The notes below the pieces were generated by a model that was given only the letters and a program-made list of their open reading frames with translations, ran no database searches and was not told the origin of the DNA. From contig NZ_CP109137.1 in the NCBI RefSeq assembly GCF_035918095.1, positions 3,412,001 through 3,476,000 on the forward strand: a stretch of DNA of 64,000 nt. Direction: 5' to 3'. This DNA comes from Streptomyces sp. NBC_01750 (lineage in GTDB: Bacteria > Actinomycetota > Actinomycetes > Streptomycetales > Streptomycetaceae). Positions 1-64,000 of the stretch are shown one piece after another. How positions within the stretch are numbered: position 1 is the stretch's first letter; the number at the start of each line of letters is the position of its first letter. Made by a program: the position numbers and the translations under genes.

Positions 1-1
1 G

Positions 2-571
2 GACCTGGGCCTGCTGGTCGCGGTCTTCGGCGGCTGCGCCCTGCTCGGCGCGCTGCTCTACGGCGCGATCGGGCACCGGTTCCCGCGGCGGGCGCTGTTC
101 ACCGTCGCCTTTGTTCTCTGCGGGCTGCCGAGGTTCGTGGTGGCGGCGCTGACGGACGGCACGGCGCCACTCGCGGCGACGATGGCGGTGGGCGGGCTGG
201 GGGCCGGGATGCTCAACCCGATCCTCACCACGATCATGTACGAGCGCGTTCCCGAGAAACTGCGCAGCCGGGTCGCGGGCGTGACCACCGCGGGAGTGCT
301 GCTGACCGCGCCGCTCGGCGGTCTGGCGGCGGGCTTTCTGATCGAGCAGGCAGGACTGGCGACCGCGCTGCTCGTCATCGGCGGGGCGTACTTCCTGACG
401 ACGCTGGCTCCGGCGGTGTTCCCGAGCTGGCGGGAGATGGATACGGGCCGGCAAGCCGCGGCGCACCCGGAGCCGTGCCCGGCTTCTTCGGCCGCGGACC
501 TCAGCAGCTCGGAACCTTGCCGCCCTTCTCCAGCGCCCGAAGGGAGTCCACCGCGCTCTTCAGCGTCGTGA
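2..571 (+). CDS. MFS transporter, C-terminal part (cut by window start)
   Basis: The frame is open from base 2 and encodes about 190 residues of a major facilitator permease. Alternating hydrophobic helices and the short basic loop ERVPEKLRSRVAG, typical between MFS helices, are visible. A hydrophilic tail rich in Pro, Ser and Ala follows the last helix. The start and substrate-determining half lie outside the window, so substrate cannot be inferred. The last 71 bases overlap the convergent S16 protease gene, so the tail may be longer than in relatives. The family call is secure; specific function is unknown. Confidence 0.8.
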   Translation, partial: DLGLLVAVFGGCALLGALLYGAIGHRFPRRALFTVAFVLCGLPRFVVAALTDGTAPLAATMAVGGLGAGMLNPILTTIMYERVPEKLRSRVAGVTTAGVLLTAPLGGLAAGFLIEQAGLATALLVIGGAYFLTTLAPAVFPSWREMDTGRQAAAHPEPCPASSAADLSSSEPCRPSPAPEGSPPRSSAS

Positions 572-1289
572 CGGGGATCAGCCGCAGCCCACCGGGCAGT
601 TCGGCCTTCGCGTCGGAGCACTCGTCCTTGGGAACGAGGAAGACACTCGCCCCGTCGCGCTTGGCGGCCTGAGTCTTCAGGGCCACCCCGCCGACCGCGC
701 CGACCTTGCCTTCGGGAGTGATGGTGCCCGTACCGGCGATATTGCGGCCACCGGTGAGATCGCCGCCGGCGCCGTCGCCGGCGAGCTTGTCGACGATGCC
801 GAGCGAGAAGAGCAGCCCGGCACTGGGCCCGCCGACATCGGCGAGATGGAGCTGGACCTTCACCTTCGACGGGTCCTTGCGGAGGTAGGAGAGCGCCGCC
901 TGGGTGGCGACGTCCTGCGACTTCTCCATGTCCGCGACATTGCGCCGGTTGATCTCCTCGTCGGACTTGCCGGGGGGATAGACGGATTCGTGCGGCAGGA
1001 CCGCGCGCTCCGTGCTGAACCAGGCGCCGACGACATCGCCGAGGTCGACCTCGGCGGACGGCCCGGTCGCCACGATGGTCGTCATCCGCAGCGCGCCTTC
1101 GGTCCTACGCGTGGGCACGCCGGAGATGGTGATGATCGGCTTGCCCTGGTCCTTCCCGAGCACGTTCGCGGTCATCCCGGGCTCCGCCACGGCATACGGC
1201 AGCGGCGCGAGCCCGGCGACGGCGAACAGCGCGACGACAGGGAGGGCGCAGAGGGCGATGGCGCGGGGGCGCGTGAGACGGGAGAGCAC
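501..1289 (-). CDS. S16 (Lon-like) serine protease, membrane-anchored
   Basis: This is a 262-residue protein with an N-terminal hydrophobic segment (about residues 9-34, signal anchor) followed by an extracytoplasmic domain. The C-terminal half carries a Lon-type proteolytic domain with the Ser-Lys dyad: Ser156 in GGPSAG and Lys205 in VGGVALK, both in Lon-family context, plus the GTGTITPEGKVGAVGG strand-loop before the lysine. It resembles the YlbL/SdrC group of actinobacterial PDZ-S16 proteins but is shorter, and no clear PDZ domain is seen. The start at 1289 gives a proper signal anchor. The substrate is unknown. The 3' end overlaps the upstream MFS gene tail to tail. Confidence 0.85.
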   Translation of the reverse strand: MLSRLTRPRAIALCALPVVALFAVAGLAPLPYAVAEPGMTANVLGKDQGKPIITISGVPTRRTEGALRMTTIVATGPSAEVDLGDVVGAWFSTERAVLPHESVYPPGKSDEEINRRNVADMEKSQDVATQAALSYLRKDPSKVKVQLHLADVGGPSAGLLFSLGIVDKLAGDGAGGDLTGGRNIAGTGTITPEGKVGAVGGVALKTQAAKRDGASVFLVPKDECSDAKAELPGGLRLIPVTTLKSAVDSLRALEKGGKVPSC

Positions 1290-1397
1290 GGTGTCAATCT
1301 ATCTGCCACCGGAGCGGGGGCGCGGGGGCTGCGGCGGGGCTGACCGTTACCCGGTGCGGCGAGCCTGCCGGGTCCGCGGCATCGTTCACGCGGGCCG

Positions 1398-1584
1398 GGG
1401 GACGCGCAGGGGTCGTGTCCGGGACGTAAAACGTCGCAACTCGCGCGAAGCGCGGTGAGGAAAGCAGTCCCGAACACGAGCCCCGGAGCGGACCCGGACG
1501 CCCACCGCCCAAGACCGGTCACGCCCGAAGCCGCACCCCGCAAGGGACCCGCACCCCGGGCAACCGGGAACCGCACCGCATCCG
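1398..1584. repeat. 187-bp direct repeat, copy 1
   Basis: Read by eye, it is identical to 1633-1819 at an offset of 235 bases. The repeat contains a small palindrome (GCGCGAAGCGCG) and ends in the GC-rich string preceding the IclR stop. It holds no insertion-sequence gene or terminal inverted repeat. Confidence 0.9.
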
Positions 1585-1632
1585 GGCACGCCCGAAGCCG
1601 CAACCCACCGGCCGCGGCCGTACACCGGGCCA

Positions 1633-1819
1633 GGGGACGCGCAGGGGTCGTGTCCGGGACGTAAAACGTCGCAACTCGCGCGAAGCGCGGTGAGGAAAGC
1701 AGTCCCGAACACGAGCCCCGGAGCGGACCCGGACGCCCACCGCCCAAGACCGGTCACGCCCGAAGCCGCACCCCGCAAGGGACCCGCACCCCGGGCAACC
1801 GGGAACCGCACCGCATCCG
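1633..1819. repeat. 187-bp direct repeat, copy 2
   Basis: Second copy of the sequence at 1398-1584, separated from it by 48 bp. It ends nine bases from the IclR stop codon, so the duplication is probably of the IclR 3' flank. Confidence 0.9.
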
Positions 1820-1827
1820 CATCCGCG

Positions 1828-2469
1828 TCAGCGCAACGCGTCCGCCACCTCGCGCGCCGCGTCCACCACCCTCGGCCCCACCCGCTCCGGCACCGAGTCG
1901 GCCAGCATCACCACACCCACGCTGCCCTCTATCCCGGTCACCCCGACCAGGGCCGCGGCCGCACCACTCGCGCCCGCCTCCAGCTCGCCGTGGGTGAGCG
2001 TGTACCCGGGCTCCTTCGACTTGCTCTGCCGGGCCGCGAGGATCGCCTTCCCCGCCGCGCCCCGGTCCAGCGGATGACGGAAGCCCGCCCGGTAGGCGAC
2101 GTGGTAGTCCGTCCAGGTCGGCTCGACGACGGCGACCGCAAGGGCCTCCGCGCCGTCGACGAGGGTGAGATGAGCTGTGGCCCCTATGTCCTCCGCGAGC
2201 GAGCGCAGGGCCGGCATCGCGGCCTCCCGCACCAGCGGGTGCACCTGGCGGCCCAGGCGCAGCACGCCGAGGCCCACTCTGGCGCGCCCGCCCAGATCGC
2301 GGCGGACGAGGGCGTGCTGCTCCAGGGTGGCGAGCAGACGGTAGACGACGGTTCGGTTGACCCCGAGTTTGTTGGACAACTCGGTGACGGTCAGCCCGTG
2401 GTCGGTGTCGGCGAGCAGCTTGAGGACACGTAGTCCTCTGTCGAGCGTCTGGGAGGTTTCCGCGGTCAC
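1828..2469 (-). CDS. IclR-family transcriptional regulator
   Basis: This 213-residue protein has a winged helix at about residues 5-60 (LDRGLRVLKLLADTDHG, then LGVNRTVVYRLLATLEQHAL) and a ligand-binding IclR domain after it, ending with AAREVADALR. The GTG start at 2469 is preferred because AAAGGAG lies about eight bases upstream and the protein then begins right before the HTH, as usual in this family; the upstream in-frame extension is low complexity. IclR proteins bind a small effector and repress or activate a nearby catabolic gene. No obvious catabolic partner sits here, so the target is unknown. Confidence 0.9.
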   Translation of the reverse strand: MTAETSQTLDRGLRVLKLLADTDHGLTVTELSNKLGVNRTVVYRLLATLEQHALVRRDLGGRARVGLGVLRLGRQVHPLVREAAMPALRSLAEDIGATAHLTLVDGAEALAVAVVEPTWTDYHVAYRAGFRHPLDRGAAGKAILAARQSKSKEPGYTLTHGELEAGASGAAAALVGVTGIEGSVGVVMLADSVPERVGPRVVDAAREVADALR

Positions 2470-2849
2470 GACGCCCTCTCCTTTGGAGTGAGTGACGGCG
2501 GTCCTCAGCGGAAGCTGCGACACCAGTCCCATCGGCGACGCACCCAGAGGCCGCCGGCAGGACAGGCACACCGGCTGCGCTCCGCGGCGGCGCTGCCACG
2601 GGGCGTATGCAATGCGGGGACAGTAGCGACCTGGTTCGCTCAGCGGAAGACCTCGTCCAGAATCCGGGCGCCGGTCCCTTGTTCCGCGGGACGGGTGGAG
2701 CCCGGGCGCACTCATGCACCCGGGCCCCGTTCGGCATCCGTGCACACGGCACCGGATACCGGCTCAGCGCCGTACACACGGCACCGCCGACCGGCTCACC
2801 GGCTCAGCGCCGACCGACCCACCGGCTCAGCACCGACCGACCCACCGGC
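2470..2849. other. Intergenic region upstream of the IclR gene
   Basis: It contains the ribosome binding site of the IclR gene and presumably its promoter. The far end is a tandem 23-bp repeat running into the 3' end of the helicase gene. No gene is seen. Confidence 0.6.
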
Positions 2850-2856
2850 TCACCGC
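2797..2856. repeat. Tandem repeat, period 23 bp
   Basis: Two nearly identical 23-base units (CACCGGCTCAGC followed by RCCGACCGACC) are followed by a partial third unit that overlaps the last codons of the helicase gene. A diverged related unit occurs near 2754. Confidence 0.7.
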
Positions 2857-4634
2857 ATACGCGTGGCCCACTCCTGCACCTTCTTGATCCGCTCCCGGAT
2901 CTGCCCGGCCGTCGCCTCCGCGCTCGGCGGCCCGCCGCACACGCGCCGCAGCTCTGTATGAATGACGCCGTGCGGCTTGCCGCTCTGGTGGACGTACGCG
3001 CCGACCATCGCGTTCAGCTGCTTGCGCAGTTCGAGGAGCTCCTTGTGGGAGACCACGGGCCGTCGCTCGGCGGGCAGTTCCAGCAGATCGGCCTCGTCGT
3101 CGGGCTTCTTGCGGCTGTGCGCGATCTGCCGTGCCTGGCGCTTCTGGAGGAGCAGCTGCACCTGGTCGGGTTCGAGGAGCCCGGGGATGCCGAGGTAGTC
3201 CTGCTCCTCCTCGCTCCCCGGGTGCGCCTGCATGCCGAACTCGGCGCCGTCGTACAGCACCCGGTCGAAGACCGCGTCGGACTCGAGGGCCTCGAAAGGG
3301 AGCATGTCCTGCTCCCCGGTGTCCTCGTCCTGCTGCTTCTCGGCCTCCGCCATCTCCTTCTCGGACTCGGCGTACGGGTCCTCGTCGCCGTCCTTCTTCG
3401 GCTTGTCGAGCACGTGGTCGCGCTCGACCTCCATCTCGCCCGCGAAGCCGAGGAGGTTCGGGATGGTCGGCAGGAAGACGGACGCGGTCTCGCCGCGGCG
3501 ACGGGACCGTACGAAACGGCCCACCGCCTGCGCGAAGAAGAGCGGCGTCGAGATGGTCGTGGCGTACACCCCGACCGCGAGACGCGGCACGTCGACGCCC
3601 TCGGACACCATGCGGACCGCGACCATCCAGCGGTCCTCGTTCTCGCTGAACTCCTCGATCCGCTGGGAGGAGGCGGTTTCGTCGGAGAGGACGACGGTCG
3701 CCTTGCTGCCGGTGATCTCGCGGATCAGCTTGGCGTACGCACGGGCCGAGTCCTGGTCGGAGGCGATGACGAGACCGCCGGCATCCGGGATGCCCTTCCT
3801 GACTTCCGTCAGCCGCTTGTCGGCAGCCCGCAGAACGTTCGGCATCCAGTCGCCGCGCGGGTCGAGCGCGGTGCGCCAGGCCTGGGAGATGGCGTCCTTG
3901 GTCATCGGCTCGCCGAGGCGGGCGGCGACCTCGTCACCGGCCTTGGTGCGCCAGCGCATATTGCCGCTGTAACTCAGAAAGATCACGGGCCGGACGACGC
4001 CGTCGCCCAGCGCATTGCCATAGCCGTACGTGTAGTCCGCGGCGGACCGCCGAATCCCGTCGTTCCCCTCCTCGTACTGGACGAAGGGAATGGGATTGGT
4101 GTCGGACCTGAAGGGCGTACCGGTGAGCGCGAGCCGCCGGGTGGCCGGGTCGAAGGCCTCGAGGCAGGCCTCGCCCCACGACTTCGAGTCACCGGCGTGG
4201 TGAATCTCATCCAGAATCACCAGGGTCTTGCGCTGCTCGCAGCGGTTGCGGTGCAGCATGGGCCGTACGCCGACACCGGCGTACGTCACCGCCACACCCT
4301 GGTACTCCTTGCTCAGCGGCCCGGCACTGTACTCCGGGTCCAGCTTGATCCCTACCCGCGCCGCCGCGGCCGCCCACTGCTTCTTGAGGTGCTCGGTGGG
4401 AGCGACCACGGTCACCTGCTGCACGACGTGGTGGTGCAGCAGCCAGGAGGCGAGGGTGAGCGCGAAGGTGGTCTTTCCGGCGCCGGGGGTGGCGACGGCG
4501 AGGAAGTCCCGTGGCTGCTCCTGGAGATACCGCTCCATGGCGCCCTGCTGCCAGGCACGCAGCTTGCCTGCGGTACCCCACGGCGCACGACCGGGGAAGG
4601 CGGGTGAGAGGTGGTGGGAGGCGGTAGTAGTCAC
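2850..4634 (-). CDS. SF2 DEAD/DEAH-box helicase
   Basis: This protein of about 594 residues is a superfamily 2 helicase. It has Walker A (TPGAGKTTFAL, near residue 50), a DEIH box (VILDEIHHAGD), motif III region LTGTPFRSD, and the C-terminal RecA domain motifs SEGVDVPRLA and QAVGRFVRSR. An acidic, Lys/Glu-rich insert (about 420-480) precedes a C-terminal helical region. It resembles the DNA-repair-type helicases conserved in streptomycetes, but the substrate cannot be told. The GTG at 4634 (VTTTASHH) is chosen because GGAG lies just upstream, although the spacing is short; an alternative GTG at 4664 lacks a ribosome binding site. Confidence 0.9.
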   Translation of the reverse strand: MTTTASHHLSPAFPGRAPWGTAGKLRAWQQGAMERYLQEQPRDFLAVATPGAGKTTFALTLASWLLHHHVVQQVTVVAPTEHLKKQWAAAAARVGIKLDPEYSAGPLSKEYQGVAVTYAGVGVRPMLHRNRCEQRKTLVILDEIHHAGDSKSWGEACLEAFDPATRRLALTGTPFRSDTNPIPFVQYEEGNDGIRRSAADYTYGYGNALGDGVVRPVIFLSYSGNMRWRTKAGDEVAARLGEPMTKDAISQAWRTALDPRGDWMPNVLRAADKRLTEVRKGIPDAGGLVIASDQDSARAYAKLIREITGSKATVVLSDETASSQRIEEFSENEDRWMVAVRMVSEGVDVPRLAVGVYATTISTPLFFAQAVGRFVRSRRRGETASVFLPTIPNLLGFAGEMEVERDHVLDKPKKDGDEDPYAESEKEMAEAEKQQDEDTGEQDMLPFEALESDAVFDRVLYDGAEFGMQAHPGSEEEQDYLGIPGLLEPDQVQLLLQKRQARQIAHSRKKPDDEADLLELPAERRPVVSHKELLELRKQLNAMVGAYVHQSGKPHGVIHTELRRVCGGPPSAEATAGQIRERIKKVQEWATRMR

Positions 4635-4712
4635 GGTCTCCGGTTCAAGGGCTCTCGGCAGCACGGGATCAGATAAGACAACCGGGCCACCCTACCGGTG
4701 AGCGGCAGGCGG

Positions 4713-4734
4713 CCCCGGCCAAACGAGGCCGGGG
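4713..4734 (-). terminator. Hairpin between MFS and helicase genes
   Basis: An 8-bp perfect GC stem (CCCCGGCC/GGCCGGGG) with a six-base loop lies about 80 bases after the MFS stop. There is no T-run, as is common in Streptomyces terminators. Confidence 0.5.
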
Positions 4735-4812
4735 ACACCAAGGGTGCGACTCAGCTCACACCGCCTCCTGCACGGCGCGCGGACTCCGCGGCCGTGACTT
4801 CGAGAACGCCCG

Positions 4813-6288
4813 CTACGCCTCCCGCGCCCGCAGCCTCGTCCCCACCCACGCCCCCACCAGCGCCACCGCCGCCATCGGCAGGAACACCGCAGCGAACGCC
4901 CCCGGGTGCGAGCCCGGGGCCCCCACCGCGACGTGCGCCGCGCCCACCGCTCCCCCGCCCAGCGCCGCGAACGCCGCGCCGCCCGCCGCCAGCAGCAGGA
5001 CGTTCGACAGCCCGTCCGAGATCTGCAGCGCCGCCGAGTTCGCGCCCGCGGACTCCGGCGCCGACAGCTTCAGCAGCAGCACGCTCGTCGACGCGATCAC
5101 CATGCCCATGCCGAAGCAGCCAATTCCCCACGCGACCCCGACGATCCACACCGGAACCGATGCGATCAGCACGCCGGCCGCGGTCACGATCGCCACCGCG
5201 ACCGCGACCATGCCCCCCACCATCAGCCACTGCCGGTACGGTTCGAGACGCGGCCGGGACTGTACGTACGAGCCCAGCGCCCAGGTCGCCCCGCCGACCG
5301 CCAGCGACAGCCCGGCCATCGTCGGCGACAGCCCGCGCTGAGTGACCAGCATCAGCGGTACGAAGGATTCCGCGGCGATGAAGGACCCGGCCGCGATACC
5401 CCGAAGCAGCACGACCGACGGCAGCCCCCGCACCGCCCGGCAGGTCCCGCGCGGCAGCAGCCCGAGCACCGCCGGCACCAGCAGCGCCGTGCCCGCCACC
5501 ACCGGGATCACCGACAGCCACCTCAGCTCCTGCCCGGCGTACTGCAGCAGCCCCGCCCCTACCGAGATCCCGAGGGCCAGCCGGATCCGCCGCCCGTCGA
5601 AGGGCTGCGGCGGCACGGAGGGATCGGCGGGCCCGGACGCCATCCGCCGGATCGCGGGCAGCGCGAGCGCCAGCGGGAAGACGACAAGCGCCGGGATGCC
5701 GATGAACACCCAGCGCCAGCCGAGGTGTTCGGTGACGGCCCCGGAGGCGAGCGGGCCCACGACCGAGGGGACCACCCAGCTCGCGGCGAACGCGGCCATG
5801 ATCGACGGCCGCAGCCGTTCCGAATAGGCACGGCTGACGACCACGTACAGCGCGACGATCACCAGCCCACCGCCGAGCCCCTGGACCGCCCGCCCGGCGA
5901 TGAACAGCCACATCGCGCTGGCGGTCCCGGACAGCAGCAGCCCCGCGCCGAAGGCCGATATCCCGGTGGCGAGCGGCCGCAGCGGCCCGTCGCGGTCGGC
6001 CCACTGCCCCGAGAGCACCATCGCGAAGAGGCTGGTGGTGAAGTACGCGGAGAAGGCGAAGGCGTACAGCGGGATGCCGTGCAGCTCCCGCGCCGCGATG
6101 GGCATCGCGGTGCCGACGGCGGTCGCCTCGAAGGCGATCAGCACGACGACGGAGACGATGCCGACGCTGAGCGCGCGATGCGATCTGCCGAGAATGCCGC
6201 CCTGGCCGTCGTCCGGGGCTGCGGGGGCTTCGGCTCTGCCGTCGGGGGGCGGCGTGACTTCGGCGTCACGAGGTTCGAGGGCGGTCAT
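4813..6288 (-). CDS. MFS transporter (multidrug/exporter type)
   Basis: This is a 491-residue permease with about 14 hydrophobic segments. It has the MFS motif A region GQWADRDGPLRP after the second helix and motif C-like GSWVVPSVVGPLASG in the fifth. It resembles the DHA2/EmrB group of proton-driven drug exporters. The ATG at 6288 (MTALEPRD) is chosen over 6309 because it places a short polar tail before the first helix; ribosome binding sites are weak at both. No regulator sits beside it, and the substrate is unknown. Confidence 0.87.
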   Translation of the reverse strand: MTALEPRDAEVTPPPDGRAEAPAAPDDGQGGILGRSHRALSVGIVSVVVLIAFEATAVGTAMPIAARELHGIPLYAFAFSAYFTTSLFAMVLSGQWADRDGPLRPLATGISAFGAGLLLSGTASAMWLFIAGRAVQGLGGGLVIVALYVVVSRAYSERLRPSIMAAFAASWVVPSVVGPLASGAVTEHLGWRWVFIGIPALVVFPLALALPAIRRMASGPADPSVPPQPFDGRRIRLALGISVGAGLLQYAGQELRWLSVIPVVAGTALLVPAVLGLLPRGTCRAVRGLPSVVLLRGIAAGSFIAAESFVPLMLVTQRGLSPTMAGLSLAVGGATWALGSYVQSRPRLEPYRQWLMVGGMVAVAVAIVTAAGVLIASVPVWIVGVAWGIGCFGMGMVIASTSVLLLKLSAPESAGANSAALQISDGLSNVLLLAAGGAAFAALGGGAVGAAHVAVGAPGSHPGAFAAVFLPMAAVALVGAWVGTRLRAREA

Positions 6289-6458
6289 GGGCCTCAGAGT
6301 AAGGGGCATGGAGCGCTATGGGCCCTGTCGCTGGACTGGGCTCCGCTCATCCCTTGGTCGTACGACCATGAACGCCGTATGGCAGTCGCATTGCAGCCCG
6401 CGCGGGGCCCTTGAGCCGTGTATCCGCCCCGCCTACGGTCGAGGCACTGGAGTCACAC

Positions 6459-6533
6459 GGCCGTGTGCCCGAGTGGTTGAGGGACTCGCCTGCAAAGCGA
6501 GTTACGCCGGTTCGATTCCGGTCACGGCCTCCA
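6459..6533 (+). tRNA. tRNA-Cys (GCA), CCA encoded
   Basis: A complete cloverleaf is seen: acceptor GGCCGTG/CACGGCC, D arm CCC/GGG, anticodon stem CTCGC/GCGAG with loop CTGCAAA (anticodon GCA at 6492-6494), T arm GCCGG/CCGGT with loop TTCGATT, discriminator T and an encoded CCA. Its 3' side is followed by a strong hairpin and then an AT-richer accessory stretch, the usual setting of a tRNA-linked integration site. Confidence 0.97.
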
Positions 6534-6561
6534 AGCGCGCAGCTGACTGATCTGCCAAAAG

Positions 6562-6595
6562 ACAAAGGGCGGTCCCAATCGGGACCGCCCTTTGT
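6562..6595 (+). terminator. Strong hairpin after tRNA-Cys
   Basis: A perfect 15-bp stem (ACAAAGGGCGGTCCC and its complement) with loop AATC lies 28 bases after the tRNA. Confidence 0.9.
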
Positions 6596-6601
6596 GATCT
6601 T

Positions 6602-6621
6602 CCGTCTCAGTTCGCGTCTCA
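6602..6621. repeat. Short att-like repeat, left copy
   Basis: CCGTCTCAGTTCGCGTCTCA lies just after the tRNA-Cys hairpin. A copy with two mismatches is at 8644-8663, also just after a GC hairpin ending in TTTGT. The pair brackets a gene-poor stretch, so it may mark the ends of a former integrative element. Confidence 0.5.
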
Positions 6622-7090
6622 GTTCGCAGGTACGAGGGCTCCCGCGAGCCCATCGCTATCGTCGTCCGGCCCGTCTTTATCCGGTTTCCGGATGAGCCCG
6701 TCGGCCGACCGGTGGTCCATGGCCGATGGGAGGACGAGGCGACCGCGCGCCCACGCCAAACTCCAGCCGCCAGGCCGCTGACCAGGACAAATTCAGAAGT
6801 CCGGGTGAAGCACTAGCCGTTGTGCGGAGAGTTATCAAGGCACGACACGCCAGCAGCAGTGTGACAGAGCGTCAGACCCGTCCCCCGGGCGGCTCAACTT
6901 CCTTGCCAAGTGACTCTCGTTTCCGCCTACTTGATGGACCATCACAAGAGTGACCCTGGGCTTTCGAACACCCGATCGGCCCCTTTTTGTCACCCCTTAG
7001 CCATTTCTGAGGTGGCGTCAGGAATAGGGGCATGAGTATGTTCATTCTGGTCGGCCGCTCAGCTGACATCACTGAGAGATGGAGAACGGA
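6622..7090. other. Gene-free leader region of the secreted-protein gene
   Basis: No credible gene is seen. The sequence becomes less GC-rich towards 7000-7090, and the last bases carry the ribosome binding site (GGAG) of the gene at 7091. Confidence 0.5.
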
Positions 7091-7600
7091 ATGTCTGAGA
7101 GAATGAGAAACGGAACGCGCAGGCGTATCGTTGTCGCGATCGCAGCGTCGGTGGGAATTACGGCCATGGCTGCAACCGGCGTGAACTACGCCTCGGCTTC
7201 CAGTTCCGTCCCGAAGTCCGCCCCGTCGGTGCCGCATGCCGATTCCGCCGTTCCCCTCGGAGGAGGCGACGGCCAGAATAACTTCGGAGGCGAAGGCCAG
7301 GCGAACCGCGGCTACAGGAACGACGAAGATGGACGGATCCAGGTCAACGAGCGAACGTATGCGGTAGAGACGGGCGTGTGCACCGCTGTGATCAGCAGTC
7401 CTGCCATGAGCTTCAACGTCCGAAGCGAGAGTGACAGGACCGTCGAATTCTTCAACGGGATTACCTGCGACGCCGGCGGTCCAATTGCGATTATTGAGCC
7501 CCGAGGCTCCAGCAGCGCAATCAACGGCACGACGGTCTTCGACGGGGTCGGGGCATTCGCGCTTGTAGGCAGCTTCCGAGCAATCGACAAACGCCACTGA
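7091..7600 (+). CDS. Small secreted protein, function unknown
   Basis: This 169-residue protein has a clear Sec signal peptide: a basic N-terminus (RMRNGTRRR), a hydrophobic core near residues 12-28 and a cleavage-like ASA around residue 35. The mature part has a Gly/Asn-rich linker and a beta-rich domain with two cysteines. The ATG at 7091 is favoured because GGAGAACGGA precedes it; the ATG twelve bases earlier has no ribosome binding site. I recognise no family. Its base composition is lower in GC than its neighbours, and it sits next to a tRNA gene, which suggests acquisition. Confidence 0.7.
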   Translation: MSERMRNGTRRRIVVAIAASVGITAMAATGVNYASASSSVPKSAPSVPHADSAVPLGGGDGQNNFGGEGQANRGYRNDEDGRIQVNERTYAVETGVCTAVISSPAMSFNVRSESDRTVEFFNGITCDAGGPIAIIEPRGSSSAINGTTVFDGVGAFALVGSFRAIDKRH

Positions 7601-7648
7601 CCCCACGCGGACCATGGGCAGCGACAAGCCTGCCTGTGGCACTTGAGC

Positions 7649-7673
7649 CCCGGCCCGCCGCAATCGGGCCGGG
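7649..7673 (+). terminator. Hairpin after secreted-protein gene
   Basis: A 9-bp perfect stem (CCCGGCCCG/CGGGCCGGG) with a seven-base loop lies about 50 bases after the stop. Confidence 0.65.
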
Positions 7674-8194
7674 CCCGTGCCCTCGATCAGTGGCCGGCGG
7701 ATGCGATCCTCGGATGTGGGCCGGCCGCTCCATCCAGATTTGAAGCGACCCTATCGACGTGCTGGTTTAATACTGCATTCAAGTTTCGCCGAGCCGACGG
7801 TGTATACGTCGCGATTCGCGTGCACATCGAGTTCCAATGCGACACACGCCTCCATAGTGCCGCGTGCCGGTTTTGGCAGATGACTGCACACGCCCCATAC
7901 GTAATGAATTCGCGCACTATCTGTAAGGCTTCAGTGTGTCGAGGCAGCCTCTCCCGGAAGGCTTCATGGAGTCATCAATAGCCTTTTCTTTATCCTTGTC
8001 CAGCACGAGACCCCTTGCAGTACGGGCCTCTTCCGGAGGCAGCCCGAGAACTCTGACGTCCTGCGGTTAGTGGTCGGCCTTCTTTCTGTGGTTGGCCACA
8101 CTCGCCGGCGCGCCGGGTACTCGCACTCTGGACACATATCCCGGATTCCTCGACTTTCCGCCTCATCCACGGCAGAGATTTCTGAGTTGAACCC
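7674..8194. other. AT-richer gene-free stretch
   Basis: No supported gene lies here. The open frames are short, lack ribosome binding sites and have no domain signature. Composition is markedly lower in GC than the rest of the window, which suggests remnant acquired DNA. Confidence 0.5.
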
Positions 8195-8610
8195 GTGGTG
8201 CGCCAGCAGCCGAAGGAATTGCGACAGACCTGCATCGACGCGCTGTGCGCGTACCTGCGCCTCCCGTTCGCCGCCGAAACCGACTTACCGTCCGGCGACG
8301 CGGATGCCCGGCACGCCTACCTGGCCGTGCGCGAAGTCCGGCACACAGTCATCCGCCTCATCCGCGACCACCTCCGCCTTGCCTCCGAGCACCCCCACTC
8401 CTGGCAGGGCTGCGACCTGGATTTCACCGGCGTCGTCTTCGACGGCGGGGACTTCTCCGGCGCCGCGTTCTCCGGCGGCATGGCCCAGTTCGACGGAGCG
8501 GAGTTCTCCGGCGGCACGGTGACCTTCGACGGAGCGGCGCTCTCCGGGAGCACGGTCCACTTCAACTGCGCGGCGTTCTCCGGCACGGTGACCTTCGAAG
8601 GAGCGGGGCG
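8195..8610 (+). pseudogene. Truncated pentapeptide-repeat protein fragment
   Basis: The frame reads ELRQTCIDALCAYLRLPF, HREVR-like and SWQGCDLDFTG motifs and then F-D-G/F-S-G quasi-repeats every five residues (FDGGDFSGAAFSGG). This matches the C-terminal part of a common Streptomyces family of long membrane proteins ending in pentapeptide repeats. The normal N-terminal membrane and helical region is absent and the frame before 8195 is unrelated, so this is a 5'-truncated remnant. No stop follows the repeats: the frame runs on in phase into the gene at 8972, but a GC hairpin at 8605-8634 intervenes. Confidence 0.7.
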
Positions 8611-8634
8611 GAACCCCGGAAGGGGTGCCGCCCC
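8605..8634 (+). terminator. GC hairpin after pentapeptide fragment
   Basis: The stem GGGGCGG-ACCCC pairs with GGGGT-CCGCCCC around a GGAA loop with one internal A/G mismatch, followed by TTTGT. It resembles the hairpin after the tRNA in position and downstream sequence. Confidence 0.7.
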
Positions 8635-8643
8635 TTTGTCCGT

Positions 8644-8663
8644 CCGTCTCGGTTCCCGTCTCA
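8644..8663. repeat. Short att-like repeat, right copy
   Basis: CCGTCTCGGTTCCCGTCTCA is 18 of 20 identical to the sequence at 6602-6621 and has the same hairpin-TTTGT context. Confidence 0.5.
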
Positions 8664-8971
8664 AGGAGCTCGCATTGCTCGGGGCGGTTCTCGCTCCCAC
8701 CGACGCGGCGCATGGCAACGAGCGGCGGCAACGGCCTCGACATTCGGTCCGCCCCGCCGGCTTGCGCTTCTCGGCCGGTACGGGGAGCTCCCTCGGGCCC
8801 ACAGGTTCCGTCCGGTTACCGCCCAAGTGCATTCCCACCTCGGACGATCCCGCTCGACAGGCACCCCGCTCAGAACGGACTTACCGTCGAGCAGTAGGCG
8901 CTGCACCGATGCGGAGCCCTTGCTTCCGCAGCCTGACCCGCGTAAGCAACACCAAGAGGAGACGATCCGAC
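8664..8971. other. Gene-free region upstream of the CMD-family gene
   Basis: The only feature seen is the AGGAG ribosome binding site near 8956. The open frame crossing it is the read-through from the pentapeptide fragment and shows no domain. Confidence 0.5.
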
Positions 8972-9298
8972 ATGGCCACAGCATCAGAAACCCCTGTCCT
9001 GGACACCCTCGCCGCGATGACCGTCGACTCGATCGAGCGGTGCGGGCTGTCCCCGGACATGCTCATGCTCACCCGCATTGCGGCCCTCGCGGCGTCGGAC
9101 GCGCCGCCGATTTCCTACCTCGCCCACATCGACCCCGCCATCAGGGCCGGCATGACCGCCGACCAGTTGCAGGACGTCCTGGTCGCCATCGCCCCCATCG
9201 TGGGCACGGCCCGCGTCATGACGGCAGCCGGCAACATCACCAAGGCACTCGGCGTCGCCATCGCCGTCGCCGAGACCGAGATCGAGGCCCAGGGCTGA
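8972..9298 (+). CDS. Carboxymuconolactone decarboxylase (AhpD-like) family protein
   Basis: This 108-residue all-helical protein resembles the CMD/AhpD fold: LTRIAALAASDAPPISYLAHI, then GMTADQLQDVLVAIAPIVGTAR and a C-terminal helix. The CxxC redox pair of true AhpD proteins is absent, so peroxidase activity is unlikely. The start at 8972 (MATASETP) is set by AGGAG twelve bases upstream. It stands alone, ending in a strong hairpin shared with the convergent VOC gene. The family call is fair; the reaction is unknown. Confidence 0.8.
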   Translation: MATASETPVLDTLAAMTVDSIERCGLSPDMLMLTRIAALAASDAPPISYLAHIDPAIRAGMTADQLQDVLVAIAPIVGTARVMTAAGNITKALGVAIAVAETEIEAQG

Positions 9299-9373
9299 GC
9301 GCAGAAGCGCTGCCCAAGGCCGGGCTCCTGGAAACGGGACGTCAAGCGGCTGTCGGCGAGTCTCGATGCACGC

Positions 9374-9405
9374 GGCCTTCCGTATCCGGGGCGGTACGGA
9401 AGGCC
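9374..9405. terminator. Bidirectional terminator
   Basis: A perfect 11-bp stem (GGCCTTCCGTA and complement) with a ten-base loop lies between the convergent CMD and VOC genes. Confidence 0.85.
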
Positions 9406-9428
9406 GGCCACGGCCCCCGGCCCCCGTT

Positions 9429-9899
9429 TCACTGCCCGTAGGCGTCCTTCAGCCCCTGGACGTCGATCTTCTTCATCCCGAGCATCGCCTTCATGACCTG
9501 CTGGGACTTGACCGGATCGGGGTCGCTCAGCAAGTCGGTCAGCGTCTTGGGGACGATCTGCCACGACAGCCCGAACTTGTCCTTCAGCCAGCCGCACGGC
9601 CCTTCCTCCCCACCGGCGCCGAGCTTCGCCCAGAGCTCGTCCACCTCTTCCTGCGAGGCGCAGTCCACGTAGAGCGAGATGGCTTCGTTGAACCTGAACT
9701 GCGGGCCGCCGTTGAGCGCGATGAACTTCTGTCCCGCGAGCTCGAAGGTGACGGTCATCGCTGTTCCCGGCTCGCCCGGTCCGGCCTCTCCGTACCGCTG
9801 TACGTCGGTCACGCGCGAGTCGTCGAAGATCGACGTGTAGTGCTGGGCGGCCTCCTCAGCCTGGTTGTCGAACCAGAGGAAGGTCGTGATCTTCTGCAT
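9429..9899 (-). CDS. VOC-superfamily (PhnB-like) protein
   Basis: This 156-residue protein begins MQKITTFLWFDNQAEEAAQHYTSIF, the hallmark of the PhnB/3-demethylubiquinone-9 3-methyltransferase-like branch of the vicinal oxygen chelate fold. It continues with FIALNGGPQFRFNEAISLYV and CGWLKDKFGLSWQIVP. The start has AAGGAG seven bases upstream. Members are small metal-binding or stress-related proteins of mostly unknown substrate; a methyltransferase role is not implied. Confidence 0.93.
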   Translation of the reverse strand: MQKITTFLWFDNQAEEAAQHYTSIFDDSRVTDVQRYGEAGPGEPGTAMTVTFELAGQKFIALNGGPQFRFNEAISLYVDCASQEEVDELWAKLGAGGEEGPCGWLKDKFGLSWQIVPKTLTDLLSDPDPVKSQQVMKAMLGMKKIDVQGLKDAYGQ

Positions 9900-10288
9900 G
9901 AGGGTTCTCCTTGCCGGTCGGGGGCGACTGCCTCACCGAGGTAGACCGCCGGGGCCGGCGAAACTCATCGCCCGCACCGGACCGAACGGGGCGCCGCGGT
10001 CGCAGTCGTACACACTCTGCGAACGCACATCGAGCCGCTGCCTGGCCTCCGCGGGACAGGCCGCGGGACAGGCCGCGGGATCCGGGGCGGACCTCGTCCG
10101 TACCTCATCACCTGGCACCCGCTGAGCGCCCGCACGCCCAGAAGTGCCCCCCTTCCAGTGCCTTGCGTCCGGCCAACACCGTCATGGCTGTGACGCCACG
10201 GATCCGGGGGCCCCGCACGCGGGCGCACTCACTCAACTCCCGGGCGCGGATGCTCTTGCCTGCGCCGTCCAGCCCCTGCTGGGCGACC
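9900..10288. other. Intergenic region, possibly a decayed gene
   Basis: No supported gene is present. On the minus strand one frame between about 10290 and 10130 reads protein-like (for example RARELSECARVRGPRIRGV) with no start and no recognisable family, so it may be a decayed remnant. Confidence 0.4.
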
Positions 10289-11083
10289 TCAGCTCTCGGG
10301 CCAGTCCCCGTATCGTGTGAAGGTCTCCGTACCGCTCTTGCCCTTGAACCAGCTGACAGTGACCGAGTCCCCGCCGCCGTACGTGAGATCCCCGGCGCGG
10401 TCTTCGGCCTTGACCGGCTTTCCGCCGCGCTCGCAGAGCACCGCGATCTGGTACTTCTTCTCGGGCTCCTCGACCTTCCGGATACCGCGGCACTCCAGTC
10501 CGCCGGAGACCAGGATGACCGAGATCTTGTCCGGCTTCTCGGTGTCCACGCTCTCCTTCAACCCGAGCATGCCGCCGCCGGAGTCGGACCTCCACATACC
10601 CACCATGCCGGTCCCGGTCGGCTCGGCCCCGATGCCGGTCTCCTCCTCGCTCGGGGTCGCGCTGGGCTCGACTGCCGGCTCCTCGCTCTCCGGCGGGCCG
10701 GTGGACGGCTTCACGCTGACCTGTGAACTCCCGTTGGCCGAAGGCTTGTCGTCGTCACCTCCGCCCGACGTGACGAACCAGACGACACCACCGATGACGG
10801 CGACCGCCGCGACTGCGGCAGCGATGATCAAAGGAGTCCTACGGCCACCGGAGGGGGCGGGCGGAGGGGGCGGATAGGTCCCGTACGGCGAAGGCTGCTG
10901 ACCATACGAGCCGTAGGGAGCGCCGTACTGCGCAGGCTGGTTCGGCGGATACTGCGGAGCCTGTGGCGGCTGCGCCGGCGGCGGAGGCGGAACCGGTGGC
11001 ACCCCCGGCCGCGCATCCTGCGGTCCCGGCTGCCCATACTGCCCGGGCCAGTCCTGAGGACCCTGATACGGCGGCTGAGTCAT
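10289..11083 (-). CDS. Proline-rich single-pass membrane protein
   Basis: This 264-residue protein has three parts. An N-terminal cytoplasmic tail of about 85 residues is rich in Pro, Gln, Tyr and Gly (PYQGP, QPSPYGTYPPPPPAP). A single membrane helix (about residues 85-108, LIIAAAVAAVAVIGGVVWFV) follows. The outer part starts with a Ser/Pro/Glu linker and ends in a domain of about 100 residues with two cysteines (CRG, CERGG). This layout is common in proteins encoded beside bacterial Ser/Thr kinases and may be a kinase substrate or sensor. It is divergent from the kinase operon starting near 11400, with the palindromic motif at 11245 between them. Function unknown. Confidence 0.85.
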   Translation of the reverse strand: MTQPPYQGPQDWPGQYGQPGPQDARPGVPPVPPPPPAQPPQAPQYPPNQPAQYGAPYGSYGQQPSPYGTYPPPPPAPSGGRRTPLIIAAAVAAVAVIGGVVWFVTSGGGDDDKPSANGSSQVSVKPSTGPPESEEPAVEPSATPSEEETGIGAEPTGTGMVGMWRSDSGGGMLGLKESVDTEKPDKISVILVSGGLECRGIRKVEEPEKKYQIAVLCERGGKPVKAEDRAGDLTYGGGDSVTVSWFKGKSGTETFTRYGDWPES

Positions 11084-11406
11084 CGGTGTGCACCTCGTTC
11101 CGCGGGCATGCCACCCGCACGTGGGGGGATCTCGTACGAACCCTGCCGCTTACGGCACGGGCCCGGATGAGTATGGATCACCAACCTCCCTGAGCACCGG
11201 CACTTATTCGGGTACTCAGCAGCACCACTCGGGCCGACCGCCCTTGATTACGTATGCAATTGAGTACGTCTACCCTCATTGCCGAGCCCGCCCGGACAGC
11301 AAGGTGATCCACAACTCCTTCCGAGCGGAAGGCAACCCGGCCGATCGTCTGTCGGGCCGCTGAGTAAGCTCCTGATGCTGTTGGGGACACCGAGGGGGAT
11401 TCACAC
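11084..11406. other. Divergent promoter region of the kinase module
   Basis: Between the proline-rich membrane protein and the kinase operon lies a moderately AT-rich stretch with the palindromic motif at 11245-11264. The block from about 11363 to 11410 resembles the sequence just before the pseudokinase at 15904. Confidence 0.55.
11245..11264. promoter_or_regulatory. Palindromic motif, copy a (candidate operator)
   Basis: TTGATTACGTATGCAATTGA carries ATTAC-N4-GCAAT, one mismatch from the inverted repeat ATTGC-N4-GCAAT found at 15766, 21574 and 29723. It lies between divergent genes, about 140-160 bases from each first start codon. Confidence 0.5.
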
Positions 11407-11472
11407 ATGGGACGACTGCGCACAGCCCTGCCGCAATGTGCTGCTGCGCATGACTGCCTTCCCGGGATCTGA
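11407..11472 (+). pseudogene. Mini-ORF, internally deleted pseudokinase relict
   Basis: A 21-codon frame (MGRLRTALPQ...LPGI) starts where the pseudokinase of the second module starts (MERAHT). It ends TGACC just before the kinase start, exactly as the pseudokinase gene ends before the truncated kinase at 16828. The flanking DNA on both sides is similar in the two modules, so this looks like a pseudokinase gene reduced to its first and last codons. It may still act as a leader peptide coupling translation to the kinase gene. Confidence 0.55.
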
Positions 11473-11475
11473 CCA

Positions 11476-13668
11476 ATGCTCTCCCCATTGACGCACCACG
11501 ATCCCTTCGCGATCGGCTCGTACCGTCCGATCGCCCGCCTGGGCAGCGGCGGTATGGGAACCGTCTATCTGGCCCGTTCCGCCGGCGGCCGAACCGTCGC
11601 GCTCAAGACCATGCACGCGGGCATCGCATCGGACCCGGCCTCGCGTACCCGCTTCCGTCTCGAAACCGACGCGGCTCGCATCATCGGCGGCCACCACGGG
11701 GCGACGGTCGTCGATGCGGACCCGCTCGCCGAAACTCCCTGGCTGGCAACGGAGTACGTACTCGGTCCGCCCCTCGACGACGCCGTCTCGCTTGCCGGAC
11801 CGCTCCCTGAGCCCTCGGTCCGCGCCCTCGGCGCAGCCCTCGCCGGAGCCCTCGCCCAGCTCCACTCCTCCGACGTCGTACACCGCGACCTCAAGCCCTC
11901 CAACGTGATGGTCACGGCGTACGGCCCGAAAATCATCGACTTCGGCATCGCCCACGCGGCGGGCGACGACCGCCTCACCCGCACCGGAGCCGCCGCGGGC
12001 ACCCCCGCCTTCATGTCCCCGGAACAGGCAACAGGGCAGGAACACACACCGGCGGGCGACGTCTTCGCCCTCGCGGGCGTCCTCACCTACGCGGCAACGG
12101 GCCACGGCCCCTTCGGCTCGGGCCGGCCCGCCGACCTCCTCTACCGCGTCCGCTACGCCGACCCCGACCTCACCGGCGTCCCCGAAGCACTGACTGCGAC
12201 CCTGACCCAAAGCCTCTCCAAGGACCCCGCCCAGCGCCCCACCACCGCGGACCTCGTCACACAACTCCACGACGGCCAGGGCCAATTCGCCGACCATCTC
12301 CCCGACACCCTCCTCGCCGAGATCGCCCGCCGCGCGTCGATGGTCTGGTACTACCAACCGCACCGCCTCCCGGCCCCGGAGGAGTTCGAGACCCCTGCCC
12401 CGAGCGGCATGTCCCGCCGCAAGCTGCTCACCATCGGTGGCGGGTCGGCTCTCGGCGTGGCTGCCGCAGGCGTCGGGGCGTGGGCGTGGTTCGACAAGAA
12501 GCAGGCAGGCCACGACGGTTCGGACAACCAGCCCCGGGCCGAGAACGACGGGCCGCCGGCCGTATGGAGCGCCGAGGTCGCCGACAAGTGGCAGCGCCAG
12601 CTCCCCATGCCCGTCGGCAACACGATCGTCACCCTGTCCGACGATGGGCTGCTGGGCCTGGACGCGAAGACCGGCAAGCAGCGCTGGTCCTACTCCGCGC
12701 TTGGCGTGGGGCAGCAGATCGCGTCGGACGGCACGGCGATCTACGGCTTCGTACCCGAGGAGACCGAAGGGGAGGGGCTGACACTCAGCGCGTTCTCGGC
12801 TGCCGATGGAACCCTCGAACGTCGCATCGGGCACTTCGCCGAATTCAGCGGCGCCGTGCACGATGTGGAACTGCTCACCGCCGCTGACGGCATCCTCTGT
12901 CTGATCGCCTGGACCGGGCCCAAGTCCACGGACTTCGCCGACCAGGCCAAGGGCTGGCGCCTGCTCGCCGTGGACATCCGTACCGGGAAGAAGCTCTGGC
13001 AGCGGCCCCACGGGATGATCTATCCCGACAACGGCTCGACGGCGGTCAGCGCGAAGGCCGTCGGAAAGTGCCTCGTCACCGCAAGCAACGGAGTGGCTCT
13101 ACCGGACTTCAGCGTGAGCGGCACCGACATCCGCACCGGAAAGCGGCTCTGGACGACGGAGATGCCCAGAGTACGGGGCGACAACTCCTTCCTGATTCCC
13201 GGCCAACTCGCTGTGGACCAGCAGCACGTCTACATCAGCAGCGGACGGGTCCACGCGGTCCGGCACTCCGACGGCAAGGTCGCCTGGTCGTTCGGTGACG
13301 GGCGCAATCAGGGCGACGTCGATGAGAACGCACGACACTACGGGCCGCCGGCCGTGAAGAACGGCGTCGTGTACGCGGCCGAGGGCAGCCGTGGCCTCGT
13401 CGCCCTGAACGCCGCCACGGGAAAGCTGCTGTGGGAGGAGGTGGAGGACCTGACGAAGGAGGAGGATCCGGGGCTCGACGTGCCACCGGTCGTCGGTACG
13501 AAGTTCGTGTACGCGCATCTGACCAGCGGCATCAGCGCCGTGGATCTCCGCACCCACAAGTCCGTCTGGTCGTCGCCGAGTTCCGCGATCCGTTTCGCGG
13601 TGCACGAGGGAACCAAGACGCTCATCGGCGCCGACAACGCCACCGTGACCGCCCTGCCCTTCGAGTGA
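11476..13668 (+). CDS. Membrane Ser/Thr protein kinase with PQQ-type beta-propeller sensor
   Basis: This is a 730-residue Hanks-type kinase. The G-loop is GSGGMGTVYLA (23-33), the ATP lysine K44, the catalytic loop HRDLKPSN (D138), the metal site DFG (155-157), and SPEQ marks the activation segment. After the kinase domain (to about 270) and a linker, one membrane helix (about 315-337, after basic RRK) leads to an outer C-terminal domain. That domain has repeated blades such as GLDAKTGKQRWSY and ALNAATGKLLWEE, the PQQ-enzyme repeat signature. The propeller probably senses an outer ligand. It is the first gene of a two-kinase operon, only 12 bases before the next. The first 129 residues are nearly repeated at 16828. 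Confidence 0.95.
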   Translation: MLSPLTHHDPFAIGSYRPIARLGSGGMGTVYLARSAGGRTVALKTMHAGIASDPASRTRFRLETDAARIIGGHHGATVVDADPLAETPWLATEYVLGPPLDDAVSLAGPLPEPSVRALGAALAGALAQLHSSDVVHRDLKPSNVMVTAYGPKIIDFGIAHAAGDDRLTRTGAAAGTPAFMSPEQATGQEHTPAGDVFALAGVLTYAATGHGPFGSGRPADLLYRVRYADPDLTGVPEALTATLTQSLSKDPAQRPTTADLVTQLHDGQGQFADHLPDTLLAEIARRASMVWYYQPHRLPAPEEFETPAPSGMSRRKLLTIGGGSALGVAAAGVGAWAWFDKKQAGHDGSDNQPRAENDGPPAVWSAEVADKWQRQLPMPVGNTIVTLSDDGLLGLDAKTGKQRWSYSALGVGQQIASDGTAIYGFVPEETEGEGLTLSAFSAADGTLERRIGHFAEFSGAVHDVELLTAADGILCLIAWTGPKSTDFADQAKGWRLLAVDIRTGKKLWQRPHGMIYPDNGSTAVSAKAVGKCLVTASNGVALPDFSVSGTDIRTGKRLWTTEMPRVRGDNSFLIPGQLAVDQQHVYISSGRVHAVRHSDGKVAWSFGDGRNQGDVDENARHYGPPAVKNGVVYAAEGSRGLVALNAATGKLLWEEVEDLTKEEDPGLDVPPVVGTKFVYAHLTSGISAVDLRTHKSVWSSPSSAIRFAVHEGTKTLIGADNATVTALPFE

Positions 13669-13680
13669 GAGAGCCTCACC

Positions 13681-15762
13681 ATGATTCCCCTCAGCACCGG
13701 CGATCCCCTGCGCCTCGGCCCGTACCGGCTCATCGGCACACTCGGCGAAGGGGGCATGGGGAAGGTCTACTTCGGGCGCGACAACGCCGGCCGCAAGGCG
13801 GCGGTCAAGGTCCTTCGGCCCGAGCTCGCGCACGACCAGCAGCTGGCCCAGCGCTTCGTCCGCGAGGCCCGGACCGCCCAGGCCGTCGCCAGCACCGGCG
13901 TGGCACGGGTTCTGGGCTCACAGACCGAGGGCGGACGGCCGTGGATCGCGGCTGAGTTCCTCGCCGGGCCCACGCTGGAGGAGGCGGTCACGGCGTACGG
14001 GCCCCTGGACGAGCCCTGCCTGCGTGCGCTCGCCGCGTCCCTCGCCCGTACTCTCCAGGACATTCATGCGGCGCACCTGGTCCACCGAGACCTCAAGCCG
14101 TCCAACATCGTGCTGACCTCGCGCGGCCCTCGCGTCATCGACTTCGGCATCGCCCGACCCGAGCACGGACTGACCCTGACCACCACGGGCCAGGTCCCGG
14201 TGACCCCGGGCTACGGCGCTCCCGAGCAGGTGCTCGGGCAGCGCGTCGGCCCGGCGGCCGACGTCTTCTCGCTCGGGGCGGTTCTCGCGTACGCGGCCGG
14301 GGGGCAACGGGCCTTCAACGGTGCGCACGTGGCGGCGGTGCAATACGAAGTCGTCCATGGTGAAGCGGACCTGAGCCGGGTGCCGGACCAGCTCCGCCCC
14401 CTGATCCTCCCCTGCCTCGCCAAGGACCCTGCGCAGCGGCCCGTACCCACTCAGATCGCCCAGGCGCTCGTGCCTCCCAAGGGCGCCGCCAAGGTCTGGC
14501 GGCAGGGGCCCTGGGCCGTGGAGATCGCCCGGCGGGAGAGCGCGGCCGAGCATCTGGTCTCGTCGTACTCGACAGACGTTTCCGCCCAGCCGTCCCGACG
14601 GCGCATGCTCACCACCCTCGCCGTGGGCGGCACTGTCCTCGCGGCCGGCGCGGGCACGACCGCCTGGTGGCTCAGGGGTGGCCCGGACGGTTCGGAGCCG
14701 CGACCGGTCGCTGTTCCGCCGGCCGTCGAGAAGCCGTCGGCCGCGGTACTGGCGGCCACCGAGGCATTCGCGCCGCTGTGGGGCCCCGTGCGCGGTGCGA
14801 GTCCAAAGACCCCGTCTCCCCTGCCCGTACGCGATGTGGTGGTCTTCAACCAGGAGAGCGGTGGGCTGGCCGCCCACCGGGTGACGGACGGAAAGCGGAG
14901 GTGGCTCGTCACCGGGGCGGGTGGCTTCGCCGGCTTCCTGTCGGTCGCCGACCGTCTCGTCGTGGCGGCGGACACGGGAGGCGCGTTGCAGGCATTCATC
15001 GCCTCCACCGGGGAAAAGGCCTGGACCGCGTCGGGCGTCACCGTCGAGAAGCTGCTGGCGGCAGACGCCGACACGGTCTACGTAATGACGAAGGAACGGC
15101 ATCTGAGCGCGGTCAGCGTCGCCACGCGGAAGGCGCTGTGGTCGGTCCCCACACCAGTACGCACCTCGTTCACCGATCCACCGGCGGCGGCCGTCGGCGC
15201 GGGACGTCTGGTGCTCTTCGCATCGGACGGCCTGGTGGTCGCACTGGACACGGCCACCGGCCGCAAGGTGTGGGGCCTGCCCGACCAGGGAACGGCGCCC
15301 CTGCTACCGGCGATTGTGAAGGACAGGGTCTACTTCGGGGGGCGGACGCTTGCCGCCCACATGCTCGCCGACGGCAAGAAGATCTGGTCAGTGGAGGCGG
15401 AGACGGCCGTCGAGGAGACATCCGGCGGCTGGGGTCCTCCGGCGGTCCGCGGGGACGAGGTCTACGCCGTCGACGACAAGCTCTACCGCCGGCGTGCGAG
15501 CGATGGAAAGAAGGAATGGATGTTCTTTCTCCGCGGATACGGCGACGACCCCCGGAAGCGGCCCGTTGTGCAGGGCGGCACTGTCTGGATCGTCGAGTCC
15601 AGCGGCTACGGGCTGACGGCTGTCAGCGCGCACACCGGCGACGAGCTCTCCCTCTACACCTTCGGCGACAAGGACACGAACGCGTACGAGGTGTCGGGCG
15701 ACGGCAATCGGCTCTTCGCCGCTCATGCCGGCTCTGTCGTCGCCATGCCCGTACGACCGTGA
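13681..15762 (+). CDS. Membrane Ser/Thr protein kinase with PQQ-type beta-propeller sensor
   Basis: This 693-residue paralogue of the preceding gene has G-loop GEGGMGKVYFG (22-32), ATP lysine K43, catalytic HRDLKPSN (D137), DFG (154-156) and GAPEQ. A membrane helix lies at about 308-332 (RRRMLTTLAVGG to TTAWWL), followed by an outer propeller with blades like ALDTATGRKVWGL and AFIASTGEKAWTA. All catalytic residues are present, so it should be active. The ATG at 13681 follows the upstream stop by 12 bases, indicating co-transcription. The last bases of the gene lie next to palindromic motif b. Confidence 0.95.
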   Translation: MIPLSTGDPLRLGPYRLIGTLGEGGMGKVYFGRDNAGRKAAVKVLRPELAHDQQLAQRFVREARTAQAVASTGVARVLGSQTEGGRPWIAAEFLAGPTLEEAVTAYGPLDEPCLRALAASLARTLQDIHAAHLVHRDLKPSNIVLTSRGPRVIDFGIARPEHGLTLTTTGQVPVTPGYGAPEQVLGQRVGPAADVFSLGAVLAYAAGGQRAFNGAHVAAVQYEVVHGEADLSRVPDQLRPLILPCLAKDPAQRPVPTQIAQALVPPKGAAKVWRQGPWAVEIARRESAAEHLVSSYSTDVSAQPSRRRMLTTLAVGGTVLAAGAGTTAWWLRGGPDGSEPRPVAVPPAVEKPSAAVLAATEAFAPLWGPVRGASPKTPSPLPVRDVVVFNQESGGLAAHRVTDGKRRWLVTGAGGFAGFLSVADRLVVAADTGGALQAFIASTGEKAWTASGVTVEKLLAADADTVYVMTKERHLSAVSVATRKALWSVPTPVRTSFTDPPAAAVGAGRLVLFASDGLVVALDTATGRKVWGLPDQGTAPLLPAIVKDRVYFGGRTLAAHMLADGKKIWSVEAETAVEETSGGWGPPAVRGDEVYAVDDKLYRRRASDGKKEWMFFLRGYGDDPRKRPVVQGGTVWIVESSGYGLTAVSAHTGDELSLYTFGDKDTNAYEVSGDGNRLFAAHAGSVVAMPVRP

Positions 15763-15765
15763 ACC

Positions 15766-15784
15766 GGATTGCACGTGCAAGGAG
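15766..15784. promoter_or_regulatory. Palindromic motif, copy b (candidate operator)
   Basis: GGATTGCACGTGCAAGGAG, with perfect core TTGCACGTGCAA, begins three bases after the kinase stop and 120 bases before the pseudokinase start. Confidence 0.5.
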
Positions 15785-15903
15785 CACCGGAAGGCGACGG
15801 GCCGTCAACAGCCCCGTGACCGCCCCTGGACGGCCCACCCTCCAGACCCACGCCGGTACTTGAGTAGGCTCCTGTCGTTCATGAAACCACGGGGGCTTAG
15901 CAG

Positions 15904-16824
15904 ATGGAACGAGCGCACACGGAACGACCGCACGGGTACAGTCCGCGCCAGATCGGACCGTACTACCTCATCACGCGTCTCGATCCGGCCGGTCCGGGCT
16001 TCCCCCCTGTCCCCGAACACCGCTTTATCGCGCGGTGCGCGGACGGCGACCGTACGGTGCTGGTCAGAACCCCTGTGGATGGCGTCGATCCCGGGCGATT
16101 TCTCGTTGAGGCGGACGCGGGCCGCCGACTGCTCGGCCCATGGGTCTCCCCGGTCGCCGAACTCTCGCCGCCGTCCAACGCCCCCTGGTACGCGTCCCCG
16201 TACCTCCCCTCGCTGCCCCTTCCCGTGGCCCTCACCGTCCACGGCGGGCCCTTGCCCGAGCGCACAGTGCGGGCCATCGGGACTGCCCTCGCCGAGACGC
16301 TGGCGGGCGCGCACGCGACGGGCATCACGCACGCGGGCCTGTCGCCCGCAGCCGTACTGCTGGCGGGCGACGGCCCGCGCCTGACCTGCTTCGGCGCCGT
16401 ACGCGCCGCCGCCCCGGACGGCGAACAGCGCTCCGGCCTCCCCGGCCTGGAGCCCGGCAGCCTCGCCCCGGAACAAGCGTCGGGCGGCCGCCCCCGCCCG
16501 CCCGGGGACGTCTACGCACTGGGCGCGGTCCTCGCGTACGCCGCCACCGGCCACACGGTCCCGGACCGCAGCGAACTACCCGAATCCCTGCGCTCCTTGA
16601 TCTCCCGCTGCCTCACTCGTGACCCGGCGGCCCGCCCCACCGCTGCCGAGGTCCTGCACGCGCTGCCTCCCGCGTCACCGGCACCCGCGGCCACGGTTCT
16701 CGACTCGAGCACCTCGCTGCTGACGCCCGGCTGGCTGCCGGGTCGCGTGGTGGCGGCAGTGGCCCGCCAGTCCGCCGAGGTCCTCGCCGCTGAGCTCCGC
16801 GTCCCGCAGCCCCACGGGGTTTGA
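15904..16824 (+). CDS. Kinase-like protein lacking catalytic residues (pseudokinase)
   Basis: This 306-residue protein keeps the outline of a bacterial Ser/Thr kinase, including a late LAPEQ-like segment and GDVYALGAVLAYAATGH, matching the APE and F-helix region of the neighbouring kinases. The catalytic parts are lost: no glycine loop, arginine (VLVRT, R55) at the beta-3 lysine, HAGLSP (143-148) in place of HRDLKP, and CFG (162-164) in place of DFG. No membrane helix is seen, so it is probably cytoplasmic. The stop is followed after three bases by the GTG of a truncated kinase, so pseudokinase and kinase once formed one unit. A regulatory or scaffold role is inferred. Confidence 0.85.
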   Translation: MERAHTERPHGYSPRQIGPYYLITRLDPAGPGFPPVPEHRFIARCADGDRTVLVRTPVDGVDPGRFLVEADAGRRLLGPWVSPVAELSPPSNAPWYASPYLPSLPLPVALTVHGGPLPERTVRAIGTALAETLAGAHATGITHAGLSPAAVLLAGDGPRLTCFGAVRAAAPDGEQRSGLPGLEPGSLAPEQASGGRPRPPGDVYALGAVLAYAATGHTVPDRSELPESLRSLISRCLTRDPAARPTAAEVLHALPPASPAPAATVLDSSTSLLTPGWLPGRVVAAVARQSAEVLAAELRVPQPHGV

Positions 16825-16827
16825 CCG

Positions 16828-17214
16828 GTGCTGTCTCCTCTGACGCATGACGATCCCGCCGGTTTCGGTTCCTACCGTCTGATCGCCCGGCTGGGCAGCG
16901 GCGGCATGGGCACCGTGTACCTTGCCCGCTCGGCCGGCGGCCGGACCGTCGCGCTCAAGACCATGCACGCGGGCATCGCCTCGGACCCGGGATTCCGCAC
17001 CCGCTTCCGCCTGGAAACAGACGCGGCACGGATCATCGGCGGCCATCACGGCGCGATCGTGGTCGACGCCGACCCGGTGGCGCAGACGCCGTGGCTGGCC
17101 ACTGAGTACGTACTCGGCCCACCACTGGACGACGCCGTTTCGCTTGCCGGACCGCTGCCCGAACCGTCGGTCCGGGCGCTGGGCGCCGCTCTTGCCGGGG
17201 CCCTCGCCCAGCTC
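16828..17214 (+). pseudogene. Truncated copy of the Ser/Thr kinase gene
   Basis: From the GTG at 16828, 129 codons match the N-terminus of the kinase at 11476 with roughly ten substitutions, including the G-loop and lysine K44. Homology stops abruptly after GALAQL, just before the position of HRDLKPSN. The frame then runs on into unrelated sequence antisense to the next gene (to 17418). Without catalytic loop, DFG, membrane helix or propeller the product cannot be a kinase. It is the remnant of a duplicated module. Confidence 0.85.
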
Positions 17215-17266
17215 AAAGCGGAGTCCCTACGGCGCAGGGGCGTCCGCTTCCTACACAGCAACGACC

Positions 17267-17839
17267 TCAACACGAGCCCTCGACGGCGGTCGCCGTCAGT
17301 TCGTACTCGGGCACCACCGTGCTCGACCCGTCCACACCCGGCACGGCGAACCCGCCCTCCCCCGACTCGCTCTGCGAGACGTGCATGCAGAAGACGAAGT
17401 CCTCACCACGCGCGGTGACTTCATAGTCGTCACTCTCACCGACGGCTTTGGCCTCGACCGCGTACGACGGCCCCTTGCCCTCGCCCGCGTCACCGACCTT
17501 CGACTCGATCAGCGAGGCATAGCCACCGGCCGACGAGTCGACGTGCGACTCATCTCCCAACGAGACGGCCGCGCTCTGGACAGCGTCTTTGAACTCACTT
17601 TTGCTCCAGGAGGCTTCATCGGCGAAGTTCATCGCCGAACACCCCTGAAACACCATGATCCCGGCGGCAGCGAAGACGACGACGCGCCCGATGACGTACG
17701 CGGTGTCGGAGGGCTCATTGGCCTCCGGATTGCGGTAACGCCAGGAGGACAGCTTCCAGTAGAGTTTACGCTGGTCGGCAAGCCCGAGGGCAATGAAGAG
17801 GGCCGCCGCGACGAAGAAGAAGATGACGACGCCGGTCAT
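17267..17839 (-). CDS. Small membrane protein (DUF6199-like), unknown function
   Basis: This 190-residue protein has two hydrophobic helices near residues 3-20 and 48-66, separated by a loop with KLYWKLSSWRYRNPEANEPS. That loop resembles the W-x-Y-x-N-P/A-E-x-x-x-P-S pattern of DUF6199-type membrane proteins. A soluble outer domain of about 120 residues follows, with cysteines near its ends. It is last in a four-gene operon, overlapping the lipoprotein gene by four bases (ATGA). Its 3' end is tail to tail with the truncated kinase. Membership in DUF6199 is my reading, not a search result. Confidence 0.8.
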   Translation of the reverse strand: MTGVVIFFFVAAALFIALGLADQRKLYWKLSSWRYRNPEANEPSDTAYVIGRVVVFAAAGIMVFQGCSAMNFADEASWSKSEFKDAVQSAAVSLGDESHVDSSAGGYASLIESKVGDAGEGKGPSYAVEAKAVGESDDYEVTARGEDFVFCMHVSQSESGEGGFAVPGVDGSSTVVPEYELTATAVEGSC

Positions 17840-18492
17840 TACTTCAGACCCTTCTGTCGCTCCGGCGGATCCGGGAACGTCAGCTGGTTCTCACAATTCA
17901 GACCCTCCGCCACCTTCCGGGCCGAGGCAATGAGCAACTTGGCGCTTGCGTTACTGCTCAGGCCGACGCGGTCGGTGATGACGCCGCGAAGGATCGCCCC
18001 CTTCTTCCCCGAATCGACCAGGTCGGTCCGCCGGCAGTCGACCAGAAGCTCCGAACTCCCCTCCTTCGCCACGAACACGGCGGACGCTCCTGGCTTGGCG
18101 TCCTTCGGCGGGAGGGGCCCCGGCCACCATCCGAAATAGATATCGATCTCCGCGGACCCGCCCGATTCGTCATCGATAAAGCACGTGGATTTGGAGTGCC
18201 TGGACCAATCCATTTCCTCACCGAGGTATCGCCCCACCTCAGCGGCCTTGTCGACGGCGAGTTCGGCCTGTGCGCCTCGCCCGAGTTTCTTGCCCCTCGG
18301 TCTGTCCAGCGTCTCGGCGACGGTCTCTTTGTCGAGGATCCCCCCGCAGGCACGGTTCAAGGGCGTCAGGGCGACCGCTGGCTTGGACTTCTTCTCCGGC
18401 TCCTCGCCACTCCCGCTGCACGCGCTGCTCGCCAAGAGCACACACGCCAACAGGATGACAACAGGAGACCGGCGGGAGTAGTACCGCTCCAT
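17839..18492 (-). CDS. Lipoprotein, unknown function
   Basis: This 217-residue protein has a lipoprotein signal: ERYYSRRSPVVILLACVLLASSAC, with lipobox ASSAC near residue 25. The mature domain begins with a charged linker and has paired cysteines (RACGG, STCFID, VDCRR, LNCEN). It resembles the DUF3558-type lipoproteins of actinobacteria in size and layout, but I cannot confirm that. The ATG directly follows a GTG (18495) that abuts the stop of the upstream 760-residue gene, so the two are translationally coupled. It is probably anchored to the outer face of the membrane. Confidence 0.8.
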   Translation of the reverse strand: MERYYSRRSPVVILLACVLLASSACSGSGEEPEKKSKPAVALTPLNRACGGILDKETVAETLDRPRGKKLGRGAQAELAVDKAAEVGRYLGEEMDWSRHSKSTCFIDDESGGSAEIDIYFGWWPGPLPPKDAKPGASAVFVAKEGSSELLVDCRRTDLVDSGKKGAILRGVITDRVGLSSNASAKLLIASARKVAEGLNCENQLTFPDPPERQKGLK

Positions 18493-18495
18493 CAC

Positions 18496-20778
18496 TCAGT
18501 CCGCATCAGTCTGGTCGGTCTCGTTGTCACCGGCGTTGTAGCCAGCTTCAATGCTATGGCTCGTCTGCTTGTACCAGTCGGTTCCATCGAGCTCGGGATG
18601 GACGGCGATGTACGCGTCGAGCGGATCGACCGCTCGGCGTCTGCCCAGTTCGACGAACTTAGCTTTGTCCATTTCTTCCTTGCGATCGAAATCGGCTTCC
18701 TTTTCAGCCAGTTCACGATCGATCCTGATTCCCTGTTCCGTTTCCATGGCCCCTCCCGCGCCTTCGATGACGGCTGGCACAGCGAAGGCGACGGCTGCCG
18801 CAGTCGCGGGCCCGCCGAACGGGAGGGTGGCCAGGCCGACCCCCAGGCCGATTCCCTGGCTGACCCCGAACTTCTTCCACTCCGCCGCTTCGGCCATCTT
18901 GCGATTGGCTTCGTCGGTGGCTTCACCGTACGCGTGGTTGATCTCGCTGACCCGAGCCTGGTCAAGGATTCCATGTGCCTTGGAGCCCGTTTCCAGGATC
19001 GTGGAGAGTGCAGCGTCGGGCTGACGGTGTGCCACCAGCGCACTTGAGGTGTATTCATGCTGGGCTGCCGAGAGAATCTCGTAGCTCCCCTCGTGCTTGC
19101 CCACAGAGGCAAGGAAGTCGGAAGCCGTTTGATGCTTGAGATTAATGTGGCCCGGGCCCTCGTGGTTGAAGGCTTCGTCGCGGAGCGCCTGGCCACTATC
19201 CTTGTCGCCGAAGTTCCCCACTGCCCAGTCCAGATCATCGATATACCCGGCGCCCATCTTGGCGAGGCTGTTTCCGATGCCAGGCTTGTCGGCCACGTAA
19301 CCCTGGTCGTCTGCGACCGTCTGGACTACCTGGGACATGATGTTGGCCGTCGTGTCGTCGCGGCGCAGTCCGAGATCCGGCTGGTCGTACGGCACACCGA
19401 GCGTCGCGGCTTCCAGCGCGTGGCCCAGTTCGTCGTACCCGTAACCCCGCTTGTCCTCCGCGAAGGGATTTCCGTCGGGCCACTTGCGATCGGTCATGAG
19501 GTACTTCAGCTCCGGGTCGACCTTGGATTCAGCCTCCCAGTCCTTTGAGTAGAACATCTCCTTCGCCGCGTCCGGGTTGTGCCCCAGCGCCTCCATGTAA
19601 CCGGCCATGGGATCCAAACCGTGGTCCGACCCGGCTCCGAAGCTCAGGAACGGGTCGATCGAGCCGTCCGGACGGTACAGCTGCTTCAGCTCCGTCTTGC
19701 TGTGATCCTTCTCGAAGCCGATGAGACCCTTGCCGTAATCCTTGAGGAAGTCCTTGTCGTACTCGCCGTTCCGCATGAGGCTGCTCATCACCTGGAAGCC
19801 GTACGGCCCCTTGTGACTGGTGCCGGCATTCATGTCTAGGAGCTCGACCTGCTTGCTCCCGAGGCCCACCATGTCCTTCTTCCAGCGTTCCATGGCGTCG
19901 CTGTCGGAATGGGAGGCGAGCGCGAGGGTGTAACCGAGCGACTTCTGAATGCTTTCCGACGCCTTTGACTGATCTCCACCGGTCTGCGTCCGGTCCGCGA
20001 TGCGTGTCCAGAGCTCGAGAGTCCCCTTGGGCCCCATGTTCGTGGCGAACTTCTCGGCGAAGTACGGATCCCCTTCGTGCTTCGCGATGAGAGAATTGAT
20101 CCGCTGGAGGGTCTTGGGATCCAAGTTGCCCGAAAGGCCGGCGAGCCTCAGATCGCTCTTGTCCCCGGTCAGCTTCTCGAGTTCCCTGAGGTCCTTGTCG
20201 GCCTGCTCGCGGCCCTTCTGCGCATCCTTGATGCTGTTGTAAGTGTCGGAGTCAAAACCGCGCCGGCGGCCGTTGTGATCCTGGCTGAGGGCCCAGTGCA
20301 GCGTGTCGTCAGCTTCCTGAGCAGCCGTCACCTGGTTCTGAATACTGGTCCGGTAGGCCTGGATCGACTCCTGGTATGCCTTGTTGAGCTGCGCTTGGTT
20401 CTCGGTTCCCTCCGGAGGATCGAACCAGACCTCGCCGTCGGGCTTGATCGAGAGATACTTGTCCTTCTCGATGTCTGCCGTCAGGCTCTTCAGCTTCTTC
20501 TGCGCTTCCGTGAAGATCTCATGCGCATCGGAGAGCAGCTTGTGGACGTCCGCTGCCTCATCGCCGGCAGCCACCATCTGCTTGTCCACCATGGACAGCT
20601 TCTCGTAGGCCGCGGTGGCCGCCTCGCCCTTCCAGTCGGACCCGTAAATATCCTTGACCACTGTGTTCGAGTAGAGCGTGTTGGCCTTCTGGAACTTCTC
20701 AGGAAGCTTGCCCCATTGGGTCACAGCCTCTGAGAGTTCCGTGAAGTCGGCATGGAGGAGCGTCTTGTAGTCGAGCAT
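18496..20778 (-). CDS. Large WXG100-like protein, candidate type VII substrate
   Basis: This 760-residue protein begins with a helical-hairpin domain containing W49-K-G51 (SDWKGEAATAAYE), the WXG motif of ESAT-6-like proteins. A long charged, mostly helical middle follows. Near residues 650-690 is a hydrophobic Gly/Ala-rich stretch (GIGLGVGLATLPFGG and after) before a charged C-terminus. There is no Sec signal. The layout fits large T7SS-linked proteins of streptomycetes; a toxin function is possible but no catalytic motif is seen. It follows a small partner-like gene by 21 bases, has a good ribosome binding site (GGAG), and precedes two membrane-associated genes. Confidence 0.85.
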   Translation of the reverse strand: MLDYKTLLHADFTELSEAVTQWGKLPEKFQKANTLYSNTVVKDIYGSDWKGEAATAAYEKLSMVDKQMVAAGDEAADVHKLLSDAHEIFTEAQKKLKSLTADIEKDKYLSIKPDGEVWFDPPEGTENQAQLNKAYQESIQAYRTSIQNQVTAAQEADDTLHWALSQDHNGRRRGFDSDTYNSIKDAQKGREQADKDLRELEKLTGDKSDLRLAGLSGNLDPKTLQRINSLIAKHEGDPYFAEKFATNMGPKGTLELWTRIADRTQTGGDQSKASESIQKSLGYTLALASHSDSDAMERWKKDMVGLGSKQVELLDMNAGTSHKGPYGFQVMSSLMRNGEYDKDFLKDYGKGLIGFEKDHSKTELKQLYRPDGSIDPFLSFGAGSDHGLDPMAGYMEALGHNPDAAKEMFYSKDWEAESKVDPELKYLMTDRKWPDGNPFAEDKRGYGYDELGHALEAATLGVPYDQPDLGLRRDDTTANIMSQVVQTVADDQGYVADKPGIGNSLAKMGAGYIDDLDWAVGNFGDKDSGQALRDEAFNHEGPGHINLKHQTASDFLASVGKHEGSYEILSAAQHEYTSSALVAHRQPDAALSTILETGSKAHGILDQARVSEINHAYGEATDEANRKMAEAAEWKKFGVSQGIGLGVGLATLPFGGPATAAAVAFAVPAVIEGAGGAMETEQGIRIDRELAEKEADFDRKEEMDKAKFVELGRRRAVDPLDAYIAVHPELDGTDWYKQTSHSIEAGYNAGDNETDQTDAD

Positions 20779-20799
20779 GTCCGTGATCTCCTCGGCCTC

Positions 20800-21240
20800 T
20801 TACTTCAGGTCGGGCTTGTCGTCAGCGCCGCCGTTCTTGCCCTTGTGGGCGTTCTTGTAGCGGTCTGCTTCGTCTTTGTCGCGTACCTCGAAATCAGCTG
20901 CGGACGCCCGAAGCGCACCCGCTACGTCGTTCTTGAGCAAGCCCTCGACGTAGGACACCTGCTTCTTCCACCGAGTGATGAAGGTGGCGAAGGCAGGACC
21001 CGACTTGAAGCCCTTCAGGCTTGCTCCCACCTGGCCGGTTTCTGTCATCACCTTGTTGTCGGCATCGACAAAGTCACCGCGGGCAGTGTCAGCTTTGTCC
21101 GCGCGGCCCATCAGCACGCTGTACGTCACGTGGAGCCTCTGCCCGCCTCCGCGCCCACCGTTCCCGTCGTCAACATGGTTGAGCTGCATTCGGGTTGTGG
21201 CTTCGCTCTTGTGCTGGGCCCACTCTTCTTCAAACGACAT
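20800..21240 (-). CDS. Small helical partner of the WXG100-like protein
   Basis: This 146-residue soluble protein is rich in charged residues and predicted helices (MSFEEEWAQHKSEATTRMQL, then FATFITRWKKQVSYVEGLL). It has a Gly-rich loop and no signal peptide. Proteins of this kind are typically encoded directly before large WXG-domain proteins and may co-fold with them, as EsxA/EsxB-type pairs do. No clear WXG turn or YxxxD motif is seen in this one. It is first in a four-gene minus-strand operon whose upstream region contains palindromic motif c. Confidence 0.8.
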   Translation of the reverse strand: MSFEEEWAQHKSEATTRMQLNHVDDGNGGRGGGQRLHVTYSVLMGRADKADTARGDFVDADNKVMTETGQVGASLKGFKSGPAFATFITRWKKQVSYVEGLLKNDVAGALRASAADFEVRDKDEADRYKNAHKGKNGGADDKPDLK

Positions 21241-21791
21241 GTCTTCCTCAGGACTGCGGTCGATTCGTTGCCAGGACTGGTTCGCTGTGACTCACAGGAA
21301 TCTCGGAGACCTGATCCATGAAGGGTGGCGGAGCTTGCGGCGGCCACCGTACGCCAAACCACAGCGCAGGGCGGGCACTTCCCCCGCAGCCATCACACCG
21401 TTCGTCGCCCGTCCTTTGAGCCGGGCCTCGCACCCTGGGCAGCCCCGAGCAGGCCAGCAGAGGGCCGCGACGTCCAGCCCCCGACCTACCGTTGCTCGGC
21501 AGCAACGTACCCTCCCCCGTTATCCACAGCCTCAGAGCCACTGTAGCGAGCGTTTATGACAGGGAACACCCCTGGATTGCGCTTGCAATTAGCTACAAAT
21601 AGTCACGAGTGGGGGCGGTTACCGCGCTTGGGGCCAATCGCTTGCCCGGCGGTTTCGCCATGCGAATGTACGAGACGTCCTTAGATGGATGACGAGCAAA
21701 GGTACAGCGCAGTCATCCACCTCCCAGCGAAGCCGCACTCGGCCACTCGGTCGGCTCTGCTGACGTTGTCTTGTCGACGGGGGATTCGCAC
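21241..21791. other. Upstream region of the WXG operon
   Basis: Open frames are short and unsupported. It contains motif c and, towards 21745-21791, sequence resembling the region before the pseudokinase start (GACGGGGGATTCGCAC before ATG). Confidence 0.5.
21574..21592. promoter_or_regulatory. Palindromic motif, copy c (candidate operator)
   Basis: GGATTGCGCTTGCAATTAG carries the perfect inverted repeat ATTGC-N4-GCAAT. The 14 bases CACCCCTGGATTGC (21567-21580) are identical to those at copy d (29716-29729). Confidence 0.6.
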
Positions 21792-21914
21792 ATGGAACGA
21801 GCACGCCTGGATGCTCCCCGGCAGATCGGCTCGCACCACCTGATCACCCGGCTCGATCCGACGCGGCCCGCCTCCGAGCAGCGCTTCATCGCCCGCTGCG
21901 CGGACGGCGACCGT
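21792..21914 (+). pseudogene. Truncated pseudokinase copy
   Basis: From the ATG at 21792 the frame reads MERARLDAPRQIG, then LITRLDP and RFIARCADGDR, matching the first fifty or so residues of the pseudokinase at 15904 with a short internal deletion. Homology then ends; the frame runs on to 22208 antisense to the lipoprotein gene without matching anything. It is a third, mostly deleted copy of the pseudokinase-kinase module. Confidence 0.75.
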
Positions 21915-22057
21915 TCGGGACCGCTCCCGGCCACGCCACAACCGGAGCGCCCGGACCCACTCCAGAACTGCGACCCTGCGACCGCGCCTTCCGAGCGCCG
22001 TAACCAGGCCGCTGCCGGGGGCTGCCGCCCACCGGCACCGCGCCGCTCCAAGCTGCC

Positions 22058-22711
22058 TCAGGCGGCAGGCTTGGGCACCCCGTTAACCAGCTTGGTGGCG
22101 TTCTGGCAGCCCAGATCGGCAGCGACCTTGCGCGCGGCAGCGTTGACCACCGTGGCCTGGTGCGCCCTGATGCCTTTCTCCGGCGCCCCGTTCTCGTCCG
22201 ATCGCTGAAGCTCCCCGCTGATGGTGATCTCGTGGGCAGGAGCCTTCATACGGCACTTGAAGTAGACCGTCGCGCGACTGTCGGACGACGACGCCCTCTC
22301 ACCGGTGGAGAAATAGGTGACGGATTTCTCCAGTCGGGCATCCCGATCCGGAACCTCCAAAGCCTCGCGGAAATCGATACGGAGATCCCGCTCCCCGCCC
22401 TTCGCCAGTAGCAACCAGCAGGAAGGGATGCCCTGCGGACGCGTCTTCCCGCTCTTCTCCGTACGGGAAGCCATGCGGAGCGTATCGAGCACCTTGTCCG
22501 GCTCGGAGAGGTCACTGGTGAAATAACCGTCCCCGGCGATCGCCTTGAGAGCATCGAGAGCCGGGGCGTCCTTCGCAAAGCCGTCGCAGACTTCGGCGAC
22601 AGGCTTGCCCTTCGTCGCCTCTTTGCCTTCGTCGTCGGAGGAACACCCCGCTGCCGCCCCCAGGACGACGACGGCCGCAGGCACCATGACCATTCTCAGC
22701 TTGGTTCGCAT
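22058..22711 (-). CDS. Lipoprotein, unknown function
   Basis: This 217-residue protein begins MRTKLRMVMVPAAVVVLG and has lipobox AAAGC (Cys near residue 23). The mature part has cysteines in VCDGF, PSCWLL, FKCRM and LGCQN, and it resembles in size and cysteine layout the lipoprotein at 17839. The ATG at 22711 is chosen because the signal peptide starts there; the longer upstream frame is arginine-rich and not signal-like. It is the last gene of the mycosin-containing minus-strand series, 240 bases after the mycosin stop, so it may have its own promoter. Confidence 0.85.
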   Translation of the reverse strand: MRTKLRMVMVPAAVVVLGAAAGCSSDDEGKEATKGKPVAEVCDGFAKDAPALDALKAIAGDGYFTSDLSEPDKVLDTLRMASRTEKSGKTRPQGIPSCWLLLAKGGERDLRIDFREALEVPDRDARLEKSVTYFSTGERASSSDSRATVYFKCRMKAPAHEITISGELQRSDENGAPEKGIRAHQATVVNAAARKVAADLGCQNATKLVNGVPKPAA

Positions 22712-22846
22712 GTCACTTCTTCGACTGGAAAGGGGTAGAGCACCAAGTCGCCTCCTGTCGGCCCACAAGAAGCGGCGCTCTCCATAGCGCATACACAGCA
22801 AGGTCACCGCATACGCGTGAAAACGCTACCGGAGGCGGCACCACCA

Positions 22847-22858
22847 TGCACAAGTGCA
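22847..22858. promoter_or_regulatory. Short palindrome upstream of the lipoprotein gene
   Basis: TGCACAAGTGCA, followed by AT, lies about 140 bases before the lipoprotein start. It shares GTGCAAT with the motif family at 15766 and 29723 but differs in spacing, so kinship is uncertain. Confidence 0.3.
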
Positions 22859-24263
22859 ATATGGAATCTCGGGCCACTCAAAGTCGTCGGCCGTACCATG
22901 CGACAGTCCACAGCCGCGAGAGCGGCCAGGCTCAGGGGAGACGACAATGTCACCCAGACTGACCGGGTCCTGACGGGCCACCGTACGGGGAGTTGGCGTT
23001 GGGAGCGCCACCCTGCGGCGGGCCGTAGGTCGGTGGGTACTGCGGCTGATACGGGTACGGAGCAGGGGCTGCCGTGGGCGGCACAGGCGGAAGTGCCGTG
23101 CTGCGACGGCGGGACCGGACGAGCGGGACGGCTATTGCGGCGCCGATGAGGGCGGCCGCGCCGACGCCGAGGGCTACCCACAGGCCGAAGTTGCTGTCGT
23201 CGCTGGACGCGGGCGCCGCCGTGTCTGGCTGCTTCTTGCCCGACTCGGTGCCGCCAGCGGGCTTGGAGACGTCCGGGGACGGCGACTTGGGGGCAGCAGC
23301 GGCGAGGTCCGGGAGGGGGTACTCGTCGGCCGGCCCGGGGTCACCAGGCGTCTTCAATGCGATACGGGGCCGCACGGCTCCATAACCCCCGGCGTCGGTA
23401 CGCGCTTTGCCGCTTTTTGCCTTGCCAGCCGTGTTGATCAGGACGCGGAGGACCTGGTTATTGGACCATTGCGGGTATTTGGACCAGATCAGGGCGGCTG
23501 AAGCGGACGCAAGAGCGGTGGCATCGCTGGTGCCGTGGCTCTTGCACATCTGCGTCCCCCCGCCACACGCGGAAAAGATGTCTGCACCAGGGGCAACAAG
23601 GTCTACTTGCGGTCCTCGCTCCGACTCTTTGGTCGTCCGGCCGTTTCTGTCGTAGGCGGCCATTCCCACGACGCCCGGGAGGGCCGCCGGGTACATGACC
23701 GGATTCCCCTTTTCACCGTCGTTGCCCACACCAGCGAAAATCAACGAGCCTTTAGCCAGCGCATACTTCACTGCTTCGCCAACTTGACCTGATGGCTCTT
23801 CATCAGAAGCCTGCGAGATGTTGATGACTCGCGCACCCGAGTCCGCCGCATGACGGATCCCTTTACTCATCGAACTGTCCCACAGCTCGGGGTTCGATCC
23901 CAGCTTTGTCCCTTCGTTGGGCTTGGGCAACCTGATCGGCAGAATCTTGGCCCCAGGAGCAAGGCCGAATGAGCCCTTCCCTCCCGGCCGCTTACCCGTA
24001 GCTGCGATCACGGCGGCCATCCCCGTGCCATGCCCCTCATAGTCCGAATTCTCGTCACCCGGCTGCTTCGAGAGGTCAAGTCCTGGAAGTACCTGCCCTT
24101 GCAGATCACGCAGACGATCGTCGACACCTGAGTCGATGACGGCGACGGTGACGCCCTTGCCTGTGCTGGTTCGCCACATCTCATCAGCATGCATCGTGTC
24201 CAGATGCCACTGCTGATCGCGGATTGTCTCCGCATGGGCAGGAGTTGCGGCGATGCCCACTAG

Positions 24264-25203
24264 GGCCTGTTGCGAAAGTGCTGGTCAAAGCCATTCGTTG
24301 ATGGCTGCGACCAGCACGGTGGCTTCGTAGCGGACGGCGAGTTTGTCGTACCTCGTTGCCACTGCGCGATGTCTCTTGAGGCGGTTGATGCCGCACTCGA
24401 CCGCGTGGCGTTGTTTGTAGTCTTCCCTGTCGAACTTCGGTGGTCTGCCTCCGCGGGAGCCGAGGTTCTTGCGGTTGCGGATCTGGTCCGCCTTCTCCGG
24501 GATGGTGCAGGCGATCCGGCGTCCGTGCAGGTAGGCGCGGTTGGCGCGGGATCCGTAGGCCTTGTCGCCCCGGACCTTGTCAGGTCTGGTTCGCGGCCGT
24601 CCGGGGCCTGGACGGCGTACTCGGATCTTCTCCAGGACCGGGCGGAAGTAGGGACTGTCGTGCCGGTGGCCGGCGGTGATGAGCAGTGACAGTGGTTTCT
24701 GTCCCTGCTCGGTGGCGAGGTGGATTTTCGTAGTCAGACCGCCGCGGGAACGTCCGAGGGCGTGGTCGTCGGGCTCGGTGACGAAGCCGCCGGGCGGTTC
24801 CTTTTGAAGGTCCCCTTTTTACGTGCCCCGGCGGCGTGCTGATGAGCACGGCAGACCGTGGAGTCCACGCTGACGTCCCACGTGATCAGGCCCTTCGCAT
24901 CGGCATCGGCCTGCAGTTGCTCCAGAATCCGGTGCCAGGTGCCGTTACGCTGCCACCGGCGGAACAGGTCGTAGACCCGGTCCCACGGCCCGTACCGCTC
25001 GGGCACATCCCGCCACGGCGTTCCCGCCCGCGTCCGCCACCGTATGCCGTCTATAAGCTGCCGCCTGGTCCAAACCGGCGGCCTCCCGGCCTTCTTGCCC
25101 ATCGGCAGCAGCGGCTCCAGCCGCGACCACTGTGCATCTGTCAGATCTCCACGCGCCACAACGCATGATCATCACCGATCAAGATCCACTTTCGCAACAG
25201 ACC
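24264..25203 (-). mobile_element. IS5-family insertion sequence, 940 bp
   Basis: The ends are 17-base imperfect inverted repeats (GGYCTGTTGCGAAAGTG, one mismatch), flanked on both sides by CTAG (24260-24263 and 25204-25207), the target duplication. It carries one transposase in two frames. Family and target preference fit the IS427-like branch of IS5. It interrupts the mycosin signal peptide and is transcribed in the same direction. Confidence 0.93.
24285..25159 (-). CDS. IS5-family transposase, two frames joined by -1 frameshift
   Basis: The first frame starts at GTG 25159 ([18 protein letters not shown]) and ends at 24734. The second frame, in the -1 register, continues with EPPGGF, then [17 protein letters not shown] and the C-terminal half, ending AINEWL at 24285. 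The switch probably occurs at the A-rich AAAAAGGGG near 24822. DDE-type catalytic residues are visible: [10 protein letters not shown] (D), GDKAYGSR (D) and [14 protein letters not shown] (E, with the usual K/R spacing). No other stop or frameshift is seen, so the element may be active. Such a frameshift is normal for this IS group. Confidence 0.88.
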
Positions 25204-25300
25204 CTAGCAGCATGCCCAAGGCAGCGGTTACTGCGCGGCCATACTTCGCTACTGGGCGGCTGCTGGTGTGCATCAGTTCCCTCTCCCCGTGTTGCACGGG

Positions 25301-25830
25301 TTAGTCAATAGCCGGCGGCACAACGCGGCGACCGCCGTGCTGCCAGGTTTCTTCGTCTTCCGACAGGCAGTCCGGCCGCTCGCCGCTCTGTTCATCACGG
25401 CGAGAGCCGGCACCGTGCTTCCCAGGAAAGGCCGCTCCGGCTCGGCCTGCCTGCCCGGGGTGCGCCACCACTGGAGTCGTTCGGATTGGCACCCCGCACC
25501 AGCCCGGCGCCACCCGGCGTGAAGGCCGCGCGCTGTTCTGCCCGGGCTTCTGCTGTCTTCCTCCAACAACACCACCCGCCCCGGACGCCAGCCGACGCCC
25601 ACCTGAGACACTGCTCCGGCCGGCACCTCCCGTGGGGCCCACCCCCGCCATGCATACCTGGCGTGCCCCCGCGGCCCATTGGCCACGAGCGGTGGTGCCT
25701 TCATTGCCGATCACCGTGCCAGGGGGCCACCGAACGTGGGCGGGATCATGCCTGGCCCATCTGGCCTACCGGCCGACGGAATAAGGCCCGGCGTATCGAC
25801 GGCGCCGTCGAGTTCGAGGGAGGCAAAGTC
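25301..25830 (-). pseudogene. Decayed copy of the WXG/PPE-like gene
   Basis: The frame ending at 25301 reads SGERPDCLSEDEETWQ and RRVVPPAID, matching the C-terminus of the protein encoded at 27470 (SGERPDYLSEDEETWQ, RRVVPPVID). Upstream, TVIGNEGTT, SGGRRLAS and GGVVGGR also match. Homology breaks by frameshift near 25710 and jumps to a segment matching the middle (VDTP, GRPDGPGMIPPTFGG), so there are frameshifts and a large internal deletion. The Tyr of the YxxxD-like motif is Cys here. Order and spacing to the following mycosin match the intact pair. Confidence 0.8.
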
Positions 25831-26095
25831 GCCACGCTGTCGATCTCCATGTCGACGGGACGATCCGGCAGGGCGATACGAGGCGAGACGGTAACCGGAG
25901 AGACATTTCGTCTGGCTGACATTCATTGGTGGGAGAGACGGATCGCTCCGACCCGGCGGCGGCGGGAACTCCGGCGGGTGCAGACTCATGATCTGCTCCC
26001 CGGAGTGGGTGTTCGGCGGTCCTGCTGTTGTCTCCGCCTACGGGATCGGCTCAAGTCGCCGAGGCGTGCCGTGGATTTCTGCGTCTGGGCTCAGC
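25831..26095. other. Degenerate sequence between duplicated units
   Basis: Further diverged Pro-rich coding remnant (for example HPPEFPPPPGRSDP) and a short spacer after the second mycosin stop. No intact gene. Confidence 0.4.
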
Positions 26096-27439
26096 TCAAC
26101 CCGGTTGGCCCGGTCCGGACTGCGGGCTTTGACCCTGGCCGGCCTGCGGCGGGCCGTAAGCCGGGAATTGAGGCTGCTGCTGATCGGGAACCGGCGAAGC
26201 CGGGGAGGACACGGCAACTCGACGGCGGGAGCGGATGACCAGGGCGGCGACTGCGGCACCAATGAGGGCGGCCGCGCCGACGCCGAGGGCTATCCACAGG
26301 CCGGTGTTGCTGTCGTCGTGGGACGCGGGCGCCGCGGTGTCAGGCTGCTTCTTGTCGGACTCAGTACCGCCGGAAGCTTTCGAGGGCTGCGTGGAGGGCG
26401 ACTCGGGGGCGGCGGCCGCGAGATCCGGGAGGGGGTACTCGCCAGCGGGGCCGGGGTCGCCCGGGGTCTTCAGAGCGATGCGCGGACGGACGGTCCCGTA
26501 GCCGAGGAAGTCGGTGCGCTTCTCCCCGCTCCTCGGGCTGCCGGCCGTGTTGAGCATGACTCGGAGGACCTGGTTGTTGGTCCACGTCGGGTGCTGCGAC
26601 CAGATGAGGGCGGCGGACGCAGAGGCGAGAGCGGTCGCATCGCTGGTCCCACTGGTCTTGCACAGGCGGGTCGTCTTGGTGCAAGACGCGACGATGTCCC
26701 AGCCGGGTGCGACGAAGTCAACGAGAGGCCCGTGCTGGGACTCCTGCGTCTTCTTGCCGTCCTTACCGATGGCACCTATGCCCACCACACCTGGAGTGGC
26801 AGCCGGATACTCAATGTCGGTGTCGCCCTCGTTTCCTACAGCGGCAAAGATCAGCGAGCCCTTGTCCAGCGCGTACTTCACCGCACTCGTCAACTGCGGC
26901 GATCCGTGGATCACGCCCTGCGAAATGTTGATGACCTTGGCACCCTGGTCGGCCGCGTAGCGGATCGCTTCACTCACCGGCTTCTGATACTCGTCGGCCT
27001 GGTCCTGCCGACTCCCCGAGAGGTCCGTGTCAGCCAGACGGACGGGAAGGATCTTGACTCCGGGGGCCAGTCCGAAGGCACCGTTTCCACCGTTCAACTT
27101 GCCGGTACCGGCGATGACGCCGGCCATGCCGGTGCCGTGGCCCTCCGTGTCGGTCCGTTCACTGCCCGGCTCCTCAGAGGTGAAGTCCTTGCCTGGGAGA
27201 ATCTGACCTTGAAGGTCGGGATGCGTGACGTCGACACCACTGTCGAGTAGTGCCACGGTGACACCCTTACCGGTGCTGACCTTCCACATTTCCTCGGCGT
27301 GCATGGCATCCAAGTGCCACTGCGTGGAACGGGTGGACTCCGCCAGAGCCGGTGCGGCAGCGGAGCCCACCAGCAGTAGGCCCAGCGACGCCGCGACAAC
27401 AAGCCTGCGACGACGCGATCGAATACTGCTGGTAGACAT
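26096..27439 (-). CDS. Mycosin-like S8 serine protease (type VII-associated)
   Basis: This 447-residue subtilase has a Sec signal peptide (MSTSSIRSRRRRLVVAASLG, cleavage near ALA 31-33), a catalytic triad D66 (DSGVD), H101 (GHGTG) and S266 (GTSDAT), and the oxyanion-type Asn203 in GNEG. A Cys pair lies near 253 and 260. A linker rich in Ser, Thr and Pro follows, then a membrane helix (about 383-405) and a Pro/Gln-rich cytoplasmic tail. This is the mycosin (MycP) layout, proteases that sit on type VII secretion systems. AAAGGA precedes the ATG. It lies 30 bases after the WXG/PPE-like gene. It is the intact paralogue of the gene split at 24264. Confidence 0.95.
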   Translation of the reverse strand: MSTSSIRSRRRRLVVAASLGLLLVGSAAAPALAESTRSTQWHLDAMHAEEMWKVSTGKGVTVALLDSGVDVTHPDLQGQILPGKDFTSEEPGSERTDTEGHGTGMAGVIAGTGKLNGGNGAFGLAPGVKILPVRLADTDLSGSRQDQADEYQKPVSEAIRYAADQGAKVINISQGVIHGSPQLTSAVKYALDKGSLIFAAVGNEGDTDIEYPAATPGVVGIGAIGKDGKKTQESQHGPLVDFVAPGWDIVASCTKTTRLCKTSGTSDATALASASAALIWSQHPTWTNNQVLRVMLNTAGSPRSGEKRTDFLGYGTVRPRIALKTPGDPGPAGEYPLPDLAAAAPESPSTQPSKASGGTESDKKQPDTAAPASHDDSNTGLWIALGVGAAALIGAAVAALVIRSRRRVAVSSPASPVPDQQQPQFPAYGPPQAGQGQSPQSGPGQPG

Positions 27440-27469
27440 CTGCTTCCTTTGACCTCAAGTGGAGGGTGA

Positions 27470-29020
27470 TCAGTCGATGACCGGTGGAACGACGCGCCGG
27501 CTGCCCTGCTGCCAGGTCTCCTCGTCCTCCGACAGGTAGTCCGGACGCTCACCGCTTTGGTCGTCGCGGCGAGAGTTGGCGCCGTGTGTCCCCGGAGAGA
27601 TCGCTCCGGCGCGACCTACCTGTCCAGGGTGCGCACCGCCGCTGGCGCTCGCGTTCTGGCCTCGGACGAGACCCGAGCCGCCGGGCGTAAAGGGACGGGC
27701 ACTCGTCTGTCCGGGCTGCTGCGGTCGGCCTCCGACCACCCCGCCCACTTCGGACGCCAAGCGGCGCCCACCAGAGATGCCGCTCTGGCCCGCGCCCCCC
27801 ATGGGACCGCCGCCGTGCATGCCGGACATCCCGCGCCCCATCGGTCCGCGGGCGCCCGTGGTCCCTTCGTTGCCGATTACCGTGCCACGGGGAATTCCGA
27901 CCGTAGGGCGGCCGGTGTTCGGCGTGACAGGGCGACCGCCGACGATGCCGTTCTCACGCGGCATCCTCGACGCGATTCCGCCCTGGCCAGGCGGCATCAC
28001 ACCACGGCCGCCGACGATCGCCTTGCCAGGCGCGCTGGTGGTTGGCCCACCTGATTTGCCCCCGAATGCAGGCGGTATCACGCCGGGGGGCACAACGCTC
28101 GGACCATCGGGCTTGGTTGCCGGAGGAACAGGCCCGGTCGTCGGGGGGAGGTGGGTCTGCGGAGGCAGCGTGTCGACGCTGTCGATCCCCAGGTTCACAG
28201 GGCGCTCGGGCTGGATCTGCCCAGGCTTGTCCTGTCCTACATGCCCCACGGAATGAGTCTGCGAGGGATCCGTCGACGTTGAATGCACACCGTCACCAAC
28301 CGAGGTGGTCCGGCTGCTCCGATCGTAGGTCCCAACCGACGACTGCTGGGTGCCTGTCCTACTCTTGGGAGCTTCCGGCACAAAACGGTCCGGCGGCGAC
28401 GGAAAGACCGGTACCTTCTGTGCGTTCATCTGGCTGGCACTGTGCGCGTACGTGCCCGCCAGCCTTCTCATGTTGTCGATCGCCTCTTGGCGAGCCTTGT
28501 CCCGCGCCAAGCTCGCCGCAGCCAATGCCTCCGGAGAGACCTTGCCCTTCTCGTCCGGTGGCGGCTGGAACGTGTTGATGGTCGCTCGCGCGCTCGAGCC
28601 GATCGACTGCGAATCGGGGTCGTTGTGGTACTTGCGCGCGGCTTCCGCGTTGGCTTGTGCACTCCCCAGACTGGCAGGCATGGCGCTGTGGGCGGACGCG
28701 ATCGCCGTTGAAGCGATCGAGAGCCAGTGGGCGGAATTGCTGCTGTAGACAGCCAACGCCCTCGTGGAACTGACCGTGCTCTCACCCCACTTGGTGAACG
28801 CCGTACCAGCCTCTCCCTTCCAGTCCACGTCTTCCATGTGCTTCTTGAGGTCGTCTGCCAGCTCCTCCAGTGCCTTCGCGGCATCTTTGAGCCGGTCGGA
28901 GATGCCCGCGACAGTTCCACTGCTCGAAGGCGTCAGCCATGCCCACAAGTCGTCATGGGTCATGCTCTGGAAGTCGGTCTTCACACCGCCATCGCCGCCG
29001 CCCTTGGCACCCTTACCCAT
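27470..29020 (-). CDS. WXG100-domain protein with Pro/Gly-rich C-terminus
   Basis: This 516-residue protein has an N-terminal helical hairpin with W67-K-G69 (DVDWKGEAGTAFTKW), the WXG motif, and a further helical region to about 215. A long low-complexity tail follows, rich in Pro, Gly, Ser and Arg. It ends in the conserved-looking PDYLSEDEETW segment (Y495xxxD499) and RRVVPPVID. There is no Sec signal. The organisation recalls PPE/WXG effectors exported by type VII systems. It lies between a YxxxD-bearing helical protein and a mycosin, all on the same strand. A broken copy lies at 25301. Function unknown; export is inferred. Confidence 0.88.
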   Translation of the reverse strand: MGKGAKGGGDGGVKTDFQSMTHDDLWAWLTPSSSGTVAGISDRLKDAAKALEELADDLKKHMEDVDWKGEAGTAFTKWGESTVSSTRALAVYSSNSAHWLSIASTAIASAHSAMPASLGSAQANAEAARKYHNDPDSQSIGSSARATINTFQPPPDEKGKVSPEALAAASLARDKARQEAIDNMRRLAGTYAHSASQMNAQKVPVFPSPPDRFVPEAPKSRTGTQQSSVGTYDRSSRTTSVGDGVHSTSTDPSQTHSVGHVGQDKPGQIQPERPVNLGIDSVDTLPPQTHLPPTTGPVPPATKPDGPSVVPPGVIPPAFGGKSGGPTTSAPGKAIVGGRGVMPPGQGGIASRMPRENGIVGGRPVTPNTGRPTVGIPRGTVIGNEGTTGARGPMGRGMSGMHGGGPMGGAGQSGISGGRRLASEVGGVVGGRPQQPGQTSARPFTPGGSGLVRGQNASASGGAHPGQVGRAGAISPGTHGANSRRDDQSGERPDYLSEDEETWQQGSRRVVPPVID

Positions 29021-29062
29021 GTGCCGTCACCCCTTTCCCCCGTTGTCCTCGGCCCAGCGTCA

Positions 29063-29653
29063 TCAGGTGTCAGCACCCTGGTCAACCGGCTGCTCCGTGT
29101 GCTCCCTGGCCCACGCGCCCGTGTGCTGGTGCAGGGCCAGCATCCGTCGCTTGACGTCGGCATCCATCTCTTCATAGCCGCTCTGCGAAGCGCGGACGGC
29201 GATACTCAGACCGTCCACCGAATCCGACAGCATCTTCGAGAGCTGTTTCAGCTGCGCGACGACCGACTCGTACGCGTCGAAGAGCTCCTCCGCCTCGATG
29301 AACGCGCCTTGTCCCCCGCCTAGTTCGTTACGAACCATCTTCTCGTCAGCCAGCTGCTTCGGCGAAGCCTGCGACCCCAGAAGCTTCGTCAAGATGCCAT
29401 CGGCCTTCTTGCGAAACTTCTCCAACGTCTCGGCCTCGACCAGCATCGCCTGCTGCGGATTGACGTGCCACAGCGTCTCCATCGAGCTTGGCGGCTTAGG
29501 CACCGGCGGCCCGTAGACCGGCGGCGGTACCGGCGGCCCGTACACCGGTGGAACCTGTGGCCCGTACAACGGCGGAACCTGTGGCCCATACAACGGTGGT
29601 CCGTACAACGGCGGCCCGTACAACGGGCCCACCGCCCCGCTTTCCTCTGCCAC
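29063..29653 (-). CDS. Helical protein with YxxxD motif and YGP repeats
   Basis: This 196-residue protein starts at GTG 29653 with GGGGAGG just upstream. Residues 10-55 are repeats of the type PLYGPP/PVYGPP, encoded by repeated DNA. Residues 60-175 form charged helices; a Y160-E-E-M-D164 motif after the helical core matches the type VII export signal YxxxD/E. No Sec signal is seen. It is the first gene of the minus-strand series with the WXG/PPE-like protein and the mycosins, and palindromic motif d lies about 70-90 bases before its start. Likely secreted or a chaperoning partner; this is inference. Confidence 0.85.
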   Translation of the reverse strand: MAEESGAVGPLYGPPLYGPPLYGPQVPPLYGPQVPPVYGPPVPPPVYGPPVPKPPSSMETLWHVNPQQAMLVEAETLEKFRKKADGILTKLLGSQASPKQLADEKMVRNELGGGQGAFIEAEELFDAYESVVAQLKQLSKMLSDSVDGLSIAVRASQSGYEEMDADVKRRMLALHQHTGAWAREHTEQPVDQGADT

Positions 29654-29722
29654 GAACGCCTCCCCGTTTACACACGTCTACAGGGATCACTGTACCGAGC
29701 CCCAGTGACAGTGCGCACCCCT

Positions 29723-29741
29723 GGATTGCAGGTGCAATGAG
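29723..29741. promoter_or_regulatory. Palindromic motif, copy d (candidate operator)
   Basis: GGATTGCAGGTGCAATGAG with core ATTGC-N4-GCAAT lies between the hydroxylase operon end and the YxxxD gene start. The flanks resemble those of motif c (CACCCCTGGATTGC before, TACGAGT/CACGAGT after). Confidence 0.6.
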
Positions 29742-29751
29742 CGTCACACGG

Positions 29752-32073
29752 TTACGAGTTGGGAATGGCCACGGCCGCCTGAGGCCTGATCGGGAGCCGG
29801 TTGATCGGCCTCCCCGTTGCCGCGCGTACCGCCGAAGCCACCGCCGCCGGGGAAGTCACCACCGGGGCCGCGCTCGCCGGCTTCGCCCCGAACGGGGCCA
29901 CCACGTCCCGTTCCTCGACCAGTTTCACGATGCGAATGTCCGGAGCGTCAAGAGATGTCGGGAGTGCGTAGCCCGTCAGGTCGGGATGGCGGACCAGGCC
30001 GCGGGCCGTGCGGAGGTTTTCCGTCAGGGCTGTGCCGACGCCCTGGGTCACGCCCGCCTCGATGCGCGAAGCCAGTTGGGCGGGGTTCAGGACGCGGCCC
30101 ACGTCCTGGGCCACCGCCATTTCGACCACGCGGATCGAGCCCAGTTCGATGTCGACGTCCACCACCGCGCGGATCGCGCAGAACGCGAGGCCCACGAAGG
30201 CGTCTCCCTGGCCCGAGTCGTCGAGGGGCTCGGTCGGGTGGGGGCGGCACTGGGCCGTTGCCCACAGTTCCTTGCCGTCCATCGCCTCCGTCACCGTCGT
30301 CGACAGCACGCCGTCGTACGACGTGATCTTGCCGTCGGTGATCTGGAGCAGCTCCGTCGACATCCCGAACTTGTGGGCCAGCGGCTGGAGGAGCTGGGTG
30401 CGGACCATTCTCGCGGCCCTCTCGACCGCGCCGCCCGAGACCCATGTGTGGCGGCCGTGGGCCGCCGGGCCCGCCGGTGGCTGGTCCGTGTCGACCGAGG
30501 CCACGCGGACCTCTTCGATGCCCAGCGTCTCCTGGACGATCTGGCGGGCGAGCGTGGTGAAGCCCTGGCCCGTTTCGACTGCCGCGCAGATGACGGTCGC
30601 GATCCCGTCGTGGACCTTGACCGTGGCTGTGGAGACTTCGTCGGTACCTTCCGCGCCGAGCATGTGGACCATGCCCAGTGCGTAGCCCACGCCGCGGCGG
30701 ATCGCTCCGGGTTCGCCCGCGCCCTCCGGGCCGCCGGGGAGCAGCCAGTCGTTCTCCGGTGTGTCCTTGGGAAGGTCGGGGAGCGGGAAGTCCCGTACGG
30801 CGTGGAGCAGTTCCGCGACAGGCGCGGGACAGGTGACCGTCTGGCCGGTGGGGAGGATGTCGCCGGTGGCAAGGGCGTTGCGGAGGCGGAGTTCGGTGGG
30901 GTCGAGGCCGAGCTTGGCGGACAGTTTGTCCATCTGGGCCTCGTACGCCGCGCACACCTGCATCGCTCCCTCGCCGCGCACATGGCCCGACGGAGGGTTG
31001 TTCGTGCGGACCGCCCAGCCCTCGATGAAGGCGTGCGGGACGACGTACGGGCCGCAGGCGAAGGCAACCGCGGCCGCGAGCGATTCGGAGGAGGCGTCGG
31101 CGTACGCGCCCGCGTCCAGGAGCAGTTGGGCCTCGACCTTGACCAGGCGGCCCTCCGCGTCCGCGTGGTGGCGGTAGCGCAGCAGCGTGGGGTGGCGGTG
31201 GGCGTGGCCGAGGAAGGACTCCTCGCGGGTTGCCGTCAGCTTGACCGGGCAGCCCGTCTTCAATGCCAGCAGGCCCAGCGGGAGCTGGAAGCCGGGGTCC
31301 TCGCGGTCACCCGTCGCGCCCGGGACACCCGTGACGACGACCTTCACCCGGTCCTGCTCCAGGCCGAAGCACGCCGCCGCGAGATCGCGGTCGGTGTGGG
31401 GGTCGGTGGAGGCGACGTACAGCTCCACGCCGCCGTCCGGGCGCGGGACGGCCAGGCCGGCCTCGGCGCCGATCGGGGCCGGATCCTGGCGGCCGATGCG
31501 GTAGAGGCCCTCGACGATCACCTCGCCCGCCACATCGGGGTCGCCGTAGCGGAGCGGGATGTGGCGGATCAGATTGCCGTCGGGGTGCAGGGGTTCGGCG
31601 GCGAAGGCCTTCTCGGGGTCGGTGACCGGTTCGAGGGGTTCGTACTCGACCGCGATCGCCGCCGCCGCGAGGCGGGCCGTGTCGGGGTGGTCGGCCGCGA
31701 CCGCGGCGATCGCCTCGCCGTGATGGCGGACGATCTCGGAGGCGAAGACGGGACGGTCCGCGATACGTCTGCCGTACGACGAATCACCCGGAATGTCCTG
31801 GTGTGTAACGACTGCTCGCACTCCCGGCATGTCCAGCGCCGCCGAGGTGTCGATCGAGCTGATACGGGCGTGCGGGTGCGGGGAGCGCAGGATCGCCGCC
31901 CACAGCAGCCCTTCGGCCCACAGGTCGGCGGCGTACGGAAACGTGCCCTCGGTCTTGGCGCGGGCATCGGCCGGCGGGAGGGAGGCACCGAGTCCGTGCG
32001 CAGGCGGCTGGGTCTGTGGCTGAGGGCCGTCGACCGCCTGGGGCGTCGCAGTGGTGGCCGCGTCGTTGCTCAC
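29752..32073 (-). CDS. Molybdenum hydroxylase (xanthine dehydrogenase family), molybdopterin subunit
   Basis: This 773-residue catalytic subunit is the large chain of the xanthine dehydrogenase/CO dehydrogenase family. It holds the molybdopterin cofactor and oxidises a heterocycle or aldehyde with water as oxygen source. The order is an N-terminal a/b hammerhead domain (ASLPPADARAKTEGTFPYAADLW), then the cofactor-binding region with VRGEGAMQ and SGQGDAF. The usual KGVGE motif with the catalytic glutamate reads GAKPASAAP here, so that residue is missing at its normal place. The GTG start overlaps the iron-sulfur gene stop by four bases. The substrate is unknown; xanthine cannot be assumed. Confidence 0.92.
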   Translation of the reverse strand: MSNDAATTATPQAVDGPQPQTQPPAHGLGASLPPADARAKTEGTFPYAADLWAEGLLWAAILRSPHPHARISSIDTSAALDMPGVRAVVTHQDIPGDSSYGRRIADRPVFASEIVRHHGEAIAAVAADHPDTARLAAAAIAVEYEPLEPVTDPEKAFAAEPLHPDGNLIRHIPLRYGDPDVAGEVIVEGLYRIGRQDPAPIGAEAGLAVPRPDGGVELYVASTDPHTDRDLAAACFGLEQDRVKVVVTGVPGATGDREDPGFQLPLGLLALKTGCPVKLTATREESFLGHAHRHPTLLRYRHHADAEGRLVKVEAQLLLDAGAYADASSESLAAAVAFACGPYVVPHAFIEGWAVRTNNPPSGHVRGEGAMQVCAAYEAQMDKLSAKLGLDPTELRLRNALATGDILPTGQTVTCPAPVAELLHAVRDFPLPDLPKDTPENDWLLPGGPEGAGEPGAIRRGVGYALGMVHMLGAEGTDEVSTATVKVHDGIATVICAAVETGQGFTTLARQIVQETLGIEEVRVASVDTDQPPAGPAAHGRHTWVSGGAVERAARMVRTQLLQPLAHKFGMSTELLQITDGKITSYDGVLSTTVTEAMDGKELWATAQCRPHPTEPLDDSGQGDAFVGLAFCAIRAVVDVDIELGSIRVVEMAVAQDVGRVLNPAQLASRIEAGVTQGVGTALTENLRTARGLVRHPDLTGYALPTSLDAPDIRIVKLVEERDVVAPFGAKPASAAPVVTSPAAVASAVRAATGRPINRLPIRPQAAVAIPNS

Positions 32074-33365
32074 GCCATGCCTCCGTCGTGCGGGTGGAGC
32101 TGCACACTACCTGCGCCTGGGGGCGCCTGGTGCGGAATGCGGGCTTCCTCACTCGCCTCCGCCGCGGCCGCGGCGCTCGCACCGCGCTCGGCGACCACTT
32201 CGCGTACGGCATCGAGGACGCCCCGGTAGCCGGAGCAGCGGCAGAGGTTGCCGCACAGGGCCTGCCGCGTCTCGAGCTCGGTGGGGGCGTGGTTGCCCTC
32301 GAGGAGGTCGTGGACGGTCATGGCCATGCCGGGGATGCAGAAGCCGCACTGGACCGCGCCGCAGCCCGCCAGAGCACGCTGGACGTCGGAGGGTTCGCCA
32401 TCGGTGGCGAGGCCTTCGACCGTACGTACTTCGGAGCCGGCGGCGGTCGCCGCGGGAACCAGGCAGGACGCGACGAGACGGCCGTCGACCTGGACGTTGC
32501 ACGCGCCGCACTCGCCCTGTGAGCAGCCGTCCTTGGCGCCGGCCAGGCCGAGACGTTCGCGCAGTACGTAGAGCAGGGATTCGCCGATCCAGGCGTCGGT
32601 GACGGGCCGGTCGGTGCCGTTGACCCGCAGGACGTAGGAGCTGGGCGGGTGTTCGTCGCTGCCGGTGGAGGAGGTGGGGACGGGCTCCTCCTCGGGGCTC
32701 TCCGCAGGAGCTTCCCCGGCCGACTCCTCAGGGGCTGCTTCGGGCTCGGCCGACTCCGGCTCCTCCACCGCCGCGGGTTCCCGCGCCATCGCCCATGGCG
32801 CGGGCGCTCCGCCCGGAAGGGTGGCCGGGGCGTCGGGCGACGGCGCCCACGGGGCGGTCGCACCGCCCGGCAGCGTGGTGGGCGGTGCCGCGGCGGCCCA
32901 CTGGGACTGCAGCGCGGTCGTGGTGAACTCGCCCGACTCGTCGGGCAGATCGCCGCCCGCCACCGGAATCGTCCACTGGCCGGTCAGCTCCGAGGCTGCC
33001 TGGACCGGCTCGGTCTCGGTGAAGGCCCACTGGCCCGTGGCGTGCGGGTCGGCGGGTCCCGGGTACCCGGCCGCCGGCTCCGGCCACTGCACCGCGGGCG
33101 GCTCCCCGTCGCCCCGGGGCACGGCCCACGTGCCCGTCGCGGCCGGATCCGTCTCGTCGGCCGGCGTCAGTGGCGTGATCATCGGCGGTACATAGCCATG
33201 GCCCGGCGCCTCGAGCGGCGCGGCGTCCAGCGCGCCCTCGGGCGGCAGCTGCAGGAAGGCCGTGGCCTCGGCGTCGTACTCACCGCCGTGCGGAATCGGC
33301 TGCCAGCCGCCCCGCTCCGGCGGGAGCTCGTTCGGGAGCTCGTGCGGGTTCTCCTCATTGCTCAC
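32070..33365 (-). CDS. 2Fe-2S subunit of molybdenum hydroxylase with long N-terminal extension
   Basis: This 431-residue protein carries a standard 160-residue two-cluster domain at its C-terminus: plant-type ferredoxin cluster CSQGECGAC with a following Cys, then the helical domain cysteines CGFC and CGNLCRC. It passes electrons from the molybdenum site to FAD. About 250 residues precede it, low complexity and rich in Pro, Glu, Ala and Trp. They include repeated T-G-x-W (TGTWAVP, TGQWAFT, TGQWTIP) and LPGGAxAPWA units, absent from usual homologues. The GTG at 33365 overlaps the FAD gene stop (GTGA). Start and operon are secure; the role of the extension is unknown. Confidence 0.9.
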   Translation of the reverse strand: MSNEENPHELPNELPPERGGWQPIPHGGEYDAEATAFLQLPPEGALDAAPLEAPGHGYVPPMITPLTPADETDPAATGTWAVPRGDGEPPAVQWPEPAAGYPGPADPHATGQWAFTETEPVQAASELTGQWTIPVAGGDLPDESGEFTTTALQSQWAAAAPPTTLPGGATAPWAPSPDAPATLPGGAPAPWAMAREPAAVEEPESAEPEAAPEESAGEAPAESPEEEPVPTSSTGSDEHPPSSYVLRVNGTDRPVTDAWIGESLLYVLRERLGLAGAKDGCSQGECGACNVQVDGRLVASCLVPAATAAGSEVRTVEGLATDGEPSDVQRALAGCGAVQCGFCIPGMAMTVHDLLEGNHAPTELETRQALCGNLCRCSGYRGVLDAVREVVAERGASAAAAAEASEEARIPHQAPPGAGSVQLHPHDGGMA

Positions 33366-34258
33366 GACAGCGCCCTCCCCAGTGCACGTCGGGCCAGTGC
33401 GGCGACCGTGCGTCGCAGATGCAGTACGGCCGGTGGCAGCGCGGGCGGCTCCTCGCCCTGCGCGGTCGGGGCCGGATCCGGGATGCACGCCGCCGCGACG
33501 TACTCGCCGAAGGCCGCCAGCGCCTCGGTCGCCAGGCCCCGCTCACCGTCCCAGTCGATCAGCGACGCGATCCAGCGCTCCGCCTCCAGCGGCCGCAGCG
33601 GCATCGGCGCGATCGCGCCCACCGCGCAGCGCACCCCGCGCCGCGCCGGGTCGAGGACGACGGCGACGGATGCGGTGGCGCGGCCGGGCCCTGTCCGGCC
33701 CGTCGCCTTCAGGAAGACCTGCGGGGCGTGCAGCAGGGGCACACGGACGAACCCGATGAGTTCGGCGGGGGCGAGCATCTCGCGGCCGGCCAGCAGATGG
33801 GAGACGGGGATCTCGCGGCGTGCGCCGCCGGGTCCCGCGATCACCAGGTCCGCCTCGAGGGCTGCCAGTACGGGCAGGGCGTCGCCGGTCGGGGCGGCAG
33901 TGGCGATATTGCCGCCGAGCGTGCCTGCGTTACGGATCTGAGGCGGGCCCGCGGCGCGCGCGGACGCGGCCAGCGCGGGGATGAGGGCCGCGAAGTCGGG
34001 CCGTCCCATCCGGGCGTGGGTGAGTCCGGCTCCGAGCAGCGCGTGCCCGTCCATGTAGCGCCAGCCGCGGATCTCGCTGATGCGGCCGAGGCCGACGAGG
34101 CCCGCGGGGCGGAGTTGGCCCTTGTTGACGGCGGCCATGAGGTCCGTACCGCCGGCGACGGGCACGGCGGCGGGCATGGCGTCGAGCGCCGCCACGGCCT
34201 CGTCGAGCGAGGCCGGTAGCGTCACCGACTGCGCCGCCTGCGGTGCGTGCGTGGTCAC
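33362..34258 (-). CDS. FAD-binding subunit of molybdenum hydroxylase
   Basis: This 298-residue protein of the CoxM/XdhB-type FAD domain has AGGTDLMAAVNKGQL (FAD pyrophosphate loop) near residue 37 and the family hallmark IRNAGTLGGNIATAAPTGDALP near 112, followed by the C-terminal CO dehydrogenase flavoprotein domain. It accepts electrons from the 2Fe-2S subunit. It is first in the three-gene operon, and the order FAD, 2Fe-2S, molybdopterin is usual. The GTG at 34258 with AAGGGG upstream is preferred; the longer frame upstream lacks homology. A promoter should lie in 34259-34546, where I see no further feature. Confidence 0.92.
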   Translation of the reverse strand: MTTHAPQAAQSVTLPASLDEAVAALDAMPAAVPVAGGTDLMAAVNKGQLRPAGLVGLGRISEIRGWRYMDGHALLGAGLTHARMGRPDFAALIPALAASARAAGPPQIRNAGTLGGNIATAAPTGDALPVLAALEADLVIAGPGGARREIPVSHLLAGREMLAPAELIGFVRVPLLHAPQVFLKATGRTGPGRATASVAVVLDPARRGVRCAVGAIAPMPLRPLEAERWIASLIDWDGERGLATEALAAFGEYVAAACIPDPAPTAQGEEPPALPPAVLHLRRTVAALARRALGRALS

Positions 34259-34546
34259 CCAGCTGCCCCTTCCCGGTGTCCCGGCTGTCCCGCCTGTGTT
34301 GCCGTACCGTACGTGCTCACAGCCCGGACGTGGCAACTCTGGCACATCTTCCGAGCCGACCGACGAGAGGGTCCGCGAAGGGCACATCCGCACCGGATGT
34401 ACCCACTCGTGACGACTGTCCGTTTTGCCATACCGTCGCCGCCACATGCGGATTGCCACTCTTCGGTGAGCCTTGTACGACTTATTCCTTACGGGCATCC
34501 ACAGTCCCAGGCTCTGCGGCGCAGGACACCCACCTTTACACCGGCC

Positions 34547-36202
34547 TCACACGTTTGGGGGCGCCCCCTCGATCGGGCGTCCGATCACGCCAGGTCGCCG
34601 CTGCCACGGCAACGGGCCGCCGGGCGGTCGGTAATCGACGCCGAGCGCGTCAAGGCGCGCGTAGTGAGCGGTCATTCGCCGCTCGAAGTCAGCGAAGTCG
34701 CGCTCGGCGGGCGCGGGCAGTGCGGACCAGGCGACTTCGGCGAAGGCCGCGAGCCGTGGGAAGACCTGGTAGTCGACCCGGGGACGGTCCTGCATCACCT
34801 CGGTCCAGACATTGGCCTGGGTGCCGACGATGTGCGCGGCGGCCTCGGGCGACAGGGCCGGGGGGACGGGCTCGAAGCGGTAGACGTCCTCAAGAGTGCG
34901 TACGTAGCCGATGGGCATCGGCTCGTCGGGGCCGCCGTGCTGGCGGTGGTCCAAGTACACCTGCTGCTCGGGGCACATGACGACGTCGTGGCCGGCTTCG
35001 GCCGCGGCGATGCCGCCGGCGTATCCGCGCCACGAGGAGACGGCGGCGCCCGGGGCGAGGCCGCCCTCGAGGATCTCGTCCCAGCCGATGAGACGGCGGC
35101 CTCGATCGGCGAGCCAGCTGTCGAAGTGCCTGATGAACCAGGACTGGAGCTCGTCCTCGTCGGCCAGGCCGAGTTCCCTGATACGGGCCTGGGCGGCCGG
35201 AGAGACCTTCCACTGGTCCTTCGGGCACTCGTCGCCCCCGATGTGGATGAACGTGGCGGGGAAGAGGCCGAGGAGCTCCTCGAAGACGCCCTCGTAGAAG
35301 CGGAGGGTGGTGTCAGTGGGGGCGAGTACGTTCGGGTTGACGCCCCAGTTGTCCCAGACGGAGAGGGTGGTTGTGTCGATGACGTCGGTGTTGCCCAGTT
35401 CCGGATACGCGGCGATGGCGGCCTGCGAGTGGCCGGGGATATCGATCTCGGGGACGACGGTGATATGCCGCTCGGCGGCGTACGCGACGATTTCGCGGAT
35501 GTCGTCCTGCGTGTAGTAACCGCCGTGCGGCCTCTCGTCCCAGAGATCGGAGGCGCGGTGACCGTATTTGGTACGTGCCCGCCACGCGCCGACCTCCGTC
35601 AGCCTGGGGTGGCGCTTGATCTCGATGCGCCAGCCCTGGTCGTCGGTGAGGTGGAAGTGGAAGACGTTGAGCTTGTGGGCGGCGAGGAGGTCGAGGTAGC
35701 GCAGGACGTCGTCCTTGGGCAGGAAGTGCCGTGAGACATCGAGCATGAGGCCACGCCAGGGGAAGCGGGGGGCGTCCTCGATGACCTGGTGCGCGATGTC
35801 GTGCGTCGGCCCCGACCGCACCGGCGCGCTGCGGAACGCCTCGGGGCCGAGCAGCTGACGCAGCGTCTGCGCGCCCCAGAAGACACCCGCCGCGCTGCCG
35901 CCGCGGATCTCTATGCCCGAGCTCGGGACCACACCGAGCCGGTACGCCTCGGACTCCAGGCTGTCGTCGATGAGCAGCGTGACGGAGTTCACGGCGTGCT
36001 GCTCGCCGGGCGGCAGTGGCAGGCCGAGGGCGGCGCCGACGGTGGAGCGCAGCCAGCGCTCCGTGGTCCGGGTTCCCGGTGCCGCGAAAAGGGTGGTGTC
36101 CAGGTCCGGCAGGAACCCGCGGCGGGACGGGCCTTCGACGGCGACGGGAGCGGAAGAAGCGGGAGCGGGGATCAGATCCGAAGTGGGCTGCAGGGAGGTC
36201 AT
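34547..36202 (-). CDS. Beta-N-acetylhexosaminidase (GH20), cytoplasmic
   Basis: This 551-residue glycoside hydrolase family 20 enzyme releases terminal GlcNAc (or GalNAc) from chitooligosaccharides. An N-terminal GH20b-like domain (to about 145) precedes the TIM barrel, which starts FPWRGLMLDVSRHF. HFHLTDDQGWR and the catalytic pair D324-E325 in IGGDECPKDQW are intact, as is the tryptophan-rich substrate pocket (SSWRGY, QANVWTE). No signal peptide is present, so it acts on imported sugar. It is last in an operon with two permeases and a binding protein, four bases after the second permease, which supports uptake and hydrolysis of amino-sugar oligomers. Regulation by the operator at 39544 is likely. 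Confidence 0.95.
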   Translation of the reverse strand: MTSLQPTSDLIPAPASSAPVAVEGPSRRGFLPDLDTTLFAAPGTRTTERWLRSTVGAALGLPLPPGEQHAVNSVTLLIDDSLESEAYRLGVVPSSGIEIRGGSAAGVFWGAQTLRQLLGPEAFRSAPVRSGPTHDIAHQVIEDAPRFPWRGLMLDVSRHFLPKDDVLRYLDLLAAHKLNVFHFHLTDDQGWRIEIKRHPRLTEVGAWRARTKYGHRASDLWDERPHGGYYTQDDIREIVAYAAERHITVVPEIDIPGHSQAAIAAYPELGNTDVIDTTTLSVWDNWGVNPNVLAPTDTTLRFYEGVFEELLGLFPATFIHIGGDECPKDQWKVSPAAQARIRELGLADEDELQSWFIRHFDSWLADRGRRLIGWDEILEGGLAPGAAVSSWRGYAGGIAAAEAGHDVVMCPEQQVYLDHRQHGGPDEPMPIGYVRTLEDVYRFEPVPPALSPEAAAHIVGTQANVWTEVMQDRPRVDYQVFPRLAAFAEVAWSALPAPAERDFADFERRMTAHYARLDALGVDYRPPGGPLPWQRRPGVIGRPIEGAPPNV

Positions 36203-36206
36203 CGCG

Positions 36207-37046
36207 TCAGTCCTTCACCGCGCCGCCCAGTCCGGAGACCAGACGTCGCTGTACGAGTACGAAGAAGACGAGCACCGGCACGGTCATCACACTGGACGCT
36301 GCCATGATCCCGCCCCAGTCGTTCTCGTCCGGCTTGAAGAAGACCAGCAGCGCCATCGGCAGCGTCGACTGCGAGGTGTCGCTGATGATGAAGGACTTGG
36401 CGAACAGGAAGTCGTTCCAGGTCGAGATGAACGAGAACACGCTCGTCGCCACCAGCCCAGGGAGGACGAGCGGGAAGAGGATCTGCCACAGGAAGCGCGA
36501 GCGGCTCGCGCCGTCGATGTACGCCGCCTCCTCCAGTGCCTCGGGGACCGCCTTCACAAAGCCGCGCAGCATCCAGATCGCGAACGGCAACGAGAAGGCG
36601 ATGTGCGGCAGGATCAGCGAGCCGAGGGTGTTCAGCTGTCCGAAGTCCCGCATCAGGAAGAACAGCGGGATCGTCAGCGCCTCGACCGGCACCATCTGCG
36701 CGACAAGGAACATGATCAGCAGGGTGGTGCGGTACTTGAAGCGGAACCGGGTGACCGCCGTCGCCGCCAGGAAGGCGATCAGTGCGGAGGCGACGACGAC
36801 CACCCCCGCGACGATCAAGCTGTTGAGGAAATAGCGGCCGAATTCGTGCTGTTCGAAGACGCGGCGGAAGGAGTCGAGCGAAGGGGAAAGCGTCCAGGGG
36901 CGCGCCTCGGTCGACTGGATCTCGCCGGCGGGCTTGAAGGCGGAGAGCACCATCCAGTACAGCGGGAAGGCCACGACGGCCGCGATGACGAGCGCGGATG
37001 CCTCGGCGGCGAGGCGCCAGGGGCGTTGGATGCGGGGCAAGGTCAC
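36207..37046 (-). CDS. Sugar ABC transporter permease (MalG type)
   Basis: This 279-residue permease has six hydrophobic segments and the ABC-coupling EAA loop EEAAYIDGASRSRFLWQILFP, which docks the ATPase. It belongs to the CUT1 family, MalG-like. The GTG at 37046 overlaps the stop of the previous permease (GTGA), and GGGAG sits upstream, so the two are coupled. No ATPase gene is in the operon; Streptomyces CUT1 importers usually share the MsiK ATPase encoded elsewhere. The neighbouring GH20 enzyme suggests chitobiose or a related amino sugar. Confidence 0.93.
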   Translation of the reverse strand: MTLPRIQRPWRLAAEASALVIAAVVAFPLYWMVLSAFKPAGEIQSTEARPWTLSPSLDSFRRVFEQHEFGRYFLNSLIVAGVVVVASALIAFLAATAVTRFRFKYRTTLLIMFLVAQMVPVEALTIPLFFLMRDFGQLNTLGSLILPHIAFSLPFAIWMLRGFVKAVPEALEEAAYIDGASRSRFLWQILFPLVLPGLVATSVFSFISTWNDFLFAKSFIISDTSQSTLPMALLVFFKPDENDWGGIMAASSVMTVPVLVFFVLVQRRLVSGLGGAVKD

Positions 37047-38212
37047 AGCTCTTCTCCCTGGCGTCGCAGCAGTCGCAGATAGACGAGGGTGACGGCGAGC
37101 AGAATCAGCAGCATCACGACGCCGATCGCCGAGCCCAGGCTGTACTGCGAGGACGCGAAGGCTTTCTGATAGGCGTACACATTGAGCACGAGATTCTGTC
37201 CGGCGATGCCTCCGCCGTTCGTCATCACATAAATCTGGGTGAAGACCTTGAAGTCCCAGATGACCGACTGGATGGTGACGACGACGAGAATGGGGCGGAG
37301 CATCGGGGCGGTGACGGAGCGCCAGGTCCGCCATTGCGTGGCGCCGTCCAGTGAGGCGGCCTCCAGCACCTCCGGGGGGATCGCCTTGATGCCCGCGTAC
37401 ACCGTCACCATCACGAACGGGAACGAGCACCACACCACTTCGAGAAGCACGAGCGCGAAGGCGCTGTAGCGCCCGTACGTCCACGAGAAGTCGCCGAGGC
37501 CGAGAAGCCGGTTGACGGGTCCGTAGTCCGGGTCGAAGAGGAAGACCCAGACCGTGGACCCGGTGATGGCCGGGGTCGCCCATGCGCCGAGCGCGGCCAG
37601 CATCAGCGCGAGGCGGGGCAGGGCCCGTACGCGCGTCAGCAGGACGGCGAGGCCGCAGCCCACGGCGAGCGTGGTGACGACGCAGGAGGCGGCGAAGACC
37701 AGGGTCGCGAGCAGGACCTGCCAGAACTGGCTGTCGGCCAAGAGGGTGCGGTAGTTGCCGAGCCCCTGGAATGTGGTCGGTTCGCCGCCGCTGACCTGGG
37801 CCTGGGTGTACTCCAGGAGGGAGATCAGGCCGAGCTGGTAGATGGGGTAGACGAGCAGCCCGCCGAGGACGACGAGCGCGGGCGCGAGGTAGAGCCACGG
37901 CGTCCGGCCCCCGTATCCCTGCCCGCGCCGGGAGCCGCGGGCCGTGCGCGCCTTCCGGGCGCTCTGGGAGCCGTCCGGAAGGCCTTTGGGATCCGGGCCC
38001 GCGAGTACCGCGACCGCGCCGGACCGGCCGGCCGCGGAGGTCCCGGTGCGCGGGCCCGGGATGTCCGGGCCGCCCGCGCTGCCGGTGGCGACCAAGGCCT
38101 CGCCGACGCCTGCCTCGCCGCGAGGCACCGCCGCCCCGGCAGACGTGCCCGCCCCGCCGCGTGCCCCCGCGCCGTCCGGGGCTTCAGGCCCCCCGTTCGT
38201 ACCGTTGGTCAT
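37043..38212 (-). CDS. Sugar ABC transporter permease (MalF type)
   Basis: This 389-residue protein ends in a typical CUT1 permease (about residues 105-389) with six helices and the EAA loop EAASLDGATQWRTWRSVTAP. The first 100 residues are a hydrophilic Gly/Ala/Pro-rich extension, unusual for MalF-like proteins; a later start is possible, but the ATG at 38212 lies only five bases after the binding-protein stop, as expected in this operon. It forms the membrane pore with the downstream permease. Confidence 0.9.
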   Translation of the reverse strand: MTNGTNGGPEAPDGAGARGGAGTSAGAAVPRGEAGVGEALVATGSAGGPDIPGPRTGTSAAGRSGAVAVLAGPDPKGLPDGSQSARKARTARGSRRGQGYGGRTPWLYLAPALVVLGGLLVYPIYQLGLISLLEYTQAQVSGGEPTTFQGLGNYRTLLADSQFWQVLLATLVFAASCVVTTLAVGCGLAVLLTRVRALPRLALMLAALGAWATPAITGSTVWVFLFDPDYGPVNRLLGLGDFSWTYGRYSAFALVLLEVVWCSFPFVMVTVYAGIKAIPPEVLEAASLDGATQWRTWRSVTAPMLRPILVVVTIQSVIWDFKVFTQIYVMTNGGGIAGQNLVLNVYAYQKAFASSQYSLGSAIGVVMLLILLAVTLVYLRLLRRQGEEL

Positions 38213-38217
38213 CGGGT

Positions 38218-39522
38218 TCAGCCCGCGGCAGCGAACGCCGCGTCCATCTTCTTCGCCGCGTCATCCGACGCCGCAGCCACGTCCTTCTTGCCGCTCACGA
38301 TCTCCTGGAACATCGTCGGCAGCACCAGTGACGCGTCGATCTGGCCCCAGCCCGGTGAGGCCGGGACGAACTTGGCGCCCGCGCCCAGTGTCCTGACGAA
38401 GGGGTCGACGAACGGCTCCTTCTTCGCCGCCTCCGACCGCACATCGGTGTACGTCGGCAGGAAGCCCATGGCTTCGAAGAGCATGCGCTGCGTCTCCTTG
38501 CCGGTGAACTGCTTCATGAGGTCCACCGCCAGCGTGCGGTGCGAACTGCTCTTCAGTACGCCGATGTTGTTGCCGCCCGCGAAGGCCGGCGCCGTCTCGC
38601 CCGCCTTCAGTCCCGGCAGCGGCACCACCGCGTACTTGCCCTTCACCGAGCCCGCCTCCACCGCCTGATGGCTGAAGTCGCCGCCGATGGCCATGGCCGC
38701 CTTGCCCGAGGCGAACGCGGTGACCGTGGCGTTGCCGCCCATGGAGGCGCACTTGGCGGCCGGGCAGTTGTCGTTGCCGAAGAGCGAGGTGTACGCCGTG
38801 ATGCCCTTCCGCGCGGCCGGGCTGTTGATGGCCGCCTTGTACGAACCGCCGCTCTCCTCGGCCAGTTCGCCGCCGTTGGCCCAGATGAACGGCATCGCGC
38901 CATAGGTGTACGCGCCGCCGACCGCGAGCCCGTACAGCTCCGGCTCCGCCTTGTGGATCTTCTTGGCGGTGGCGATCAGTTCGTCCTGGGTCTTGGGAGC
39001 CGCGATGCCCAGCTCCTTGAAGACATCGGTGCGGTAGTAGAGCGCGCGTACGCCGACGAAGAGCGGCGCGCCGTAGATCTTGCCGCCGACCGTGACCGAC
39101 TGCTTGGCGGTCGGGTCGGTGTCCTTGGCCTCGTCCCAGGCGGTGAACTCCGCGCTGACGTCGGCGAGCCCGCCGTCCTTGACGTATCCGGCCGTGTCGG
39201 TATTGCCGTACTCGATCAGATCCGGCGCGCTCCTCGGGTCATTGAAGGCGGCCTTGATCTTCTGGGCGCGGGTCTCGACCGGGATGTACTCGACCTCGAC
39301 CTTCGCGTCCTTGTGCTTCTTGCCGAACGCGGCGACCGCGGCGTCGACGACCTGCTCCTTCGGCTTGTTGTTGACCTCCTGGAAGAGCCAGACGCGCAGG
39401 GTGCCGCTCTTCTCGTCCTTCGTGGCGCGGTTGTCGGAGGTCTGGGGGGCGCAGGCGGTGGCGGTGACGCCCGCCAGCGCAAGTGCCGCGGCGGGGGCGG
39501 CAATTCGGGCAGACAGCTTCAT
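38218..39522 (-). CDS. Sugar-binding lipoprotein of ABC transporter
   Basis: This 434-residue extracellular solute-binding protein of family 1 has lipobox ATAC (Cys at about residue 24) after MKLSARIAAPAAALALAG. The fold is recognisable from GTLRVWLFQEVNN, PDLIEYGNTDTAGYVKDGGL and the hinge GGKIYGAPLFVG. It resembles DasA-type binding proteins for amino sugars, and the GH20 gene in the operon agrees, but the ligand is inferred. Two cysteines (NCPAAKC) may bridge. The ATG at 39522 follows AGGGG, and a palindromic operator lies 22-40 bases upstream. Confidence 0.92.
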   Translation of the reverse strand: MKLSARIAAPAAALALAGVTATACAPQTSDNRATKDEKSGTLRVWLFQEVNNKPKEQVVDAAVAAFGKKHKDAKVEVEYIPVETRAQKIKAAFNDPRSAPDLIEYGNTDTAGYVKDGGLADVSAEFTAWDEAKDTDPTAKQSVTVGGKIYGAPLFVGVRALYYRTDVFKELGIAAPKTQDELIATAKKIHKAEPELYGLAVGGAYTYGAMPFIWANGGELAEESGGSYKAAINSPAARKGITAYTSLFGNDNCPAAKCASMGGNATVTAFASGKAAMAIGGDFSHQAVEAGSVKGKYAVVPLPGLKAGETAPAFAGGNNIGVLKSSSHRTLAVDLMKQFTGKETQRMLFEAMGFLPTYTDVRSEAAKKEPFVDPFVRTLGAGAKFVPASPGWGQIDASLVLPTMFQEIVSGKKDVAAASDDAAKKMDAAFAAAG

Positions 39523-39543
39523 GCGTGATCCCCTACGAGTCGG

Positions 39544-39562
39544 CGTTGCAACATGTGCAACG
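39544..39562. promoter_or_regulatory. Palindromic operator before the sugar ABC operon
   Basis: CGTTGCAACATGTGCAACG is a perfect 7-bp inverted repeat (CGTTGCA/TGCAACG) with a five-base spacer, placed between the expected promoter and the binding-protein start. The form suits a LacI- or GntR-family repressor, but no repressor gene is adjacent. Confidence 0.7.
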
Positions 39563-39677
39563 TGCGTTTCGTACTGCACAACACGCAGGAGGCTAGAGCC
39601 GTGCAAACAACCGGACAAGAGGTCTCAACCACTCTGTGACCGGCAGCTGCACCCCGTGCAACGGGAGCACGCACGCA

Positions 39678-39721
39678 AACGGCCCCCTGGGTGCGCATGC
39701 GCGCGCACCCAGGGGGCCGTT
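39678..39721. terminator. Strong hairpin after DUF3039 gene
   Basis: A perfect 19-bp stem with a six-base loop (AACGGCCCCCTGGGTGCGC and complement) lies 20 bases after the DUF3039 stop, upstream of the sugar operon. Confidence 0.92.
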
Positions 39722-39741
39722 ACCGACGGCAGGACCGGAGG

Positions 39742-40035
39742 TTACTTCTTGTCCTTGCCGCCCTTGTCCTTGTCCTTGTCGCCACCAGGGCCCATGGACT
39801 CGTAGATCTCCTTGCACATCGGGCAGACCGGGTACTTCTTGGGGTCGCGCCCCGGCACCCAGACCTTCCCGCACAGTGCCACCACCGGAGTGCCGTCGAG
39901 GGCACTCGCCATGATCTTGTCCTTCTGGACGTAATGGGCGAAGCGCTCGTGGTCGCCGTCGCCGTGCGACACCTGCGGCGTCGGCTCTACGAGGGTCCCC
40001 GTGCCTGTCCCGCGCTCGGGCTCAAGAGTGCTCAT
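39742..40035 (-). CDS. DUF3039 family zinc-ribbon-like protein
   Basis: This 97-residue protein has the DUF3039 core HYVQKDKIMASAL and CGKVWVPGRDPKKYPVCPMC; the three cysteines, perhaps with a histidine, could bind zinc. The C-terminus is a Lys/Asp/Gly tail (DKDKGGKDKK). The ATG at 40035 follows TTGGAG. It is conserved in actinobacteria next to the YqgE gene, as here. The role is unknown. Confidence 0.9.
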   Translation of the reverse strand: MSTLEPERGTGTGTLVEPTPQVSHGDGDHERFAHYVQKDKIMASALDGTPVVALCGKVWVPGRDPKKYPVCPMCKEIYESMGPGGDKDKDKGGKDKK

Positions 40036-40137
40036 GAGCTCCAAGAGTACTCATATCGGCCCCCTACCGGCTGCCACGGGGCCCCACCCCGCGCCGGGGC
40101 GATGCCACCTGTGCCCGGCGCCCGTCCGCGCGGTAGG

Positions 40138-40698
40138 TCAGTTGAGCGAGGGGTCGTCCGGATACGTCGCGAACATCGCCAGTTCGTTCCGCTGCCGCCG
40201 CAGCACAGCCCGCCACAGGCTCTCCGGCCGGGGCGATGAGACATCGCCAGGCTCCGACTCGACGACGTACCAGGCGCCGCCGGTCAGTTCGTCCTCCAAC
40301 TGGCCCGGCCCCCACCCCGCGTACCCGGCGAAGATCCGCAGTGAGCCCAGCGCCGCACCGAGCAGCTCCGGCGGCGTCTCCAGGTCGACCAGGCCGATCG
40401 CCCCGTACACCCGCCGCCAGCCCAGCGGGCCCTCGTCGCCCGGGATCACCGCGACGCCGAGCGCGGCGTCGAGCGAGACCGGGCCGCCCTGGAAAACCAC
40501 GCCGGGCTCGCCCGCCAGTGCGCCCCAGGACTCCAGGATGTCGCCGACGACCACCGGCGTGGGCCGGTTGAGGACGACGCCGAGCGAGCCCTCGTCGTCG
40601 TGGTCGAGCAGCAGAACCACCGCCCGGTCGAAGTTCGGGTCCGCGAGGGCGGGTGTGGCGACGAGCAGCCGCCCTGTGAGCGAGGACACCTCGGTCAT
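40138..40698 (-). CDS. YqgE/AlgH family protein
   Basis: This 186-residue protein matches the YqgE/AlgH family: LTGRLLVATPALADPNFDRAVVLLLDH at the start, GVVLNRP, then VVFQGGPV and FAGYAGWGPGQLEDEL. The family is widespread and of uncertain function; crystal structures show a single-domain fold without an obvious active site. The start at 40698 (MTEVSSLTG) fits the family length; an ATG three codons upstream is equally possible. It is divergent from murA. Confidence 0.93.
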   Translation of the reverse strand: MTEVSSLTGRLLVATPALADPNFDRAVVLLLDHDDEGSLGVVLNRPTPVVVGDILESWGALAGEPGVVFQGGPVSLDAALGVAVIPGDEGPLGWRRVYGAIGLVDLETPPELLGAALGSLRIFAGYAGWGPGQLEDELTGGAWYVVESEPGDVSSPRPESLWRAVLRRQRNELAMFATYPDDPSLN

Positions 40699-40951
40699 GC
40701 GAGACATGATCCCGCATCTTCGCCCTCCGCGGGGAGCGAGCGGCACAGTGTGAGCGAGCGCAGCTCAGGACGCGCCGGACGCCGCCGGCTCCGGAATACG
40801 CGACGGTGACGCTCCGCATTGATCTGCGGACTGAACGTGTTGTGCCCAATTCATTACGCCCCGGGACGGTCCTTGGCCTTACGGGACTAGGGTGTACGCC
40901 CCTTACCCTTTGCACTGGCCCCCTGTCCGACCACTCCGGAACGCGAGATTC

Positions 40952-42292
40952 ATGACCGGCACAGACGATGTACTGCTTGTCCACGGCGGAACCCCGCTGG
41001 AGGGCGAGATCCGCGTCCGCGGCGCGAAGAACCTCGTGCCCAAGGCGATGGTCGCCGCCCTGCTCGGCAGTGAGCCGAGCCGGCTGCGCAATGTGCCCGA
41101 CATCCGTGATGTGCGCGTCGTACGCGGACTGCTGCAGCTGCACGGAGTGACGGTCCGCCCCGGTGACGAACCGGGTGAGCTGGTGCTCGACCCGTCGCAC
41201 GTCGAGAGCGCGAACGTCGCTGACATCGACGCACACGCGGGCTCCTCGCGCATTCCGATCCTGTTCTGCGGCCCGCTGCTGCACCGGCTCGGCCATGCCT
41301 TCATTCCGGGCCTGGGCGGCTGCGACATCGGCGGTCGGCCGATCGACTTCCACTTCGAGGTGCTGCGCCAGTTCGGCGCGACGATCGAGAAGCGGGCGGA
41401 CGGCCAGTATCTGGAGGCCCCGCAGCGGCTGCGCGGCTGCAAGATCCGCCTCCCGTACCCGTCGGTCGGTTCGACGGAGCAGGTGCTGTTGACGGCGGTA
41501 CTGGCGGAGGGCGTCACCGAGCTCTCCAACGCCGCGGTGGAGCCGGAGATCGAGGACCTCATCTGCGTACTGCAGAAGATGGGCGCGATCATCTCCATGG
41601 ACACCGACCGGACCATCCGGATCACCGGTGTCGACAAGCTCGGCGGCTACACCCACCGGGCGATCCCGGACCGCCTCGAGGCGGCGTCCTGGGCGTCGGC
41701 GGCGCTGGCCACCGAGGGCAACATCTATGTGCGCGGCGCGCAGCAGCGCTCGATGATGACGTTCCTGAACACGTACCGGAAGGTCGGCGGCGCCTTCGAG
41801 ATCGACGACGAAGGCATCCGCTTCTGGCACCCGGGCGGCTCGCTCAACGCGATCGCCCTGGAGACGGACGTACACCCCGGCTTCCAGACCGACTGGCAGC
41901 AGCCGCTGGTGGTGGCGCTGACCCAGGCGGCCGGCCTGTCCATCGTCCACGAGACGGTGTACGAGTCGCGGCTGGGATTCACCTCCGCGCTCAACCAGAT
42001 GGGTGCGCACATCCAGCTCTACCGCGAGTGCCTCGGCGGCTCGGACTGCCGCTTCGGCCAGCGCAACTTCCTGCACTCGGCGGTCGTGTCGGGCCCGACG
42101 AAGCTCCAGGGCGCGGATCTGGTCATCCCCGACCTGCGCGGCGGCTTCTCGTACCTGATCGCGGCGCTGGCGGCGCAGGGGACGTCGCGGGTGCACGGTA
42201 TCGACCTGATCAACCGCGGCTACGAGAACTTCATGGAGAAGCTCGAGAAGCTGGGCGCGAAGGTCGAACTCCCCGGCGGCGCGCTCGTCTGA
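40952..42292 (+). CDS. murA: UDP-N-acetylglucosamine 1-carboxyvinyltransferase
   Basis: This 446-residue enzyme transfers enolpyruvate from PEP to UDP-GlcNAc, the first committed step of peptidoglycan synthesis. It starts near LLVHGGTPLEGEIRVRGAKN, where the lysine of the GAKN motif is the active-site Lys. Cys124 in GGCDIGGRPIDFH matches the fosfomycin-reactive cysteine, so unlike mycobacterial MurA (Asp) it should be fosfomycin sensitive. The C-terminal RGGFSYLIAALAAQGTSRVHGI is typical. The ATG at 40952 gives the family length. The gene ends in a strong terminator shared with hup. Confidence 0.95.
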   Translation: MTGTDDVLLVHGGTPLEGEIRVRGAKNLVPKAMVAALLGSEPSRLRNVPDIRDVRVVRGLLQLHGVTVRPGDEPGELVLDPSHVESANVADIDAHAGSSRIPILFCGPLLHRLGHAFIPGLGGCDIGGRPIDFHFEVLRQFGATIEKRADGQYLEAPQRLRGCKIRLPYPSVGSTEQVLLTAVLAEGVTELSNAAVEPEIEDLICVLQKMGAIISMDTDRTIRITGVDKLGGYTHRAIPDRLEAASWASAALATEGNIYVRGAQQRSMMTFLNTYRKVGGAFEIDDEGIRFWHPGGSLNAIALETDVHPGFQTDWQQPLVVALTQAAGLSIVHETVYESRLGFTSALNQMGAHIQLYRECLGGSDCRFGQRNFLHSAVVSGPTKLQGADLVIPDLRGGFSYLIAALAAQGTSRVHGIDLINRGYENFMEKLEKLGAKVELPGGALV

Positions 42293-42461
42293 CCCGCGGG
42301 TTCCGCCCCCGGACCCCCGCGGGCCCGCCCGACCCGGGCTCCGCCCCCGGCCCCCCGCGCCTCACACGCCTTCGGGGCCGATCCAGACGCCGTACGGGGG
42401 TCCCGGGGGCACAGCGCCCGGTAAACGGGCCCCCACGGCCCCTGGAGGGCTCGTACGCACG

Positions 42462-42502
42462 CGAAAGGGCGGCCACCCGACACACGGGTGGCCGCCCTTT
42501 CG
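42462..42502. terminator. Bidirectional terminator between murA and hup
   Basis: A perfect 18-bp stem (CGAAAGGGCGGCCACCCG and complement) with loop ACACA sits between the convergent murA and hup genes. Confidence 0.93.
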
Positions 42503-42519
42503 TGCTGTGCCTTGGGGGC

Positions 42520-42801
42520 TTACTTGCCCTTGGCGGCTTCCTTGAGCTTGGAGCCCGCGGAGACCTTCACGCTGTAGCCGGCCGGAATCTGGATCGGGTC
42601 GCCGGTCTGCGGGTTACGAGCGGTGCGAGCGGCACGGTGGGTGCGCTCGAAGGTCAGGAAGCCGGGAATGGTGACCTTCTCGTCGCCCTTGGAGACGACC
42701 TCGCCGACCACCTCGGCGAGAGCGGCCAGTACAGCGTCGGCGTCCTTCCGGGTCACCTCGGCACGGTCGGCCAGCGCGGCCACCAGCTCACTGCGGTTCA
42801 T
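42520..42801 (-). CDS. hup: HU family DNA-binding protein
   Basis: This 93-residue histone-like protein begins MNRSELVAALADRAEVTRKDAD. It has the HU core VTIPGFLTFERTHRAARTARNPQTGDPIQIPA, with the DNA-intercalating Pro in the NPQTG arm. It is the short HU (HupA type), not the long Lys-rich-tailed HupS. It dimerises and bends DNA in the nucleoid. The position next to murA agrees with the S. coelicolor order. Confidence 0.96.
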   Translation of the reverse strand: MNRSELVAALADRAEVTRKDADAVLAALAEVVGEVVSKGDEKVTIPGFLTFERTHRAARTARNPQTGDPIQIPAGYSVKVSAGSKLKEAAKGK

Positions 42802-43114
42802 GTTGTTACTCCCGTGTTCTTCTTGCCTGTGAGGCGTGAGATCGAAGCCGATGCTGCCAGGGCCCTCGGACAGTCCCCGGACCCGGGTCTGCTGTCAGAC
42901 CCTCGCGCCCGAATACGCATCCTGCCCCCACCAGCGGCGGGAAAGCCAATCCGGCACCCTCCGGAGTCACACGAAAAGCGCCACTGCCTCGTCGTGGTGA
43001 CGTTCCGTCTACTCGTTGGAGACTCCGCGGAGCCGCAGAGCCTCGAGCGCGGGGCTCATGGTCCGTCACCCTAGAGCCGCATTCCCGGCCCCGCGACCCG
43101 CGACGCGCCGTACG
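42802..43114. other. Promoter region of hup
   Basis: No gene is seen. It follows the stop of the malic enzyme gene and must contain the hup promoter; I identify no clear boxes. Confidence 0.5.
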
Positions 43115-44548
43115 TCAGGACGACGTGGGGCCCGTCACAGCCGGTCCGGCCGCCTTGGCGGCGTTGCGTACCGCTCCGGCGACCGCTCCCGCGACCTTGT
43201 CGTTGAAGACCGACGGAATGATGTAGTTCGGGTTGAGCTCGTCCTCGGTGACGACATCCGCCAGCGCCGCGGCCGCGGCGAGCATCATCTCCGTGTTGAC
43301 GGTACGGGACTGCGCGTCGAGCAGACCACGGAAGACACCCGGGAAGACCAGCACATTGTTGATCTGGTTGGGGAAGTCGGAGCGGCCGGTGGCGACAACT
43401 GCCGCTGTCTGGCGGGCGATTGCCGGGTCGACCTCCGGGTCGGGGTTCGCGAGCGCGAAGACGATCGCGCCGTCGGCCATCGCCGCGACATCCTCGGCCC
43501 CCAGCACGTTCGGGGCGGAAACGCCGATGAAGACGTCAGCGCCGGCGACCGCCTCCTTGAGCGTCCCGGTAACACCTTCGGGGTTCGTGTTGTCGGCGAT
43601 CCAGCGCAGCGGCGACTCGGGCGCGGCGGCCACCAGGTCCTCACGGCCCGCGTGCACCACACCGTGGATGTCGGCGACGACGGCGTGCTTGACGCCCGCC
43701 GCGATCAGCAGTTTCAGGATGGCCGTACCGGCCGCGCCGGCGCCGGACATGACGACCCGTACGTCACCGACGGCCTTGCCGACCACGCGCAGGGCGTTGG
43801 TCAGCGAGGCGAGGACGACGATCGCGGTGCCGTGCTGGTCGTCGTGGAAGACCGGGATGTCCAGAGCCTCTCGCAGCCGCGCCTCGATCTCGAAGCAGCG
43901 GGGCGCGGAGATGTCCTCGAGGTTGATGCCCGCGAAGCCGGGGGCGATCGCCTTGACGATCTCGACGATGGCGTCGGTGTCCTGCGTGTCCAGGCAGATC
44001 GGCCAGGCGTCGATGCCGGCGAAGCGCTTGAAGAGGGCGGCTTTGCCCTCCATCACCGGGAGCGCGGCCATGGGGCCGATGTTGCCGAGTCCGAGGACCG
44101 CGGAGCCGTCGGTCACCACTGCAACGGAGTTGCGCTTGATGGTGAGGCGGCGGGCATCCTCGGGGTTCTCGGCGATGGCCATGCAGACCCGCGCCACGCC
44201 CGGCGTGTAGATCATCGAGAGATCGTCACGGTTGCGGATGGGATGCTTGGACTGCATCTCGATCTTGCCGCCGAGGTGCATCAGGAACGTACGGTCGGAG
44301 ACCCTGCCGAGGACGACGCCCTCGATTTTGCGCAACTCCTCGACGATCTCGTCGGCGTGCGAGGTCGAGGTGGCGGCGATCGTGACGTCGATCCGCAGCT
44401 TCTCGTGGCCGGAAGCGGTCACGTCCAGGCCGATCACAGAGCCGCCGGAGGACTCGACGGCCGTGGTGAGCTGGGAGACCGCGGTACCGCTCGCGGGGAC
44501 CTCCAGCCGGACCGTCATCGAGTACGAGACGCTGGGCGCCGTTGCCAT
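43115..44548 (-). CDS. NAD(P)-dependent malic enzyme with ACT domain
   Basis: This 477-residue enzyme decarboxylates malate to pyruvate. It has an N-terminal ACT-like regulatory domain (about residues 8-85), then the malic enzyme core with YTPGVARVC (Tyr for catalysis), the Lys and Asp of INLEDISAPRCFEIEARL, HDDQHGTA, and the nucleotide-binding GAGAAGTAILKLL. The short bacterial form (no long N-terminus) with ACT domain is usual in actinobacteria. It feeds pyruvate and, if NADP-linked, NADPH. Cofactor choice cannot be fixed by eye. The structured region at 44725-44867 lies just upstream. Confidence 0.94.
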   Translation of the reverse strand: MATAPSVSYSMTVRLEVPASGTAVSQLTTAVESSGGSVIGLDVTASGHEKLRIDVTIAATSTSHADEIVEELRKIEGVVLGRVSDRTFLMHLGGKIEMQSKHPIRNRDDLSMIYTPGVARVCMAIAENPEDARRLTIKRNSVAVVTDGSAVLGLGNIGPMAALPVMEGKAALFKRFAGIDAWPICLDTQDTDAIVEIVKAIAPGFAGINLEDISAPRCFEIEARLREALDIPVFHDDQHGTAIVVLASLTNALRVVGKAVGDVRVVMSGAGAAGTAILKLLIAAGVKHAVVADIHGVVHAGREDLVAAAPESPLRWIADNTNPEGVTGTLKEAVAGADVFIGVSAPNVLGAEDVAAMADGAIVFALANPDPEVDPAIARQTAAVVATGRSDFPNQINNVLVFPGVFRGLLDAQSRTVNTEMMLAAAAALADVVTEDELNPNYIIPSVFNDKVAGAVAGAVRNAAKAAGPAVTGPTSS

Positions 44549-44724
44549 GACCGGGTTCCTCTGCTTTCGCTAGCTTCATTGCCATGCGGCCGCGGCTGTC
44601 GCCCGGCAACGCTTTCCGATGGTCGCACCTACCTGCGAGTAGCAGGTAATAGTGGTCATTTAGTTTTCGGAAATAGCTTTCCACCATACGAGATATCGGC
44701 TTCCCGGTGGAAGCCCCCAATGAA

Positions 44725-44760
44725 ACAGGTCCGCGCCACCTTCCGGTGGCGCGGACCTGT
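44725..44760 (-). terminator. Perfect hairpin upstream of malic enzyme
   Basis: A 16-bp stem (ACAGGTCCGCGCCACC and complement) with a four-base loop, read as GGAA on the minus strand, is followed on that strand by TTTCATT. Confidence 0.75.
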
Positions 44761-44774
44761 CTCTCGTACGAAAA

Positions 44775-44867
44775 GGTGGCACCGACCCGCCATGCTCGCC
44801 TCGCGGCAAGTGGTCGCTCGTGGCGACGAAGGTTGGGCCCGGGGGCTTGGATCGGGTCGGTGCCACC
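44775..44867 (-). ncRNA. Candidate structured RNA (unknown class)
   Basis: On the minus strand a perfect 15-bp helix (GGTGGCACCGACCCG with CGGGTCGGTGCCACC) encloses 63 bases with two further hairpins: GTCGC-CACGA-GCGAC and CTTGCC-GCGA-GGCGAG, the latter capped by a GNRA tetraloop. TTTT follows directly. The helix favours an RNA of the minus strand ending in a U-run. It could be the 3' end of the HelD transcript, a leader of the malic enzyme gene, or a small RNA. I do not recognise the class. Confidence 0.55.
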
Positions 44868-45017
44868 CCCAGGCTAACAAACCGCCCCGGTAAGCGATTC
44901 CCGCATCGCAGGCCGACTCGCAATCAGCTCGGATCACCGTCCGTCCGGCCCCGGGCCCGCTCCGGACCGGCCCGGGACTCCCCATCGGTCCCGGACCGTT
45001 TCCGGATCAGTCACCGA

Positions 45018-47414
45018 TCAGTCCCGCAGGAGATCGGGCACGCCGTTCGCGTCCGGCTCGTCGCGCCGGTCCGAGACCACCGTGAGCTGCTGCGTCGCGC
45101 GCGTCAGCGCCACGTACAACACCCGCAGCCCGGCCGGGGACTCGTCCGCGATCTCCGCGGGCGAGACGACGACCGTCGCGTCGTACTCCAGCCCCTTCGC
45201 CTCCAGCGAGCCGAGCGCCACCACACGCTCGCCGAGCCCGGCCAGCCAACGCGCCGCCTGTTCGCGCCGGTTCATCGCTACGACGACACCGACCGTGCCG
45301 TCCACCTGGTCCAGCAGTCGCTGCGCCTCCGCCCTGACGACCGCGGCGCGATCAGCGTTCGGCACCACCGCGAAGCGCGGCCGGACGCCCGTGGAGCGGA
45401 CCGCGGACGGCGACTCCATGCCCGGCATGGCGAGCGCCAGCACCTTGGCCGCCAGCTCGGCGATCTCGGCCGGATTGCGGTAGTTGACGGTCAGCTCGAA
45501 GCGGCGGCGCGGACGGCTGCCGAGCGCCTCGTCGCGTGCTTCGGCCGCCTCGTCCGGGGACGACCAGGACGACTGCGCCGGATCGCCGACGACCGTCCAG
45601 GTGGCGTGCCGGCCGCGGCGGCCGACCATCCGCCACTGCATCGGAGTCAGGTCCTGCGCCTCGTCGACGATGACGTGCGCGTACTCGGTACGTTCCTGCG
45701 CCAGCCGCTCGGCACGTTCGCGCTGCGACTCCTCGCGCTGCGGCATCAGCTCCTCCAGACCGGTGAGCTGGTCCAGCGGGTCCAGTTCGCGCTTCCTGCG
45801 CGGACGGGCGGGGGTGCCGAGGAGTGTCCCCAGCTCGTCCAGGAGCGCCACGTCGTGCACGGAGAGCGGGCCCCGGCCGTCGTCGCCGAGCCGCCGCAGC
45901 GAGCGGGCGAGACGCCGCACCTCGCCCGGGTTGAGAACACGCCGCGCCCACCGGCCCAGCCGTCGCTCGTCGGCCATCGCCACGAGCACGCCGCGCGGGG
46001 TCAGCTCCGGCCACCACGCGTCCAGGAACTCGATGAAGCTGTCCTCGGCGGCGACGTCCTCGTCGAAGGAGGAGCGCAGCTCGGCGGCGAGCTCGGGGTC
46101 ACCGAGAGAGGAAGACGCACCGCGCCCCGCGGATCCGGACTTCGACCAGAGGGCGTCCAGCAGCAGCCTGCGGGCACGCGGGCGCAGCAGATTGACCGGG
46201 GTGGTGCCGCCCAGGACGTTGTGGCGGATGCGGTCGAGCTCGTCGGCCTCGACCTCGAGGCGGCGGCCGAAGGCCACGACGCGCAGCCGGTCGGGGGCTC
46301 CGGACGGGGCCTGGGGCTCCTCCCCGAAGGCGAGCTGCCCCTCCGGCTCCACCGCGGGTCCCGACAGCTCCAGCGCGCCCCGCGCGGCCTTGCGCAGCAC
46401 CTTCAGCATCCGCGAGGAGCCCTTGATCCGGGCGACGGCCGGTTCGTCGTATGCCGTGGCCTCCGCGCCGTCGACCAGATTGCCGACCGCGCGGATCGCG
46501 ACCTGCCCCTCCTCGCCCAGCGACGGCAGCACGCCCTCGGTGTACGCGACGAGCAGTGGGGTCGGCGAGACGATGAGGATGCCGCCCGCGTATCTCCTGC
46601 GGTCCTGGTAGAGCAGATACGCCGCCCGGTGCAGGGCCACCGCGGTCTTGCCGGTCCCCGGGCCGCCCTCGACATACGTCACGGAAGCGGCCGGGGCGCG
46701 GATCACCAGATCCTGTTCCGCCTGGATGGAGGCGACGATGTCCCGCATCGAGTGGCTGCGGGCCTGTCCGAGCGCCGCCATCAGCGCGCCGTCCCCGATG
46801 ACCGGGAGCGCGGCGCCGTCCAGCGTGGCGGTCAGCTCGGGGCGCATCAGGTCGTCCTCGACGCCGAGGACCTTCCGGCCCTTCGAGCGGATGACCCGGC
46901 GGCGTACGACCCGGCCGGGATCGACCGGTGTCGAGCGGTAGAAGGGCGCGGCGGCCGGGGCCCGCCAGTCGATGACCAGCGGCGCGTAGTCGGAGTCGAG
47001 AACGCCGATACGGCCGATGTGCAGGGTCTCGCCGATGTCGGCGGTGTTGTCGGCGCGTACGGCGTCGTCGGCGGGCTCGACCGAGGTGTACGCCCCGTCC
47101 GGGCCCTTCTGGCCGTCCTTGCCGTACAGCAGGTCGATCCTGCCGAAGAGGAAGTCCTCGAATTCGTTGTTCAGGCGGTTGAGGTGGACACCGGCCCTGA
47201 AGACCTGGGCGTCCCGCTCGGCGAGCGCGCCCGGCGTGCCGACCTGGCCACGTTTGGCGGCGTCGTTCATCAGGAACTCCGCCTCGTGGATCTTCTCCTC
47301 GAGGCGGCGGTACACCTGGTCGAGATGTTCCTGCTCGACACCGATTTCACGGTCTCTGACCGTGTCTGCGGCGGATTCGACCATGGAATCAACAGCGGCA
47401 TCCTGCGCGGCCAC
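45018..47414 (-). CDS. HelD-like UvrD/Rep-family helicase (RNA polymerase recycling)
   Basis: This 798-residue superfamily 1 ATPase has a charged N-terminal coiled region (EHLDQVYRRLEEKIHEAEFLM), Walker A GGPGTGKTAVALHRAAYLLY, Walker B VIVDEAQDLTPMQW, the QSSWS and NYRNPAEI motifs and C-terminal VLYVALTRATQQL. The coiled N-terminus plus SF1 core fits HelD, which binds RNA polymerase and releases it from stalled complexes, rather than a DNA-repair UvrD. HelD or HelR subtype, the latter linked to rifampicin tolerance, cannot be settled by eye. The GTG at 47414 with AAGGGGG upstream is the start. Confidence 0.88.
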   Translation of the reverse strand: MAAQDAAVDSMVESAADTVRDREIGVEQEHLDQVYRRLEEKIHEAEFLMNDAAKRGQVGTPGALAERDAQVFRAGVHLNRLNNEFEDFLFGRIDLLYGKDGQKGPDGAYTSVEPADDAVRADNTADIGETLHIGRIGVLDSDYAPLVIDWRAPAAAPFYRSTPVDPGRVVRRRVIRSKGRKVLGVEDDLMRPELTATLDGAALPVIGDGALMAALGQARSHSMRDIVASIQAEQDLVIRAPAASVTYVEGGPGTGKTAVALHRAAYLLYQDRRRYAGGILIVSPTPLLVAYTEGVLPSLGEEGQVAIRAVGNLVDGAEATAYDEPAVARIKGSSRMLKVLRKAARGALELSGPAVEPEGQLAFGEEPQAPSGAPDRLRVVAFGRRLEVEADELDRIRHNVLGGTTPVNLLRPRARRLLLDALWSKSGSAGRGASSSLGDPELAAELRSSFDEDVAAEDSFIEFLDAWWPELTPRGVLVAMADERRLGRWARRVLNPGEVRRLARSLRRLGDDGRGPLSVHDVALLDELGTLLGTPARPRRKRELDPLDQLTGLEELMPQREESQRERAERLAQERTEYAHVIVDEAQDLTPMQWRMVGRRGRHATWTVVGDPAQSSWSSPDEAAEARDEALGSRPRRRFELTVNYRNPAEIAELAAKVLALAMPGMESPSAVRSTGVRPRFAVVPNADRAAVVRAEAQRLLDQVDGTVGVVVAMNRREQAARWLAGLGERVVALGSLEAKGLEYDATVVVSPAEIADESPAGLRVLYVALTRATQQLTVVSDRRDEPDANGVPDLLRD

Positions 47415-47475
47415 CGAGGCCCCCTTCTGACGTGCACTGGGCAGCCGTCAACCGTACGCGAAGGGGGCGAATCTG

Positions 47476-48309
47476 TCAGGCTTCGACCTCCACCAGTCGC
47501 TTGCCGTCAAACGTACGGACCTCGAAGTGGTCGATGTCGTTGCGGTCCATCGCCGCGCCGCCATGGACGTAGAGCGGGTTCTTGCCCAACTCGTTCGGGC
47601 TGTTCTCGATCCCGTAACCCCACTTCGGCACCGCCCAGGAGGTGACGACCTCCTGCTCGCCGCTCTTGGAGACGGCGACCAGGTTGCACTTCAGCGGACC
47701 CTTGACGTTCTTCAGTTCGAGAACGGTGTGGGTGCCCCAGGCCTTCTTCTCCATGCCGACGGTCGCGCTGACCTTGGTCGTCGCGTCCGTCGCCCGGACC
47801 TTCTCGTCCATGTGGTTGAAGAAGGCGTCCTCGGCGGGACTGGTGGGGTGCGGGTCGGCGCTCGCCTGATTGCTGCCGGTGTCGTCCGCCGTGACGACGA
47901 CCGCGACGGCGGGACCACCGATGATCAGCGCCGCGGCGGCCGCGACCAGGTACATCCCACGCCGGCGCTTCTGCGCCCGCTTGGCCGCGACCTCGTCGAG
48001 CAGTCCGCCGAGCAGCTTGGGGCTGGGCGCCGTGGGCACCACGGGAACGGGCCTCGACGGCGGGAACTCCGTCCCCGGCATGGCATGCCGACCCGGCATG
48101 TTCAGCACATTCGAGGGCCGGGCCGGTGCCGGGGCCTCCGCCAGCATGGCCAGCATCGGCTCCATCCCGGAGAACTCTTCGAGGTGGGTGGCGCAGATGT
48201 CGCAGCCCGCCAGATGCGCCTCGAAGGCGGAGGCGTCCGCGTCGTCGAGAATGCCGAGCACGTATGCGCCGACCGCATCGTGTACGGATTCCTGCTCATA
48301 CATGGTCAT
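47476..48309 (-). CDS. Anti-sigma factor with zinc-binding domain, membrane anchored
   Basis: This 277-residue protein begins with a ZAS-type anti-sigma domain: H32-x3-C36-x2-C39 (HLAGCDICATHL). A Pro-rich linker, a membrane helix (about residues 118-140) and an outer domain with W-rich DUF-like features (KKAWGTHTVLELKNV) follow. It overlaps the sigma gene by ATGA, so the pair is translationally coupled. The anti-sigma holds the sigma factor until an envelope or redox signal. From its place beside the helicase it corresponds, from memory, to the SigU partner RsuA of S. coelicolor, but I cannot confirm this by alignment. Confidence 0.92.
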   Translation of the reverse strand: MTMYEQESVHDAVGAYVLGILDDADASAFEAHLAGCDICATHLEEFSGMEPMLAMLAEAPAPARPSNVLNMPGRHAMPGTEFPPSRPVPVVPTAPSPKLLGGLLDEVAAKRAQKRRRGMYLVAAAAALIIGGPAVAVVVTADDTGSNQASADPHPTSPAEDAFFNHMDEKVRATDATTKVSATVGMEKKAWGTHTVLELKNVKGPLKCNLVAVSKSGEQEVVTSWAVPKWGYGIENSPNELGKNPLYVHGGAAMDRNDIDHFEVRTFDGKRLVEVEA

Positions 48310-48893
48310 GCCGTGACCCCCCTCTCCTCCAGAGCGAGCTTCATGGAACGGAGTGCGTAGAACACCCGGGATCGCACCGTCCCACTGGGTATGCCGAGCG
48401 TTTCGGCCGCCTCATTGACCGTGCGGCCCTTGAAATACGTCTCGACCAACACTTCCCTGTGGGCGGGCGTCAAATCATCGAGCGCATCTGAGAGCGTCAT
48501 CAGCCACAACGCCTTGTCGATCTCGTCCTCCGCGGGCATGACCTCCAGCGGCGACGGATCGACCTCCTGCGGCCGGGCCTGCCGGCTGCGGTGACCGTCG
48601 ATGACGATGCGGCGTGCCACCGTCACCAGCCAGGGTCGGACAGAGCCGGTCGCTCGGTTGAGCTGACCGGCGTTCTTCCAGGCACGGATGAGCGTCTCCT
48701 GCACCACGTCCTCGGCGCGCTGGCGATCGCCGGCAACGAGGCGCAGTACATAAGCAAGCAATGGTCCCGCATGTTCGCGATACAGCGCGCGCATGAGTTC
48801 CTCGTCAGGTGCTGAGGAGTCGATGCGTGGCTTCTCGCTGCGATGGCGGGCCCTTTGCGGACGGTCATCGGCCACGGCCGCATCCTTGCGCAC
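48306..48893 (-). CDS. ECF-type RNA polymerase sigma factor
   Basis: This 195-residue ECF sigma factor has region 2 (LMRALYREHAGPLLAYVLRL, RAEDVVQETLIRAWKN) and region 4 (LTPAHREVLVETYFKGRTVNEAAETLGIPSGTVRSRVF). An N-terminal basic tail precedes region 2. GTG 48893 has GGGAGG seven bases upstream. It is co-translated with the anti-sigma factor. Gene order matches sigU of S. coelicolor as I remember it; I leave the symbol blank because no alignment was possible. Confidence 0.93.
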   Translation of the reverse strand: MRKDAAVADDRPQRARHRSEKPRIDSSAPDEELMRALYREHAGPLLAYVLRLVAGDRQRAEDVVQETLIRAWKNAGQLNRATGSVRPWLVTVARRIVIDGHRSRQARPQEVDPSPLEVMPAEDEIDKALWLMTLSDALDDLTPAHREVLVETYFKGRTVNEAAETLGIPSGTVRSRVFYALRSMKLALEERGVTA

Positions 48894-49024
48894 CTGAACC
48901 TCCCGGTCGAGACCCTGATTTCGGCTGACTGCTTCTCCCCCATCACTACGGGGACCACAGACGCATCACTCAACGCAGGCCGAAAAACTTTCAAGATCTT
49001 TTACGGAGGCACCCGGAACGGGGC

Positions 49025-49618
49025 TCAGGCCCTCGCCACGGCGGCCCTGCGACGGTGTCTGGCGACCCGCTCGCGGTTCCCGCACACCTCGCTGGAGCAC
49101 CAGCGGCGCCGCCGTCCCCGCGAGGTGTCGAGGTAGACGCGGCGGCAGTTGTCGCCCTCGCACCGCCGCAGCCGGGCCCGGGCCACCGGGTCGGTCAGCA
49201 GCTCGACGGCGTCGCGGGCGACGGCTGCGAGCAGCGCCCCGCACTCGGGCGCGGTGCTCAGCGCCCGTACCAGCGAGCCGTCCGGAGCGCGTACGGCTCT
49301 GACGCCGGGCGGCGGCCCGGCCGCGAAGACATTGACACGCTCCAGAGCGGACTCGGCGAGCCGGCCGTCGATCTCGGCCCGCACCAGCTGCCCGACACTC
49401 TCCCGCAACTCGGCGAACCTGGCTGCCCAGTGGCCGTCGACGGCCGGGAGCGGGGTCCCCGCGGGCACCAGCCCCGCCCCCACCAGCCACTGCCCGAGCC
49501 GTCCGGCCTCCGCCAGCGGCTCTTCGGCGCCGACGGCTGTCTCCGAGGTCGCCACCAGGTCCAGGCAGATGCGCCCTGAGTCGAACCGCCAGTCGTACGA
49601 GCCCATGCCCGCCGTCAT
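49025..49618 (-). CDS. CGNR zinc-finger / ABATE-domain protein
   Basis: This 197-residue protein has an N-terminal stress-induced ABATE-like domain (SYDWRFDSGRICLDLVAT) and a C-terminal CGNR zinc finger: CEGDNCRRVYLDTSR then RWCSSEVCGNRERVARHRRR, with the four cysteines and the CGNR motif. This family is thought to bind DNA and regulate transcription. The start is uncertain (49618 or 49606); the ribosome binding site is weak for both. It lies close to, and on the same strand as, the sigma gene, which starts about 130 bases downstream. Confidence 0.9.
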   Translation of the reverse strand: MTAGMGSYDWRFDSGRICLDLVATSETAVGAEEPLAEAGRLGQWLVGAGLVPAGTPLPAVDGHWAARFAELRESVGQLVRAEIDGRLAESALERVNVFAAGPPPGVRAVRAPDGSLVRALSTAPECGALLAAVARDAVELLTDPVARARLRRCEGDNCRRVYLDTSRGRRRRWCSSEVCGNRERVARHRRRAAVARA

Positions 49619-49740
49619 GCGCCTGTCACCGCCTCGGGAGTCTCGGAGGTTGCCGGTGTGTGCCGTCCCCTCTCAGAGTGCCTGTCCCGGGGCGCGGCCG
49701 GAACCCCTCCTCCTGCCCGGTCCGGCCGCGTTGTCCGGTG

Positions 49741-51647
<1,907 letters not shown>

Positions 51648-51728
51648 CCTGCGTACCGTAGACGCCTGGACATGGGGTTGCGACGCTCACCCATGGAGAA
51701 GGGCAACTGCCGCCGCTTGACTGACGAC

Positions 51729-52298
51729 ATGACACAGAACAAGGCAGCGGGCAGACCAGGGAGCAGGCCGGCAGGCGGCGGCGCACGGGCCGTCCTCGGG
51801 GCGGCGACAGTGGCCAACGGCCTGGTCGCGGGCGTCTGGTACGCGTACGCGACCTCCGTGATGCCGGCGCTGGCGCGCAGCGACGACCGGATCTACGTCG
51901 AGGTGATGCAGAACATCAACGAGGTGATCCAGAATCCCGTCTTCTTCGCCGGCTTCTTCGGTGCGCTGATTCTGGCCGCCGTCGCGGCCTGGCAGCAGCG
52001 CCGCTCCCCGACGCGCTGGTGGGTGCAGGCGGCGCTGGCGCTGTACGCCGCGGTGCTGCTGGTGACCATGGCGGTGAACATTCCGCTCAACGACGAGCTG
52101 GCAGCGGCCGGGAGCCCGGCCCGGATCGCCGATCCGGCCGCCGTGCGCGAAAGGTTCGAGGACCCGTGGGTCTTCTGGAACGTGGTGCGCCTGGTGCTGT
52201 CCACGGCGGCTCTTGCCTGCCTGTGGCGGGCGACCGCTCTCGTACGTCAGACGTCGGCGTACTTGGTGTCGGCGGCCGGGTCCAGCGCCAGCCGGTAG
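51729..52298 (+). CDS. DUF1772 family membrane protein
   Basis: This 189-residue integral membrane protein has four hydrophobic segments: ANGLVAGVWYAYATSVMPAL at the start, GFFGALILAAVAAW, ALYAAVLLVTMAVNIPLNDEL and VRLVLSTAALACLW. The order and the MPAL and NIPLND motifs fit DUF1772. The ATG at 51729 follows a weak ribosome binding site. Its 3' end overlaps the convergent HemD-type regulator gene by 52 bases. Function unknown. Confidence 0.87.
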   Translation: MTQNKAAGRPGSRPAGGGARAVLGAATVANGLVAGVWYAYATSVMPALARSDDRIYVEVMQNINEVIQNPVFFAGFFGALILAAVAAWQQRRSPTRWWVQAALALYAAVLLVTMAVNIPLNDELAAAGSPARIADPAAVRERFEDPWVFWNVVRLVLSTAALACLWRATALVRQTSAYLVSAAGSSASR

Positions 52299-53386
52299 CC
52301 CCGCTTGACGACGGTCTGGATCAGCTTGGGCACGCCCAGCGCCGTACGCAGCCGGGCCATGGCCGTTTCGACGGCGTGCTCGTCCCTGCCCGCACCCGGC
52401 AGCGCGCCCAGCAGGTCGGAGCGGGAGACGACCCAGCCGGGGCGCCGGGAAAGGGCGCGCAGCAGGGCCATTCCGGCGGGCGGCACGGGGCGCAGGTCGT
52501 TGTCGACCAGGACCGCGTGGCCGCGGATCTCGATGCGGTGTCCGGCGACCGGGAGCGTACGGGCGCGGGAGGGCAGCTCAAGGCCGAGCAGCTGGACGAG
52601 CGGGCCGAGCCGGAAGCGCTCCGGCTGCACCGTGGTGACGCCCACGGCCTGCAGCGGCAGCGCGGTGACCGGCCCCACGCAGGCCGCCAGTACATCGTGG
52701 TCGAGTGCGCGCAGCAGCTCGGGGAGCTGGCCGCGGGTCTCGGCGCGGGAGAGCAGCGAGGCGGCGGCCGGGGCGCTGGTGAAGGTGACGGCGTCCAGGG
52801 CACGGGAGACGGTCGCGTCGAGGAGACGGTCGAGCGGACCGAGATCCTCCGGCGCCATCCACCGGTAGACCGGTACGACGACGACATCGGCGCCCGCGGC
52901 CCGTAGCGACTCGACGAATCCGGGCAGCGGTTCGCCGTGCAGCTGGAGCGCGATACGGCGGCCTTCGACGCCCTCCCCCAGCAGCCGGTCGAGGACCTCG
53001 GCCATGGATTCGGAGGCGGGCGACCACTCCTCGGTGAGCCCCGCGGCGCGGATCGCCCCCCTCACCTTGGGGCCGCGCGCCAGCAGCTCCACACCGCGCA
53101 GCCGGGTCAGCAGTTCTTCGCCGTACCCCCAGCCGTCCGCGGCCTCCACCCAGCCGCGGAAGCCGATCGCGGTCGTCGCGACCACGACATCGGGCGCATG
53201 GTCGATCAACTCCTTGGTGGCGGCGAGGAGCTCGGCATCGTCGGCGAGCGGGACGATACGCAGGGCCGGGGCGTGCAGGACGGCGCCACCGCGGCGCCGG
53301 AGCAGCGCGCCGAGCTCGTCGGCGCGCCGGGCGGCGGTGACGCCGACGGTGAATCCGGCGAGGGGGCCGTGCTGATTGTCTTGCAT
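52247..53386 (-). CDS. nnaR: Uroporphyrinogen-III synthase-like transcriptional regulator
   Basis: This 379-residue protein has an N-terminal HemD-fold domain (about residues 8-260, GFTVGVTAARRADELGALL and VVATTAIGFRGWVEAA) fused to an OmpR/PhoB-type winged helix at the C-terminus (LRALSRRPGWVVSRSDLL, then VETAMARLRTALG and VVKRGYRL). The gene lies directly before narK in the same direction, and S. coelicolor has such a protein, NnaR, controlling nitrate and nitrite assimilation. That link is by family and neighbourhood. The enzyme fold is probably a ligand sensor rather than a catalyst. ATG 53386 follows GGGA. Confidence 0.8.
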   Translation of the reverse strand: MQDNQHGPLAGFTVGVTAARRADELGALLRRRGGAVLHAPALRIVPLADDAELLAATKELIDHAPDVVVATTAIGFRGWVEAADGWGYGEELLTRLRGVELLARGPKVRGAIRAAGLTEEWSPASESMAEVLDRLLGEGVEGRRIALQLHGEPLPGFVESLRAAGADVVVVPVYRWMAPEDLGPLDRLLDATVSRALDAVTFTSAPAAASLLSRAETRGQLPELLRALDHDVLAACVGPVTALPLQAVGVTTVQPERFRLGPLVQLLGLELPSRARTLPVAGHRIEIRGHAVLVDNDLRPVPPAGMALLRALSRRPGWVVSRSDLLGALPGAGRDEHAVETAMARLRTALGVPKLIQTVVKRGYRLALDPAADTKYADV

Positions 53387-53511
53387 GTGATCGTCCCTAC
53401 TCTGTCCCACCCTGTACGGATGTGGCGGCCGAGCCTGCCAACGGTGCGTGACAGGCTCGGTTCATCCACATTTCCCAGCCGTTACGGCGGGACCCTCCTG
53501 TGTCGTTCCGC

Positions 53512-54873
53512 TCACACCCGGGCGTAGCCGAGCTGCGGCTTCGTCTCTGCCGCCTCAGCCTCCTCGGCCGGCACAGGGGTGACGGCGGGCCGGCGAAGGT
53601 AGACCGCCCAGGTGACCACCGAGCACGCCGCGTAGAAGGCGAGGAAGGCGATGAAGGCGCTTGTCCCGGTCCCGGCGGTCAGGAAGGACTGCCGGAAGGC
53701 GAGGTTGATGCCGAGGCCGCCGAGCGCGCCCACGGCGCCGATCAGCCCCATCGAGGCCCCGGACAGCCGGCGGCCGTACGCGTCCGCCGCCTCGCCCGTC
53801 ATGCCCTTGGCCAGGGCCTTGGCGTTGAAGATGCCGGGGATCATCTTGTACGTCGAGCCGTTCCCGAGCCCGGTCAGTACGAACAGCGCGATGAATCCGA
53901 TGAGGAAGACGGACAGGGATTCCTGGATCGAGGCGGCGACGACCACTCCGGTCGCTGCCGCCATGGCCACGAAGTTCCACAGGGTGATGCGCGCCCCGCC
54001 GAACCGGTCGGCGAGCAGACCGCCGACGGGCCGGATCAGTGAGCCGAGCAGCGGCCCGATGAAGGTGAGCGACGCGGCCTGCAGCGGCGTACGGCCGAAC
54101 TGCGTCTGCAGGACGAGACCGAAGGCGAAGCTGTAGCCGATGAAGGAGCCGAAGGTCCCGATGTAGAGGAACGCCATGATCCAGGTGTGGGCGTCACGGA
54201 CCGCCTCCTTGGCCGCTCCGGTGTCGTTCTTCACCGGCGCGAGGTTGTCCATCCACAGCGCCGCGCACACCGCGGCCAGCACGATCAGCGGGATGTACAG
54301 GCCCAGCACGACGCGCGGATGGGTCGCCCCGGCCGTCCCGATCACCAGCAGGCCCACGAGCTGCACCACCGGCACGCCGATGTTGCCGCCGCCCGCGTTG
54401 AGCCCGAGGGCCCAGCCCTTCTTGCGGAGCGGGAAGAAGGAGTTGATGTTCGTCATCGACGAGGCGAAGTTGCCTCCGCCGACGCCGGTGAGCGCCGCGA
54501 CCACCAGGAAGGTGGTGTACGAGGTGCCGGGCTCCATCACCGCGTACGCCGCGCCGGTCGGCAGCAGGAGCATCAGTGCGCTGAAGATGGTCCAGTTGCG
54601 GCCGCCGAAGCGGGCGACTGCGAAGGTGTACGGCACCCTGATCACCGCGCCGACCAGCGTCGCCGTGGCGATCAGGAAGAACTTGCCGGCCGGGTCGATG
54701 CCGTACTGCGGCCCCATGAAGAGCACCATCACGGACCACAGGGTCCAGATGGAGAATCCAATATGTTCACTCAGCACGGAGAAGGCGAGATTACGCCGGG
54801 CGATCTTCTCCCCCGTCGCTCGCCAGAAGGTCTCGTCCTCCGGGTCCCACTGTTCGATCCATCGGCCAGCCAT
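53512..54873 (-). CDS. narK: NarK-type nitrate/nitrite transporter (MFS)
   Basis: This 453-residue permease of the nitrate/nitrite porter family has the loop ARFGGRNWTIFSALMLLLPT and the signature glycine-rich NAGGGNIGVPVVQLVGLL. The other half has GPLLGSLIRPVGGLLADRFGG. It is about 12 helices long. It probably imports nitrate or exports nitrite. GGAGG lies seven bases before ATG 54873. The regulator gene follows it on the same strand, 125 bases after the stop. Confidence 0.93.
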   Translation of the reverse strand: MAGRWIEQWDPEDETFWRATGEKIARRNLAFSVLSEHIGFSIWTLWSVMVLFMGPQYGIDPAGKFFLIATATLVGAVIRVPYTFAVARFGGRNWTIFSALMLLLPTGAAYAVMEPGTSYTTFLVVAALTGVGGGNFASSMTNINSFFPLRKKGWALGLNAGGGNIGVPVVQLVGLLVIGTAGATHPRVVLGLYIPLIVLAAVCAALWMDNLAPVKNDTGAAKEAVRDAHTWIMAFLYIGTFGSFIGYSFAFGLVLQTQFGRTPLQAASLTFIGPLLGSLIRPVGGLLADRFGGARITLWNFVAMAAATGVVVAASIQESLSVFLIGFIALFVLTGLGNGSTYKMIPGIFNAKALAKGMTGEAADAYGRRLSGASMGLIGAVGALGGLGINLAFRQSFLTAGTGTSAFIAFLAFYAACSVVTWAVYLRRPAVTPVPAEEAEAAETKPQLGYARV

Positions 54874-54979
54874 CACGTGCCTCCACGGTCCTCGGGTCGT
54901 GGAAGCGACGGTATGGACGGCGCGTTTCCGTCCAGGTGGCGTGAGGTGACCGGTACGCAACCTTGCTCTCACCCGGCGG

Positions 54980-56173
54980 TCAGCGCCGGTGTGAGCCGTC
55001 CTTCGCCTTACGAGCGCCCGTCGGCCACAGTCGCGGCCTCCGTTTCGCCGCCAGATCCTCGATCCAGCCCACTGCCACGATTATCAGCCCGATGAGCGGC
55101 CAGACCACCACAAACATCAGGGGTGTGTAAACCGCTTCCAGTGCCCCGCCCAGGTGCGCGTCGACGAACGGGATGTCCCACAACAGGTCGAGCAGTGGGA
55201 TCGTCGCCATGATCAGGGTGTTGTGCCAGAGGTAGATCGTCACCGCGCGGTTGTTGGACAGTGTGACGTACTTGTCGAACCGGGCGAGCCCGCCGGGAAG
55301 CTGCTGCCAGGACGGGGAGTACTGCAGCAGGATCACCACGAAGCCGAGCGACCAGGTGGCCTGGGCCAGCGGGATGTCGTTCAGGTCCCAGCCGTCCACG
55401 GTCTGGTGGCCCGAGGCCCACCACAGGCCGAAGGCCATCACCAGTGCGGAACTGGACAGCGCGAGATGGCGCGGGATCTGCTGCAGCAGGCCCTCGTGGT
55501 GGGCGAAACCGAGGATCCAGCAGGCACCGAAGGTCGCGAAGTCGACGATGGCGTAGCCCGTCTCCCCGGGGATCTTCACCAGGTCGGTGCCCACGACGGC
55601 GCACAGAGCGACCGGGGCGAGCAGCGTCGCCCACGGCGCCTTGCGGAAGGCCCACAGCAGCAGCGGCGACGCGATCACGAACCACAGGTAGGTGCGCAGA
55701 TACCAGAGCGGTTCGCCGGCCTGCACCGCCCAGGTGGTCTCCAGCAGGCCGGACTTGTCGCCGAGGGACCAGGGGAACGGCGGGGCGCCGACCGGGAAGA
55801 GGTAGTTGAGCAGGTCGGCCCACCACCACAGGCCGTCCTTCTTGTCGGGCTTCCAGCCACCCAGGAACATCAGCGGCACAAGGAACGCCGAGAACGCCCA
55901 CAGCGGCGGCAGCAGCCTGCGGATACGGCCGCGGATCACCCCGAGCGCGGGCCGTGACAGCGAGCGCGCCATCAGTGAGCCCGCGAGCGCGAACATCACG
56001 CCCATGGACGGGAAGAGAATCGTCAGCCAGGCCCAGCCGAAGATGTGGTAGACGACGACGCGGACCAGCGCGACGGAGCGCAGCAGGTCGAGATAGCGGT
56101 CGCGGCCCGGGCGGGGAGGCGGCCCGGCGGCCGCCAGGTCCGGCGTCCCGGCGGCCGTGGAGCTGTGGCTCAT
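54980..56173 (-). CDS. Acyltransferase 3 family membrane protein
   Basis: This 397-residue protein has about ten hydrophobic segments. It begins after a Pro-rich tail with RYLDLLRSVALVRVVVYHIFGWAW, the acyltransferase-3 start with the catalytic His region, and has a later SNNRAVTIYLWHNTLIM helix. Such enzymes add acetyl or similar groups to surface polysaccharide. It overlaps the NodB-GT2 gene by ATGA, so the two probably work together on one polymer. Confidence 0.9.
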   Translation of the reverse strand: MSHSSTAAGTPDLAAAGPPPRPGRDRYLDLLRSVALVRVVVYHIFGWAWLTILFPSMGVMFALAGSLMARSLSRPALGVIRGRIRRLLPPLWAFSAFLVPLMFLGGWKPDKKDGLWWWADLLNYLFPVGAPPFPWSLGDKSGLLETTWAVQAGEPLWYLRTYLWFVIASPLLLWAFRKAPWATLLAPVALCAVVGTDLVKIPGETGYAIVDFATFGACWILGFAHHEGLLQQIPRHLALSSSALVMAFGLWWASGHQTVDGWDLNDIPLAQATWSLGFVVILLQYSPSWQQLPGGLARFDKYVTLSNNRAVTIYLWHNTLIMATIPLLDLLWDIPFVDAHLGGALEAVYTPLMFVVVWPLIGLIIVAVGWIEDLAAKRRPRLWPTGARKAKDGSHRR

Positions 56174-58365
56174 GCGACCGGCCTCCGGTCCTCACTGCTG
56201 CGCCGCTGGTTCGGTATCACTCCGGGCGCCTCCACCGTTCCCGTACGCCGCAGCTTCTGCCAGCGCAGCCGGCCGCCGGTCAGCGCCGTTATCCAGGACT
56301 GCAGCAGTACGACGTACATCAGCTGCCGGTAGAGGAGCTGCTGGAGAGGCAGCGAGATCAGATGGATCATGCGCTCGCGGTCGAGCCGGAAGGCGTACGC
56401 GGCGCAGACGATCTGGATCGCGAGGACTCCGAGCCAGGCGGCGATCGTCTTCTGGGTGGGGCCGAAGACCAGTCCGTACAGCAGGAAGACGTCGATCAGC
56501 GGGGCCAGCAGCGGCGCGAGGACCATGAAGAGGGAGACCAGCGGCAGGCCCACCCGGCCGAAGCGGCCCGAAGCTCCGCGTTCGACCAGGGCGCCGCGGT
56601 GCTTCCAGATTGCCTGCATGGTGCCGTACGACCACCGGTAGCGCTGGGACCACAGCTGCTGCACGGTCTCCGGCGCCTCGGTCCAGGCGCGCGCCCGCTC
56701 GGCGTAGACGACGCGCCAGCCGTCGCGGTGCATGGCCATGGTGATGTCGGTGTCCTCGGCGAGGGTGTCCTCGCTCATGCCGCCGACGCGCTCCAGGGCC
56801 TGGCGGCGGAAGGCGCCGACCGCACCGGGGATGGTGGGCATGCAGCCCAGCAGGTCGTACATTCTGCGGTCCAGGTTGAAGCCCATCACGTACTCGATGT
56901 GCTGCCAGGCCCCGATCAGGCTGTCGCGGTTGCCGACCTTGGCGTTGCCCGCGACCGCGCCGACGCGCATGTCTCCGAAGGGCTGTACCAGCTCGCCCAC
57001 GGTCGACGGCTCGAAGACGGTGTCGCCGTCCATCATCACGACGATCTCGTAACGGGCGTGCCGGATGCCGTTGTTGAGGGCTGCGGGCTTTCCGGAATTC
57101 TCCTGGCGTACAACGCGGACATTCGGCAGCCGCAGCGCCTCGACGATGTCCGCGGTGCCGTCGGTGGAGCCGTCGTCGATGACGATGACCTCGATGGGAT
57201 GGTCGCTCGCCATCAGCGAACGCACCGTGTTGGTTATGCACTCGCGTTCGTTGTACGCGGGGACGAGCACGGACACGGGTCCGGTGATCGGCGGGCCCCA
57301 GCTGAAGCCGGGCCTGCGCACCTTGCGGGCGTGCGCGAAGGAGAGCAGCAGCATCAGCCCGAAGCGCGCGAAGACCAGCACACCGATCGCGGCCAGGCCG
57401 ACGACCAGGACCTCGGTGGTGTTCTCCGAGAAGGCGACGGCGGCGACGAACGCCTTGCCCTTCCACAGCTCGGGACCGGTGACGACGGTGTGGGCGCTGG
57501 GGGCGCCGAGCGCCTCGGTGAGGTTGGCGAAGCGGTAGCCCCTGGCCTTCATCTGCGGCAGGAAGCGGCCGAGGGCGGCGACGGTCTGGGAGCGGTCGCC
57601 GCCGGAGTCGTGCATCAGCACGATCGAGCCCTGGGTGCCCTTGGGTGTGGCCTGCTTGATGATCGCGTCGACGCCGGGGCGCTTCCAGTCCTCGGAGTCG
57701 GTGTTGTTGAGGGCGGTGATGTAGCCGCGGCTGCCGATGTACTGGGTGACCGGCCAGGACTTGTTGTCCATGGCGTCCGCGAAGGAGGAGTACGGCGGCC
57801 GGAAGAGGGAGGTACGGATGCCCGCCGCGCCCGCGATCGCCAGCTGGTTCTGCGAGAGCTCCCAGTCGATGCGGGAGGTGGACTGGAAGGAGAGGTCGGG
57901 GTGGTTGAAGGTGTGCAGACCCACCTCGTGCCCCTCCCGCACCATCCGTTCCACCAGCTCGGGGTGGCGGGAGGTCATGGTGCCGGTGACGAAGAAGACG
58001 CCGTGGGCGTTGTACTGCTTCAGCTTGTCCAGCACCTTCGGCGTCCAGACGGGGTCCGGACCGTCGTCGAAGGTGAGCACGAGCTGTTTGTCGGGGATGC
58101 TCAGCGCCCTGGGTGCGGCCTTGCCGCGGGCGTCGATGACCGGTCCGCCCTCGAGGATCTCGTCGGGGACCTGGTCGGTGGCCACCGGGGGACGGACGCG
58201 GTGGTCGGCGAGGATCTCGCTGTGCACATAGCCGCGCAGCATCAGCATGGCGAGCAGCGCGACGAGAAAGACCACGGGCAGCAGATAGCGCATGGGCAGC
58301 CTGCGCCGTACGGTGCGCCGGGCTCTCCGCCGCCGCCGCGGGGCCGTGTTGATGGGGAGTGTCAT
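56170..58365 (-). CDS. Polysaccharide deacetylase fused to processive glycosyltransferase 2
   Basis: This is a 731-residue fusion protein. An N-terminal membrane segment (about 27-45) anchors a NodB-like deacetylase domain (about 92-295) with TFDDGPDP (metal Asp), HTFNHPDL (metal His pair) and RPPYSS. A second membrane segment (about 320-345) precedes a GT2 domain (about 365-600) with VLVPAYNE, DDGSTDGT, the catalytic DGD and EDTD, and QRYRW, the processive-synthase motif. C-terminal membrane helices follow. This layout resembles PgaB/PgaC-like functions in one chain: synthesis and deacetylation of an amino-sugar polymer such as poly-GlcNAc or chitosan-like material. The polymer is not proven. 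Confidence 0.95.
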   Translation of the reverse strand: MTLPINTAPRRRRRARRTVRRRLPMRYLLPVVFLVALLAMLMLRGYVHSEILADHRVRPPVATDQVPDEILEGGPVIDARGKAAPRALSIPDKQLVLTFDDGPDPVWTPKVLDKLKQYNAHGVFFVTGTMTSRHPELVERMVREGHEVGLHTFNHPDLSFQSTSRIDWELSQNQLAIAGAAGIRTSLFRPPYSSFADAMDNKSWPVTQYIGSRGYITALNNTDSEDWKRPGVDAIIKQATPKGTQGSIVLMHDSGGDRSQTVAALGRFLPQMKARGYRFANLTEALGAPSAHTVVTGPELWKGKAFVAAVAFSENTTEVLVVGLAAIGVLVFARFGLMLLLSFAHARKVRRPGFSWGPPITGPVSVLVPAYNERECITNTVRSLMASDHPIEVIVIDDGSTDGTADIVEALRLPNVRVVRQENSGKPAALNNGIRHARYEIVVMMDGDTVFEPSTVGELVQPFGDMRVGAVAGNAKVGNRDSLIGAWQHIEYVMGFNLDRRMYDLLGCMPTIPGAVGAFRRQALERVGGMSEDTLAEDTDITMAMHRDGWRVVYAERARAWTEAPETVQQLWSQRYRWSYGTMQAIWKHRGALVERGASGRFGRVGLPLVSLFMVLAPLLAPLIDVFLLYGLVFGPTQKTIAAWLGVLAIQIVCAAYAFRLDRERMIHLISLPLQQLLYRQLMYVVLLQSWITALTGGRLRWQKLRRTGTVEAPGVIPNQRRSSEDRRPVA

Positions 58366-58367
58366 TT

Positions 58368-59045
58368 CTAGAGCGCGCCTTCTTGCATGGGTGGCTCGGT
58401 CGCGCCGCCGGTCGGACCGGGGTCGGGCGGAACGGGAACGGAGGGGCTGCCTTCGGGCTCGGGTCCCGGATCGCTTCCGCCGGCGCCCGGGGAGGAGGAG
58501 GCGGAGGGCCCGGGACCGGGAAGGCCGCCGCCGCCGGAGGGCTTGGGCGACGCGGAGCCGGAGGCGCCGGGGCCCGGCGTGGCCGGCACTCCGCCGGAGA
58601 TGCCGTTCGACACACCGCCCGACGGCTGCGGCAGCACGGCGCCGGTGGAGTCGGTCGGGGTGGGGGCGCCGGGTACGCCGCCGGGGGTGGCCGCCACGGA
58701 GGCGCCGTCGGTGGGGGCGGGCTGTATCTCGACCTTGTCGGTCTGCTCCTTGCCCTGCTGGCCTATGCCGGGCAGCCAGGGCGCGCTGGAGTTGCCGCCG
58801 ACGAGGGCGGCGACGAGCGTCACGGCATAGCAGGCGCAGGCGATGGCGAAGACCCAGCCGAGGCGACGGAACTTCTTGCTGCGGCGGCCGCTCTCATCGA
58901 CGAACACCGGTCCGTCGGAGCCCTCATGCGGAGTCGGCTCGGGCGGTAGATCCCCCAGTATTCGGCCAAGTCCGTCCAGTTGGACAGTGACTTCGTACGG
59001 CTCATGAGTATGACCGATACGGGAATCTTCATGCCAATTATCCAC
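58368..59045 (-). CDS. Single-pass membrane protein with Pro/Gly/Ser-rich outer tail
   Basis: This protein of about 225 residues has a cytoplasmic tail (HTHEPYEVTVQLDGLGRILG), one membrane helix (RRLGWVFAIACACYAVTLVAALVGG) and a long low-complexity outer part rich in Pro, Gly, Ser and Thr. It lies two bases before the NodB-GT2 gene, so it is likely translated with it, perhaps as an assembly or anchoring factor. The start is uncertain; the frame is open to 59213 and the GTG at 59045 is my choice because the sequence before it looks non-coding. Confidence 0.65.
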   Translation of the reverse strand: MDNWHEDSRIGHTHEPYEVTVQLDGLGRILGDLPPEPTPHEGSDGPVFVDESGRRSKKFRRLGWVFAIACACYAVTLVAALVGGNSSAPWLPGIGQQGKEQTDKVEIQPAPTDGASVAATPGGVPGAPTPTDSTGAVLPQPSGGVSNGISGGVPATPGPGASGSASPKPSGGGGLPGPGPSASSSPGAGGSDPGPEPEGSPSVPVPPDPGPTGGATEPPMQEGAL

Positions 59046-59199
59046 AGTTGTACACACACCCCCACTGACTGAAAATCGAGCGCGCATACGACTGACCGGT
59101 GTTTGCCGGACCGGGTCCCCACCCAATCCGAACGCCCCCATACCCCATGCACCCGGACCCAGAATGTAGCGCACACCGATGACACCCGGGTCCCCTGTG

Positions 59200-60153
59200 T
59201 CAGTTGTTGTCACACATCAGCGACATGTCACATTCCGGCAACCAACCAGAAGGGTCCCGTTCCAGCCATCCCTCTTGCGAGGCCAGTTGGGTGGCCGCCG
59301 CTCGAAGCGCGTCCACTCCGGGGTGGCGCAATCCTCTGCGCCACACCAGCGAGAGCGGTGACAGCGGTACGGGGTCGACGATCGGGCGCAGCACGGTGTC
59401 CGGCATGGCCGGAAAGTCCACGACGGCCAGGACCGGGTTACGCGTCTTGGCCATCACCCTCCGGAACTCCTCGGCACCGACCGCCACGGGCGCCGGCGGC
59501 GCTATCGCGATCCCGCGCCCCGCGAACAGGCGGCGCGCCAGATCCGTCCACTCCAGGGTGCGCGGATTGCCCGCACCGGCATATACGGTCTCGCCCGCCA
59601 TAGCGTTCAACGGGATCCGGGGTGTGTTGGCGAGAGGGTGGTCGTGCGGCAGCAGTACGGCCATCGGCTCGTACCGCACGGGCTGGTGGGACAGGAGCGT
59701 CCGTATGCCGGGCTCGAGCCCGGCGAAGCGCCCGAAGGAGACATCGAGCCGCCCCGCCAGGATCTCGGCGGCGGCGCCCGTCAGCCCGCTCTCGAAGCGG
59801 GCCATCAGCTCGCACTCCGGGGCGAGTTCACGGGCCCGGGCCAGCACCCGGCCGGATGCCATGCCCTCGCCGTTGAGGTCGACGAGTAGCGGCCGGGACG
59901 CGCCGGAGGAGGCGGCCAGCAGTTCGTCCTGGGCCAGAAGCACCCGCCGGGCGTACGGCAGCAGCCGCTCGCCGTCGGCCGTGAGGGTCACCCGGCGGGT
60001 GGTCCGTACGAACAGCTCGGCACCCAACTCCCGCTCCAGCCTCCGGATATCTCGACTGAGGGCCTGCTGCGCGACATACAGCCGGGCGGCGGCACGGGTG
60101 AAGTGCAGCTCGTCGGCGACGGCGGTGAAGGCGCGGAGCAGCCGGGGGTCCAT
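59200..60153 (-). CDS. LysR-family transcriptional regulator
   Basis: This 317-residue protein has the LysR HTH at residues 1-60 (MDPRLLRAFTAVADELHFTRAAARL, then QQALSRDIRRLERELGAELF) and the substrate-binding domain after it. It ends at 59200. It is divergent from an MFS gene with a 95-bp gap, the usual setting for a regulator of the neighbour. The start (60153 ATG or 60165 GTG) is uncertain by four codons. Confidence 0.92.
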   Translation of the reverse strand: MDPRLLRAFTAVADELHFTRAAARLYVAQQALSRDIRRLERELGAELFVRTTRRVTLTADGERLLPYARRVLLAQDELLAASSGASRPLLVDLNGEGMASGRVLARARELAPECELMARFESGLTGAAAEILAGRLDVSFGRFAGLEPGIRTLLSHQPVRYEPMAVLLPHDHPLANTPRIPLNAMAGETVYAGAGNPRTLEWTDLARRLFAGRGIAIAPPAPVAVGAEEFRRVMAKTRNPVLAVVDFPAMPDTVLRPIVDPVPLSPLSLVWRRGLRHPGVDALRAAATQLASQEGWLERDPSGWLPECDMSLMCDNN

Positions 60154-60248
60154 GTCCTGGGGCACGCGGTGAATCTACAACGCGGGTGCGTCAATGGGGC
60201 GGGAGCAGGTGTTGGACGCGGCAGGAGGGCCGCGGCGAGGGTTGCCCC

Positions 60249-61499
60249 ATGCCGCAATCAACCGACTCCCCGCAGTCGACCACTGCCGACGCCTGCGGAG
60301 GGCCCGTTCGGGGAATGTCCCGCCTCGCCCCCTACCGCCGGCTCTTCGAGCCGCAGGGCGCCGCGGCCTTCACCCTCGGCAACCTCATCGCCCGCCTCCC
60401 CATGGGCATGTTCAGCGTGAGCGCCGTCATCATGATCGCCGGGTCCCGTGGCTCGTACGCCCTCGCCGGAGCCGTCACCGCGACCGGCCTCGCCGTCACC
60501 GCGCTGGTCGCGCCATGGACCGCCCGGCTCGTTGACCGGCACGGGCAGGCCCGTATCGCCGTGCCCGCCACCGCGCTCGCCGCCCTCGGCTCGCTCGCGC
60601 TGCTGCTGTGCGTACGTTTCGGCGCGCCCGACTGGACGCTCTTCGCCACGTACGCCGCCACGGCCACCACCCCCAACACCGGCGGCATGTCCCGCGCCCG
60701 CTGGGCCCACCTCCACCGGGGCGACGCGGCCGCGCTGCACACGGCGAACTCCTTCGAGCAGGCCGCCGACGAGCTGTGCTTCATGCTCGGCCCGGTGCTC
60801 GCGGCGTTCCTGTGCTCCGCGCTCTTCCCCGAGGCGGGCACGCTGACCGGTGCGATCCTGCTGCTGACAGGCGTACTGATCTTCGCCGCCCAGCGCTCCA
60901 CCGAACCTCCGCCGGCCGCATTCCCGACACACACCGGATCCCCGCTCCGTACGCCGGGAATGCCCGCGATGCTCGCCGTCTTCCTCGCCACGGGAGCGGT
61001 CTTCGGCTCCATGGAGGTCGTGACGATCGCGTTCGCGGACGACCGCGGGCATGCGAGCGCCGCGGGCGCGGTGCTCGCGCTCCAGGCGGCCGGGTCGTGC
61101 GCGGCGGGCCTGCTCTACGGTTCCGTACGCCCCGCCCGCAGCCTTCCGCGCCGCCTGCTGACCTGCGTCGCCGCGATGACGGCGCTGATGTCACTGCCGC
61201 TGCTCGCCGCCGCCACCGGCTCGCTGCTCACGCTGGCCGGAGCGCTGCTGCTGGCCGGCATGGCCACGGCCCCGACCATGGTCACCGGTATGACGCTGGT
61301 CCAACGCCTGACCCCGGAAGGCCGGTTGAACGAGGGCATGACGCTCGCGGTCACCGCGCTGCTCGGCGGCATAGCCGCCGGCTCGGCGACGGGCGGCTGG
61401 ACGGTGGAGCACGCGAGCAGACCGTACGGATACCTGGTCCCACTCGCGGCAGCCGCGGTCGCGCTGCTGCTGTCCGCGGCGGCGAAGGGGCGGCCCTGA
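60249..61499 (+). CDS. MFS transporter
   Basis: This 416-residue permease has about 12 helices: LGNLIARLPMGMFSVSAVIM, then WTARLVDRHGQARI (motif A loop) and the ARWAHLHRG loop after helix 4. It resembles the bacterial drug or amino-acid efflux group of MFS. Divergent from the LysR gene, which may regulate it. The ATG at 60249 follows GAGGG. Confidence 0.9.
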   Translation: MPQSTDSPQSTTADACGGPVRGMSRLAPYRRLFEPQGAAAFTLGNLIARLPMGMFSVSAVIMIAGSRGSYALAGAVTATGLAVTALVAPWTARLVDRHGQARIAVPATALAALGSLALLLCVRFGAPDWTLFATYAATATTPNTGGMSRARWAHLHRGDAAALHTANSFEQAADELCFMLGPVLAAFLCSALFPEAGTLTGAILLLTGVLIFAAQRSTEPPPAAFPTHTGSPLRTPGMPAMLAVFLATGAVFGSMEVVTIAFADDRGHASAAGAVLALQAAGSCAAGLLYGSVRPARSLPRRLLTCVAAMTALMSLPLLAAATGSLLTLAGALLLAGMATAPTMVTGMTLVQRLTPEGRLNEGMTLAVTALLGGIAAGSATGGWTVEHASRPYGYLVPLAAAAVALLLSAAAKGRP

Positions 61500-61589
61500 C
61501 CCCCGCCCCCGGGCGGATGCCGCTCGGGACAGGGCGATACGCTGCACCGCCCCCAAGCGGGGGCCTGCGTTCCGCTCAGGGGAGGGCCC

Positions 61590-62015
61590 ATGGCCATCAA
61601 GAAGGCAACCATCCAGCAGCAGGTGGCTGCCGCCATCACACAGGCCAATCCGGCCGACCGGCCGATCGTCACCATCCAGGCCATCGCCGGCCCCAGTGTG
61701 TGGCTGATGAGCATGCTCGGCCTGATAGGCCAGGCGTTTCTGACGTACTACTTCATCACCGTGACCGAGCAGGCCGTGGTCGTCCACAAGGCGGGCCGGA
61801 TGAGCAACCGCCCGCAGGAGATCGCCTTCGCACTGCAGCCGGCCGAAGTCGTCGGAATGATCGGTGACGTCAAGCGCAACACCATCTGGAGCTCGTTCCG
61901 CTTCCAGCTGCCCGGGCAGCCGCAGCCGACCCGGATGAATGTGCACCGCATCTGGCGCAGCGAGATGGATCACCTGCTCGGAGTGCTGACCGGCGGCCAC
62001 CAGCCGGCGGCCTGA
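61590..62015 (+). CDS. Small protein with one membrane segment, unknown function
   Basis: This 141-residue protein begins MAIKKATIQQQVAAAITQANP, then a hydrophobic segment (about residues 31-54, VWLMSMLGLIGQAFLTYYFIT). A domain with a PH-like pattern follows (EQAVVVHKAGRMSNRPQEIAFALQP, then NTIWSSFRFQLPGQPQPTRMNV). GGGGAGGG precedes the ATG. It stands alone, ending before a strong terminator. I do not recognise a family. Confidence 0.85.
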   Translation: MAIKKATIQQQVAAAITQANPADRPIVTIQAIAGPSVWLMSMLGLIGQAFLTYYFITVTEQAVVVHKAGRMSNRPQEIAFALQPAEVVGMIGDVKRNTIWSSFRFQLPGQPQPTRMNVHRIWRSEMDHLLGVLTGGHQPAA

Positions 62016-62054
62016 GCCTCGGCAAGCACGCCGGCTCGCACGCCGTAGACACGA

Positions 62055-62088
62055 CGAAGGCCCGGCTGCCGTGGCAGCCGGGCCTTCG
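62055..62088. terminator. Bidirectional terminator before ssrA 3' end
   Basis: A near-perfect 16-bp stem (CGAAGGCCCGGCTGCC and complement) with a tight loop lies between the small membrane protein gene and the convergent tmRNA gene. Confidence 0.9.
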
Positions 62089-62104
62089 CCTCACATGGGA
62101 ATTG

Positions 62105-62486
62105 TGGAGATGGCGGGAATCGAACCCGCGTCCAACGGTGCAGAAACAGGGCTTCTCCGAGCGCAGTTCGCTGCGATTTTCTCGGCCCCGGTGATCACGC
62201 GAACAAGTCTCCGACGGGCCCAGTCACTGTTTGATTTCCCTCTACGCCCCGTGACCGGGCTTAGAGGTTTAGTTCCCTAGCTGATGCCAGGATCCGGGTC
62301 GGGAACAGCCCCGGGCTGACACCCGAAGGCCTTCGCTAGCTGCTAATTAGGCAGCGAGCGCGAAGGCGCGGGAATCGCTCTTGGAAGTGGCGATTATTGG
62401 TTGCGACATATGGTTTACGAGATCATTGCCGCTTCCTCGGCTCGCTTCCCCTGCTTCGACATCCGCTGTCGAAACCGATCATCCCC
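62105..62486 (-). ncRNA. ssrA: Transfer-messenger RNA (tmRNA)
   Basis: The minus strand begins GGGGATGATCGGTTTCGACA and ends GACGCGGGTTCGATTCCCGC-CATCTCCA, the standard tmRNA ends that pair as an acceptor stem (one G-U) and T arm. A tag frame ends with AFALAA followed by TAA near 62350, with SDSR before it. The CCA is not encoded. It rescues stalled ribosomes together with SmpB, encoded about 160 bases upstream on the same strand. Length 382 bases is normal. Confidence 0.95.
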
Positions 62487-62598
62487 ATGTTGATTTATCA
62501 AGGTGGTACACACCCCGTGAGGTGCAGGTGCCATCGTACGTGACCAACGCACGACCGTGCCAGCCTATTCCCCCGCGCCCACCGCTCAGGACCGCCGC

Positions 62599-62655
62599 CC
62601 CTCGGGCACATCGGCGCTCAGGCACGTCGGCCCTCGGGCACGTCGGCGCTCAGGC
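62599..62655. repeat. Imperfect 25-bp direct repeat, period 32
   Basis: CCCTCGGGCAC-R-TCGGC and nine further bases occur at 62599-62623 and again at 62631-62655 with one mismatch. The second copy overlaps the end of smpB. Confidence 0.65.
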
Positions 62656-63129
62656 GCGCTGACGCCGCTTCGCCGCCGAGATCACGCGGTCCGTCTCCCG
62701 CCGGTCCTGCTTCTCCCTCAGCGTCTGCCGCTTGTCGTACTCCTTCTTGCCCTTCGCCAGCGCGATCTCGACCTTGGCCCGGCCGTCCTTGAAGTACAGC
62801 GCGAGCGGCACGATCGTGTGGCCCGTCTCCTGCGTCTTCGACGCGAGCTTGTCGATCTCGGCACGGTGCATCAGCAGCTTCCGCTTGCGCCGCGCGCTGT
62901 GGTTGGTCCACGTCCCCTGGGTGTACTCGGGAACATGCACGTTGTGCAGCCACGCCTCGTTGCCGTCGATCTGGACGAAGCCGTCCACCAGCGAGGCCCG
63001 GCCCTGGCGCAGCGACTTCACCTCGGTACCCGTCAGCACGAGACCGCACTCGTAAGTGTCGATGATGTGGTAGTCGTGCCGCGCCTTCTTGTTCTGCGCG
63101 ATCAGCTTGCGCCCTGTTTCCTTTGCCAT
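62650..63129 (-). CDS. smpB: SsrA-binding protein SmpB
   Basis: This 159-residue protein has the SmpB hallmarks [34 protein letters not shown], the AYVQ-like region [37 protein letters not shown] and the C-terminal basic tail after [15 protein letters not shown]. It binds tmRNA and brings it to stalled ribosomes. ssrA follows on the same strand, and an S41 protease gene precedes it, 18 bases away, as in other streptomycetes. Confidence 0.97.
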
Positions 63130-63147
63130 AGTGCGGTCATTTTCGCA

Positions 63148-64000
63148 CTACGACCCTCCCCCGAGGCCACTCAATACCGTCTCGGCCCGTTTCTCGGCCC
63201 CTTTGCCCGCCATCAGGTCCGGCGTGATGCCCCGGCCGTCGACGCTGTGGCCCGCCGGTGTGCGGTAGTGGCCGACGGTCAGCTCGGCGACCGAACCGTC
63301 CGGAAGGCGGCTGGGCATCTGGACCGAGCCCTTGCCGAAGGTGCGCCATCCCACAGTGATCGCGCGGCCGCGGTCCTGCAGCGCCCCGGTGACCAGCTCG
63401 GCGGCGCTCATGGTGCCGCCGTCGACGAGCGCGACCACCGGCCTCTCGGTGTTGCCGCCTGCCGTGGCGTACAGAGCGCGCTGCTCGCCTCTTATGTCGT
63501 ACGTGGCGACCAGGCCGCCGTCCAGGAAGGCGGAGGCGGCGGTGACGGCCTCGGCGACCAGCCCGCCGGCGTTGCCGCGCAGGTCGAGCAGGACGCCGGC
63601 CCCGGCAGGGGCGGCCCGGACGGCGTTGCGTACCTTCGCGCCCGAGCCCTTGGTGAACGAGGCGACCTTGATCATCACGGCCCCGCCGTCGAGGTGCTGG
63701 ACGGTGACCGCCTCGGTGGTCAGCCTGGCGCGCAGCAGTGTCTCGGCCCACTTCCGGCCGTCGCGCTCGAGGCCCAGGACCACGCTCGTACGGTCGCCGC
63801 CGCGCAGCAGCGCCACGACGTCGGTGACGGGACGCTTGTCGACGTCGAGGCCGTCGACCGTGCGGAGCCGGTCGCCGGCTTTGATACCGGCCTTGTCGGC
63901 GGGCCCGCCCGGCTGGACCCTGGCCACCTCCACACGCCCGTCGGCGGCGCGTCTGGCCCCGAGGCCGACGCCCGTGTACTCGCCGTCGAGGGCCTGCTCG
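63148..64000 (-). CDS. S41 C-terminal processing protease (5' end cut by window)
   Basis: About 284 residues are visible. A PDZ domain (ARVQPGGPADKAGIKAGDRLRTVDG) precedes the S41 peptidase core with LLDLRGNAGGL, the nucleophile Ser in TMSAAELV and the Lys of FGKGSVQ (Ser-Lys dyad), then a terminal ITPDLMA segment. Such Ctp/Tsp proteases cut C-termini of exported proteins. The N-terminal signal anchor is outside the window. The stop is 18 bases before smpB, so the genes are probably co-transcribed. Confidence 0.93.
   Translation of the reverse strand, partial: EQALDGEYTGVGLGARRAADGRVEVARVQPGGPADKAGIKAGDRLRTVDGLDVDKRPVTDVVALLRGGDRTSVVLGLERDGRKWAETLLRARLTTEAVTVQHLDGGAVMIKVASFTKGSGAKVRNAVRAAPAGAGVLLDLRGNAGGLVAEAVTAASAFLDGGLVATYDIRGEQRALYATAGGNTERPVVALVDGGTMSAAELVTGALQDRGRAITVGWRTFGKGSVQMPSRLPDGSVAELTVGHYRTPAGHSVDGRGITPDLMAGKGAEKRAETVLSGLGGGS

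Follow-up and report, generated by a model that had tools for sequence, protein, structure and literature searches.

A three-gene operon, psk-kinA-kinD, encoding a pseudokinase followed by two AfsK-like Ser/Thr kinases, has probably been duplicated at a conserved chromosomal site in Streptomyces sp. NBC_01750, with complementary gene loss rotating the order to kinA-kinD-psk. The window (the whole 64,000-nucleotide stretch of DNA that was analyzed) corresponds to 3.41-3.48 Mb of a genome that comprises 8.98 Mb in three contigs. It holds three copies of one promoter and pseudokinase start, arranged head to tail, with start codons at 11407, 15904, and 21792. Copy 1 retains kinA and kinD, copy 2 retains psk, and copy 3 retains no gene, leaving the order kinA-kinD-psk and one intact gene of each kind. 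The initial annotation had proposed an ancestral two-gene signalling unit that was duplicated and decayed in complementary ways, each copy keeping one working part. Its coordinates were confirmed. Duplication with complementary decay is supported, and neither of the two refuting conditions named with the proposal was borne out, but the unit had three genes, kinD having been overlooked, and its copies keep two, one, and no working parts, respectively.

Table 1. Features of the kinase unit copies and junction elements in the window
Feature	Position	Strand	Evidence
Copy 1 promoter and ribosome-binding region, alpha type	11320..11406	+	Like that upstream of G285 psk
psk1 remnant, 21-codon ORF where psk was lost	11407..11472	+	39 nt between flanks, 878 nt in G285
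kinA1, intact AfsK-like Ser/Thr kinase, PQQ_2 propeller at the C terminus	11476..13668	+	Pfam Pkinase 5e-31, PQQ_2 2e-28; catalytic residues kept
kinD1, another intact Ser/Thr kinase-PQQ gene, last of three in the ancestral unit	13681..15762	+	Pfam Pkinase 2e-36, PQQ_2 2e-23
Palindrome TTGCACGTGCAA, directly 3′ of kinD1, copy 1/copy 2 junction	15769..15780		Exact match
Copy 2 promoter region, beta type	15820..15903	+	Common to L038, L039
psk2, 306-aa intact pseudokinase lacking a PQQ domain	15904..16824	+	Catalytic residues lost, structural residues kept; dN/dS 0.12-0.14
kinA2 stub, first 129 codons of second kinA	16828..17214	+	82.5% identity to kinA1
76-nt copy of right-flank start, upstream of psk3	21539..21614		74% identity to 29688-29763
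psk3 remnant, start codon 21792, ~42 codons	21787..21918	+	E 3e-16 to psk2
Start of conserved right flank, other copy of 76-nt element	29688..29763		Sequence match to 21539-21614

Three copies share a start region and have lost different parts

We aligned 116-nt start regions from the three sites and compared the scores with 500 mononucleotide shuffles. Each pairing exceeded all shuffles (sites 1 and 2, 32 versus a largest shuffle of 27; sites 1 and 3, 35 versus 27; sites 2 and 3, 37 versus 30). The start context claimed for all three sites is therefore shared by this test, but the identical gene order claimed with it is limited to sites 1 and 2, because no kinase follows site 3. The boxes TAAGCT, TAGGCT, and TCGGCT lie 42, 39, and 41 nt before the start at sites 1, 2, and 3, respectively. 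The box TAG[GA][CA]T is found in 46 of 79 related loci, 20-90 nt upstream of the psk start, compared to 1.3% of shuffles, in a count that uses script-picked starts, some of them misplaced. The site 1 region resembles that of a second Streptomyces genome, G285 (score 166, largest shuffle 29), and a search of 392 Streptomyces genomes with 11040-11480 matched two, the window's own and G285. The site 2 region resembles those of two other psk loci, L038 and L039 (scores 80 and 65, largest shuffles 31 and 28).

At site 1, the pseudokinase has been deleted and the kinase is intact, as first annotated. Both the start and the stop of the remnant ORF are of psk type. The surroundings of G285 psk match the window at 10291-11421 (84%) and 11461-12348 (83%). 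Between these flanks lie 39 nt in the window and 878 nt in G285, whose corresponding chromosomal site has one psk; thus, psk1 was lost by deletion. G285 was rejected as an undamaged reference and serves for synteny: its psk has a 1-nt gap close to the start, and a deletion (loci L168/L169) has fused kinA, up to residue 405, to kinD from residue 51 onward. The flanks of the unit are common to the window, L038, and G285; the left one ends close to tRNA-Cys (6459-6533), and the right one carries a xanthine dehydrogenase subunit gene (29752). At least one of the two flanks adjoins the unit in 29 of 80 psk loci; as each locus spans at most 10 kb per side, the remaining loci were not scored as lacking flanks. 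In trees of one gene stretch per flank, the window is sister to G285 plus L038.

At site 2, psk2 is intact and the kinase, which begins 3 nt after it, is cut after 129 codons. Alignment of 11463-11862 with 16815-17214 gave 82.5% identity over 400 nt without gaps (E 5e-115), and the match ends abruptly at 17214. The stop-to-start junction TGACC-N-start is identical at 11470 and 16822, also as annotated. Genome searches revealed no kinA besides kinA1 and the stub, no second kinD, and no second psk ortholog, the next-best psk match being 45%.

kinA1 and kinA2 were sisters in three trees, with moderate support (95/78, 89/94, and 83/90; none attains 95 and 80 together, the level set by the program). 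The two differ chiefly at third codon positions (7/6/54 for positions 1/2/3), with a dN/dS of 0.06. Both copies were therefore functional for most of the time since they separated, and the sequence comparison suggests that kinA2 was probably cut late. Their synonymous divergence, ~0.8, equals the between-species level.

Site 3 holds a remnant of psk, as had been proposed: 21787-21918 matches 15914-16057 of psk2 at 72% (E 3e-16). In trees, psk3 groups with G285 psk (87/92) and not with psk2, and a 5-codon gap is common to psk3 and G285 psk. The 76-nt element upstream of psk3 occurs at two places only in the genome (E up to 0.01), the other being the start of the right flank. The repeat contains a TTGC...TGCAA palindrome, and a third palindrome lies at 15769. 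The 15769 element shows a weak likeness to the right-flank element (30 versus a largest shuffle of 24), and its comparison with the element before psk3 was not significant (20 versus 24). A copy of the flank element before psk3 and a like palindrome after kinD1 would be expected at tandem junctions, although the kinD1 likeness is weak. The repeat and palindrome are possibly an operator or a trace of recombination.

Just past the psk3 break, 21948-22030 contains a fragment, out of frame and with a stop, that resembles the short protein motif PLQNCDxCDRAFRAP; the motif belongs to an unrelated gene that many Streptomyces carry. This stretch takes most of the listed matches of a genome search (184 of 392 genomes). 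An Rfam search of 8000-30000 yielded nothing at gathering thresholds, and no tRNA was found at the breaks, as ARAGORN detected only tRNA-Cys (6459) and a tmRNA (62104) in the window.

Type VII-type genes lie between the copies and the right flank. They include a mycosin at 22950 (TIGR03921, 321.7 bits, cut-off 278.75); WXG100 matches at 20800 and 18496 fall under the cut-off. The mycosin (22950-24260) and a second S8 protease (26096-27439) are 62% identical and are separated by an IS4/5-family transposase gene (24734-25159). In G285 and L038, no type VII-type genes were matched next to the unit, which is thus independent of them there.

The ancestral unit is psk-kinA-kinD

Scanning genome contigs with psk2 gave 97 related stretches, of which 80 loci were kept (78 titled Streptomyces). 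The order was psk-kinA-kinD in 73 of the 80, a set that includes ORFs below full length (kinD of L054, L096, and L107; kinA of L102) and also L057, whose first kinase is 80% identical to kinA despite a script label of kinD. Thus, the adjacent psk and kinase expected by the initial annotation are present in 73 of the 80 loci found through psk. Two loci, L074 and L083, have the window's order, kinA-kinD-psk; one (L076) has psk with a single kinase, and four lie at contig edges.

We also surveyed 295 Streptomyces genomes, this one included, for psk (E up to 1e-50) and kinD (E up to 1e-105). psk was matched in 67 genomes (some matches being a longer protein), kinD in 65, and both in 64. By coordinates, psk precedes kinD in 50 of 53 pairs from 51 genomes, this one included: 47 at the usual 2.0-2.8 kb and three (G285, G145, and G129) at another distance. 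kinD comes first in the other three pairs, from this genome, G269, and G227; in the latter two the order is kinD-psk-kinA, and the rest of the set was ordered by psk and kinD. The pair comparison left out 16 of the 67 psk genomes: 10 with a four-gene type, called from ORF lengths with four read, three with the genes split across contigs, and three without kinD. It also left out G041, which has kinD only. G041 was rejected as a second case of psk decay because there is an assembly gap close to its 40-codon psk tail.

The other orders found, kinA-kinD-psk and kinD-psk-kinA, are rotations of the ancestral one, as duplication followed by loss predicts, and no locus in which all three could be placed showed a non-cyclic order. 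We considered and rejected a psk relic upstream of kinA in L074 and L083: the 20- and 18-codon ORFs there gave best matches of 35 and 26 against shuffle maxima of 42 and 35. Mean scores to psk upstream regions fell short of the largest shuffle for L074 (20.7 versus 21.0) and were barely above it for L083 (18.9 versus 18.6). The sequence before kinD in L170 had no match to psk upstream regions above shuffles (31 versus 41).

Four loci (L174, L175, L178, and L179) carry four-gene operons in which two consecutive long psk-like genes precede kinA-kinD. These psk-like genes have 708-833 codons (900 in one) and were judged dead by motif scan. PQQ_2 was present in all three proteins scanned, which come from two of the four loci read. 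The short psk may derive from such a long gene by shortening. L177, in genome G174, has a second kinA-kinD pair without psk, with a kinA frame of 463 codons, several kb from an intact triad. Among the literature matches listed, none describes the three-gene operon.

The pseudokinase lacks catalytic residues and is under constraint

None of 81 aligned psk sequences keeps the beta-3 Lys, the HRD Asp, or the DFG Asp (Gly replaces the HRD Asp in 81 and Cys the DFG Asp in 79), while kinA keeps them in 76, 76, and 75 of 76. Structural residues are retained in psk: the helix-C Glu in 80, the APE Glu in 81, and the helix-F Asp in 80. The helix G segment has 32 residues in all 78 parsed psk sequences (three of the 81 were unparsed), compared to 49 in 70 of the 73 kinA and 66 of the 76 kinD that were parsed; it has 36 in two kinA and six kinD. 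The structure alignment drew on 36 of the 80 psk loci plus the window. A structure model of psk2 has a kinase fold (pLDDT 81.6, pTM 0.84) with no helix at the helix-G stretch, and matches kinase structures that include Stk1 and PknA. Pfam detected no PQQ_2 in the window psk. Against three relatives, psk2 has a dN/dS of 0.12-0.14. Having lost its catalytic residues while keeping a low dN/dS, psk looks enzymatically dead and kept by purifying selection.

Mycobacterial kinases pair via their N-lobes and via helix G. As the contacts of a domain that lacks helix G would be confined to the N-lobe, we propose that the pseudokinase acts in the cytosol on KinA and KinD allosterically through its N-lobe. 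Its most likely role is that of allosteric partner to both AfsK-like kinases, and such a partner would have to be retained even when relocated. The pseudokinase could instead be an operon-encoded inhibitor or decoy of KinA and KinD, not an activator, which we hold to be a real but doubtful possibility. A helix-G-less domain could cap a kinase N-lobe, and a title in the reference list of PMC1262709 presents AfsK as inhibited by a binding protein, KbpA.

Origin of the arrangement

In the course that we favor, the unit would have been duplicated head to tail between the tRNA-Cys side and the xanthine dehydrogenase side. Copy 1 would then have lost psk, copy 2 most of kinA and all of kinD, and copy 3 everything except the psk start. 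Because one intact copy of each gene survives, the order would have rotated from psk-kinA-kinD to kinA-kinD-psk. The copy alignments, the start-region scores, the synteny of both flanks with G285 and L038, the psk-first order in 73 of 80 loci and in 50 of 53 pairs, the pairing of kinA1 with kinA2, and the flank element before psk3 all argue for this course, as do the psk match in 64 of 65 kinD genomes, the purifying selection on psk, the single psk and kinD here, and the rotated orders elsewhere. Against it count the moderate support for the kinA1-kinA2 pairing, the grouping of psk3 with G285 psk, the kinA1-kinA2 synonymous divergence, and the weak kinD1/psk2 junction likeness; the alpha promoter at site 1 and beta promoter at site 2 count against a recent duplication in place. 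With two units and an even chance of loss for each of their six genes, a single copy of every gene would be left in one of eight cases, so the complementarity suggests need without proving it.

Duplication in place is the likely, though unproven, origin of copy 2. In the main rival, which we regard as unlikely, homologous recombination with the DNA of a relative placed copy 2 (beta promoter, psk2, and kinA2) next to copy 1, and redundant parts were then lost. This would account for a beta promoter that is common to L038 and L039 and absent from copy 1 and G285, and for the position of psk2 outside L039, L038, and G285 in the DNA tree (87/91). It also fits evolution of both kinA copies under constraint (polarized changes by codon position 3/1/16 in kinA1 and 3/2/23 in kinA2, with 19 ambiguous) and an L039 locus that matches neither flank, so that its unit may sit elsewhere. 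However, kinA1 and kinA2 are sisters, and the copies stand head to tail at one site. An approximately unbiased (AU) test, for a group chosen after the tree was seen, rejected a clade of kinA1 with G285 kinA (p-AU 0.0098), so that kinA1 is not its plain ortholog; a clade of kinA2 with L038 was not rejected (p 0.10). Of the two, we favor duplication in place.

A variant of duplication in place, with overlapping odds, puts the event before the split from G285 and L038, with G285 keeping copy 1, L038 keeping copy 2, and gene conversion homogenizing kinA1 and kinA2. L038 sequence beside g10289 enters the beta promoter directly, as expected if copy 1 was deleted there, and G285 has the alpha promoter. 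Yet L038 and G285 psk are sisters (98/97) and conversion events are required, making this older date improbable. That the repeats are an assembly artefact is hardly credible: nothing in its favor was seen, the kinA copies differ by 17.5%, the copies of the unit are broken at different places, and the genome is in three contigs.

More tentatively, with a probability somewhat short of even, duplication and complementary loss may recurrently rotate this kinase operon in Streptomyces, with the window as an intermediate and psk kept as an obligate partner of both kinases. If so, the window would capture an intermediate of bacterial operon reshuffling in which promoter, start, stop, and junction relics are still present. 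The genome is also a natural test: from several copies it retained one pseudokinase and two kinases, suggesting a need for all three.

Comparison with known systems

KinA and KinD share their architecture with AfsK, a PQQ-repeat Ser/Thr kinase of Streptomyces, which is also their best match in NCBIfam. As kinA1, kinD1, and psk2 score 301.8, 247.3, and 88.9 bits with NF053615, far below its cut-off of 1300 bits, KinA and KinD are AfsK-like, not AfsK.

ActPs1 is a published actinobacterial pseudokinase family of unknown function (PMC12599244). According to the excerpted text of that article, its members resemble psk in being actinobacterial, in having all three catalytic residues replaced, and in lacking helix G, which is missing in ~60% of the family. 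A C-terminal PQQ_2 domain is present in many members but is not obligatory; the three psk-like proteins scanned from four-gene loci also have one, whereas the window psk does not. The excerpt describes no operon with two live kinases, the setting in which psk sits. Placing psk with the ActPs1 pseudokinases, a family that stands next to Act1 in the published kinase tree, fits these sequence features and would give the family two concrete candidate partners, KinA and KinD. EssB/YukC is a pseudokinase tied to type VII (VIIb) secretion and, in the excerpt of PMC9600267, part of the secretion system; psk differs in being AfsK-like and in having no type VII genes matched beside its unit in G285 and L038.

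For the arrangement as a whole, the closest likeness is to tandem duplication-random loss.

This process is known from mitochondrial gene orders, where it leaves a rotated gene order and leftover partial copies. Both are found here: the window has head-to-tail partial copies whose intact genes complement one another, and the order that results is the old one rotated, as in L074, L083, G269, and G227. The literature matches listed include no case of tandem duplication-loss in a bacterial operon. Unlike the mitochondrial examples, the window concerns a bacterial signalling operon.
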